Both the position numbers and the translations under genes were made by a program. Below, one piece after another: positions 1 to 64,000 of a stretch of 64,000 nt of DNA. The stretch covers positions 166,317-230,316 of the forward strand of contig PUQB01000363.1 in the NCBI GenBank assembly GCA_003024785.1, given 5' to 3'. This DNA comes from Selaginella tamariscina. Taxonomy: Eukaryota > Streptophyta > Lycopodiopsida > Selaginellales > Selaginellaceae. Within the stretch, counting starts at the first letter, position 1. Each line of letters opens with the position of its first letter. The notes below the pieces were generated by a model. It saw only the letters and a list, made by a program, of their open reading frames with translations. It was not told the DNA's origin and searched no databases.

Positions 1-305
1 ATACCAACAGGATATGCCTACAGGATATGCTTGCAGGAAAAGGGACATTATTTTTAGTTCATGCCTAGATTAGCTCATGGAGTATTATTTTTAGCTTATG
101 CCTAGATTAGCTCTTGGAGTTGTGAGTATAAAAGCTCTGACTTAATTGTTGTACAATTAGTTATTATCAACACTAGTCATTCTACAATTATTCTTGTTTT
201 ATTCTTTGTTCTTGTCTTGTTCCTTGTTCTTGTGTTGTTCCTTGCTCTTGCCTTGATCTTAAGTCAAGCCTCGGTTTTATCCTACTCTTGGGTCGTGGCT
301 TGATA
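1..305 (+). repeat. Element A 5' LTR (partial)
   Basis: Matches the 3' LTR of the same element at 5119-5527. It contains a TATA-like box (TATAAAAG, 127-134), and about 32 bp downstream lies AGTTATTATCAA (159-170), the likely 5' end of the transcript. The U5 end is rich in CTTGTTCCTTG-type short repeats. The LTR ends at about 305, two bases before TTGATAGTAACT. Confidence 0.85.
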
Positions 306-307
306 GT

Positions 308-319
308 TTGATAGTAACT
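308..319 (+). promoter_or_regulatory. Self-complementary primer-binding site of element A
   Basis: TTGATAGTAACT lies two bases after the LTR. It pairs with AGTTATTATCAA at the predicted transcript start (one G-U pair). This is the arrangement used by Tf1/sushi-type elements, which prime from their own RNA 5' end instead of a tRNA. No match to the common initiator-Met tRNA site is seen here, unlike element D and the non-coding element. Confidence 0.65.
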
Positions 320-3300
320 GCTTTCATAGTTCCCTGATTTCCAGTTACTTTTTTTTCTTGGTTCTTCTCCTTCATTTTCCTCCTTTTTTCTTTCATATAT
401 CATGGCAGATTTTGAACAATTTCAACACGAGCACCAAATGTTGCTTCATGAGCTGGCCACTTTGCGCCAAGTGGTCACAAATTTGCAAGTTCCACTAACG
501 TGGCACATGCAGTTGCTGATGCATCCTGCAAGGCTGCTGTGCAGGCTCTCTCTCAGGCATCTATGGTTTCCTCTCCATCGAACTCTTCTTCAGAGCCGAA
601 GATCAGTATGCCGGAAAAATTCAATGGCAATTACTCTGATTTTCAAGGTTTCCTGAATCAGATTAAGCTTTTGATTTGCATGCAACCACACTGTTACTCG
701 ACTAATGCACAAAAGGTTGGCCTTTTGGCATCCTTATTAGTTGGATCCTACGGGCTTGGGTTGCTCCTTTGCTGGAGCGTGACGACCCATTGATGTAAGA
801 CTTTGAAAGATTCATGGCTGCCTTTGAAGCCTACTTTGAAGATCCCGATAAGTGCACGAAGTTAAGGATGCTTGCACAAGGATCCCAACCAGTTTTCATT
901 TATGCATCCGAATTTCAACAACTTTGCACGAACATTCCATGGGACGAGACTGCATTGATTAAACATTTCCATTTTGGGTTAAGGGATGATGTGAAGGACC
1001 TTCTTCTTACGTTACAGAATGCCCAAATATTAGTGAAGATCATGCAACTGGTCATTTATTATGACAACCGTTTGTTCGAGTGTCGTTAGGAAAAATCCCG
1101 TAAGCAGTTTTTGCAAGCCAATCATGTAGTTGTAGCACATGTTCCTACAACATCTTCTGGAATAGTTCTTGTGGAGATCGACAAATACAAGTGTGGCCCA
1201 CTTTCAGCTGCTAAGAAGGAATGTCGTCACGGTGAGAACTTATGTTTGTATTGTGGTGGAGCAAGACATAAGGTGGCAGAATGTCCTGTTAAAGTCAGGA
1301 AGTTCAAGACGCGTGAAGTTGAAGTTGAAGTTCAGTCAAAAAACTTCAATGTCCACTTCGTCTAGGAGCCGCGAAGTTGAACGTAGGCACAGGCTCCATT
1401 GGTGCTGCTCACACCATTCCATCACTCAAGTTTCCTGTACACATTCACCTCAACAATGGAGAGCTCAAGGAGTCTGCCCTGTTAAACACTGGTGCAAATG
1501 CATGCTTCATGGATGACACTTTTGCAGCTCAGCATGGCATTCCGGTGGTAAAGTTGAAGCGTGCAATTCCTATAGAGGTCACAGATGGTCGTCTGATTGT
1601 TTCTGGTGCAGTTACCCATGCTACCACACCTCTCTCTTGCACCCATGGCACATTCAATTGTTCGATTTCCTTCAACTTGATCAAGAATCAGACGACTCCC
1701 ATTGTTTTGGGCATGCTATGGTTCATGGTTGCAAATTCTTAGATTGACTGGAGGTCTAGGACGCTTACGTTTTCCTCTCCAGAAACCAAGATCAATCCTG
1801 TACCTTCCTACGTGCAGGATATGACCTTAGTGTATGAGGTAGTACAAGCAACAAGATTAACTATGTCTGCTTTTGTATTAGTGTCGAAAGTTCCTCCTCA
1901 ATAGAATCCACCTCCTGTTAGTTTGTTACACATTCATAGGCTCTCCTCACTCCTTTGCATTCACAGACTTCTGTATAAGGTTCATCCAATCCTGTACATT
2001 CGTCAATATCAACACAGGTTTTCCCCAATCTTGCCTCTTTTTATTATTCTGCTTCTGTTCCATCCCCAAGATCCTTCCTCTCTTTCATTCACAGCTCCCT
2101 CCTTCTCCTCTCCACGTTCTTACCACTACTATGCATGAACTTGTCACTGATCTTGCTCCTTTTCATCTTTTTTCTTTTCAAGTAACTCCTATGTCCTCTT
2201 TTATCTTTCCTGTATCTGACTCTCCTGTTTTTAATCCCCTTCTCCTCCTTCCACTCCTTCCACTTCGGACCGATTTATGCACTGTCACCTATAGAATTGG
2301 AGGTTCTTCACCAGTACATCGAGGACAACTTGACATCTAGCTTCATTCATCACTCAAAGTCCCCTACAAGAGCACTTACCTTCTTTGTCAAGAAGAAAGA
2401 TAGGAGTTTGCATTTGGTTATGGATTACAAGGGTTTGAATCAAGTCACCATCTAGAATCGGTACCTTTTGCCATTTATCCCGAAACTTCTTGATCGGCTA
2501 CGAGGAACAAAGGTGTTTACGAAGATCGACTTACATGGGCCTAAAATCTTGTACAGATTCGTCCAGGTGATGAGTGGAAGACTGCCTTTTGTACGAGGTA
2601 TGGACACTTCGAGTACATGGTGATACCTTTCGGACTTACAAATGCCCCAACCATGTTCCAACACATGGTGAACGACATCTTTTGCGACTTCTTGGATCAC
2701 TTTTGTGGCGATCTACCTTGATAACATCCTGATTTTCTCCAAGGACCAGGCGGCACATGACAAACATGTACGACTAGTTTTACAAAAGTTTCCCGAGCAT
2801 GGTCTGTATGCGAAGTTGGAGAAGTGTTTTTTTGGTAGGGATACTGTGGAGTTCTTGGGCTACATCGTCTCTCTTGCCAACATCTCAATGGATATGCACA
2901 AAGTGAAGACTATCATGAAGTGGGAGAGGCCTAAGTCTATACGAGACGTACAATGTTTCCTTGCTTCGCAAATTTCTACAGGCAATTCATACAGGACTTC
3001 TCCAAGCGTGTACTTCCACTCACGGAACTCACTAGGCAGACAGGGGATTTGTCTTGGTCTGACAAGGTGGAATATGCATTCACAACACTCAAGAACGCCT
3101 TCACAACAGCTTCAATTTTAGCAAATCCTAATCCTTCTCGTCCCTTCTTCGTTGAAGCAGATGCTTCGGACTTTGCAGTAGGTTCTATCCTATCATAAGT
3201 TGGAGAAGACAAGTTACTCCATCCTGTAGCCTTTCACTCTCATAAGTTTCTTTTGGTGGAGATCAATTATGAGATTCATGACAAGAAACTCAAGGCCAAT

Positions 3301-5118
3301 GTGGATTCATTCGAGGAATGGTGGCATTCTTGGAAGGTGCTGCGCATTTTGTACAAGTTCTTATGGATCACAAGAACCTAGAATTTTTTCAAACAGCTTG
3401 AGTTCTCAGTCGGCAATAGGCTAGATGGGGGGAATTCCTATCACGTTTTGATTTTGTCATCATCTATAGGCCTGGTTTTCAAAATGGTAAAGCAAATGAA
3501 TTGTCTAGGCGCTCTTACCTTACACCGACCCGGCGATCCTGCATATGACTGTCAAAGAAAGTGTTGTTGGGTCCTGATCGATTTTGGCTTGTGGCACTAC
3601 AGGTTCATCAAGCTTCAGCAAATTCAACACTTCTACAGGGCATCTGTTTGCAATTGGCTATAGATGAGTTGGCAAAGAATGTGTTCTCATACATTAGTCC
3701 TGACATTGCAAACTCCTCTTCCTCTCGTACAAATTACAAGTTGTTTGCCATACAGGACGGACTCCTATACCAGTAAGGTCTCCTTTACATTTTTGTTGGT
3801 GTTTATAAGACTCGTGTAGTACATGATTGTCATGATACCCCGGTTACATAACATTTTTGTGTGGCCAAGATAGTTGAGTTGGTGACTTGCAACTATTGGT
3901 GGCTTGGGTTGTGAAGTTTTGTGGAAAAGTTTGTACAGAGTTGTGACACTTACAATAGGTCGAAGATGCCTCATCACGCGCCCTCTAGTCTTCTTCGTCC
4001 TCTTTTTGTTCCTTTTGCTCCTTGGAGATCAATTTTTATAGATTTTCTCACAGATCTTTCTCCTCGTGGATTTGATGCAGTTCTTGTGGTGGTTGACCAT
4101 TTCATCAAACAGGCTCATTTCTTACCCTATAACAAGATGGCTATAGGCCAAACAACTGCTGAGTTGGTAATCGCGAAGTGTTCTAATATCATGGTCTTCC
4201 TGAAAGCATTATTTTTGATTGAGATTCACAATTCATGTCCAGATTTTGGCAAGAGCTTCTCCGGAGTTTACAAGTTAAAGCGAATCTTTCTTCAAGATAT
4301 CATCCATAAACTAATGGGCAGTCAGAATGCACGATTCAGACCTTGGAGCAGTATCTTTGCTACTTCATCAGTTACCAACAGGACAACTGGTTGGACCTTC
4401 TTCCTATGGCAGAGTTTGCTTACAATAACTCCATTCACACATTTACATGCCAAACACCTTTCTTCGCTCTTACAGGCTATCATCCATGTTTTGACTTTGC
4501 TCCTTATGCTTCTCCTTTTTCCGCTCATGCAGTACAGGATTGTCTCCAGCATCTTCATCAGGTACAGGATGATCTCCGAATTCATCTTTAGCAGGCACAT
4601 GAACAGTACAAGCATCATGCTGATGCTCATCATCAGTCGGCACCTGCATACAAGATTGATGATCTCGTGTGGCTTCTTTGTCAGCATATCCATACCAACA
4701 TGCCTTCTTCAAAGTTGAATTTTTAACGATTGGGCCCTTACAAGATTGCGGCTGAAGTCAATCCTGTAGCTTTCCGACTAGAGCTACCATCTACTGTGAA
4801 ACTTCATCCTGTGTTTCACACCTCTTTATTGGAACCATATCATCCTTCTTTTCTTCCTGGTCGTGCTTCTTCTCCTCTCCCTCCTGTGGTCATTGACGAT
4901 GAACCTAAGTATGAAGTTGCAACCATCCTTAATTCTCGTCTTCATTGCCGCCAACTTCAATATTTGGTGGATTGTAAAGGTTATTTGCCTACCGATCACA
5001 CTTGGGAACCTGCATCCAATTTACTCCATGCTTCTTTCAAGGTTGCTGCCTTTCATCGACGTTATCCTGCTAAATCAGGTCCCAGGATTCATGGAACTCG
5101 TTCTTAGGGAGGAGGTAC

Positions 5119-5527
5119 TATCATGACCCGATACAGAATACAGGATACGACTTACAGGATACATGATATAGGATACGGGATATAGGTAATGCCTATAAGA
5201 TATACCTATACAATATACCAACAAGATATATCTATAGGATATACTAATAGGATATGCCTACAGGATATGCTTATAGGATAAGGGACATTATTTTTAGCTC
5301 ATGCCTAGATTAGCTCATGGAGTATTATTTTTAACTTATGCCTAGATTAGCTCTTGGAGTTATGAGTATAAAAGCTCTGACTTAATTATTGTACAATCAG
5401 TTACTATCAACATCAATCATTCTACGATTATTCTTGTCATGTTTCTTGTTCTTATTTTGTTCCTTGCTCTTGCCTTACTCTTAAGTCAAGACTCGGTTTT
5501 ATCCTGCTCTTGGGTCTTGGCTTGACA
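5119..5527 (+). repeat. Element A 3' LTR
   Basis: A 409-bp terminal repeat. U3 is a run of short imperfect units of the type ACAGGATATGCCT. A TATA-like box and the conserved TTACTATCAAC start region follow. It ends in CTTGACA. Confidence 0.85.
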
Positions 5528-7406
5528 ACTATGAGGGAATGAAAGTTGTTTTGCAAGTACTACAAAGTATACTATCGATGAAGCACATTCGATATAACCA
5601 AGTAGACTATCATCTCTTTAGACACAACATTGCCCCATTTGGTTATCCACATTAGAATGCACACACACCCAGTTTCTCCTGGTGTTTCAAGTATTGCAAA
5701 GGGAGCAATGATGAAGAAGGTATAAGAATAGGTTGCACTCACCCCTAGAGCTTTAGTTGGTTTGGTAACCATAGACATTTGGAAGATACTGCATTCGGAG
5801 TTGCTAAACTAATGGGGACTAAACTCAATAATATTCTTGAAGAACTTGTCCCACTTACAAACAATACCATGCATACATGCAAATACTCAATTAAAAGACT
5901 CTCATAGCATGTTCTCAGCATTGAGGCCTAATTTCCATGTTCAGTCATGACCTAGTCTTCTACACCTTATGAGTGTGGTGTTCCCTCAGCATCAAGGACT
6001 TCTCATATGGTGTTCTCCCTAGTCATACAATGTCCTTGGCACCAAGGACTACTCATATAGTGTCCTCAGCACTGAGGAATGTCTGTGAACCTTATTCCTA
6101 ACACTAATTTCTAAATTATCGTATGTTTTAGGATAAGGAACGTTGTTTACCAAGCTAGCATTAGAGGGATTAAATAGTTTGTTGTATCTCAAGAAATGTT
6201 TGTGTTGGCCATTTTTGAAGTTCTTCATTTTTCCATGTTAGAGTTCATTGGAGATTCTATATGAATTCAAAATGTCATATGTGGGCCAGAACTTGGGCAT
6301 TCATATCATAAAGAGACTTAGCCTTCATGATGCTTACTTGTGTTTTAATCACACGCATAGGGTCACAACAAACATCTTCATTTATGACCACAAGTAAGTG
6401 CTATAATGTTTAAATTATTAATGCAGGGCATGTTTGACAGTTTTAAGTCAATATTAATGGTAGATGTTTGCAAAATGAAAACTAAGGATGTTGTTGCGCA
6501 TGAATTGTGTTGGAGGAAGTTATCAAGGTGGTAATTTGTTTTGGTTTTGGTCAACCACAAATCATAGGATTTATGGGAAACCAGGTAGCAGCTAGCTAGA
6601 TTGTAGTGCATAACATTTTTGGCAATAATGTAGCTTGTGAACATGGTTTTTATTTCCATTACACTTCGAGTCTTCAATAACACACATAGAAGTTCATTAA
6701 TCGCTCATTACATCATAAACATATGAAGTTATATAAGATGCTCATTGAAGTGGAAAGTTCGAAGGACCAATTGAAGATAGCTAACACAGTCTAAGCGTTT
6801 TGGGCTGTAAGAAATGCGATAAAAAGTGACTTAAAGAAGTTAAATACTTGACTTGCTTGGTGGATGGAATAGAAGAATCATTGCTCTGTAGGTACAAAAT
6901 TCATGATTTAAATAGACACTTTCTTAAAAACTGATATTTATAGGTTTTAGAGGAACATAAAGCTTTATTGCTAATAACGAACATTGCTAAACTTGTCATT
7001 CTAACTAATGTCATAATCTTGTGCATTAAAATTGTTAATACCCTTGACGCCAAGGGTACTTATAAATGTAAAAGAAAAGGCATTGTTTTCTACATTGTTT
7101 TCCTTGACAAGCCTTAGTGTTGAGGGGGCTACTCAGTGTGTGGAGAGGAGGGCACTAGGAACATTAGGACAATGTTTATCTCCATATATGTTCTATGGCA
7201 ACCCTATTGTGATATTCATTGTTTGTTTATTACAATTGATTATAACACGTTGTTTATGTGGGATATCATCTATGTGTACCATTTGGAAAACATGTAGAGA
7301 AAGTTCCTAAGGAATTGCCTAACCCTTGTCTTGTAGTAGAGGGAACAAACTAGACATCAGAGGAAATAGATTTTTTGAAGGGAGCAAAGTTCTCCCATTG
7401 TATGGT
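5528..7406. other. AT-rich spacer, nothing recognised
   Basis: No gene, RNA or element could be recognised. Around 5990-6090 there is a short imperfect internal repeat of the type CAAGGACTTCTCATATGGTG / CAAGGACTACTCATATAGTG. Open frames on both strands are short and show no known motif. It is probably decayed repeat or ordinary intergenic DNA between elements A and J. Confidence 0.5.
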
Positions 7407-8025
7407 TGTTAAGCTAAATTTTCCTACACCTAAAAAATGTATTATGGTCGCCACTATCAACCCGTATTAAGGGAATAATAGAATTTTGTGATATGTGAAA
7501 ATGACAAAAATTAGACTTCAAAAAGGTTAGAAGAGAGTAAGAATAGCAAGGTATATAGCAGGTAGTATTATGGATCCTGACATAGTAATGAAGAGAGAAA
7601 AGTATACTAAGAAACAAAGAATAAGGTAGCAAGACGTACTGAGTGCAAGAAGAAAGTATATATTATGGCCAAACAATGACACATAGTATAATATTTAGTA
7701 TACCCAAGATCCTTTTTAGTCCTATTCTAGTCTATTTATATTCATATTTCTAGTTTAGTACTCGCAGTTATTGTAACTTCTCTTTAGCCTTATCTAGCTA
7801 GTTATTACAACCTCCTCATTGCTGTTATGATAACTTTTGCATAAATTGTATTCTGCTGATATTTTTAGATGCATATTTTGTCCCTAACACTTTACTATGG
7901 TTATTACTTGTAATTATGTATTCTCATTTAGCTCTTGTATTTTCACCATATATACTATTTTTGTATTTTTCTTATTATATGCCCCAAGGAAAGAAACATA
8001 AATAAAACTCCTATGCGACTAAACA
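7407..8025 (-). repeat. Element J LTR (3' LTR on the minus strand)
   Basis: Begins TGTTAAGCTAAATTTTCC, matching the right copy at 56456 (TGTTAACCTAAATTTTTC), and ends AAACA followed by TCCCCCAAAC, the complement of a polypurine tract. It is also diverged but alignable to the G-family LTR read in reverse. Confidence 0.75.
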
Positions 8026-9049
8026 TCCCCCAAACTAAAACTGTTGCATCACCTAGATGCAACCTTAAGATGGTCCCATTGTAGTCCCACAAATAGAAGT
8101 GACAACCACCTTCAATTTTCTTCTCGAAGTTTCTGGAGTTCCTCACATTCTTCTGTGGTGTTAGTACTTGTTGGATTTAGACTCTCCAACTTAGTAAGGA
8201 TATATCATATTTGCTCCCCATGTGCTTGGACCATGCCAATAAGTACCTTTAGCTGGGCATATTTATGACGTGTAATTTTGCTCAAGGAGTTGCACTATTC
8301 CTGAACCTGTCGTGTTATACTTTCCTCAACACGGTGCACGTCTCCCTGACGTATTAGTGTCTCTACCACACTCCAAAGATGCAATAGTTGGCCTCCCAAA
8401 CCTCCTTCACCCGGTATTTCTTGAGCTGGCTGCTCTCATGTACCCAGTCTTGGCAACCCTACTTGGTCCCTACCTCATTTTGTGCTCCTAGACATATCCC
8501 GCTCTTGCTACCTCGTTGCGTGTTGCCCCATATTGTGCTATTTGGAAAAGGGTTCTTGCTCCAACTCTATATCCAAGGTGCTATCCTTGATCTACTCTCT
8601 AGGTGTGCCAGATGACGTATCCACTTCTTGACTGGTTGTATTTCGTACCTCTTATGGTATCCCCTCTCTGAATGTACTTCCACTAGGTGGCTGACACATG
8701 GTAGATGTAATTACCTATGGTATTGTTGACAATCTCCATCTATTTTGTGATTTCCCTAGTGGTGTGATTACCAGTATTTGTGCTCCTTGTACTTCTGGCC
8801 ATGATGTTGTGTTGTCACATATCATGGGTGTTATAGTAGTTAATGTTGGATGTTTGGCTCATAACACCTTCTCTTTTTGTTAGACATCTCCTCGTGGTAT
8901 CAGTCCTTGTTCTAAAGGTCGATCATCCTCCTCATTGTCCTCCCCAAACTATTTGTACCTGTACTTCCTTCGATCTTCTCCCATGAGACCTAGACCTCTT
9001 TCTAAGCTTTATTCATTCAAATCATGAGTATCTAAGTTGTTATCCAAAT

Positions 9050-11045
9050 ATTGTGATGAAAGCCCTAACCAAAAAGCCATCCTCCTCGATATTATGAATG
9101 TTCCTATTCAATGTGCTGATCCAATGGAGGTTGACACTACTGCATATGTGCTTGCATGACAAGCCCTTCGTGGTCAACCTCTCGCACATGGGCCACCTCA
9201 AGGCCAACTTTGTGGACCACCTCCACAAAATCCTCTTGCACTTGCTCCAGTTCCCACCCATGGTGGTCGAAATCCATGGATTTGTGATAGGAGGAATTGA
9301 GTCAACCCAATCAAATTCATTGTTGGGCGTGTTGGGTACATGGACATACCTGGCGGGTATGTGATGTGTATCTTGATTGGCGTCCAACACATCCAGGTTG
9401 GCGACCATATGTTCCAGATGGTGTGCTTGTGGCAACCATTATGTCTGATGATGAGCTTCCAAATGAGGAAGCCTCTCTTGCAAATGGATCTATTGTAGAA
9501 AATCAGTAATCATACAGGCAATGGAGAGATCTCATACGATAGAGACTTCACCTCCATGCTTTTTCCACTATGCATATCAAGGATTGCAAGTTCTACAAGA
9601 CCATTCAGTTTTCACATTTTCTGTATAGGTGAATGATTTTTTAATCACAGTGCTAGTGGATACTGAATTCAGTATGTCTTCTATAACTACTTTTCTAGTG
9701 CATCGATGCTCATTACCCTTAAGACGTCAGATAAGGTCTTGCACATTTTATATGGTAATGGGTAGTCTCGTGCAGTATCACAGTACACCACTTCAACTAC
9801 GTTGGTTATGGGTGACAACCATAAGTTTTCCTCTGGGTCTCTTAGGGTTGTCCCTTCCCAGGTCTTTGACATTATTTGGGATGTGATTGGTTAAAGTAGT
9901 CAAAAGGTGTGATTTTTCATTCTCTCCTCCTGTATTACGCTTGAGTCTATGTCTTTGCAATTTGTTCCTTTACATTCAGAGAAGCTTGTTGCTATTTTTA
10001 TCACGCATGCAACTCCTCTGATTCTAGTCTTGGGGTGGTGTTTGTCTCAACAGGTTCAAATACCTAATCTATCACATGAGTATCAAACAACTTAAGCAAC
10101 AATATGCAAGTTTGTTCAAATTTGATTTGTCCCAAGATGCACATGTGAAGACTCGACACTATTTACCCTCTGGCAATGCAAAGCCTTTCAAAATCTCAAT
10201 TCGACACCAAAAGAGTTATTGGCCATGCGAACAGCTGTTATTGATATAATCAGTAAGTGAGTGTGTCATCCATCATGGAGTCCATGGGCATGGTTCCCAA
10301 GCCTGATGGATCTCTACGATTCTGTGTGAATTATCGACCTCTCAATAATGTTACCATCAAAGATGTTTATCCACTTCCAAAATCTACCTATCTATTAGAT
10401 TAATTGGGTTAGGTGGAAGTTTGTGCTTTATTCATGTGGCCAAAAAAACATACCACAAACGCTACCTAGATTTTCCTTATCCTTATTCTTAATCCACCTT
10501 ACCTACTTCTAGGACTTAGCCAAAATTTTATACTTCACTTCCATAAATTAATTGGGTTAGAGTTGATGGCTTACTAAGTTGGATTTGGCATCAGGGTACT
10601 TGTAGGTTCTTATGGCTAAGGAGGATATTCTAAAAACAGTCTTTTAAACATCATTTGGTCTTTACAAGTTTTTGGTTATGCCCTTTGGATTGACTTTAGC
10701 TCATGCCACCTTTTAATGTATGATGGATGAGCTTCTTTCGTATATGCTTGATATCATTGTCGATTTCATTGATGATGTGTTGATTCATGCGTCTGGTTCT
10801 TGGGAGGATCACATTCATGATGTACAGCCAATTCTTGATTGATTTCGAGAAGTTAGCTTGACATTGAAACTTAAGAAGTGTGTGTTCAATTTGACTGACA
10901 CCACTTACTTGGGTTACCATATATCTCAAGAGGGTTTACAGGTGGATCCAATGAAGTTGCAAGCTGTTTGAGAGTTCCCTCGTCCATGTATGGTATTGAA
11001 GTCCAGCATTTCTTGGGCAAGGTGCATGACTTGGGTCGATTCATT
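9050..11045 (+). mobile_element. Element I: decayed gypsy fragment inside J
   Basis: A plus-strand fossil fragment with gag (CCHC knuckle CWACWVHGHTWRVC at about 9324-9365), a protease trace (about 9650-9770) and reverse transcriptase traces (about 10250-10990, including MPFGLT and FIDDVLIHASGS). The RT resembles chromovirus-type RT and is of a different family from the surrounding J. Heavily broken; no LTRs were recognised, so its ends are approximate. It separates two blocks of J's 3' region. Confidence 0.65.
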
Positions 11046-11714
11046 AATCATCTCACTAATTGAACTACTCCTCTTTGAGAATTAATTTGTTCACATGTAC
11101 TTTTTAGGTCTTCATACGTAATTTGCATTGCCATCAAAACTCGGTGCAAAATAGGAAATACTATTGTCTCCTTATCCTTAGTTTTTGGGTTGTCTAGGGG
11201 TTGAAGCCCACATTGCAAACCTACTACGACTAGTTCCCCCAATCTACCTTCCCTGTTCATTTAAATGATAAGTGAACCCGATTTGCTTGTTGAATCCTGT
11301 GGGTGTCCTTTGGAATCCAAATGTATTTGTTATTGCCTTAATATGAGTCTTGTGCAACTCTCGTAACACGGATGTTGGTGCTTCATTAGAAGTCTTCTAC
11401 TTTTATAGAAACTTGTCGTATTGATTGGTGTATGCATGAATGTACATATTAATATGCAGAATCACCTCCAAACATTCCTCAAGCTGTGGTAATTCAAATA
11501 CATCCCTAATTATCTTACCGGTGAACGTGAATGTTACTCCATGTAATTGTAACACTTTGAACTGTAGTACATATGAGTTGATTACTTGATCAACCAAGTG
11601 TTCCTCCTATTTATCCAATCGCTTGTGCATAAAAGTGTCGAAGTAAAGCTTCAATTGTTGCCACTATATCCACTCTTAAATGTCTGTGATCAAAGTGGGA
11701 GATGGTCATGACAT

Positions 11715-12101
11715 TGTTAAGCCACGATCCAAGAGCAAGGAGGCTCGACTTAAGAGCAGGACAAAAACTAGGAACAAGACGAGAACAAGAGGCAAGGAGC
11801 AAGACGAGAACAAGAGGCAAGGAGCAAGACAAGAACAAGACAAGAATGATTGTAAAATGACTAGTGTTGATAGTAATTAGGTCGAAGCTTTTATACTCAC
11901 AACTTCAAGAGCTAATCTAGGCATGAGCTAAAAATATACTCCAAGAGCTAATCTAGTCATGAGTTAAAAATAATGTCCCTTATCCTATAGGTATATCTTG
12001 TAAGCATATCCTGTAAGTATATTCTGTAGGCATATCCTGTAGGTATATCCTGTAGGCATATCCTGTATCTTGTATCATGTATCCTGTATCGGGTCATGAC
12101 A
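11715..12101 (-). repeat. Element B LTR (3')
   Basis: Reverse copy of the family LTR: starts TGTTAAGCCACGATCC and ends GGGTCATGACA. Contains the conserved start region and the U3 short-unit repeats. Confidence 0.85.
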
Positions 12102-13849
12102 ACACCTCCTCCCTAAGGACGAGTTCCACAAGTCATGGGACTTGGTTTAGCAGGATAACGTTGATGGAAGGCAGCAACCTTGGAAGAAGCATGTAGTAAA
12201 TTGGATGCAGGTTCCCAAGCGCGATCGGTAAGCAAATAACCTTTCTAATCCACCAAGTATTGAAGTTGGCAGCGATGAAGACGAGAATCAAAGATGGCTG
12301 TAACTTCATACTCAGGTTCATTGTCAATGACCACATGAGGGGAGGAGAAGAAGCACAACCAGGAAGAGAAGAAGGATGATACATTTTCAATAAAGAGGTG
12401 TGAAACACAGGATAAAGTTTCACAGTAACTGTAGCTCTAGTCAGAAAGCTACAGGATTGACCTCAGCCACAATCTTGTAAAGGCCCAATCGTTGAAAATC
12501 CAGCTTAGAAGAAGGCCTGTTGGTGCGAATATGCCGACGAAGAAGCCACATAAGATCACCAATCTTGTATGTAGGTGTCGGTTAATGATGAGCATCAACA
12601 TGATGCTTGTACCGTTCTTGTGCCTGTTGAAGATGAACTCAGAGATCATCCTGTATCTGACAAAGATGCTAGAGACAATCCCGTACTGCAGGAGCGGAAG
12701 AAGGAGAAGCATGAGGAACAAAGTCAAAACGTGGATGGTAACCTGTAAGAGCGAAGAAATGTGTCTGACCTGTAGATGCGTGAACAAAGTTGTTGTAAGC
12801 AAATTCCGCCATAGGAAGAAGGTCCAACCAGTTGTCCTGTTGGTAACTGATGAAGCAACGAAAATACTGTTCCAATGTCTAAATCGTGCATTCTAACTGC
12901 CCATCAGTTTGTGGATGATATTCTGAAGAAAGATCCACTTTAACTTGTAAATTCTAGAGAAGCTCTTGCCAAAATCTGGACATAAATTGTGGGCCTCGAT
13001 CAGAAACAATGCTCTCAGGAAGACTATGATGTCGGAATACTTTGTGGATCACCAATCCAGCATTTGTCTAGCCTGTAACCGTCTTGTTACATAGTAGGAA
13101 ATGAGCCTGTTTGGTGAAACGGACATCCACCACAAGAACTGCATCAAATCCACAAGGAGGAAGATCTGTGAGGAAATCCATAAAAATGGATCTCCAAGGA
13201 GTAAAGGAAATAAGAAGAGGACGAAGAAGACCAGAGAGCGTGTGACAAGGCATCTTCAACCTGTTGCAAGTGTCACAACTCTGTCCAAACTTTTCCAGAA
13301 AACCTTGCAACCCAGGTCACCAATAGTTGCGAGTCACCAACTCAACTATCTTGGCCACACCAAAATTTCTTGTAGCCGGGGTATTATGACAATCCTGTAC
13401 CACATGAGTCCTGTAAATACCAACAGGAATGTACAGGAGACCTTCCCGGTACATGAGTCTATCCTGTATGGCAAACAACTTGTAGTCTGTACGGGAACTG
13501 GAGGAAGAGGAGCTTGCGATGTTAGGACTAATGTGTGAGAAACATTCTTTACCAAGTCGTTTGTAGCCAATTGCAAATAGATGTCCTATAGAAGTGTTGA
13601 ATTTGCTGGAGCCTGATAAATCTGTAGTGCCGCAAGCTGAAATCAATCAGGACCCAACAACACTTGCTTTTGACAGTTATATGCAGGATCGCCCGAGGTC
13701 GGTGCAAGGTAAGAGCGCCTAGACAATGCATCCACTTTGCCATTCCAAAAATTAAGATTGTAGATGATAACAAAATCAAAACATAATAGGAATTCCACCC
13801 ACCTAGCCTGTTACCGACTGAGAACTCAAGCCGTTTGAAAAAACTCTAA

Positions 13850-15614
13850 TGTCATAGTTTTTACTATGACTCCTCTTTACTTTGGACGTTGACTGTTGTT
13901 ACCTACTGTACTATGTTGACAAGCCCTAGATGTAGTGAGAAACAGCCCCGCTTAGTGCACTTAGGTGTTTAGGGGTAGTCCGGCCGGCTGTCCTTAGATA
14001 TCTCGAGAAACTCTAAGCGAAGGTAGCACTTACCTTCTAGAAAACTCTTACCCTCGTTTTCCGTGTCCCGGTTGGATTAATGGCTAGTTCCGGTGAGTTC
14101 GGCATGTCGGATATGCTTAGAAATACCCCCAGGTTTGACAGGTTAGGGTTTAGGGGTCGATGGATAACTCACCAAGTATGTTCCCTCTGGGAATGAGATT
14201 TCAGTGCTAGCCCACTTATGTAAACAGGAAAACAGGGGGGGGGGCCTCTGTCACATAAATAAGGTAGTATATAGGAGTGAGGGTTCCTGGGTTCATGACT
14301 GAGCTCGTTACTCTTCTCCCGGTGCAAGCTCTAGCTTGTGTCGTCAAGGCACAACCCTCTGTTGTGCCGCCCTAACTTCCAGATGCCAGGGGTACGTCCC
14401 ACCTTCGGGGTAGCTTACCCTTAACGTTGGCGAATCCATGCCTGGGAGGTCTTGTCGGAATGCACGTTCCAAGAGGCAGAGGTTGAGGCTTGTCTCCAGC
14501 CTCCTCCTCCACGTCAAGCTAGGTGTAGCACTCACGGCCAAGCAAGGCACATCCGTGTCCTTGTCCAACTGTGGCGTGGGATCTTGTTTGACAGGTTCAT
14601 GTTACTTGGTTCCTGAGGGTTCATTGAGGGGTTCTAGAGTTGGCATTTAGGAGCCACGTTTGTGGCACTTGGTGCAACTCTTGAATCTAAGGGCTATGGC
14701 ATGATAGCCCACATCGGGGAAGGCAGTGTCACATGGAGATGTGACACTGGGCTAAACGTCACATGGTACAACGCCTGAGGCACGCCCTTTGGGGTTATGT
14801 CATGGGCTTGTCGCCAAGGGGTTGGATACTCTAGCAAACAGACATGCTTGTGCTTGCACTAGGGTGCTAAGCCTTGGGCATCCGCTCAAGGGAGGTTAGG
14901 TCTCATAACTAGGTGTGCTTTGGCACACTTGGCTAGGGGAGTGTTCTCCTTGGAATTCAAGGGTTGAACAACCTAAACATGTTAGCAGGAGCCCTTTCGT
15001 GAGGCACTCGCAAGGTCATGTGCTTAGGGTTATCCCAAACCTAGCCTTAGGGAGTTTGCTTAGCAGAACACTCGTGTCCGCCTACGGCGCACACTCGTGT
15101 CCTCACTAAGTACTAGCCCTAGGTCTAGGGTATAACTTGGCCACTCAAACCCTTAGGGGTTAGTCGTGGTTCAGGGTACCCCTTGTCGCCCTAAAGGGGT
15201 TGTACTCCCGGATGAGGGTGATTCCTCAAGGGGTAAGTGACGATGCCTTAGCTCTGTCTAGGGGTATGTGTGGAACACACGTCTCCTTGATGGGGGTTAG
15301 GGCATGAGCCTGTCTAGGTCTTCTAGGGCAAGACCCTAAGTCAACTAGGGTTATCCCTCAAGGGTTTTGGGGGTAGACACTCTAGGGAGACTTAGGCTAA
15401 ACCCTAAGTCAACTAGGGTTATCCCTCAAGGGTTTCTAGGGAGACTTAGGCTAAACCCTAAGTCTCCTGTCCACTTGGGCATTAGAGTCTAACCCTAGGG
15501 GTCGTTGGGGTTGTTCTGGGAAACTTAGCGTTGCTCACACAGGGTGATGACGCCAATGGCCACCTGGCAGCCACGTGTTGCCACGTGTTGGCCCTTTGGG
15601 TTAAAACTCTGACA
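13850..15614 (+). repeat. LARD-like element 5' LTR
   Basis: Starts TGTCATAG and ends CTGACA. The first bases form a small hairpin (GTCATAG, six-base loop, CTATGAC). 1765 bp. Confidence 0.92.
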
Positions 15615-15616
15615 AT

Positions 15617-15629
15617 TGGTATCGGAGCC
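15617..15629 (+). promoter_or_regulatory. Initiator-Met-type primer-binding site
   Basis: TGGTATCGGAGCC directly follows the 5' LTR. It differs at one base from the common plant site TGGTATCAGAGCC, which pairs with the initiator methionine tRNA. Confidence 0.8.
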
Positions 15630-18600
15630 TATTCTCTGCGGTCAGTAGGACTACCTAAAGTGTAGTGTATTTTAGGGTTTAGTTAGTTCTAAATTCTTGA
15701 AGTACTCTATCACTTTCGGCTAACGTCTGAATTCTGCGTGGAGAGTTGGTCCTGAGATCTATAACTCTTCAAAGAACATCTACTTAATAAGTGGGTGTGG
15801 GTTATGGACTCCAATGTCGAAGGTAGCACTCGGAAGGCAACTTCCAAGTTGCATGCCAGGTTACGTTTTCTCTAGGTTACTTGACCTTAAGGTTGTCCAG
15901 GTTACTTTACCATTACTTCCACAAGACGTGGCGTGTTAGTTTGTTCTGGCTTACAAACTAAGTCTTGTGAAGTGGATCATGTGATATGCTAAGCTTACCA
16001 TTATTGAAAATTTTTCTTTTTCTTTAAGGTGTTTGAATTTGGGATAACACATGATTTGGAAACAACAGTGTCCTTGAGTTTTGGCTTAAGATTCAATATC
16101 GGATTCAACTAGTGTTCAAACGGGGAAAGACTTATGTTCAGAAGTGCATCTTTGACTTCGGAGAAGGGGCATATTCAAACATAGATGAACACTACATTTT
16201 GACATAAAGTGTAAAATAAGCTCTCATTATAGTGCATGTTTCCGAGAGTGTAACTCTAGAAGCAGACTATGGTGATGAACTTATAATACAACGAATGTCA
16301 AATATTAACATATGATAATATGTTAAGCAATGGTTTGAAGATCCAATGTAATCAAAGTATTGTCCGATGTTCGCAATATTTTGATGACGCTAGCTGCAAG
16401 TAACATTAGGTGAATAGTTTACTAAATTCAAGTCCCTTGATTTGAACAAAGTATAACTTGAAACCTTAGTTAGTTGTAAGGCGCACTGTATTCAAGTTAG
16501 CTAGCTCGACTAACTTGATTATGAAGTTGTCTCATATGGGATCATGAGAGAGACTGGATAATAGCTTGAGGATTTCGGTTTCTTATCAATGCAACTTTTG
16601 GGATAGATGGCATGATCTATCAGAAAGAGTAATGTTGGAAACATACGTTTACATTTTCAGTTTACTGAGTAATGAAGGACTTGCATAGTGAAGGCGTTCG
16701 GCGCACACTTGTGCATTTTCATTGTTAACTCTTTAATCTTGAAATTGTAACGTTGTTTGCAATGTGGGGAAGTCTTGAACAAGGGTGATTCCTTGGTTAA
16801 GAAGAGCATGATTTGGGATTCTCCTTTGTTATTGACTAAGTAAGGAAACTTGCTAAGTTTATAACTTATGTTGGATTAAATGAGCCAAAAGCTAGTCGGA
16901 TTTCCATTGGAGGTTTAAGTGCATGTACCTCCTCAGAGAGTCGGTTTCGATGAGAATTGAAGTTGTATTGATTTTCAATATCAATTTCATTTTAGAGTCG
17001 AATACGATTATTCAAAAGACGGTTTCTTGACTCTGCATCATGGTCGCAAATGTGGGCACTTAAAGAACAAATAAAGTATGTATCTTCAATCTTTCGGAAT
17101 ATTGAAAAATAGAACTATTCTTGACTCAAGGTTTTGTATTCCTTGGGTTAGTTGTTAGTTCTATCTCAAGGTTTGATGGTGTTCCTTGAGTTGGTTCAAT
17201 ATTCTTGAAGTGATAGTAGCGGGATTAGCTCAAGAAGATGGTGTCCCTTCTTGATGATTGTAGTTCAAGGTTCGTCCAATATCCGGTTCGAGAATATGAG
17301 GTTTCCTATCACCTCATCTGTTGAGATATTTATATTCTAAACTTTGGCAGAATTTGTGACAATCTTTTCAAGATTGTTATAAATGACTTGTCAAAGTATG
17401 ATGATATCTCTTCAATATTGAGTTTGGAGCGCTCAATATCAAACTTGGTTATGATCACATGAGGTGGCCGTAATCATATATAATATAAAGACTCAAGTGG
17501 ATTTGAGTCTGACACTTTGGTAAGGCACTACCTTAGTGTTATAACTTGAAACGTGTTTTCAAGTTAGTTGAGAAATGAGACATTTCTCAATACATTGCTT
17601 GAGGGGCAATGTGATACTTTCTGGATTGCTAGGTGTCTAGAGTGAATAATGTATCTTAGTTCAATGTACTGAACTAGATATTTTATTCATGTTTGGGGAG
17701 ATCTATTGAATTATAAGGTATGACTAAAACATGAAGTTGATATAACACTTCAGTGTTATGATAACATTTATGTGGAGGTTGATATCTTACTAAATTAATG
17801 ATAACCAGACACTAGTTCATGATTCCTCTTAGTCTCTGAACAAGTTCCTCGAATACTGTCATAACATTATATCCATCTCAAAATTGAAGTTCGGTTCATG
17901 TAAACTAAGACCATCTATATTAGTTGTAGCATTTTGATAATTGATATGATTGTAAGTTTATATGCTAGTATAACAACTAGTTGATAAACTTAGGATTTGA
18001 ACGTTAAAACGATCATTATCCATTCAAGAGTATCAATATCGAAATTACAACTGTTTATGAATAAGGATTAGTTTAAAAAGATGTTTATCAAAACACTAAT
18101 TGCTTGAATTAGTGAAAATGCTATACTTCGGTATAGTGTTGAGAAACATTTACGAAATCAATTTAAAGTTGGAAATAAATATAATGTTATGGAGGCGTGC
18201 AGTATTACGAGTTCAGAGAGACTCTTATCGTGGAAACTAAGTTTAAAATTCGGTATTTTGAACTTAGTAGATAAGGAGTTAGGAATTATTGAATGGCACT
18301 AGTATGTGTGCTCTTTGGAGAATGAGTACAATGAAGTGTTAATTAAGACGTGTTATCTAAAGGTTGTCGATTGAGGCACTAGAGATGGGTTGAATTTCCT
18401 GGTTTCCACATTGTTTGTAAGAAAGGTATGTTAGCTTATCTGGTCCCTGAACTGGTCGGTGTTATGAAAGAGTACAAAGTTGGTTGTGAAAGACGAATGG
18501 TAGTGCTATCACACTTGGTTGGATTTGACTGAATTTGATTCCTATCGGGAATAAATTTATGTTAATAACACAAAGTGGATGGCAGTTGTTGGCAAGACCT

Positions 18601-19342
18601 TGTTGTATACATGTGTACAGCCATGCGCCTCTGTGATCGCCTCTGGCCAGATTGATATGTTTACAAAGAACAGGGTTTTACGAATTGTACTCTTATATCG
18701 GAAAAGAGCTTGATTCCGATAAAAGTCTCATACTTAGTCTGGCGTAGCTATATACTAATGAGAGATAGGTATAGTAGCAGACCCTTATGAAAAGGGGTAA
18801 TGAGAAACACCGAGGGATGCAGAGATGTAAGCTATAATATCGTAACATGTGGAGATGTGGGACCATTGGAAAATCAAAAGAAATGCGAAGGTGTTTGGTC
18901 AAGCATTTGAGAAGTGCTTGTTGTGGTTAGACGACAGAGTCGTCAACAGCATTTAATATTAAGGAATAAAGCAAGTCTTTATTTCTTGTTAACCAAGGGG
19001 CCGGCAACAACACTAACTAGAGGCCTCCAATATAAATTCTAGTTAAGTAAAGAAATTAACCATTGTGTTGTGTGCGTCGGGTGACAGACTTTGCAGACGT
19101 GCAAAAGGTCTCCAAGTGACTTCATGTCGCAGGTGGTGCCTCCGGCAGCTAGGTTTACGACTTAGTGAACGACGGTTCTGAAGTACTTGGTTTCGCGTAA
19201 TGCAAGGGGGGTAATAAAATTATGTGAACTTTTGGCTGACTCCGCATAGAGTGATATGTTAGTTTTGGTTAGTTTTCTAACATTATCTAGTCTTGGAGTT
19301 GGACGTCAACGAGGACGTTGACATTTTCAAAGGCGGGGAGTG
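15630..19342. other. Internal region of the LARD-like element, no coding content
   Basis: AT-rich with many short out-of-phase stops in all frames; no gag, protease, RT or integrase motif was seen. It ends in the purine tract just before 19343. Such regions in LARDs are thought to supply packaging and replication signals only. Confidence 0.75.
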
Positions 19343-21042
19343 TGTCATAGTTTTTACTATGACTCCTCTTTACTTTGGACGTTGACTGTTGTTACCTACT
19401 GTACTATGTTGACAAGCCCTAGATGTAGTGAGAAACAGCCCGCTTAGTGCACTTAGGTGTTTAGGGATCCGGCCGGCTGTCCTTATTCTCGAGAAACTCT
19501 AAGCGAAGGCTAGCACTTACCTTCTAGAAAACTCTTACCCTCGTTTTCCGTGTCCCGGTTGGATTAATGGCTAGTTCCGGTGAGTTCGGCATGTCGGATA
19601 TGCTTAGAAATACCCCAGGTTTGACAGGTTAGGGTTTAGGGGTCGATGGATAACTCACCAAGTATGTTCCCTCTGGGAATGAGATTTCAGTGCTAGCCCA
19701 CTTATGTAAACAGGAAAACAGGGGGGGGGGGCCTCTGTCACATAAATAAGGTAGTATATAGGAGTGAGGGTTCCTGGGTTCATGACTGAGCTCGTTACTC
19801 TTCTCCCGGTGCAAGCTCTAGCTTGTGTCGTCAAGGCACACAACCCTCTGTTGTGCCGCCCTAACTTCCAGATGCCAGGGGTACGTCCCACCTTCGGGTA
19901 GCTTACCCTTAACGTTGGCGAATCCATGCCTGGGAGGTCTTGTCGGAATGCACGTTCCAAGAGGCAGAGGTTGAGGCTTGTCTCCAGCCTCCTCCTCCAC
20001 GTCAAGCTAGGTGTAGCACTCACGGCCAAGCAAGGCACATCCGTGTCCTTGTCCAACTGTGAGCGTGGGATCTTGTTTGACAGGTTCATGTTACTTGGTT
20101 CCTGAGGGTTCATTGAGGGGTTCTAGAGTCGGCATTTAGGAGCCACGTTTGTGGCACTTGGTGCAACTCTTGAATCTAAGGGCTATGGCATGATAGCCCA
20201 CATCGGGAAGGCAGTGTCACATGGAGATGTGACACTGGGCTAAACGTCACATGGTACAACGCCTGAGGCACGCCCTTTGGGGTTATGTCAGGGGCTTGTC
20301 GCCAAGGGGTTGGATACTTAGCAAACAGACATGCTTGTGCTTGCACTAGGGTGCTAAGCCTTGGGCATCCGCTCAAGGGAGGTTAGGTCTCATAACTAGG
20401 TGTGCTTTGGCACACTTGGCTAGGGGAGTGTTCTCCTTGGAATTCAAGGGTTGAACAACCTAACATGTTAGCAGGAGCCCTTTCGTGAGGCACTCGCAAG
20501 GTCATGTGCTTAGGGTTATCCCAAACCTAGCCTTAGGGAGTTTGCTTAGCAGAACACTCGTGTCCGCCTACGGCACACTCGTGTCCTCACTAAGTACTAG
20601 CCCTAGGTCTAGGGTATAACTTGGCCACTCAAACCCTTAGGGGTTAGTCGTGGTTCAGGGTACCCCTTGTCGCCCTAAAGGGGTTGTACTCCCGGATGAG
20701 GGTGATTCCTCAAGGGGTAAGTGACGATGCCTTAGCTCTGTCAGGGGTATGTGTGGAACACACGTCTCCTTGATGGGGGTTAGGGCATGAGCCTGTCTAG
20801 GTCTTCTAGGGCAAGACCCTAAGTCAACTAGGGTTATCCCTCAAGGGTTTTGGGGGACACTCTAGGGAGACTTAGGCTAAACCCTAAGTCTCCTGTCCAC
20901 TTGGGCATTAGAGTCTAACCTTAGGGGTCAGTTGGGGTTGTTCTGGGAAACTTAGCGTTGCTCACACAGGGTGATGACGCTGAATGGCCACCTGGCAGCC
21001 ACGTGTTGCCACGTGTTGGCCCTTTGGGTTAAAACTCTGACA
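19343..21042 (+). repeat. LARD-like element 3' LTR
   Basis: Near-identical to 13850-15614, 1700 bp, followed by the TCTAA duplication. Confidence 0.92.
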
Positions 21043-21404
21043 TCTAAGTTCTTGTGATTCGTAAGAACTTGTACAGGATGCGCAGCACCTTCCAGGAAGT
21101 GCCGGCACTCCTCAAACGAATCCACAATGGCCTTGAGTTCCTTGTTATGAATCTCGTAATTAATCTTCACCAAAAAGAACTTACGAGAGTGAAAGGCTAC
21201 AAGATGGAAATAACTTGTCTTCTCTAACTTGTGATAAGATAAAACCTACTGCAAAGTCCGAAGCATCTACTTCAATAAAGAAGGGATAAGAAGGATCATG
21301 ATGTGCTAAAATTGGAGCTGTCATGAAAGCGTCCTTAAGTGCTGTGAATGCATGTTCTGCCTTATTGGACCAAGAGAAATCCCTTGTGCGCTTGGTGAGT
21401 TCTG

Positions 21405-22026
21405 TGTCACGACCCGATACAAGATGCAGGATTCCGAACACAGGATATGGGTTGCAGGACTTTCCCATAGGAATTCCTACCAGGATTCCGGACACAGGAT
21501 ACGGTTGCAGGATATTCCTACAGGATATGCCACAGGATATGCCTAGAGGATAAGGGACATGTGGACTCATCTTAGCCTCTACATGCATGCAGTCACTTTG
21601 CATGCATGCAACCACTTTTAGCACTCATGCCTAGATTAGCTCTTGGAGTTGTGAGCATAAAAGCTTTGACCTAATTGTTGTACAATCAGTTACTATCAAC
21701 ACCAGTCTTACTACGATCAATCTCGTCTTGTCTTGTTCTTGTCTTTTTTCCTGTCATGTCCTGTCTCACTCCTGTTTCCTATCCTGTTCCTGGACCTGTC
21801 CTCTCCTGTCTTGTTCCCGGATCCTATCTTGTTTCTGTCTTGTTCTTGGATCCTATCCTGCGCCTTCCTGTCTCGCTCTCGGATCCTATCTTGATCCTGT
21901 CTTGCTCCTGAATCCGTCCTATTCTTGTTCCTAGTTCTTGTCTTGCGCTCGGTCCTACTCCTGAGTCAAGCCTTCATGTTCTGGAAATCCTGTTCTTCTT
22001 CCTGGTTCCTGGATCGTGGCTTGACA
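21405..22026 (+). repeat. Element C 5' LTR
   Basis: Starts TGTCACGACCCGATAC, ends GGATCGTGGCTTGACA. TATA-like CATAAAAG precedes the start region AGTTACTATCAA at 21688-21699. U5 holds a CCTGTCTTGTTCCTGGATC-type minisatellite. Confidence 0.9.
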
Positions 22027-22028
22027 GT

Positions 22029-22040
22029 TTGATAGTAACT
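22029..22040 (+). promoter_or_regulatory. Self-complementary primer-binding site of element C
   Basis: TTGATAGTAACT is the exact reverse complement of AGTTACTATCAA at the predicted transcript 5' end. The site begins two bases after the LTR. Confidence 0.7.
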
Positions 22041-23964
22041 CCTTTCATAGCTCTCCGTTTCCCAGCTACTTTTTTTTATTCTTTTCCTTTGTTTTCCTCC
22101 TTTCTTTCATAGATCATGGCTGATTTTGAGCGTTTTCAACGTGAGCACCAAATGTTTACTTCATGAGCTGGCCACCTTGCGCCAAGTGGTCACCGATTTG
22201 CAAGGTTCCACCAATGTGGCACATGCAGCTGCTGATGCATCCTCCAAGGCTTGCTGCGTAGGCTCTCTCTTAGGCATCGGTGGTTCCCTCTTCATCGAAC
22301 GTTTCTTCGGAGCCGAAGGTTAACATGCCAGAAAAGTTCAGTGGCAATTGATTGCCGATTTTCCAAGGTTTCTGAATCAAATCCGGCTCTTGATCTGCAT
22401 GCAACCACGCCGCTACTCGACTGATGCACAAAAGGTTGGCCTTTTGGCATCCTTACTAAGTGGGTCTTCACGGGCTTGGGTTGCCCTCTTGCTGGAACGT
22501 GACGACCCATTGATGGAAGACTTTGAAGGTTTCGTGGCTGCCTTTGAAGCCTGCTTTGGAAATCCTGATAAGTACCGTTCCGCATGCACGAAGTACGAAA
22601 GCTCATTCAAGGATCCCGCCCAGCTTCCGTCTATGCGTCCAAATTTCAGCAACTTTGCACGAACATTCCATGGGACGAGATTGCATTGATCGAACACTTC
22701 CGTTTTGGGTTGAGGGATGACGTGAAGGACCTTCTCCTTACATTACCGGATGCCCAAACATTAGCAGGATCATGCAACAAGCTATTCGCTGCGACAACCG
22801 TTTGTTCGAGCGTCGTCAGGAAAGATCCCGTCAGCAGTTCCTGCAAACCAATCCTGCGGCTGTGGTACACATTCCTACACCACCTTCTGGAGAGTCCCTA
22901 TGGAGGTTGAAAAATCCAAATGTGGCTCTCTTTCTGCTGCTGAGAAGCAACGTCGCCACAGGGAGAACCTATGCTTATATTGTGGTGAAGCAGGACACAA
23001 GGTGGCAAAATGTCCTATTAAAGCCAGGAAGTTCAAGACGCGTGAAGTTAAAGCTAAAGTCTAGTCGGAAACTTCAATGTTCACTTCGTCTAGGAGCCGC
23101 GAAGTTGGATGTAAGTGCAGGCTCCATTGGTGCTGCTCATACCATTCCATCACTTAAGTTTCTTGTACACATTCATTTTAATAATCGAGAGCTCATGGAG
23201 TTTGCCTTGCTAGACACTGGTGCAATGCATGCTTCATGGATGACACTTTTGCAACTCAACATGGCATTTCGGTGGTGAAGTTAAAGCGTGCAGTTCCGTA
23301 GAGGTGACCGATGGGCGTCTGATTACTTCTGGCGTAGTTACCCATGCTACCGAACCTCTCTCCTGCAGTTATGGCACATTCAACTGTTCAATTTCCTTCA
23401 ACTGATCAAGACTCGGTCGACTCCCATCATTTTGGGCATGCCATGGTTCGTTGTTGCAAATCCGCAGGTCAACTGGAGGTCTAGGACGCTCACGTTTTCC
23501 TCTCCGACAACTAGGATCAATCCTGTACCTTCCTATGTGTAGGATACATCTTTGGTATCTGAGGCAGTACAAGCTACAGGATTGACCGTGCCTGTTCCTG
23601 TACCAGTGTTGAAGACTCCTCTCGACAGGATTCACCTCATGTTAGTTCCTCAGCACATCCACAGGCTCTCTCCATTCTTGTAAGTTTGCGTTTTCCTGTA
23701 CAGGGTTTTTCCAATCCTGTATCAGTGTCAAAGGTTCCTCCTCAACAGGATCCACCTCCTGTTGATTCAGTACATTCGTAGGTTTTCCCCACTCCTGCGC
23801 AACCACGGACTCCTGTATAGGATTCTTCCAATCCTGTACACTCGTCAACATCCACACAGGTTTTTTCCAATTCTGCCTCTTTTTATTACCTACTTCTGTT
23901 CCACCCCCAGAAGATCCTCCCTCTTTTTCTAGTCACAACTTCCTCCTTCTCCTCTCCGAGTTCT

Positions 23965-24545
23965 TGTCAAGCCACGATCCAGGAACCAGGAAGAGAACAG
24001 GATTCCAAGGACATGAAGGCTTGACTCAGGAGTTGGACCGAGAGGGCAGGAACTAGGAATAGAACAGGACGGACCCAGGAGCAAGACAGGATCAGGATAC
24101 GATCCGAGAAAAGACAGGAAGGCGCAGGACAGGATCCAGGAGCAAAACAGAAACAGGACAGGATCCGAGAACAAGACAGGAGCAGGACAGGAAACAGACA
24201 AGAACAAGACAAGACGAGATTGATCGTAGTAAGACTGGTGTTGATAGTAACTGATTGTACAACAATTAGGTCGGAGCTTTTATGCTCACAATTCCAAGAG
24301 CTAATCTAGGCATGAGTGCTAAAAGTGGTTGCATGATGCAAAGTGACTGCATGCATGCAGGAGGCTAAGATGAGTCCACATGTCCCTTATCCTTTAGGCA
24401 TATCCTGTAGGAATATCCTGCAACCGTATCCTGTGTTCGGAATCCTGGTAGGATATCCTATAGAAAAGTCCTGCAACCCATATCCTGTATCCGGAATCCT
24501 ATATCCTGTATCCGGTAATCCTATATCCTGTATCGGGTCGTGATA
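23965..24545 (-). repeat. Element E 3' LTR
   Basis: Reverse family LTR, starts TGTCAAGCCACGATCC, ends GGGTCGTGATA. 581 bp; length differs from its partner mainly in the short-unit repeats. Confidence 0.9.
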
Positions 24546-27500
24546 GCACCTTCTCCCTAAAGACGAGTTCCACGAGTCTTGGGACCTGGTTTAGCAGAGG
24601 TAATGCCGATGGAAGGCAGACCTTGGAAGAAGCATGGAGTAAGTTGGATGCAGGTTCCCAAGTGTGATCAGCAGGTAGATACCTTTCCAATCCACCAAGT
24701 ATTGGAGTTGGCGCGATGAAGATGGAAGTCAAGGATGGCTGCAACTTCGTACTCAGGTTCAATGTCAATGGACCACAGGAGAGGGGGAGAAGAAACACGA
24801 TCGGGGAGACGAAGGATGAACGGCTCCAACAAAGAGGTGTGAAACACAGGATGAGTTTCACCGTGAATGGTAATTGAGTCGAAAAGCTACAGGATTTACC
24901 TCTGCCCACGATGTAAGGGCCAATCGTTGAAAATCCAACTTAAAAGAAGGCCTGTTGGTGCGAATGTGTCGACGAAGAAGCCACACAAGACACCAATCTG
25001 GTATGCAGGTGCTGGCTGACAGTGAGCATTAGCATAATGCTTGTATCGTTCCTGTGCCTGCTGAGATGAACCGGAGATCATCTTGTACCTGCCGAGATGC
25101 TGAAGACGATCCTGTACCTGCAGAAGCGGAAGAAGGAGAAGCGGGAGGAGCAAAGTCAAAACGTGATGGTGGCCTGTAAAGCAAAGAAAGATGTCTATCC
25201 TGTGATGCGTGAACGGAGTTGTTATAGGCAAACTCCGCCATTGGAAGAAGGTCCAACCAGTTGTCCTGCTGGTAACTGATGAAGCAACGAAGTATTGTTC
25301 CAAGGTCTGAATTGTGCGTTCGGACTGCCCATTAGTTTGTGGGTGATATCTTGAGAAAGATTCACTTAACCTATAGATTCCGAAGAGCTCTCGCCAAAAC
25401 TTGGACATGAATTGTGGACCTCGACTCGGAAACAATGCTCTCAGGAAGACCATTGATGTCGGAAACACCTCACGGATCCAACTCGGTAGTTGTCTGACTT
25501 GTAGCTGTCTTGTTGTAGGGTAGGAAATGTGCATGCTTGGTGAAACGGTCCACCACCACAGAACTGCATCGAATCCACGAGGAGGAAGATCTGTGAGAAA
25601 TCCATAGAATGGATCTCCAAGGAGCAGAAGGAACAGGAAGAGGACGAAGACCAGAGAGGTGCATGATGAGGCATCTTCAACCTGTTACAAGTGTCACAAT
25701 TCCGTACAAACCTCTCCACAAAACCTCGCAAGCCAGCCCACCAATAGTTGCGAGTCACCAACTCTACTGTCTTGGCCACACCAAAATGTCCTGTAGCCGG
25801 GGTTCATGACAATCCTGTACCACACGAGTGCCTGGAAATCCAACAGGAATGTTACAGGAGACCTTCCCGGTACAGGGTCCATCCTGTATGGTGAACAGGT
25901 TGTAGTCTGGATGGGAACTGGAGAAAGAGGAACTTGAACGTCAGGATGAATGTGTGAAAACACATTCTTTGCCAAGTCGTCTGTAGCCAACTGCAAACAG
26001 ATGTCCTGTAGGAGTGTTGAATTTGTTGGAGCCTGATGAACTTGCAGTGCCGCAAGCCGGAATCGATCAGGACCTAACAACACTTGCCTTTGACAGTCGA
26101 ATGCAGGATCGCCTGGGCTTGGTACAAGGTAAGAGCGCCTAGACAATGCATCCGCCTTGCCATTCCGAAAACCGGGCCTGTAAACGATGACAAAATCAAA
26201 ACGTGATAGGAACTCTGCCCACCTAGCCTGTCGCTGACTGAGAACTCAAGCCGTTTGGAAATACTTCAGGTTCTTGTGATCCGTAAGAACTTGTATAGGA
26301 TGCGCAGCACCTTCCAAGAAATGCTACCACTCCTCGAACAAATCCACAATAGCCTTAAGTTCTTTGTCATGAATCTCGTAATTGATCTCCGCCGAAAGGA
26401 ACTTACGAGAGTGAAAGGCTACATGATGAAGAACTCGTCTCTCCAACTTATGATAGGATGGATCCTACTGCAAAATCCGAGGCATCTACTTCAACGAAAA
26501 AAGGACGAGAAGGGTCAGGATGTGCTAAAATCGGAGCTGTCGTGAAGGCGTCCTTGAGTGTTGTGAATGCATGTTCCGCCTTGTCAGACCAAGAGAAAAC
26601 CCTTGTGCGCTTGGTGAGTTCCGTGAGTGGAAGTACACGCTTGGAGAAATCCTGTATGAACCGCTTGTAGAAGTTTGCAAAGCCAAGGAAACATTGTATA
26701 TCTCGTACAAACTTGGGCCTCTCCCACTCCACGATGGTCTTCACCTTGTGCATGTCCATGGAAACGCCAGCAGGAGAGACAATGTAGCCCAAGAACTCCA
26801 CAGAATCCCTGTTGAAAAAACACTTCTCCAACTTCGCATACAGGCCATGCTCGCGAAGCCGCTGTAGAACTAATCGTACGTGCTTGTCATGTGCTGCCTG
26901 GTCCTTGGAGAAAATTAAAATGTCGTCGAGGTAGATCACCACAAACTGGTCCAAGAAGTCACGAAAGATGTGTTGTTGGAACACGGCTGGGGCATTGGTA
27001 AGACCGAAGGGCATCACTGTGTACTCGAAGTGTCCATACTTTGTACAAAAGGCAGTCTTCCACTCATCGCCTGGACGAATCTGTACAAGGTTGTAGGCCC
27101 TCGTAAGTTGATCTTCGTGAACACCTTTGCTCCTCGCAGCCGATCGAGAAGTTCCGGGATTAATGGTAACGGGTACCGATTCTGAATGGTAACTTGATTC
27201 AAACCCCTGTAGTCCACAACCAAACGTAAGCTCCCATCCTTCTTCTTGACAAAGAAGATAGGCGCTCCTGCAGGGGATTTGAGTGACGAATGAAGCCGGA
27301 TGCCAAGTTTCCTCGATGTACTGACGAAGAACCTCCAACTCTGTGGGTGACAATGCATAAATCGGTCTGAACGATGGAGTCTTTCCTTCTGCAAGATCAA
27401 TAGGACAGTCGTAGGACTTATGAACAGGAAGAACTGCAACCTTGTGCTTGTCAAAAACGTCCTTAAAGTTGTGGTACTTGGATGGTAGAGAAGGAGGAGA

Positions 27501-29555
27501 AGGAGAAGGAGTAGGCAAAGGAGATTGAAAAACAGGAGAGTTGGATACAGGAAAGGTAAAAGAGGATGTAGGAGTTACTTGAAAGGCAAAAAGGTGGAAG
27601 GGAGCAGGATCAGTGGCGAGTTCATGCATGGTAGTGGTAAGAACTCGGAGAGGAGAAGGAGGGAGCTGTGACTGAAAAAGAGGAAGGATCTTGGGGGGTG
27701 GAACAGAAGCAGGTAACAGAAAGAGGCAGGATTGGAAAAACCTGTGTGGATGTTGACGAGTGTACAGGATTGGAAGAATCCTGTACAGGTCCGTGGTTGC
27801 GCAGGAGTGAGGAAGCCTGCGAATGTGCTGACGAATCAACAGGAGGTGGATCCTGTTGAGGAGGAACCTTCGACACTGATACAGGATTGGAAGAACCCTG
27901 TACAGGAACCGCAAACTTACAGGAGTGGAGAGAGCCTGCGGATGTGCTGAGGAACTGACATGAGGTGAATCCTGTCGAGGAGGAGTCTTCAACACTGGTA
28001 CAGGAACAGGCACGGTCAATCCTGTAGCTTGTACTGCCTCAGATACTAAGGATGTATCCTGCACACAGGAAGGTACAGGATTGATCCTAGCTGTCGAGAG
28101 GAAAACGTGAGCGTCCTAGACCTCCAGTCGATCTGCGGATTTGCAACAACGAACCATGGCATGCCCAAAATGATGGGAGTCGACCGAGTCTTGATCAAGT
28201 TGAAGGAAATTGAACAGTTGAATGTGCCATACTGCAGAGAGAGGTTCGGTAGCATGGGTAACTGCGCCAGAAGCAATCAGACGCCCATCGGCCACCTCTA
28301 CAGGAACTGCACGCTTCAACTTCACCACCGAAATGCCATGTTGAGTTGCAAAATGTCATCCATGAAGCATGCATTTGCACCAGTGTCTAACAGGCAAACT
28401 CCTGAGCTCTCGATTATTAAATGAATGTGTACAGGAAACTTAAGTGATGGAATGGTATGAGCAGCACCAATGGAGCCTGCACCTACGTCCAACTTCGCGG
28501 CTCCTAGACGAAGTGGACATTGGAGTTTTCCGACTGAACTTCAGCTTCAACTTCACGCGTCTTGAAGTTCCTGGCTTTAATAGGACAATCTGCCACCTTG
28601 TGTCCTGCTCCACCACAATACAAGCACAGGTTCTCACTGCGACGTTGCTTCTCAGCAGCGGAAAGAGAGCCACGCTTGGATTTCTCAACCTCCATAGGAA
28701 CTACTCCAGAAGGTGGTGCAGGAACATGTACCACAGCTGCAGGATTGGTTTGCAGGAACTGCTGACGGGATCTTTCCTGACGACGCTCGAACAAACGGTT
28801 GTCGCAACGAACAGCTTGTTGCATGATCTCCGCTAATGTTTGGGCATCCGGTAACGTAAGGAGAAGGTCCTTCACGTCATCCCTCAACCCAAAACGGAAG
28901 TGTTCGATCAATGCAGTCTCGTCCCATGGAATGTTCGTGCAAAGTTGCTGAAATTCGGATGCATAGACGGAAGCTGGTCGGATCCTTGAGTGAGCTTCCG
29001 TAACTTCGTGCATGCAGAACGGTACTTATCAGGATCTCCAAAACAGGCTTCAAAGGCAGCCACGAAACCTTCAAAGTCTTCCATCAATGGGTCGTCACGC
29101 TCCAGCAAGGGGGCAACCCAAGCCCGTGGAGATCCACTTAGTAAGGATGCCAAAAGACCCACCTTTTGAGCATCAGTCGAGTAGCGCCGTGGTTGCATAC
29201 GGATCAAGAGCCGGATCTGATTCAGGAAACCTTGGAAATCGGCACGATTGCCACTGAACTTCTCTGGCATGCTAACCTTCGGCTCCGAAGAAAAGTTCGA
29301 TGAAGAGGGAACCACCGATGCCTGGGAGAGAGCCTGCGCAGCAGCCTTGGAGGATGCATCAGCAGCTGCATGTGCCGCATGGTGGAACCTTGCAGATCGG
29401 TGACCACTTGGCGCAAAGTGGCCAGCTCATGAAGCAACATTTGGTGCTCGCGTTGAAAGTGCTCAAAATCAGCCATGATCTATGAAAGAAAAAAGGAGGA
29501 AACGAAGGAAAAGAATCAAGAAAAAAGTAGCTGGAAAACGGAGAGCTATGAAAGC

Positions 29556-29567
29556 AGTTACTATCAA
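29556..29567 (-). promoter_or_regulatory. Self-complementary primer-binding site of element E
   Basis: AGTTACTATCAA as read here, two bases from the LTR, pairs exactly with TTGATAGTAACT at 29862-29873 inside the LTR start region. Confidence 0.7.
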
Positions 29568-29569
29568 AC

Positions 29570-30097
29570 TGTCAAGCCACGATCCAGGAACCAGGAAGAG
29601 AACAGGATTCCAAGAACAGGAAGGCTTGACTCAGGAACAGGACCGAGAGCAGGACAGGAACTAGGAATAGGAACAGGACGGATCAGAGCAAGACAGGATC
29701 AGGATAGGATCCGGGAGCAAGACAGGAAGCGCAGGACAGGATCCAGGAACAAGACAGAACAGGACAGGATCCAGAACAAAACAGGAGCAGGACAGGACAG
29801 GAGCAGGACAGAAACAAGACAAGAACAAGACAAGACGAGATTGATCGTAGTAAGACTGGTGTTGATAGTAACTGGTTGCATGCATGCAAAGTGACTGCAT
29901 ACATGTAGAGGCTAAGATGAGTCCACATGTCCCTTATCCTCTAGGCATATCCTGTGGCATATCCTATAGGAATATCCTGCAACCGTATCCTATGTCCAGA
30001 ATCCTGGTAGGAATATCTTGTAGAAAAGTCTTGCAACCCATATCCTGTATCCGGAATCCTATATCCGGAATCCTGTATCCTGTATCGGGTCGTGACA
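29570..30097 (-). repeat. Element E 5' LTR
   Basis: 528-bp reverse copy of the family LTR ending GGGTCGTGACA, followed by the GTTCT duplication. Confidence 0.9.
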
Positions 30098-33000
30098 GTT
30101 CTTATCACTACCATGCATGAACTCGCCACTGATCCTGCTCCTTTCCACCTTTTTGCCATTCAAGTAACTCCTACGTCCTCTTCTACCTTTCCTGTATCCG
30201 ATTCTCCTGTTTTTTCAATCTCCTTCTCCTACTCCTTCTCCTTCTCCTTCTCCTCCTTCTTCCCTACCATCCAAGTATCACGCCTTTAAGGACGTTTTTG
30301 ACAAGCACAAGGCTGCAGTTCTTCCTGTTCACAGGTCTTACAATTGTCCTATTGATCTTGCGAAAGGAAAGACTCCACCGTTCGGACTGATTTATGCATT
30401 ATCACTCACGGAGTTGGAGGTTCTTTGTTAGTACATCGAGGACAACTTGGCATCCGGCTTCATTCGTCACTCAAAGTCCCTTGCAGGAGCGCCTATCTTC
30501 TTTGTCAAGAAGAAGAATGGGAGTTTACGTTTGGTTGTGGACTACAAGGGTTTGAATCAAGTCACCATTCGGAATCGGTACCCGTTGCCATTGATCTCGG
30601 AACTTCTCGATCGGTTGCGAGGAGCAAAGGTGTTCACGAAGATCAACTTATGAGGGGCCTACAACCTTGTACGGATTCATCCCGGCGATGAGTGGAAAAC
30701 TGCCTTTCGTACAAGGTATGGACACTTTGAGTACACGGTAATGCCTTTTGGCCTTACGATGCCCCAGCCGTGTTCCAACACATGGTGAACGACATCTTTC
30801 GTGACTCTTGAACCAGTTTGTGGTGATCTACCTCAACGACATTTTGATTTTCTCCAAGGACCAGGCGGCACATGACAAGCATGTACGACTAGTTCTCAGC
30901 GGCTTCGCGAGCATGGCATGTACGCGAAGTTGGAGAAGTGTTTTTCGATAGGGATTTGGTGGAGTTCTTGGGCTACATCGTCTCTCCTGCTGGCGTTTCC
31001 ATGGACATGCACAAGGTGAAGACCATTGTGGAGTGGGAGAGGCCCAAGTCGGTACGAGATGTACAATGTTTCCTTGGCTTTGCAAAACTTCTATAGGTGG
31101 TTCATACAAGACTTCTCCAAGCGTGTACTTCCACTCATGGAACTCACCAAGCGCACAGGGCTTTTCTCTTGGTCCGACAGGCGGAACACGCGTTCACAAC
31201 ACTCAAGGACGCCTTCACGACAGCTCCGATTTTAGCACATCCTGACCCTTCTCATCCTTTCTTCATTGAAGCAGATGCCTAGACTTTGTAATAGGATCCG
31301 TCCTATCACAAGTTGGAGAAGACAAGTTGCTGCATCCTGTAGCTTTTCACTCTCGTAAGTTCCTATTGGCAGAGATCAATTACGAGATTCATGACAAGGA
31401 ACTCAAGGCCATTGTGGATTCGTTCGAGGAGTGGCGGCATTTCCTGGAAGGTGCTGCACATCCTGTATAAGTTCTTACGGATCACAAGAACCTGGAGTAC
31501 TTTCAAACAGCTCGAGTTCTCAGTCGGCGACAGGCTAGGTGGGCGGAGTTCTTATCACGTTTTGACTTTGTCATCGTCTACAGGCCCAGTTTTCGGAATG
31601 GCAAGGCGGACGCATTGTCTAGGCGCTCTTACCTTGCACCAAGCCTGGGTGATCCTGCATTTGACTGTCAAAGGCAAGTGTTGTTGGGTCCTGATCAATT
31701 CCGGCTTGCGGCACTGCAGGTTCATCAGGCTCCAGCAAATTCAACACCTACAGGACGTCCGTTCACATTTGGCTATAGACGACTTGGCAAAGAATGTGTT
31801 TCTCACACATTTATCCTGACGTTGCAAGTTCCTCTTCCTCCAGTTCCCGCCAAACTACAACCTGTTCACCATACAGAGGACTCCCATACCGGGAAGGTCT
31901 CCTGTATGTTCATGTTGGTATTTCCAGGACTCGTGTGGTACAGGATTGTCATGATAACCCCGGGCTACATGACATTTTGGTGTGGCCAAGATAGTGGAGT
32001 TGGTGACTTGCAACTATTGGTGGGTTGGGTTTGCGAGGTTTTGTGGAGAGGTTTGTACGGAGTTGTGACACTTGTAACAGGTCAAAAGATGCCTCATCAT
32101 GCACCCTCTGGTCTTCTCCGTCCTCTTCCTGTTCCTTCTGCTCCTTGGAGATCCATTTCTATAGATTTCCTCACAGATCTTCCCCCTTCTTGTGGATTCG
32201 ATGCAATTCTTGTGTGGTTGATCGTTTCACTAAGCAGGCTCATTTCCTACCCTGCAACAAGACAGCTACAGGTCAGACAACTGCGGAGTTGGTGATCCGT
32301 GAAGTGTTCTAACATCATGGTCTTCTGAAGAGCATTGTTTCCGATCAAGGTCCACCAATTCATGTCCAAGTTTTGGCGAGAGCTTCTTCGGAGTCTACAG
32401 GTTAAAGCGGATCTTTCTTCAAGATATCATCCGCAAAACTGATGGGCAGTCCGAAACGCACAATTCAGATCTTGGAACAGTATCTTCGTTGCTTCATCAG
32501 TTACCAGCAGGACAACTGGGTTGGACTTCTTCCAATGGCGGAGTTTGCCTACACAACTCCGTTCACGCATTTACATGACAGACACCTTTCTTTGCTCTTA
32601 CAGGCCACCATCCACGTTTTAACTTTGCTCCTCCCGCTTCTCCTTCTTCCGCTCCTGCAGTATAGAATCGTCTCCAGCATCTTCGTCAGGTACAGGATGA
32701 TTCCAGGTTCATCTTCAGCAGGCACAAGAATGATACAAGCATTTATTCTGATGCTCACCTTCAGCCGACACCTGCATACCAGATTGGTGATCTCGTGTGG
32801 CTTCTTCGTCGACACATTCGCACCAAACAGGCCTTCTTCTAAGTTGGATTTTCAACGATTGGGCCCTTACAGGATCGTGGCAGAGGTAAATCCTGTAGCT
32901 TTCCGACTCGAGTTACATCTACGGTGAAACTTCATCCTATGTTTCACACCTCCTTGTTGGAGCCGTATCATCCTTCTTCCTTCCCGGTCGTGTTTCTTCT

Positions 33001-33244
33001 CCTCCCCCTCCTATGGTCATTGACACTGAACCTGAGTACGAAGTTGCAGCCATCCTTGATTCTCGTCTTCATCGCCGCCAACTCCATACTTGGTGGATTC
33101 GAAAGGTTATTTGCCTACTGATCGCGCTTGGGAATCTGCATCCAACTTACTCCATGCTTCTTCCAAGGTTGTTGCCTTCCATCGGCATTATCCTGCTAAA
33201 CCAGGTCCCAAGACTCGTGGAACTTGTCTTTAAGGAGGAGGTGC

Positions 33245-33922
33245 TGTCACGACCTGATATAGGATACAGGATTCCAGATACAGGATATGGGTTGCAGGAC
33301 TTTCCTACAGGATTCCGGATACGATATGGGTTGCAGGACTTTCCTACAGGATTCCGGATATAGGATATGGGTGCAGGACTTTCCCATAGGATATTCCTAC
33401 CAGGATTCCGGACACAGGATATGGTTGTAGGATATTCCTACAGGATATGCCTAGAGGATAAGGGACATGTGGACTCATCTTAGCCTCTGCATGCATGCAG
33501 TCACTTTGCATGCATGCAACCACTTTTAGCACTCATGCCTAGATTAGCTCTTGGAGTTGTGAGCATAAAGCTCCAACCTATTGTTGTACAATCAGTTACT
33601 ATCAACACCAGTCTTACTACGATCAATCTCGTCTTGTCTTGTTTCCTGTCCTGTCCTGTCTCACTCCTGTTTCCTGTCCTATTCCTGGATCCTGTCCTCT
33701 CTTGTCTTGTTCTCAGATCCTATCCTGTTTCTATCTTGTTCCTGGATCCTGTCCTGCGCCTTCCTGTCTCACTCCCGGATCCTATCCTGATCCTGTTTTG
33801 CTCCTGAATCCATCCTATTCCTGTTCCTATTCTTGTCATGCGCTCGGTCCTACTCCTAAGTCAAGCCTTCCTGTTTCTGGGAATCCTGTTCTCTTCCTAG
33901 TTCCTGGGATCGTGGCTTGACA
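33245..33922 (+). repeat. Element C 3' LTR
   Basis: 678 bp, starts TGTCACGACCTG and ends CTTGACA. U3 repeats the AGGATATGGGTTGCAGGAC-type unit several times, which explains its greater length. Confidence 0.9.
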
Positions 33923-36395
33923 TCTGTGAGTAGAAGTACACGCTTGGAAAAAGTCCTGTATGAATCGCCTGTAAGTTTGCAAAGCCAAGGAAACATTGTA
34001 CATCTCGTATAGACTTGGGCCGCTCCCACTTCACGATAATCTTCACCTTGTGCATGTCCATGGAAACGCCAGCAGGAGAGATGACATAGCTCAAGAACTC
34101 CACAGTATCCCTGTCAAAAAACACTTCTCCAACTTTGCATATAGGCCATGCTCACGAAGTTTCTGTAAAACTAATCATACATGCTTGTTATGTGCCGCCT
34201 GGTCCTTGGAGAAAATCAAAATGTCATTGAGGTAGATCACCACAAACTGATCCAAAAGTCGTGATAATGTCGTTCACCATGTGTTGGAACATGACTGGGG
34301 CATTTATAAGTTTGAAAGGCATCACCGTGTACTCAAAATGTTCATACCTTGTACGAAAGGCAGTCTTCCACTCATAGCCTGGATGAATATGTACAAGATT
34401 GTAGGCCCCTCATAAGTCGATCTTCATGAACACCTTTGTTTCTCGTAGCCAATCGAGAAGTTCCATGATCAATGGCAATGGGTATCGGTTCCGGATGGTG
34501 ACTTAATTCAAACCCCTGTAGTCCATAACCAAATGAAACTCTCATCTTTCTTCTTAACAAAGAAGATAGGTGCTCTTGTAGGGGACTTTGAGTGACGAAT
34601 GAAGCTAGATGCCAAATTGTCCTCAATGTACTGGCGAAGAACCTCCAATTGACAAGGCATAAATTGGTCCAAATGGTGAAATTTTCCCTCTGTAAGATTG
34701 ATAGGACAGTCGTAGGACCTGTAAATAGGAAGAACTGCAACCTTGTGCTTATCAAAAACCTCCTAGAAGAGTGATACTTGGATGGCAAGAGAAGAATGGA
34801 AGGAGGAGAAGGGGATTGAAAAACATGAGAGTCAGATACAAGAGAGGTAGAAGTGGACGTAGGAGTTTTTGAAAAGCAAAGAGATAAAAAGGAGCTGGAT
34901 CAGTGGCAAGTTCATGCATAGTAGTGGTAAGAACTCGAAGAGGAGAATGAGGGAGTGTGTGAATGAAAAAGAAGAAGAATCTTGGGGGATGGAACAGAAG
35001 CAGAGTAATGAAAAGAGGCAGCATTGGGGAAAACCTGTGTTGATGTTGAGAATGTACAGAATTGGAAGAATCATGTACAAAAATCTGTGAATTCACAGGA
35101 GTGAGGAGAGCTTGCGAATGTGCTGACGAACTGATAAAAGGTGGATCCTGTTGAGGAGGAATATTTGACACTGATACAGGATTGGAAGAACCCTATATAG
35201 GAATCCATGAATTTACAAGAGTGGAAAGAGCCTGCGGATGTGTTGATGAACTGACATGAGGTGAATCCTGTCAAGGAGGAATCTTTTACACTGATACAGG
35301 AACATGCACGGTCAATCCTATAGCTTGTACTACCTTAGACACTAAGGTCATATCTGCATGCGGGAAGGTACAAGATTAATCCTTGCTACCTGAGAGGAAA
35401 ACGTGAGCATCCTAGACCTCTAGTCAATCTGAGGATTTGCAACCACGAACCATGGCATGCCCAAAACAATGGGAGTCGTCTGAGTTTTGAAGGAAAATTG
35501 AACAATTCAATACGCCATGGGTGCAAGAGAGAGGTGTGGTAGCATGGGTAACTACGCCAGAAGTAATCAGACGATCATCTGCAACCTTTATAGGAATTGC
35601 ACGCTTTAACTTTACCATCGGATGCCATGCTGAGTTGCAAAAGTGTCATTCATGAAGCATGCATTTGCACCAATGTTTAACAGGGCAAACTCCTTGAGCT
35701 CTCGATTATTAAGGCGAATGTGTACAGAAAACTTGAATGATGGAATGGTGTGAGCAGCACCAATGGAGCCTGCACCTACGTCCAACTTCGCGGCTCCTAG
35801 ACGAAGTGGACATTGAAGTTTTCCTACTGAACTTCAGCTTTAACTTCATGTGTCTTCAACTTCCTGACTTTAATAAGACATTCTACCACCTTGTGTCCTG
35901 CTTAACCACAATACAAGCATAAGTTCTCACCTTGATGATGTTGCTTCTCAGCAGTTGAAAGTGGGCCACGCTTGTATTTATCAACATCCATAGGAACTGC
36001 TCCTGAAGGTGTCATGAACATGTGCTACAGGTACAGGATTGGCTTGTAGAAACTGCTGACAGGATTTTTCTTGACGAAGCTCGAACAAACAATTGTCACA
36101 GCGAATGGCCTGTTGCATGATCTTTGCTAAGGTTTGGGCATCCGGTAACATAAGGAGAAAGTCTTTCACGTCATCTCTCAACCCAAAACGGAAGTCCCAT
36201 AGAATGTTCATGCAAAGTTGCTGAAATTTGGATGCATAAACAGAAGCTGGTTGAAATCATTGTGTGAGTTTTCTTAACTTCATGCATGCAGAACGGTACT
36301 TATCGGAATCTCCAAAGTAGGCTTCAAAAGCAACCATGAATCCTTTAAAGTCTTCCATCAATGGGTCGTCATGCTCCAACAAAGGGGCAACCCAA

Positions 36396-36606
36396 TGTTA
36401 TGACCCATATAACGAATCAAAGATATTCCCTAGAAAGGTATAAGCTAGAATATTCCTAAGGAGCTATACCTAGATCTAAGAGAGAATTAAGGGAGACTAT
36501 TATTGGAAGCCTTTCTAGGAGAGCAGCGTGTGGAGACTAGAGACAGCTCGGGGGAGGTCGGGTGGTCTTGTGAGGGTCTCTAGATTGTACGTAGTGGTGC
36601 CTAACA
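36396..36606 (+). repeat. Element D 5' LTR
   Basis: Starts TGTTATGACCCATATAACG, ends GTGCCTAACA. Confidence 0.92.
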
Positions 36607-39600
36607 ATTTGGTATCGGAGGGAGGTTCAAGATGAGTGACCGGTGGGAAGGAGAGACAACACCAATGAGGAGTGGACAAACAAGGAAATCGTGCTCGAAC
36701 TATATGCTATGGCAAAGGATTCCAAGCAGAATTTGGAGTACGTGACTGGTTCTTTGGAGGTGATTCGTGAGCAGTTGGATACTATTGAAGATCAACTTGC
36801 TCAAGGAACCGTGACTGGTTAGAGCAGGGTGCTAAATCGTCTTCGCGTTCCACCTTTTACCAGTAAAATTTGCGGATGAGGCTATGAGTTGGCTTGAGAT
36901 AGCAGCGAACTTGCTCACTGCACAAGGAGTGACTACCGAGCAGGCTATGAAGCTGTTCAGTAACCTTGAAGGATAAAGCTGCGAGGTGGTGGACACGCAT
37001 TCGAAATCAGCGCTAGTTAGCTCACCAGGAGATAATTGCAACTGGGAGGAGTTCTTCTGAGCTATTTAAGAAGGAGTATTCTCCTCGGTTCGATGTGTCT
37101 CATGCAAGGTGTGAATTGCAACATTTAGAGCAAGGAAAGATGACCTTGGACGATTACTTGAGAAATTGAGTCAATTACTTTGCTGTGTACCTGACGTGTC
37201 TGTCACCAGCAGAAGGATTATTTTGTAGATGGGTTGCGAAGTGCTAACTTGCATAGACATCTTAACTCGGTGATTCAGTCCAAGACTTTAGAGGAGCTGT
37301 TCGAATATGCTCGCTTGCTAAATGAGGAGGTAAGGTGTTTAAGGAGAATGAGCGACATGGCAAGAAGCATGGTAGGAGCACCTCTCCAAGTCCTCGTGAG
37401 CACTAGGAGTATAGAGGGAATAGTTATCGTGCTAGGCTGAAGTCCAAGCTGGTAGCTTCTAGTTTCTTATCACACCGACAATCGGCCTAGAAGATTGTCA
37501 AGGTTTGATAGTGAACGTTGCCACCTGTGTGGAGAGGTGGGACATTGGAAGGTCAATTGTCCAAGGAGGAACAAGCCCAGGGCAAGGGGTTCAACAGTGA
37601 CAAGGACAAGGAGACACCTAAGAAGCTTCAGAGAGAAGGAGCGTGGAGAGGAACACAAGGGAGATAGTTCTAAGCCACGAGGTAAATTTCTGTCTGTTCT
37701 TGCTCGACAGGTAAACTGCATGGCACGGAGGAGTCACACACACGTGTTATTGTGGGTGGAGGGATGACTTGGTGAACGTCTAGTGCAAATCCTCTTGAAT
37801 AGCAGAAGTAGCAATAACTTTGTATCAGCAAAGTTAGTGTAGGAGTGTAGCTTGCCCATAAAGATTGTGCTCAATATGAGATTAAGGCTTGCTACTGTCA
37901 CATAGAGCTGGAATGCTTGTGTGGAGGAGTTACAGCTGATGGTTGGCAAAACTCAGCTGGTGGAGACTTTCTTCCTTGGGGAGCTAGCGTGTGTGGACCT
38001 CATCCATTGGGATGAGGTGGTTGGAGCGTGTGGATCTTGAGATCAAGTGGAGCATCAAGCAGTGAAGCTTAGTACAGTGGAGTGAAAGACACTTGGTTTG
38101 GAACAAGGCTTGAGTCTCCAAACAAGTATCTTTCTACTATGTCTTTGAAGAAATATCTCCGTAATAAAGAAGATCAAGTCTTTCTGATGTATATACGTGA
38201 GTTAGATTCTTCTAATGTCACATGGGTGAAGCTACTGTGCAAGTTGTCCTTGAGGAATTTGCTGATGTTTCCCTCCCGAGCTACCTCAATGGCTTACCAC
38301 CTGCAAGAGGTGTGGAGCATGAGATTGTGTGAACAGGGTACAAAAGCCATTTACGTAAGCCGTTCCGACTGAGCCATACTGAGGAGCAAGAGGTTAAGAG
38401 ACAAGTGATGGAGCTATTGGAATATGGCTTCATACAACCGAGCAAGTCTCCATTTGGTGCACCAGTATTGCTTGTTAGGAAGAAGGATGGCACCATGAGG
38501 ATGTGCATAGACTACAGAGCTCTCAACAAGCAAACAGTGAAGGACATGATGCCCATGCCACGTGTGGATACTATCATGGATCATCTCGGTGGAGCCAGAG
38601 TGTTCACCAAGAAGATTTGCGCAACAGGTATTATCAGATGCTGTGAAGGAGGCAGATATCTACAAAACTGCTTTCAACACTAGCTTCGGGCATTTTGAGT
38701 TCACTGTTATGCCATTTGGCTTAACAAATGCCCCAGCCACATTCACTCGGTTGATGACTGAGGTGTTTGGTGACTACTTGCATGACTTTGTGGAGATCTT
38801 CCTCGACGATATTCTTATTTACAGTAAGAATATGAAGGAGCATGTGGAGCATTTGCGGAGAGTTCTTCAATTGCTGAGGAGAACAAGCTCTATGCAAAGA
38901 AGAGCAAATGTGCATTTGCTCAGTGCGAAGTGGAGTATTTGGGTCACATTGTGACGCCAAGTGGAGTGAAGACTGATCCACAGAAGGTGGCAGTGGTGGA
39001 GCAATGGCCAGTTCCTAGCAATGCACAAGAGTTACGGAGTTTCTTGGGCATGGCTGGTTATTACCGGCGGTATGTCAAGGATTATGCCAAGAAAGCTTCT
39101 CCGTTAACTAGGTTGCTAAGGAAGGACGTTCCCTTTGCATGGAGTGCTTCAGAGGAGAGCAGTTTCCAAGCTTTGAGAAACAAGCTTTGGTACGTGCACC
39201 AGTTTTATGTATTGCAGATCCCTCTAAGCCTTATGAGGTATCGTGTGATGCAAGTGGAGTGGCCATTGGAGCTGTACTTATGCAAGAGGGAAGGCCTATT
39301 GCTTATGAGAGTCGTACTTTGAATCCTGCAGAGCAACGGTACTCAACGTATGAGCAAGAACTACTGGCTATTGTTAATGCATTACGAGTTTGGAGGCACT
39401 ATCTTTATGGTGCAAGTTTCAAGGTGTTTACAGATCACAAGCCTTTGGTGTATCTGTTCACACAGAAAGAGTTAAACTCTCGGCAAGCTCGCTGGATGGT
39501 TAAGCTCATGGAGTTTGGCGAATTTCCTATTGAGCATCGCGCAGGAAAGACTAACGTGGTGGCAGATGCTTTGTCACGCGTTAGGAGAGCCACAGTAGTG

Positions 39601-40991
39601 GGAGAATTCCAAACACGCTTATGTAATGCATTAACAAGGACGGTCAGTGAGTTTAGCCAAGTAGTTCAACATGCTCAAGCACAAGACGCCGAGGTGCAGG
39701 AGCTCAAGGACAGCTAGAGCCACCATTCTCATTTCAGGATGGGGTTTTGTACTACAATGGCCGTGTGTACCTTCCTCGTGTGGACCATTTGATCAACCAG
39801 GTACTATATTTTCATCATGATCGCCCGGAGGCTGGTCATTTTGGGGGGAGGAAAACGTATGAGTTGATCAAGAGGAGGTTCTACTGGAGGAATATGAAAG
39901 CTGATATCATAGAGTACTGCAGGACTTGTGACAAGTGTCAGCAAGTAAAGGTGCCCAGGGAGAAACCAGGTGGGCTATTAGTACCATTGCCTATTCCAGA
40001 CAGGCGATGGGGCAGTATCTCTATGGACTTTGTCACCCATTTGCCAAGGACACAGAGGCAGAATGAACAGGTGTGGGTCATTGTGGACAGGTTGACAAAG
40101 TTTGTCAAGTTAGTTCCCTTGGGGAAGAATGTGAATGCATCCGAGCTGGCTACGATGTATTTACAACATGTATTTCCTATCCACGGATTTCCAGATGATA
40201 TTGTAAGTGATAGGGACTCCAAGTTCACTTCTAGCTTTTGGAGAGGCTTTTCTAAGTGCATAGAAGTGAAGCTTAAGCTGTGTAGCGGAGATCATCCCGA
40301 AACAGATGGGCAAACAGAGAGGGTGAACCAAGTTCTGGAAGATATGCTAAGGTGCACTATTAACCAGAAGGAAGGTCAGTGGGATAAGTATATTCCATTA
40401 CTCGAGTTTGCTTATAATAACAGCCAGCACAGTGGCATTGGAATGAGTCCATACTATGCTATGTTTGGACGACATCCCAAGACAGCTTTTGAGCTCGGTT
40501 TAGCAAGTAAGAAGGCTCAAGGCAACATGGATGAGGAAGCTAAAGATCTGAGTGTTGAACTTGAAAACATTCAGAGTTTGTGCAAGAAGAACTTACAAGC
40601 AGCTCAGAGCCGAGCTATCAAGTTTGCTAATGAGCACAGAAGCTTCCGAGAGTTCCAGGTGGGGGATTATGTATATCTCCGAGTGGTATTTGCCACACAT
40701 GTAAGGCGGAACACAGTTGTGGCCTTACGGAAGGGACGCAATGATAAGTTGTCTCCCAGGTACTCAGGTCCTTATGAGATTCTGGAGCGTATCGGTAAGG
40801 TGGCATATCGACTACGGCTGCCAGAAGGAGTGAGGGTGCACCCAGTGTTTCACGTTAGCCAGTTAAAGAGAGTACTCACAAGGAACGAGTCCCGGGTAGA
40901 TTCTTTGTGGATGTACGAGGCTAATGATACAGGACCAATTGAGTAAGTTATACTGCCCTTGAGGACAAGGACTTGCTAATGGGGGGAGGAT

Positions 40992-41201
40992 TGTTATGAC
41001 CCATATAACGAATCAAAGAATATTCCCAGAAAGGTATAAGCTAGAATATTCCTAAGGAGCTATACCTAGATCTAAGAGAATTAAGGGCACACTATTATTG
41101 GAAGCCTTTCTTGGAGAGCAGCGTGTGGAGACTAGAGACAGCTCGGGGGAGGTCGGGTGGTATTGTGAGGGTCTCTAGATTGTACGTAGTGGTGCCTAAC
41201 A
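40992..41201 (+). repeat. Element D 3' LTR
   Basis: Nearly identical to 36396-36606; preceded by the polypurine tract. Confidence 0.92.
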
Positions 41202-41646
41202 CCCGCCCGTGGGATCCATTAGTAAGGATGCCAAAAGGCCTACTTTTTGTGCATCAATCGAGTAGCGGCATGGTTGCATGCGGATCAAAAGCCTGATCTG
41301 ATTCATGAAACCTTAGAAATCAGCGTGATTGCCATTAAACTTCTCTTGCATGCTGATCTTTGGTTCTGAAGAAGAGTTTTGATGAGAGGAAACCACAGAT
41401 ACTTGAGTGAGATCCTATGCAACAGCCTTGGAGGATGCATCAACTGCATGCATTGCGTTGGTGGAACCTTGCAGATTTGTGACCACTTGGCGCAAAGTGG
41501 CTAGCTCATGAAGCAACATTTTGTGCTTGCGTTGAAATTGCTCAAATCTGCCATGATCCATGAAAGAAAGGAGGAAACAAGGGAGAAAATAAGGGAAAAA
41601 AAAGTAACTGGAAATCTAGGAGCTATGAAATCAGTTACTATCAAAC

Positions 41647-42075
41647 TGTCAAGCCATGATCCAAGAGCAAGGAGGCTTGACTCAAGAGCAGGACAGAATT
41701 AGGAACAAGAGAGAAGGAAGCAAGGAGCAAGACAAGAAGAAAGAATGATCGTAAAATGACTAGTGTTGATATAACTAATTGTACAAAATTAGTTGGAGCT
41801 TTTATACTCACAACTCAAGAGCTAATTTAGGCATGAGTTAAAATAATGTCCCTTATCCTGTAGGTATACCTGTAAGCATATCTTGTAGGTAATCTTGTAG
41901 GCATATCCTGTAGGCATATCCTATAGCATATCATGTAGGCATATCCTGTATCCCGTATCCGTATCTTGTATCATGTATCGGGTCGTGATAGGCATATCAT
42001 GTAGGCATATCCTGTAGGTATATATGTAAGTATATCCTGTATCCTATATCCTGTATCTTGTATTGAGTCGTGACA
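41647..42075 (-). repeat. Element B LTR (5')
   Basis: Starts TGTCAAGCCATGATCC, ends GAGTCGTGACA. The TAGGCATATCCTG repeat region is partly duplicated. The self-priming site lies at 41633-41644. Confidence 0.85.
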
Positions 42076-44661
42076 GTCATGCTATACAAAACCAGGGAGA
42101 CTTCTATGGCATGTTAGAATTGGGATTTTGGTTGTGGCCATGTGGATGATCTACTCCTAGAATTAGTGCAATAATCCATCCTATCAGTCTTCTGGTGATC
42201 TATGGATGACAAAGATTGAGGTTGGATGATCCAATCAGACACTGGGGAAAGTAGGAAGCCTCTTGTAGACACACATGTTTGCACTGAAATCCCGAAAGAA
42301 GAAGGAGAAGAAGAAAATTCTGAAAATGGAAATCTAATAGGGTTTCTTCCGCACCACTGCCCCTTTTTAATATCAACATATTTATGGCTTGTCAGATTTT
42401 TTGAGCGGTCCATTAATCATCTTTCGCTTTGTCCATTGTAATGACATCTCGATTTTTGGTAGATTTTGCAATGGATATTCTGGTGTTGGATATTGTAAAC
42501 CTTTGTTTTCTTTGCTCATTAGCACTCATGTGAGATGTTTTATTTATATTTAAAAAGATTTTGCTTACTTATATCCTCTAGACATGAATGTTCTTTTCTT
42601 CTCCACGTTATTAACGTGTCCTTCCCATGTTATGGTCCCGTTTTAATTAATTTCTTGCTCTTCTTCTAGTTCTCCCATAGGACCTTCCTTTTCATGTATC
42701 CTCTTATTTCAGTGACTTCTTCAGGATCCGTGGCTTCATCGTTTATATCATCCTCCAGTTTGTTTGTTGTGTATTTTCATATCCAGTTAACATTGTTGTA
42801 ACTAGGACTCAGGTAGTGTCGTCCATAAGTATCATGATGTTGTTGGATTGGATTTCTATAATAATATATGATCCATACCACTTGGACTTGAACTTATGCC
42901 CAATGGAACATAGATTTTCTCGGTAATGCCATACCTATTAATTCTTCTAAGTCTATTATTTTTTGCTTACTAAAAAAACAGGTCATTGTTGTACTTTTCT
43001 AAGATGATCATGCCATGCCTTAATTCGTGCTTGAATAGCTTATATGTTAAACAAAACCTATTGCCTTTTCTCATCAAGTTTTCTAGTTGTAATAGTCTTT
43101 GTTTCACTTATTCCGTTTTCTCAATATTGTATTTCAGTGACATACATAATGATGGTATGATAAATTTGGGGTGGAATTGCATCTAGCCCATATGTTAGTT
43201 GAAAAGGCATAAAATTTCTGGCGACCTTATCAGTAGTACAATATGTCCATAATGCTGAAGCTAGCTTCTTGTCCCAATTCTTTTAATTCATATTGACTAT
43301 CTTAGTTAATACGGTCTTTAATATGTAGATTCTGCCAATTGTAGTAGTGCCAAAAATAAAAATAAAAATTATGCATCTGCATCAATTACAAGAAACTAAA
43401 TGATGTAATAAAGTGAGATACATATCCAATACCCTTTACCAAGGATACAGTAGCGAGACACGACATGTACTCATTTTTAAATGGATTCTCGAGATATAAC
43501 CAAATACAAGTAGATGAAGTAGATCAATTGAAGATATCCTTCATCAATCCATGGGGAGCTTATGCGTATTGTGTCATGCCATTTGAGTTGTACAATGCAC
43601 CATTTACTTTTCAATGATTGGTTAGTGAGATAGTTTGGGACTACCTCACGACATTTATGAAAGTTTTCTTAAATGACTTTAGCATTTATGGGACAAAGGA
43701 TGACCATTTAGAATGTTTAACAAAGTGTTTTGAGAAGTGTCGACAAAACATATAGCCAGAGAAGTGCATCTTTTGCATAAAGTCTGAAGTACTACTTGGA
43801 CATGTTGCATGCAAGGAATGAATAATGGTGGATCAAGATAAAGTTAAAGTAATACAAACCATGGAAGCACCTACAGATGTGAGCAGAATATGATGACTAC
43901 TCAACAAGATGGGATATCATCAACAATTTATTAGGAATTATGCATCAATAGCAAGACCACTTACCATGTTATTGAGGAAAGGACAATTGTTCAAGTGGAA
44001 CCAAAATACAAAAAGAGTTTCCAAACATTGAAGATAGCATTGATAAAAGCACCTATTTTGGTTAACCTAAATTGGACACAAAGAATTTCATGTACAAGTA
44101 AATGCATCATATTATGCCATTGAATGCATACTAACTCATATGCAAGAAGATAAAAAAGATCTTCCATTGTATTAGATAAGTAGAAGATTAGCACATGTGA
44201 AAGAAAATTGCACAACCACATAGAAAGAAGCTCTATGAATGGTTTATGCTACAAAGAAGTTTCAACATTATCTACTATTGTAAATCACCAGGGACTCATT
44301 CATTTATTGAGCAAGCAACCGAGAGAAGATTGGTGCAATGGTTCTTACTATTATAAGAGTTTAATTTCCAAATCATTCACAACCCAGGAAAACTACATCA
44401 ACAAGCAGATTACCTTAGTCGAATTACAAATGGGAAAGAAGAAATAGGGATTAACAATGATTTACCCGATGCAAGTCTATTTCAAGTCAAAGGAGAACAA
44501 CTAAGATGTTATTTACAACATGGAGGAGTTCCTGAGTACGTGAAAAGTACCCAAGAAATATACTACAATCCAAGGTAACAACTAGTACTATATTTGAAAC
44601 CATATTGCATAATCACCAAAATATTATACAAACAAGGAAGGGACGAGGTATTAAGGAGGTG

Positions 44662-45251
44662 TGTTAGGAGCATAGTTAGACATTGGTAGAATTTCTTGTT
44701 ATTTCATGGGCAATATAATGGGACAATATCAAAAACAATATATATTGTGGAAAACCAAGAGTAGGAAGGAAATATTGAAGTACGAGTTATTGACGCAATA
44801 CGGGTCATCACCGCAATACGAGTCATCAGCGGAGTACGGCATTTTGGATAAGGATAAGAAGGAGTTACAGTAACTGAATGGATAAGGTTGGGAGGCAATT
44901 GTGATAACTACTAGTACGGGACTTGGAGTACGGGTATAAATAGACCAGATTAGGATTAGAAGGGGATCCGAGTATACTGTTATTTTGTACCATGTGCCGT
45001 GCATGGACATAATTTTCTCTCAATACGTCTATATCTTACTTGTATTTCTATTATGTAGTATACTGTTCTTATTTCCAGTATTGTGACGGGATCCATAGTA
45101 CTGTTACTTGCTATACACCTTGCCATCCTTACCCTTTTCCTAACTTTCCGATGTCTGATTACGTCTTTATCTTATTTCCGTAGACCCTTAGTACGGGTTT
45201 ATCAACGACAATCCTACCGATGTACGGAGGGTAGGATTTTACGGGTTAACA
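44662..45251 (+). repeat. Element G 5' LTR
   Basis: 590 bp, starts TGTTAGGAGCATAGTTAG and ends ACGGGTTAACA. Confidence 0.92.
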
Positions 45252-45253
45252 TA

Positions 45254-45268
45254 TGGCAACCACGGAGG
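45254..45268 (+). promoter_or_regulatory. Candidate primer-binding site of element G
   Basis: TGGCAACCACGGAGG lies just after the LTR, and the same string is found beside the right LTR of J (complement at about 56438-56452). The tRNA it would match was not identified. Confidence 0.55.
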
Positions 45269-48200
45269 GATGGTCGTGTTAGTAGGTGATTGATAATGTG
45301 TTTGTATAATGTAACAAAAGAGGCAGACTAATACTCAAAGGAGCTGTGATGAAAGCAAAAGATTGAGGCTAGGCGAGAGTCTTGGATGCAATTAGCGCAG
45401 TCAATTATTGTGGAAATGGAACAAAGTGAAGCGAAAACTTCGTGAGAATGGACTTGTGGTGTATAGTAAGTGAATGGATGATTATCGACGTATTCTTGCA
45501 GAACGCCAAAGATATTAAGAAATTAAGCAGAGATAGCAAAGAGAACGTGAGGAGCGGTATTATGGCGACAACAGTAATAGAGATACGGAAGGATTGAAGA
45601 ACGTGAGGAACAGAGAAGAAAGGAACAAATCGAAGCTTGACGACAGGAGCAACAAACGATGAAGTGCAGTGAAGTTACAGGAGAGAAGGATGTGAATCAG
45701 GGAGTGATGATCACGAGCCCCAAATATCAACGCGAGGAAACTGGGAACTATTGTCAGAGGAATTACCAGACGAGATGGGAACATTAACAATTACGGGGAA
45801 AGTAATACCAGCTACTTTTTAGGTTTTGAGAATGAAGATACGAATCGGCATATTCAGCAGTTTGAGAAGGCGTGTATAGCCAATGAAATCAAGGATGAAG
45901 ATGAGAAATTGCGAATATTTCCATTTACGTTGAAGGGAGATGCTAGTGATTGGTATTACGAAAATGCTAACACAATCGATAAGTATAACATACTACTTAC
46001 AATGTTCAGGAATTATTATGTACGAAAGTATCGAAAGCGAGACTCGACAGTGTAGTTGCAAAAATACGACAAGGACCTACTGAGGCAGTGGAAGGTTACA
46101 CTCGACGATTTCGGAGATTATATAACCATTGCGAGGTCGGAGATATCAGCGATAAATTGGCAAAGAAATGGTATATGAACGGACTACGGGACAATTTACA
46201 GCTTCAAGTACGACTATCAAACCGCTGATTTAGTTGAAGCAATTAAAGAAGCAGAACAACTTGAAGTAGTGATACACCCAAGATATGTAGATGAGGATGA
46301 ACGGGAAACAAGAAGGCAATACTAGAAGGATAGCAAAATATGATCAAGAACTAAAACAATATTCTGTACAACATGCAAAAATGAAGGGCATAATGCTTCT
46401 GAATGTAAGATACCCAAGTGTCAGATGTGTGAGGAATAGCATGAAGCGAGACAATGTCAAAACATGGGACGTACTGACAATTTTCCACCACCACCTAGAT
46501 GGAACAACAATCGAAATGCTAACTCATACGATTATCCACACCACGGAATGCTAATTCATACGACTACACACAAAGATCATATAATGGGGAATGCAGAAAT
46601 GGAAATGGAAGGAGATTTCCCCATGAATCCAGAGCATTCTACCGACAAGGTAATAATATGAGGTACCACGCAGAGGACAGCCTTTGTTACTAGCTCCGGT
46701 ACAGCAGGACCACCGTTATTACCACCAATACCACCTTCACTAGCATTATGAGGACAGAATTCGAATGTACATGTTTTAGATGTGGAGAAAAAGGACACTA
46801 TTCTACCAAATGTAATCGACTTAACAATATTCGTTGTTACACATGTGGCGAGATGGGACATTATTCATTAGAATGTCCACAACGTGAATTTAACACCGGA
46901 ACAGCTTCAACTGAACCAGCAACACAGAGAATTGAAGTTCAACAAGAGAATGATCTAGTATGACAGCAAACAAAATTTTGAGTGTAAGTGGGAGCAAGAT
47001 GCAGAACTACCCTCAACTGAGATGTATGCTGTAACACGAGCCAAGCGAGTACGAATGGAGCCAAGCAAAGAAGAACCAATACGTAAGAATTGGGAGAGAG
47101 AAAAGGCCACAGTACAACGAGTAACTGATCAAATTCAGAAAATGCAGCAAGGGGAAATCAAGATTCGATAATTAATGAAATGAGCACGCATTCACAACAA
47201 TCCACATCAACGGTACCACTTGGAGATCGTATTGTTGCTGTGATTTTGCAACAACCTGTACAGTTAACTATAAGGGAGTTACTACATTAGCACCATTTTA
47301 CGAACACAGATAACAAATGCTTTGGACATAAGTAATATTCAAAGCGATACAAGTTAGGTAGGAGTGAATACCACAGAAGTTCTTACAGACGAGAAGGACT
47401 GGGATGAGGAGGTGCCAATGATTACGGCTTGGATTGGTAAAAACAATATTCAGAATATAACTATTGATGGGGTTCAGGAGTGAACATAATTGAAGAGTAG
47501 ATTTGCAAACAATTGGGTCTTGGACCTATTGAAAATGCGCCTTTTTTAGTATGAATGGCGGATCAGAGGAAAGTAAGACCCATTGGTATAATCAGATCTG
47601 TGTGTATGGAAATTGCAGGAATCAAGTTTAAGGTATCTTTAGTCGTATTACGTATCAAGCAGACTAGTAAACCATATCAAATATGGGATGGGAAGGCCAT
47701 GGTTAAGAGATGCAAAAGTACGACATAATTGGGAGCACAACAAAATGGTACTCTATAAGAATGGATGAGAAGCAGTTGTTCGAACACAGCAAAAGAAGCC
47801 AATAGGACAACCGACCCGATCATTGCAAATGGAGGATTTCGACTGGCATTACGGCTTAAACAGGAAAGAAAAAAAACTCCTATTCGAAAATAATCCAGAT
47901 CTCATAGAAATAGCACAAGCGGATTTATACCAGATGATATTCATTGAAGAATTGTTGGATACAGTAGCAAGACACGAAATGTACTCTTTTCTAAATGGAT
48001 TTTCAGGATACAACCAAGTTCAAGTAGATCCTGAGGATCATCCAAAAACGACATTCATCAGTCCTTGGTACATATGCGTATCGCGTTATGTCTATTGGGC
48101 TGTGTAATGCACCATTTACCTTTCAACATTTGGTTAGCGAAATGTTCGAGATTATTTGACCACGTATATGAAAGTTTTCTTGGATGATTTCAGCATTTAT

Positions 48201-50199
48201 GGAGCACAAGATATGCATCTGGACTTTTAATGAAGTGTTTCGGGAAATGCCGAAACAATATAGTTCTTAATCCAGAGAAGTCCGTGTTTTCCGTGAGATC
48301 AGGGATTTTTGCTTGGGCACATTATATGCAAGGACGGAATAATGGTGGATCAAGATAAAATCAAAGTCATACAAACAATGCAACCACCTAAAGACGTAAG
48401 CGGAGTATGACGGCTTCTAGGGAAGATGGGATATCATCGAAGATTTATCAAAAATTATGCAGCAATAGCAAAGCCATTAACTATGCTTTTGAGGAAAACG
48501 CAACCATTCAAATGGGATGCGCAATGCGAACAGAGTTTTAATACATTAAAGCAGGCATTAATGAAGGCTCCTATTTTAGCGAGTCCAAATTGGCAGCAGG
48601 AGTTTCATGTACAAGTGGAGGCATTGTCATACGCTATCGGATGCATATTAACTCAAACCCAGGAAGATGGGAAAGATCGACCATTATATTACGCAAGTCG
48701 ACGGTTAGCACATGTCAAAGAAAATTACACGACTACGGAAAAGGAAGCACTCTGAATGGTTTATGCAGCAAAGAAATTTTGACATTATTTGCTTGCAAAC
48801 AAACTCAAGTTTATTGTTGATCATCAAGCTTTGACACATTTGTTAAGTAAGACTAAGCTTGAAGGAAGATTAGTACGCTGGTTTTTATTATTACAGGAGT
48901 TCGATTTTCAAATCATTCACAAACCAGGCAAATTACACCAACAAGCAGATTTTCTAAGTCGTATTATGAATGAAGAAAAAGGTGTTGGCGTGAATGATGA
49001 ACTACCAGATGCTAACTTATTCCAGGTACAACAAGAACAACCGTCAAAGCATGGGAATTACGAAGGATATTTTCAAGATATTGAATACTTTTTAACTACT
49101 GGAACAGCACCGGTCAAGTATGCAACAGCGCAAACAACTCGTATTACGATGTAAGCCATACTGCATTGTCAGGTATACTATATAAGAAAGGCAAAGATGA
49201 AGTGTTAAGGAGGTGTGTACCAATGGAGGAAGTGCAGACCGTATTATGGGAAGCTCATTCAGGAGAACATGGTGGACATTTTGCAGGAACATTAACAGCA
49301 TGAAAAATATTACAGTCTGGATTATGGTGGCCCACGTTATTCAGGGAATGGATTTTATGGGACCAATCAATCCTAAAAGTAGCAAGCGGAATCAATATAT
49401 ATTGGTACTCATGGATTATGTTACTAAATGGGCAAAGGCTATCGCATTACAAGATTGCCGTGCAACACGAGTAGCTAAGTTTATTTACGAGAATATCGTA
49501 GTACGATTTGGTGCTCCAATGGAACTTATTAGTGACCAAGGAACTCATTTCATCAATAATGTTATCAAAGTACTCTACAACGAATATTTGGTAAAGCATT
49601 ACACCTTTACTGCGTATTATCCACAAGGAAACGGACAAGCAAAGGTTACTAACAAAATACTGAAGACCGTATTAACCAAGATAGTAAACACTAATCGTAA
49701 AAACTAGGATGAAAAACTTCCATCAGCATTATGGACATAGCGTACTATGTATAAAGTGGCAACAAAGTTTACTCCATTTCACATACGGATTAGAAGCTAT
49801 TACGCCTATAGAGTATTATTACCATCATTTCGGATGTCACTCGAATACGGCATTGGGGAAACAAAGCAAGTTAAGCAACGACTACTACAACTCGAAAAAC
49901 TTAATGAAAAAACGGCAACAAGCAGTTTTTAATATACAAGCTATACAAACGCGTATTAAGGCATGGCACGATCAATTACAATGAGTACAACGACGACCCA
50001 TATTCCGAGTCGGAGAAATGGTATGGCATTATCAAGGGAATCTTCGACCGATTGGTCATAAATTCAAGTCCAAATGGCATGGACCATATATAATTACCGA
50101 CATACGAGATAACAACACTGTCACATTGATGACGCTACAACACGGGTTATACTTACGACGAATACGAATGCATACGGAAATATACATCTAACAAGCAGA

Positions 50200-52524
50200 G
50201 GAAGATCTCGACAATGACCCGGAGTACAAACGGCACAATACGACGGATACAGAAACATATGTACTAAACAGTAACATGGAATACGATCAAAATGTAAGTT
50301 GAAACAAGACAGGGAAAAATATGTGGCCAGCTGGAGAGTCGACGTCAGCAGAATCTTCTCGAAACATCGACAGGATTACTCACATGAGCAAATGACAGAA
50401 TCCAAGAAAGCGACAAGTCGAGGAATGCAAAATCCAATGATGAGATATTTCTGTCAAATCTATGAAAACCAAGGAAATTACACACATAACCAATCTGATT
50501 TCGACATGTGGACAGTTGCATAGAAACTGACAGACCATAAATTCCCAGAGTATAAGTTAAGGGTACTCGTCCGCCGCCAGCACTCATTAGGGTTTTTCAA
50601 TTCTTCATCAATTTCTTCCTCCTTCCCATCTTTGAATTTTTCTTCTCTTTCTTCCTTTATTTCAAGGGCGCATATGGAATCCATGGATGAGTACACAGAT
50701 ACGACAAGTACTTCGGCAACAGGGGTCAATGCGAAGTCCCAATCGGAACCAACGGTTTCAATTCCACTTACCCCATGCTTTATCGGATTGTCGTCCGGCA
50801 CCAACACTGATTGCAGACATACACGAATGGATCCAAGGATGCAGCTAGAGCGATATTTTGAAACATTCGTGCACAAACGATTGGATCAACAAGGTGAACA
50901 CTTGGTCGACTAGGCGATCAAGGCATATCTCCCACAATATAAGGCTTTACAACTACAGGCGGCGCATTTGCATTTACAAGTAAGCTCATTGGATGTTTTT
51001 CAATTTCCAGAACCAGATATCTCCTATGATCTGATTCCGCAAGTCAACACATATGTGCATCATTACACCGATAATATGGACAAGTTTCGGCAAAAGCAGA
51101 AAACGGAATGCAGCACCAACATCGATCCTACGCGAACCGCATAAGGGACGTATTAAGGCTATCACAACTGCGTTTGCTTTCCGAAAATGCCAGCAGGATT
51201 CAACAAGGAGATCGGGTATGTTTATCATCAATCTAAGCAGGGACAGAAACCGGATTGGGGGGAGCTAGTCGTCGTAGGACTACTACGTGAGTTGAACATG
51301 TTGCACAACCCAAAAGCAAGGACAAGGAAACGACGGTATTTCCAGTGCTTCATCATATTCTCACAACTCTCAACATTACGTATGCGATTTAGCACCCACA
51401 GGTACACCGGTACTCACATCGAGGATAGGCTTTTGGTTAGGTCTAACAAATCAAGTACCCAGATAATGTGTTCAACGTCCTAATTTGGATGCGCCACTAC
51501 CAACTAAGAAAAGAAACCACGTACACAAGCAAAGAAGCCAGAGGAGCCGCAGTCAAAGGAGCCCAAAATCGTAATCCAGTTTCTGGACGAGGACGAAGGC
51601 GATGATCAAGTATTGCAAGAGACCATTACCACGAGGAGACCAGCGGAGGATGCAAAATAAGCCTACAGCATCAACTTCTGTACCACATACGAAGGGTGAT
51701 GACACAGTACTACCAGACCGCAATACGACCACAGACCGACTTCCACACAACCCATGGAGTATGAGGATTCTGTACCATTCAATAGTACGTGTCCTATCGT
51801 AGTTCCATCGGTCCAACATCAAAGTACGACAGGTACATCTACTCATATCATACCACCACAGGTAGTACCTCCAGCACAACATGTACGGGAGTCAACAGTA
51901 CGGCATTCAGGACAAGAACCGGATTCGGCAGAACCGACACCTGGACCATCTGCCAAGAACAACAACATTTACGATAAAGAGCAGCACATGCAACGGCTCT
52001 ATTCACCGATACAACAGATGGGTCATCACACTTCGGATCGACATGAATGCGACATCTCAAGGAGTTGAAGCGCACTCGTGACCAAACAGCTTCACCCGGA
52101 CTCCCACCACAAGACCCACCACAGGATACAATTGTCAAAGGTCAGCTCTTTCACCTTCGAAGTGTATTTGATGGTATTACGCAGCAGATAGCACTTCAAT
52201 GCGCAGAAGCTACTTTCAGCCAGCAGCTTCATGATCGTTGCAACACGCTCGACAAGCAGTTCTTGGAGCAGTCGAATATCATACGCTGATTGTACGATCA
52301 AAACAAGGTACTCATGGACACAGTACACACATTAGTTGATCAAATCCGAATATCCATGAGAAGATCAGTGAATTCAATCCGGCAGCAACACCAACATCGG
52401 ATGACGGAGAAGTACGGAAGTTACGAAGAGAACCTCAAGTTGAAGAGCTTCATCGGTTCTATGTGCGAAATCGGGCACATCGTAAGGTTGCATCGGGGCG
52501 ATGCAACACTTCCAGTTTGGGGGA
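50200..52524 (+). other. Extra 3' region of element G, no pol motif
   Basis: Coding-like stretches are seen, with one motif (WGELVVVGL, about 51260) shared with J's 3' region on the minus strand near 11220, so the region was part of the family before both copies inserted. The last part (about 52090-52540) looks able to form coiled coil. No envelope-like signal or membrane segment was recognised. Function unknown. Confidence 0.55.
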
Positions 52525-53110
52525 TGTTAGGAGCATAGTTAGACATTAGTAGAATTTCTTGTTATTTCATGGGCAATATAATGGGAAAATATCAAAAACA
52601 ATATATATTGTGGAAAACCGAGAGTAGGAAGGAATATCGAGTACGAGTTACTGACGCAATACGGGTCATCACCGCAATACGAGTATCAGCGGAGTACGGC
52701 ATTTTGGATAAGATAAGGAGTTACAGTAACTGAATGGATAAGGTTGGAGGCAGTTGTGATAACTGCTAGTACGGGACCTATGGTATAAATAGACCAGATT
52801 AGGACTAGAAGGGATCCCGAGTATACTGTTATTTTGTACCATGTGCCGTGCGCGGACATAATATAAGTTTCCTTTCTCTCTCAATACGTCTATTCTTACT
52901 TGTATTTCTGTTATGTAGTATACTGTTCTTATTTCCAGTACTATGACGGGATCCATAGTACTGCTACCTGCTATACACTTGCCATCCTTACCCTTTTCCT
53001 GACTTTTCGATGTCTGATTACGTCTTTATCTTATTCCGATAGACCCTTAGTACGGGTTTATTGACGACAATCCTACCAATGTACGGAAGGTAGGATTTTA
53101 CGGGTTAACA
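52525..53110 (+). repeat. Element G 3' LTR
   Basis: 586 bp partner of 44662-45251, followed by AGGTG. Confidence 0.92.
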
Positions 53111-56100
53111 AGGTGTGTGATGGAAAATGAAGTAGACATAATATTGCAAGAAGCACACTCAAGAAAGCATGGTAGACATTTTGCATGGACACTTCCAGCA
53201 CACAAGGTGTTACAATTTGGATTATGGTGGCCAACATTATTTAAAGATGCAATAGAATATTGTAAGAAGTGTCATAAATGCAATAAACATCAACTAGCAT
53301 TGCATCACCAAGTACAATCGTTACATTCCACAATGTCATTAGGACCATTCATGAAGTGGGGAATGGACTTCATGGGACCAATTAATCCTAAGAGTAGTAA
53401 AAGAAATTAATATATCTTAGTATCGATGGATTATGTTACCAAATGGGCGGAAGCTATTACATTATGCAATTGTCGAGCAACACGAGTTGCCAAGTTTATA
53501 TATAAAAACAATTTGGTGCTCTAATGAAACTTATTAATGATCAAGGAACGCATTTTGTAACAATTTTATCTTATGAGTACATATTATTGCTGGAATTCTT
53601 TTCAAATTTTTATAACTCCATGCAAACACATCTACATTTTGTTGTAATACGTTGATTGCCTTCATTCAGTATTCTAGTTCCAAATCCACTTTAATTTGTA
53701 CTTTGCGTGGCCCATGTTCACTTATCTTAATTTTTTATTTCTTCAATCTTTTTGTTACTCGTAATCTCTAGACATTGTTTGATTCTTGATATTCTATTTG
53801 TTATTCCATTGGTTGTTTGAATTTGCCAGTTAATCCAAGTGCTTTCATGTGTTGTTGTTGTGCATCCGTCATAACCATATTCTCCTCTCTATCAATTCCT
53901 GTGTTACAGTGGTTCTCATCTTTCGATGTCATTTGATATAGGTTGCTTATGCAATCTCTACCAATTCCAGATTACTGTCAAATAGTACTTTTTTCTCTTT
54001 CGTATTTAGACCATAATGCCAATTATAATCCTTCATTCCTAAGGGTCGAGTCAGTTGTCCAATTTGTGTCTTTTATTGAGTCGCTTCTTGTCCAATCTTG
54101 TATAATTTCATTTCGTCGTGTTCTCAGTCATGTCGTACTTTTGCATCTTGTAACTAGGATCAACCCAACAAAATTCGATAAGGTCAATTCGTCTAAAAAT
54201 TTGTAATACGACTAAGGACACATTGTATTTAATCTTTGCAATATCAATGTAAACTACTCTAATTATGCCAATGGGTCATACTTTTCTCTGATCTACCATC
54301 CATACTAAGAAGGGTGCATTCTCCATTGGTCTAAGTCCCAATTCCTTGCAAGCCTCCTCAATAATGTTGACTTCTAAGCCTCCATTTATGGGTATGTTTT
54401 AAATGTTGTTCTTCTAATACGCACGGTTATCATTGGTACTTCCTCATCCCAATCTTTTTCATCTCTAAGAATTCAGCCATATTCACCTCAATTGTGATCA
54501 TAGTTTGTTGGGTATTGTTTCCATTTAATAAGGTAGTTATTTGCATTTGTATGTACAAAGCAAGTGTAAGTAACTCCCCTATATTCAATTGTTTTGGCTG
54601 TTGTAATATAATGGCCACAATATGATTTCCAAGTGGCAATGCTGACGTGGATCCCATGGATTGCTCGATTGCTTCATACGATATAGAATCTTTATTGTCT
54701 TTTTGCTAAATTTTCTAGATCTAATTCACCACTTTTTGCATTGTATCTTTTTCTTCTTTTCAATTCTTGTGTACTGGTTCTTCTTTACTAATTTCCATCT
54801 AGACCCACTTAGCATGTGTTACTACATATGTTTCTATGGACAATAATTCCATACACTTTAACTTGTGATCCTGTTCTTCTTGGGAACCTTCTTGTTGGAC
54901 TTCAACCTTCCGTGATGTTGGTTCTGGTGCTAGTATTCCTAAGTTTTTTTGAAATTTGGACATTTGGTTGAATAGTGTCCCCATTCTCCACATGTGTAAC
55001 ATTGGACATTATTTAATCTATTACATTTGGTAGAGCAATGTCCCTTCTCCCCACATTTGAAACATGCCACACTTGGATTTCACTATGTTGCATTGGTGGA
55101 GCTAGTAATAGGGATGGCCCTGCTTGTGCAAGTGCTGGTAATAATGGTTGTCCTTATCGTGGTTTTCATTGTTGTTCTAACAATAATAACTAACATTGTC
55201 CACGAGGGTATCTCCTACCATTCATGTTTCTCCGATCATCGTTATACTATCTATGTGGATAATCAAACTTATTCATATTCCGTGTTGAATCCCATCTGGT
55301 GGTGGATAGCCTTTAGTGCGCCCAATCATCAAATGTGATTTGTACCTTGTACTTTGGCATTGTCTCACTTCATGTCCTACTCCTCCACGCATTTGACACT
55401 TCAATATTTTGCATTCCAAAGCACTGTGGCCTTCATTCTTACACATTGTGCATAATACTATTATGGGTCATACTTGTACCTCAGTTTCCCTCTTATGTGG
55501 TCTCTGTGGCTCGCATTCTTCATCGTCCATGTATTATGGTGGTTTCAACATTTCAATTTGTTCTACCTCCTTTATAGCATCTCTCAAGTTATGTGGCCTA
55601 GCCAACCATACTTGTAGTTGCAAATTCTCGCATAACCTATTGACATACCATTTCTTTGCCAATTTGTCACTGATATCATCTCACAGCGATTGTATATTCT
55701 TCAAAATCTATGCATGTAATCCTCCACTGCTTCTGTATGTCTTTGCCATAATTCCTATAACTGGACTGTAGAATCTTGCTTGTGATACTTCCCATTGCTG
55801 GCATCTCTTTTAGGGTGAATGGAAATATCCGAAGTTTCTCATTTCATCCATAATTTCATTAGCTTCACATGCTTTCTCAAACTGCTATATATGTTGATTC
55901 ATATCTTCATGCTCGAGACCGCAAAAGGCAGATGGTACCACCTTCCCAGTGATTGTTAGTTAATTCTCCCATCATTTCTGGTGTAGCAATTGCCAATGCA
56001 TAAACATACTTGTTGTTGTGTTGGTTCCCATGCCTCTAATTGTTCTTTATGCTATTGGCTTCTCGTTCCTCCAACTTTCTTCATGTCTTTATCACGACTT

Positions 56101-56455
56101 GTCATCGTACGTACTGCTCCTCTCATTCCCACTACTGTTGCTGGCTTATTTATTCATATCATTAATGTTTTGCAAGAATCCGTCAATAATCATCCATTCA
56201 TTTACTACTCGATGCTGCAGATCCATTTTCATTAGGCTTTGTTGAGCATTTTCCCGTCTTGCCCTCTTCTTGAGGTATGAAGTTTGGTGTAGATATTCTA
56301 ATTGAAGTCTATTGAAAGCCTTGAATCTCTTCTTCTACCATAATTTCTCCTCAAACTTCAATACTTCTTTGGGTTTCAGTCTACCCATTTCAGTACATCC
56401 TACACACAATTGTTAGTTACTTGCTAACACAATCATTCCTCCGTGGTTGCCATAA

Positions 56456-56757
56456 TGTTAACCTAAATTTTTCTACACCTAAAAAATGTATTGTGGTCTC
56501 CATTGTCAACCCATTAAGGGGATAATGGAATTTTGTGATATGTGAAAATTACATAAATCAGACTTCAAAAGGTTGGAAGAAAGTAAGGATGGTAGGTATA
56601 TAGTAGGTAGTACTACAGATCTCAACACAGTAGCGAAGAGAGAAAAGTATACTAAGAAAACAAAGAATAAGTAGCAAGACGTATTGAGAGTAAAAAGAGA
56701 GTATATATTATGTTTTAAACAGTGACACATAGTACAATATTTAGTATACCTAGGATC
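56456..56757 (-). repeat. Element J LTR (5', partial)
   Basis: Matches the first half of 7407-8025 up to TAGTATACC-AGGATCC and then departs, marking the right edge of the retrotransposon nest. Confidence 0.7.
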
Positions 56758-57046
56758 CATGCACGTTGTAACTAAAGTGGGCATGATACGTGAAAATGGG
56801 AATATAAAATAAATTACTAATTAATACTTAAGTTTTAATTATTAATTAATCATTTAATTAATATGTAATTAAGCCTTAAATATTAATTAATTAATTAATT
56901 AATCCTTCAATAACCTTACTTAGTAAGGAATATTCCTAAAATATCTTAGAATATTCATATTATTCTAAAAATAGTTTACAATAATGAAGAAATACTATCA
57001 AACATAATTACAAATGAAATCATTTTCTTATCAACATGTTAATTTT
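56758..57046. other. AT-rich border between retrotransposon nest and genes
   Basis: Contains TTAATTAATTAATTAATTAA-type repeats (about 56880-56905). It probably includes the 3' untranslated region of the gene that ends at 57047. Nothing else was seen. Confidence 0.5.
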
Positions 57047-58290
57047 TTATAAATACTTTCTTTCTATCATACAAAGAAATCTTTTCATTTTGTCTAAATC
57101 ATCACTCTCCGGATTAATCAAATCATTTTGGTCAATATCTTGATGTTGTTGCCACCACTTAACACTCTCACGAATGCAATTGGGAGTTGCCATCCTTGTT
57201 AATACATAAGATGTGATAAGAGAAGGTCTGCATAAAGGCTCATCTAAAAACTGACGTTCCTTAAGAATAATATTATAAAGCGCCCGGTTGCTATCCTTCA
57301 TTTTATAAAATTCAATATCACGAGAAAGAAAAGCTTCAGGAAATGTATGATACGGTGGATACTGCTCACAAAAATTTTCGAGATTCTTCTTTCTGAGGCA
57401 CGTATCCAAGTAGTTCACTAGCTCATCCATGATATCGATATCAGAATATGGATCGAAAGTGATTGGATGAATACAAGCAATGTTTTGGTTGAGCATAGCC
57501 TTCTGAGGAGAGTCGTCTACTACTAAGATATGTGCATTCTTCGTTATCCTTAAGCGACTGATCTCCCCATGAGTCCCAATTATTCTTTCATTCTTGAAGA
57601 AGTATGGCTTGCTTTCCTTTCTTATATTGTGAAATTCGAGAGGTTTATAACACATTCGCTGGTCAAAAATCCAATCTTTACGAATCACCTCTTCTGCAAC
57701 ACTACAATGTTTCTTAAGTAAACTCAACAGCGGTGTTAAGTTATGAATCTGCATGCATGACCAAATCCCCACAAGCGCACCCATCTCCTTAAGCTTTTGA
57801 AAGAGACGATCCAACCCTGGACGAAAAATAATATCATATCGAAATTTACCATGACAAGGAATGAAATCTCCTTGTTTGATTTCTGTTTTTCTATCCTCGG
57901 GCCTTTGTCGATGAAGCAGAACACCATTGACATCCAACAACACAATATGGCCATGAGTAACGTGAGATAGCGTTGCCTCTTGAATACTTTGCAAATCACT
58001 TGTTTGCTCCCTTTCACATTTATCCGTTGCCACTATTTCGTTGCCTATCCCTTCATCATTTAATTGTACATCATCCTTACAAGATTCAGATATTGCATGC
58101 GCTGAAGAAATTGATTTCGGAACTGAAGCCAATAAAAATGATGATGCAAAAACTGAAGTGGCCCCCATGGTAACGATGTTTTGAGCTGCATTATTATCCA
58201 TTTCCTGCATGAACTCTGTCATTCTGACATGTGGCACAAGAAATTGTCGCCAAACCCCTCTCTTACCTCATGGCAATGCTGAAAATCCAT
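57047..58290 (-). CDS. FCP1/NIF-type HAD-fold protein, plant DxN variant
   Basis: One uninterrupted 386-codon stretch (57047-58204) encodes an FCP1-homology (NLI-interacting-factor-like) domain. The nucleophile motif is LLDVNGVLL (DxNGV, not the canonical DxDxT/V). RPGLDRLFQKLKEMGALVGIWS and a second acidic motif VVDDSPQKAML follow. Members of this superfamily are mostly Ser/Thr phosphatases; plant paralogues with DLNGLL at this site are known to me as HAD/FCP1-like proteins, whose activity is unclear because the second Asp (acid/base) is replaced. The N-terminal ~100 residues are low-complexity and acidic. Start: either an in-frame ATG at 58237, or, preferred here, an eight-codon first exon (58267-58290, MDFQHCHE) joined over a 62-bp intron (58205-58266, GTAAGA...CATGCAG) in frame to EMDNNAAQ. 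No membrane segment or clear transit peptide was seen. Same strand as the next gene, 364 bp away. Confidence 0.8.
58205..58266 (-). other. Predicted 62-bp intron 1 of the FCP1-like gene
   Basis: Donor GAG|GTAAGA and acceptor CATGCAG|GAAATG, keeping frame. If it is not spliced, translation could start at 58237 instead. Confidence 0.5.
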
Positions 58291-58654
58291 GTTCTCAATT
58301 ATTTCATTACATCTGCAAAATGATAATTAGCTGACCTTAAAATTATCAAGGTATATTATTTACCTTGTTAATGTGTGACCCATGTTTGAACTAAAAGCTT
58401 CATTAATCCTTGAGAATTTATTTTCTGTACAAATATAAAAGAAATATACAAAAATGCCTTATGTTACACTCATTTACAACTATTCATCACTCTATCAATT
58501 CATTATCAATTCTTCTTCGCTATTACCTTCTGAATGAGGCGAAGAAGGTCTAAGCCGCTTGTGAGATGGTTCAAGATCTTCTGCATCTTCTATTGATGTT
58601 TCCATGGGTCCTGGAGTGTGCGAATGTTCTGTACTCCTCGAGATAACTTCCGGT
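58291..58654. other. Spacer between the two host genes
   Basis: Holds the 5' leader of the FCP1-like gene, including an acceptor-like TTTTGCAG about 20 bases before its first exon. On the minus strand a short coding-like stretch (58495-58700) has an acidic tail and a nuclear-signal-like KRLRPSS. It could be an alternative C-terminal exon of the upstream gene, but the intron needed would be only about 43 bp, so this is doubtful. Confidence 0.4.
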
Positions 58655-61593
58655 CTAATATCTGATTTGTTCGTTCTCAGACTCCGAGATTGAACCAGAT
58701 TCACCTTCAGAGCTATCGCACTTATCTGGAGGGAACTTTCTCAAATACGCCTTTATGGAATCGTTGGGGTACTCAGTTGAGACCCAATCTATCCACTTGT
58801 TCAGGTCCTCAACCATGGTCTTATCCTTCTCAACGGCAAACACACATGTATGCCGAAGGTAACACTCCTTCAAGACGGACCCCCTAGTGCAGTAGTCAAA
58901 AACCCACGCATCACTGTGAGGACCCCTGATCAAGTTGACGATGCTCCGTGCCGCTTGACTTGTAATGTTTGGATAACGTACATTGCCGAATACGTCACTC
59001 ATACCTATCGGTGTATCGGATGGAGGTTCAGGGCCGTTGGAGTGCAAACAGATGCCTGGCCAGTCATTTGGAAGCTTGAAATTGTTTGGCGCATTCCTAA
59101 CAACCAAGTGAACAACAGTATCAATGCACTTGGGATTAGCATCGTTCATATAAAATCCTGTCCAACGATGTCTATTCTTCTTGGCGAAGGCGAAGGCAAA
59201 AGTATCGGTGACATGAGCAAGAATCAAGAAATAAATACCTGAAAAAGTAGGTATCAGTGAAGAGCGCAAGCATGAATTCAATAATAAATACCTTCTATGT
59301 ATATGCTTGCACGGCTAAGTTTCTCCACCAGATCCTCTAGTGCCCTATCTGTCGAAAGATTTTTTGACACCCGCCGATCCATCACGAACAATTGAAACGG
59401 TTTCCTACAAGCAGTGATGTTACCCCATAAAGTCTCCGAATCTAACAACAAACATCTGTAGGGCTTGTCGTGATTCGTAGCATCCTCCTTTATAAGGTTC
59501 AATTCGGTTCTCCGCTGCTGAAGGACTGCCATAAGAGAAGGCGTCATCCCAATGTTCTCCTTTTTGGCGTTGGCGTGCAATAGATTCTTGCCTAGATCTT
59601 CCGATTGGTTCACCCATTCGACAAGCATATCATCGTTCGTCACATGCAAATATTTGCTAACCTCTTCATATGTTGAAGTCGAGGTCCAACCCAGTTTGTG
59701 GCAGTGTATTCCCAACCACTCCTTGAAATGCCTGACCGTCTTCAACTCCATTGCCTTGAGATGAAAAGGAGAGGTTGGGCTGCTGTTATTATTTGTAGTT
59801 TGCCATCGATCACCAAATCAGCCAAGACTTCCATCTCCTCCATCGTTGTTCCATTTAAAGGCTTCAACCATGTGAGCTTGAAATCGTTGTCTACATCCTT
59901 TGTAGATTGAACAGACTTAGCCTTCGGCGTCTTACTGGGTTTCTTTGCAGACTTTTCTGAGGGCTCCCCTTCACTTGTCTGCTTCTTCTTCAGTGTTCCT
60001 TTTGAAAAGGATTCCATAATCCCCAACCATTTGGCAAAGATCCTATCTTCGGGGCAAGAAATCAACATCATCAGAAATGATGTTTCCTTCCCGCCCACCT
60101 GGGCAAAATCAACTGCTGCAATTTCTTCAACTCTCTGAGGAAAAAGACAGATTAATATACCGGCGAGATAAATCCCGCCCAAACAATTTGCTTACCCGGT
60201 ATTCCGCTGTGTATTCCCTGCGGTAGCTCTTTGTGGTCGCTGAAGAGATTCCCACACGGCTCGCGTGTGTTTAAACTTCTCCCATATTTTGCTGTTGTAG
60301 TGGTTGGTGTCGGCAGCGTCCCATTCCGCCGATAACTTATGGTACTGCTCGATTGTGAGATTCGGCTTAGCTAAAAACGCCGATCTTTTTGTCAGCTTCT
60401 CACGGGTATGCTCGGAAAGTTTTGTTGCCATCGTTCCTTTGTTGTGTTCTTCGAGAAGTCGTTGGGCTGCCGTTATTGTGTGCTGGCCACTAATGATGTA
60501 GTACTTGATAGATCTTTTATTCTCCGTCTGAATCTTCATGAGTTGTTCTGGTGTTGTGATCCAGACTTTGTCAGCACCCTTCCTTCTTTCATAGTATGGA
60601 CACAAAACAGCATTATGTGGAACGGTATAAGAATTGTCGTCCTTCATCTTCTCCATGAGCTCAGCTACACGTTCCTGGTTGAGTGGCCTGTAATTGAAGT
60701 TTGGGTTGACGCTGCAATATTTAACCCTACAAGGATAAATCTTATCATCCAACATCATTTCCTTGTGACTTATTGCAGCATGAGATGCCACAGGTGCAGC
60801 TGACAAAACGATTGATGATTTTCTTTTGCGATCCGAATCAACATGTGTGATCCCCGACTGCAGCTGTTCTAGTGTTCTCGGCACACTGCTCCAGCTCCCG
60901 AAGCTTCCTAAGCAAATTGAACGTGATCTGTAGAGAACCTGAGACCGAGCCACCTTCTCAATCTCCCTTATGATGTCGCTGTGTTCTTCTTCAATGTCAA
61001 GAGGGAAGATTGCTCCACTTGCTGATTTTCTGTATTGTGAAACAATATCTCCTGACAATACACCTACTCGATGAGTCTGAAGATCTTCGAAGTAGACATC
61101 CAGATGGATCCCCTCCATAGATGGGCTTTCGTTGAGTTGAAGAAGAACTCCAAGGTCAACATCATTAGTGAACACGTGAACGTCATTATCCACAAGTCGA
61201 CAAAACCACCCGAGATTAATGTTGTAACTGACGACCTCTGGATCCGAGAACGTGACATTGGATGGAACAAGGCATATCTGTCGAGCATCGTCCAATCTGG
61301 GTTCGCAGCCTGCTTTCGGGTGCTTGACTAGCGAATCAACTTTCCATTGTTTTGCTTGTCCATGAGATGTGACAGAGGTTAATTTGACAGCAGCCATGGT
61401 TGCTCCAATGCGCTTCCCATTTATCTTAAAATATGGCCAAGTTGATTCCAGAATCCCCCTGCCCATCTCTTCTCCTGCTCTTGTCTTTAATGTCACCTCA
61501 ATTCCACATCTGAATACAAAAATGATTAGTTCAAGTATCCGAGTATAACAGATTTTATTTTAATTCTTACCCAGAATTTGACGACGACTCCAT
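58655..61593 (-). CDS. ParB/sulfiredoxin-like plus degenerate DNA-methyltransferase-like fusion protein
   Basis: Five exons predicted from splice signals and frame: 61571-61593, 60196-61509, 59814-60132, 59292-59754, 58655-59238. Together they give 2703 bases, an uninterrupted 900-residue protein. Introns are 61, 63, 59 and 53 bp. Residues about 276-360 resemble the ParB/Srx fold: NYRPLNQERVAELMEKM, then YYIISGQHTITAAQRL in place of the ParB GERR / Srx GxHR box. A lysine-rich linker (about 490-525) may be a nuclear signal. The C-terminal third resembles a beta-class N6/N4 DNA methyltransferase: FQLFVMDRRVSK where DPPY would lie, and SIVNLIRGPHSDAWVFDYCT, with a degenerate SAM motif (DYCTRGSV, about 818) in place of DPFxGSGT, ending in FAVEKD. 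ParB-methylase fusions are common in phages and bacteria. Key residues look lost, so DNA or cofactor binding is more likely than catalysis. The acidic Ser-rich tail ends at 58655. The exon at 61571 extends in frame upstream of the ATG to 61632, so an earlier exon is possible. Domain calls are by eye. Confidence 0.6.
60133..60195 (-). other. Intron 2 of the ParB-like gene, carrying an array-type palindrome
   Basis: 63 bp, donor CCGG|GTAAGC. The acceptor is a tandem CAGAGAG; only the second AG keeps the reading frame. It contains the 18-mer GGCGAGATAAATCCCGCC at 60162-60179. Confidence 0.65.
60162..60179. promoter_or_regulatory. Intronic copy of the array palindrome
   Basis: GGCGAGATAAATCCCGCC is identical to the array copy at 63188-63205 and differs at two bases from the perfect palindrome GGCGGGATTAATCCCGCC. 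It lies 1.7 kb from the nearest array unit, inside the transcript of the neighbouring gene. Confidence 0.75.
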
Positions 61594-61735
61594 ACTAATG
61601 ACTCGATCTCCTTGTTTGATCAAATCGTCCTTCTGCAAAATAATACACTATAAATATAAATTATATAAAAACGCACACACACTTGTATAAACCCGAATAT
61701 ACAAAAATAATACACAGAGAGAAGTAGACGTAATT
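61594..61735 (-). promoter_or_regulatory. Upstream region of the ParB-like gene
   Basis: AT-rich stretch with TATATAATTTATATTTATAG-type runs on the minus strand, followed by an acceptor-like ATTTTGCAG (61633-61640). It is therefore either a 5' intron with a further exon upstream or promoter plus leader. No clear single TATA box can be chosen. Confidence 0.4.
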
Positions 61736-61822
61736 AACTGTCCGAAGCTCACATTTGTGTTAGTGCAAAAGAAAGATAACATTTCGTTTTAGAACCACCA
61801 CAAATGTGAGCTCTGGACAGTT
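61736..61822. repeat. 24-bp inverted repeat with 39-base loop (snap-back hairpin)
   Basis: Arms 61736-61759 (AACTGTCCGAAGCTCACATT and TGTG) and 61799-61822 are complementary at 22 of 24 positions, mismatched only at two adjacent bases. The loop is AT-rich. It lies between the ParB-like gene and the palindrome array. It could be a tiny MITE, a precursor-like small-RNA hairpin or a transcription signal; no family was recognised. Confidence 0.8.
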
Positions 61823-62137
61823 TTACATAGATTCCTAGCTTTTACTCGAAATATATGAAAGATGATAAAAGTAAATAAAATGAGATATGCAACTTATATA
61901 TACTAATACACATATATATTCACATGGAATTAATCTCGCCACCCCTTCAATGCCTCCTGAAAGAGTGGGCGGGATTAATCTCGCCACCTTTCTGGAGGCC
62001 TTGAACGGGAGTGCGGAATTAATCTTGCCACCCTTCTCGGTCTCAGAGAGAACTGGGCAGGATTTATTTCTCACACCCCTTCAGTGACTCCAGAAAGGAG
62101 GCGGGATTAATCTCGCCCACCATGTAAGGGATGGTTA

Positions 62138-62267
62138 AATGAATCTCGCCACCCTTCCCAGTCCCCTCCATTGGTATGTTGTAAACCTTCTACGTCTTAG
62201 ACAGAAACGTTTGGGATTGGTCCAACTCACCAATGGAGGAAAAAGGGAAGGGTGGCGAGATTCATTC
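62138..62267. repeat. Foldback unit inside the array
   Basis: Arms 62138-62176 and 62230-62267 are largely complementary (GAATCTCGCCACCCTTCCC and ACCAATGGAGG...GGGTGGCGAGATTCATT). A related, less symmetric copy lies at 62666-62790 (shared ACCATGTAAGGGATGGT, CCTCCATTGGTAT, TTGTAAACCTTCT, CAGACAGA). Confidence 0.8.
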
Positions 62268-62288
62268 TCCAACAGGCATTGAAGACTC

Positions 62289-62646
62289 GGCGGGATTAAT
62301 CCCGCCGCCCAGGGCCTTCACTCGGTCCCTATGCGGCGGGATTAATCCCGCCGGACGCCAATTCCCTCGCGGAATCGGGCGGGATTAATCCCGCCGCCTA
62401 GGCACTTCAGCAGGCCAATGGCGGCGGGATTAATCCCGCCCGATTCCGAGCAGGGAATTGGCGTCCGGCGGGATTAATCCCGCCTCCCAGGCCCTTCACT
62501 CGGGCCTTAGTCGGCGGGATTAATCCCGCCGAACGCCAATGCCCTGTGCGAAATCTTGCGGGATTAATCCCGCCGCCTAGGCCCTTCAGGCAGGCCAATG
62601 GCGGCGGGATAAATCCCGCCCGATTCCGCGCAGGGCATGCGTACGC
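62289..62646. repeat. Two copies of a 178-bp higher-order repeat
   Basis: Four palindromes with four different spacers form one unit: 62289-62466, repeated at 62467-62646. Matching spacers are, for example, 62396-62422 and 62575-62602 (GCCTAGGC-CTTCAG...CAGGCCAATGGC). Within a unit the second and fourth spacers are reverse complements of each other. Confidence 0.85.
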
Positions 62647-63504
62647 GGCGGGATTAATCCCGCCCACCATGTAAGGGATGGTGAAATTAATCCCACCACC
62701 CTTCTCGGTTCCCTCCATTGGTATTTTGTAAACCTTCTCCGTCTCAGACAGAGTTAGTCGGGATTGATTCAACATACCAATGGGGTAATGAAGGTTCGGA
62801 GATTAATCTCGCCACCGGGTAATGAAGGTTCGGAGGCTAATCCCGCCGCCCTCTCGTAAATCATGCGCTCACACATATATATTGGCTGCGGCATTTTTGA
62901 ACAGGGATGGGTGGGGGCGGGATTAATCCCGCCGCCCAGGGAATTCACGCAGGACATGAACGGCGGGATTAATCCCGCCGCCCTCCGCGAAGGGCATGAG
63001 CGTGGGGCCGGATAATCCCGCCGTTCATGTCCTGCGTGAATTCCCTGGGCGGCGGGATTAATCCCGCCGCTCTACGACAAACCGAAGAGCGGCGGGATTA
63101 ATCCTGCCGCCCATTCCCTGTAAATGCCCTGCGCGGAATCCGGCGGGATTAATCCCGCCCATTAGAACCTTCACACAGGCCATTGCCGGCGAGATAAATC
63201 CCGCCGCATTCCGCGCAGGGCATGGATGAGCGGCGGGATTAATCCCGCCGCCGAGGCCCCTCACGCAGGCTATGGGCGGCGGGATTAATCCCGCCGCTCT
63301 TCGGTTTGTCGTAGAGCGGCGGGATTAATCCCGCCGCCCATAGCCTGCGTGAAGGGCCTCGGCGGCGGGATTAATCCCGCCGCTCACCCATGCCTGAAGG
63401 GCCTCGGCGGCGGGATTAATCCCGCCGCCATGGCCCCAACTATATAGCGGCGGGATTAATCCCGCCGCCGAGGCTATAAACCTATAGGCGGGATTAATCC
63501 CGCC

Positions 63505-64000
63505 TCGAGGCTTAGCGAGATAAAAACACACACATATATATATGTGTGTTATATATATATATATATGTATGTATGTATGTATGTATAGGAGTGTACGTGT
63601 GTGTGCAAGAGATAAATAAATAAATAAAATTATACAGTACTGGTACACCTAATATGTGTGTACATAGGTATATATATGTGTGTATATGTATATCGTGTGT
63701 ATGCGTGTGAGCGAAACAAATAAAATCATACAGATAAACCAAACACTACACAGGAGTGTGCGTGTGTGTTGCGAAAAGATAAAACTAATAAATAAATAAA
63801 ATTATACAGATAAACACACACATATATATGTGTGTATATAGATATATAATCTATAGAGAAAGAGAGAGAGTCTGTGAATATATAAGCATATATATAACTA
63901 GTGTTGTATGTATGTATATATGTATATAGGTATATATATGTGTATATGTATATTGTGTGTGTATGCGTGTGTGAGCGAAACAAATAAATCATACAGATAA
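63505..64000. repeat. Microsatellite and tandem AT-rich block
   Basis: Runs of (AC)n/(TATG)n/(GTAT)n/(AAAT)n. A segment of about 70 bp ending GCGAAACAAATAAA-TCATACAGATAA (63666-63736) recurs about 262 bp later (63928-64000), so a longer tandem unit underlies the simple repeats. No gene was seen; it runs off the window end. Confidence 0.8.

Follow-up and report, generated by a model that had tools for sequence, protein, structure and literature searches.

The dense array of palindromes near the right end of the window, by which we mean the whole 64,000-nucleotide stretch of Selaginella tamariscina DNA analysed here, makes up one half of the middle portion of a large DNA transposon, and the sequence and arrangement of the palindromes suggest that they are probably dimer-binding sites controlling the two divergent transcription units of this element. 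The repeated site, GGCGGGATTAATCCCGCC, is an 18-bp palindrome present in 18 exact copies between positions 61926 and 63504; with up to 3 mismatches allowed, there are 24 sites in this interval and 25 in the whole window, compared with a mean of 0.01 matches in dinucleotide-keeping shuffles. The array and its 18 perfect copies, as given in the preliminary description, are thus confirmed, but the figure of about 35 copies in total was somewhat high, with 29 sites recognisable at up to 5 mismatches. The spacing of about 45 bp proposed there also holds: 16 of the 28 gaps measure 44-46 bp and 21 measure 40-46 bp, and the same peak at 44-46 bp is seen across the 16 arrays that we examined. The palindromes are indeed conserved over varying spacers, with a mean pairwise identity of 0.94 for the palindromes, 0.56 for the spacers and 0.50 for shuffled spacers, a comparison that favours the palindromes because sites were picked for resembling the 18-mer and units for having spacers of 20-30 bp. 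Across 16 arrays from 10 copies of the element, the respective ranges are 0.85-0.96, 0.52-0.61 and 0.48-0.52, and the most constant palindrome positions are 7, 8, 11 and 12 (287-292 of 293 sites).

A genome-wide count (300.7 Mb) gave 27,128 exact matches to the 18-mer and none to its reversed control. Among the first 100 sites listed, all from contig C1, 86 have an exact terminal motif of the transposon family or of its older relative, facing the correct way, no more than 12 kb away (four of these sites are in the older relative L020), 13 more are in element copies recognised by homology (L013, L015), and the remaining one belongs to an older, diverged array adjoining copy B; six cluster pairs, separated by 3.0-3.8 kb, are seen among the same 100 sites. 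A form of the palindrome with one mismatch is also common (7,010 exact genome matches) and recurs at array edges. The preliminary description had linked the array to a gene or gene family and had named thousands of copies in an abundant repeat as evidence against such a link. This is largely what we find; the repeat is a 14.5-kb DNA transposon and not a satellite or MITE. The array does adjoin a gene on its 5' side, the modelled first ATG of this gene (L1) being 330 bp away, but L1 is the transposon's own and not the host's. Because the neighbouring gene belongs to the repeat, the array is not linked to a host gene, and a host gene-linked enhancer is ruled out. A simple satellite or MITE is likewise ruled out, since the arrays sit inside an element of 14.5 kb that carries coding genes. 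Outside this genome, a search of the IMG/VR viral contigs gave no relatives for the transposase alignment and one lone match to the 18-mer; the 18-mer is absent from the literature text searched, in which two papers do contain its first 12 bases.

The boundaries of the element were established by alignment of copy A, the one in the window (Table 1), with copies B and C, giving a unit that measures about 14.4 kb in copy B and 14.8 kb in copy C. The flanking blocks of the three copies are 94-99.9% identical, and the arrays and the stretch between them are more divergent. The window ends at a run of 6,251 Ns, the place at which other copies have the second (right) array, and copy A extends beyond this gap to C686:238221. 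All three copies end in imperfect 27-bp terminal inverted repeats, with the first bases altered at the left end of B and one base missing at the right end of C. The 21-base terminal core has 2,926 exact genome matches (reversed control, 0), which corresponds to about 1,460 element copies when counted by exact ends; if every copy had full length, they would make up about 21 Mb, or 7% of the genome, but not all are complete. Among nine neighbouring inward-facing pairs taken from 30 fetched ends, five show a 4-bp target-duplication match, compared with a background of 0.056 in mismatched pairs; the other four show 5 bp, 3 bp and, in two cases including copy B, none, and no duplication is seen by eye in copies A and C. 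A 4-bp target duplication is likely. Terminal inverted repeats and a likely fixed-length target-site duplication, two features of cut-and-paste DNA transposons of the DDE type, were both found. The element has probably moved recently. Single-base indels break reading frames in the otherwise near-identical copies B and C (L014, L022, L010, L024), and reflect either young decay or residual assembly error.

Table 1. Features of transposon copy A within the window
Feature	Position	Strand	Description
Copy A, in-window part	56759..64000	+	Flanking blocks 94.5-99.9% identical to copies B and C, stopping at the terminal repeats
Left terminal inverted repeat	56759..56785	+	ATGCACGTTGTAACTAAAGTGGGCATG; right end, read on the other strand, ATGCAAGTTGTAACTAAAATGGGCATG
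L2	57047..58267	-	Open frame; NLI/FCP1-type phosphatase domain PF03031, E about 1e-11, above the curated cut-off
L1, orphan gene	58655..61593	-	Exons 61593-61571, 61509-60196, 60132-59292, 59238-58655, predicted by splice signals and frame
Diverged palindrome copy	60162..60179	+	2 mismatches; in the modelled 63-bp L1 intron; also in copies B and C
Left palindrome array	61923..63504	.	29 sites of GGCGGGATTAATCCCGCC at up to 5 mismatches, 18 exact
AT/TG microsatellite stretch, start	63505..64000	.	From the sequence, plus array coordinates in other copies

In complete copies, two arrays surround the AT/TG stretch, which measures 3.0-3.6 kb in the six copies with both arrays, and are themselves flanked by two outward-facing units, namely L1 and L2 on the left (minus strand) and a DUF7869 transposase-like gene on the right (plus strand). 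Each array is upstream of a gene, the left one of L1 and the right one of the transposase, which starts 153 bp from the array end in copy B, and the sequence joining array and gene is conserved in the aligned ends (5 left, 7 right). The arrays keep this position in all the copies that were aligned. A 24-bp inverted repeat (61736-61759 / 61799-61822 in the window; 22 of 24 positions match) is found between L1 and the array, its right arm (61799-61822) being conserved in five aligned copies. The number of sites per array varies from 13 to 30 on the left and from 14 to 18 on the right. Of the 277 spacers in the 16 arrays from 10 copies, the 238 with a length of 10-40 bp were clustered; they yielded 39 clusters, just one of which is common to left and right arrays, and the left array has a higher-order period of four spacers. 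One cluster appears 15 times in each orientation, and two further clusters in copy A contain identical spacers in both orientations. Spacers are thus duplicated and inverted in palindrome-bounded segments, as the preliminary reading would have it. Owing to the symmetry of the sites, exchange between two of them can lead to the traceless deletion, duplication or inversion of a segment, and a dedicated recombinase is not needed; the approximately 27,000 identical palindromic sites are material for studying recombination at symmetric repeats.

Substitution patterns show coding selection on both L1 and the transposase: pN/pS is 0.42 for part of L1 (253 codons, eight copies) and 0.39 for the transposase exon (646 codons, eight copies). 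Stops are found in none of the eight copies of this L1 piece and in four of the eight copies of the transposase piece, that of copy B probably being only read-through into an intron. Among the best 97 copies of L1 exon 2 that were scored out of 6,521 first-look candidates, a biased sample, 90 are stop-free. In most of the scored copies the match extends to residue 431 of 434 and a longer frame follows, which makes the modelled exon 2 end of copy A uncertain, and near position 59790 copy A is without one L1 base that B and C have. A Pfam search with the L1 translation, run with HMMER's filters, gave no match at E values up to 10; Pfam, NCBIfam and PHROGs searches of L1 or its pieces revealed no DNA-binding domain, and two protein searches requiring shared 5-residue words returned no homologues at E 0.001. 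A ParB-like or methyltransferase-like identity of L1, considered on account of two short motifs, was unsupported in Pfam, NCBIfam, PHROGs and PDB sequence searches, and a single-sequence structure model of an L1 exon was unusable (pLDDT 32). The L2 phosphatase gene was possibly captured from the host. The right gene of copy B encodes a DUF7869 (PF25273) protein and has at least one short intron, as judged from the reading frames; DUF7869 is the only domain matched in its pieces. Among 54 database relatives, none carries a name more specific than hypothetical protein, and the 15 that were aligned share the invariant motifs IIHDKMD, QxDNxxxxNKN and VGHTHxDxD. One relative (P0001) gave a sub-threshold match to the EN/SPM Transposase_23 family (19.9 bits; cut-off 21), and a structure model of one relative shows, each with a moderate score, an integrase-like core and a Tudor-like domain at the N terminus. 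A full-text literature search combining DUF7869 and transposase found no paper.

Comparison between copies, made for the 430-440 bp at the start of each array, showed roughly twofold less variation in the palindromes than in the spacers, both on the left (2.3% vs 4.5%) and on the right (5.6% vs 9.1%). The adjacent 200-bp flank varies by 2.2% and 3.9%, respectively, and among recent copies the palindromes evolve no slower than this flank. CpG transitions are rarer in the palindromes than in gene pieces, at 2 of 250 vs 15 of 438 on the left and 7 of 285 vs 14 of 430 on the right, in copies that are related and hence not independent. The overall CpG value of the array, 1.04, is high because of the palindromes; the spacers have observed/expected ratios of 0.53-0.79 (7 arrays counted), similar to those of the element's genes (0.41-0.76). 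A hypomethylated array, considered on the basis of CpG content, is unsupported once the spacers are considered separately; as the high value stems from the palindromes, nothing shows that the array escapes methylation. Older relatives retain the palindrome over other spacers, together with GGCCGGATTAATCCGGCC, a symmetric variant of it (5 of 35 sites each) that has 44 copies genome-wide. Symmetric double changes affecting positions 4 and 15 exceed the number expected under independence (8 vs 3.7, p about 0.01 for one of nine position pairs tested), and recent copies show no coupling of changes at symmetric palindrome positions. Although the common one-mismatch form, the flank-like rate between recent copies and the uncoupled changes in them speak against it, we read the palindrome as a site that is probably selected in the active lineage and decays in individual copies. 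Arrays of the same and the variant palindrome in older relatives are found at L020:1308-3637 and L022:4104-5985, with a spacing in places of 28-29 bp.

Several known systems invite comparison. The VANDAL transposons of Arabidopsis are described as carrying short motifs dense in tandem repeats in non-coding regions, including introns and the region upstream of the transposase gene; the repeats are gained and lost between copies, the motifs vary by subfamily, and the elements encode the anti-silencing protein VANC (PMC5735166, PMC10398659). The VANC21 motif has 9 bp and is arrayed in one orientation, and the string 'palindrom' is absent from the main text of PMC5735166. Like VANDAL, the present element is a plant DNA transposon with motif arrays of variable copy number in non-coding regions and a further encoded protein. 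Unlike VANDAL, however, it has no DUF1985 match in L1, its transposase contains DUF7869 and gives no MULE-type match, and its motif is an 18-bp palindrome instead of 9 bp in one orientation. Functionally, the present arrays would be closest to VANC-read arrays, albeit with a palindromic motif and in an unrelated element. En/Spm (CACTA) elements have subterminal repeats bound by TNPA. As in the present element, a plant DNA transposon there contains numerous short sites in repeated form, but the sites here are internal and their reader protein is putative; the ends here also differ from those of CACTA elements, beginning with ATGCA and showing a 3-bp match in two of nine pairs (one also a 5-bp match) vs a 4-bp match in five of nine. 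This comparison of superfamilies covered CACTA and MULE features only; 20 DDE superfamilies appear on the list in PMC9587614. Outside transposons, regularly spaced arrays of palindromic sites are known from sopC of the F plasmid, the EBV family of repeats and the baculovirus hr regions; sopC has a period of about 43 bp, close to the 44-46 bp found here. Unlike a partition array of the ParB/parS type, the present one is accompanied by no ParB family match in L1 or its pieces (Pfam, NCBIfam, PHROGs).

If the palindromes control the two transcription units, each would be bound by a homodimeric DNA-binding protein, and the serial sites would recruit this binder cooperatively, so that the element's promoters stay active, plausibly against host silencing. 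The binder would most likely be encoded by the element itself, with the orphan L1 as the first candidate; arrays would grow, shrink and flip segments when their symmetric sites recombine or induce template switching, with function preserving the site. The nearest functional parallel is the VANC-VANDAL system because of the promoter-proximal symmetric sites, the site in the modelled intron, the flux in copy number and the linked orphan gene. It is conceivable, if rather doubtful, that a lineage of large DUF7869 transposons independently evolved a VANC-like self-activation, in which an L1 dimer bound to the 18-mer at the paired central arrays would protect or reopen both promoters while palindrome-bounded flips and duplications would change the arrays fast. 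If an element protein does read the arrays, sequence-specific self-activation of transposons arose at least twice in plants, in unrelated transposons, and would be a general strategy instead of an Arabidopsis peculiarity; the mechanism could also help explain the spread of this element.

The arrays could also be explained by a host transcription factor, the element having amplified its site (homeodomain-like TAATCC or E2F-like GCGGGA) to obtain cell-specific promoter activity. The arrays are promoter-proximal, the four ATTAAT core positions are the most constant, and TTAATCC is similar to a WOX-type site and GCGGGA to an E2F half-site; we nevertheless regard this explanation as unlikely, since the full 18-bp palindrome is retained and sites of single plant factors are usually shorter than 18 bp. 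It appears improbable that the paired arrays around the AT-rich stretch serve synapsis or form an internal replication origin, for which the viral family of repeats and hr regions would be models. Two GC-rich arrays do flank a 3-kb AT/TG stretch, and a single-stranded 601-base array piece has a very stable fold (z -34 vs 20 shuffles); however, in copies B and C about 4-5 kb separate the arrays from the ends, so that they are not subterminal, and no replication gene was recognised among the portion of open frames scanned. We give as little credence to the notion that the palindromes are without function and owe their likeness solely to recombination and template switching at hairpin-forming sequence. 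The range of 13 to 30 sites in left arrays, the identical spacers in both orientations and the fact that palindromes of recent copies are no more conserved than the flank are all consistent with it, but a homogenising process should drag spacer sequence along, and the palindrome is common to left and right arrays with unrelated spacers, as well as to the older relatives.

The remainder of the window (1-56000) contains several fragments of Ty3-type retrotransposons, with RVT_1, RNase H and integrase domains, and many short tandem arrays with the units CAGGA and TATCCTGTAGGCA.
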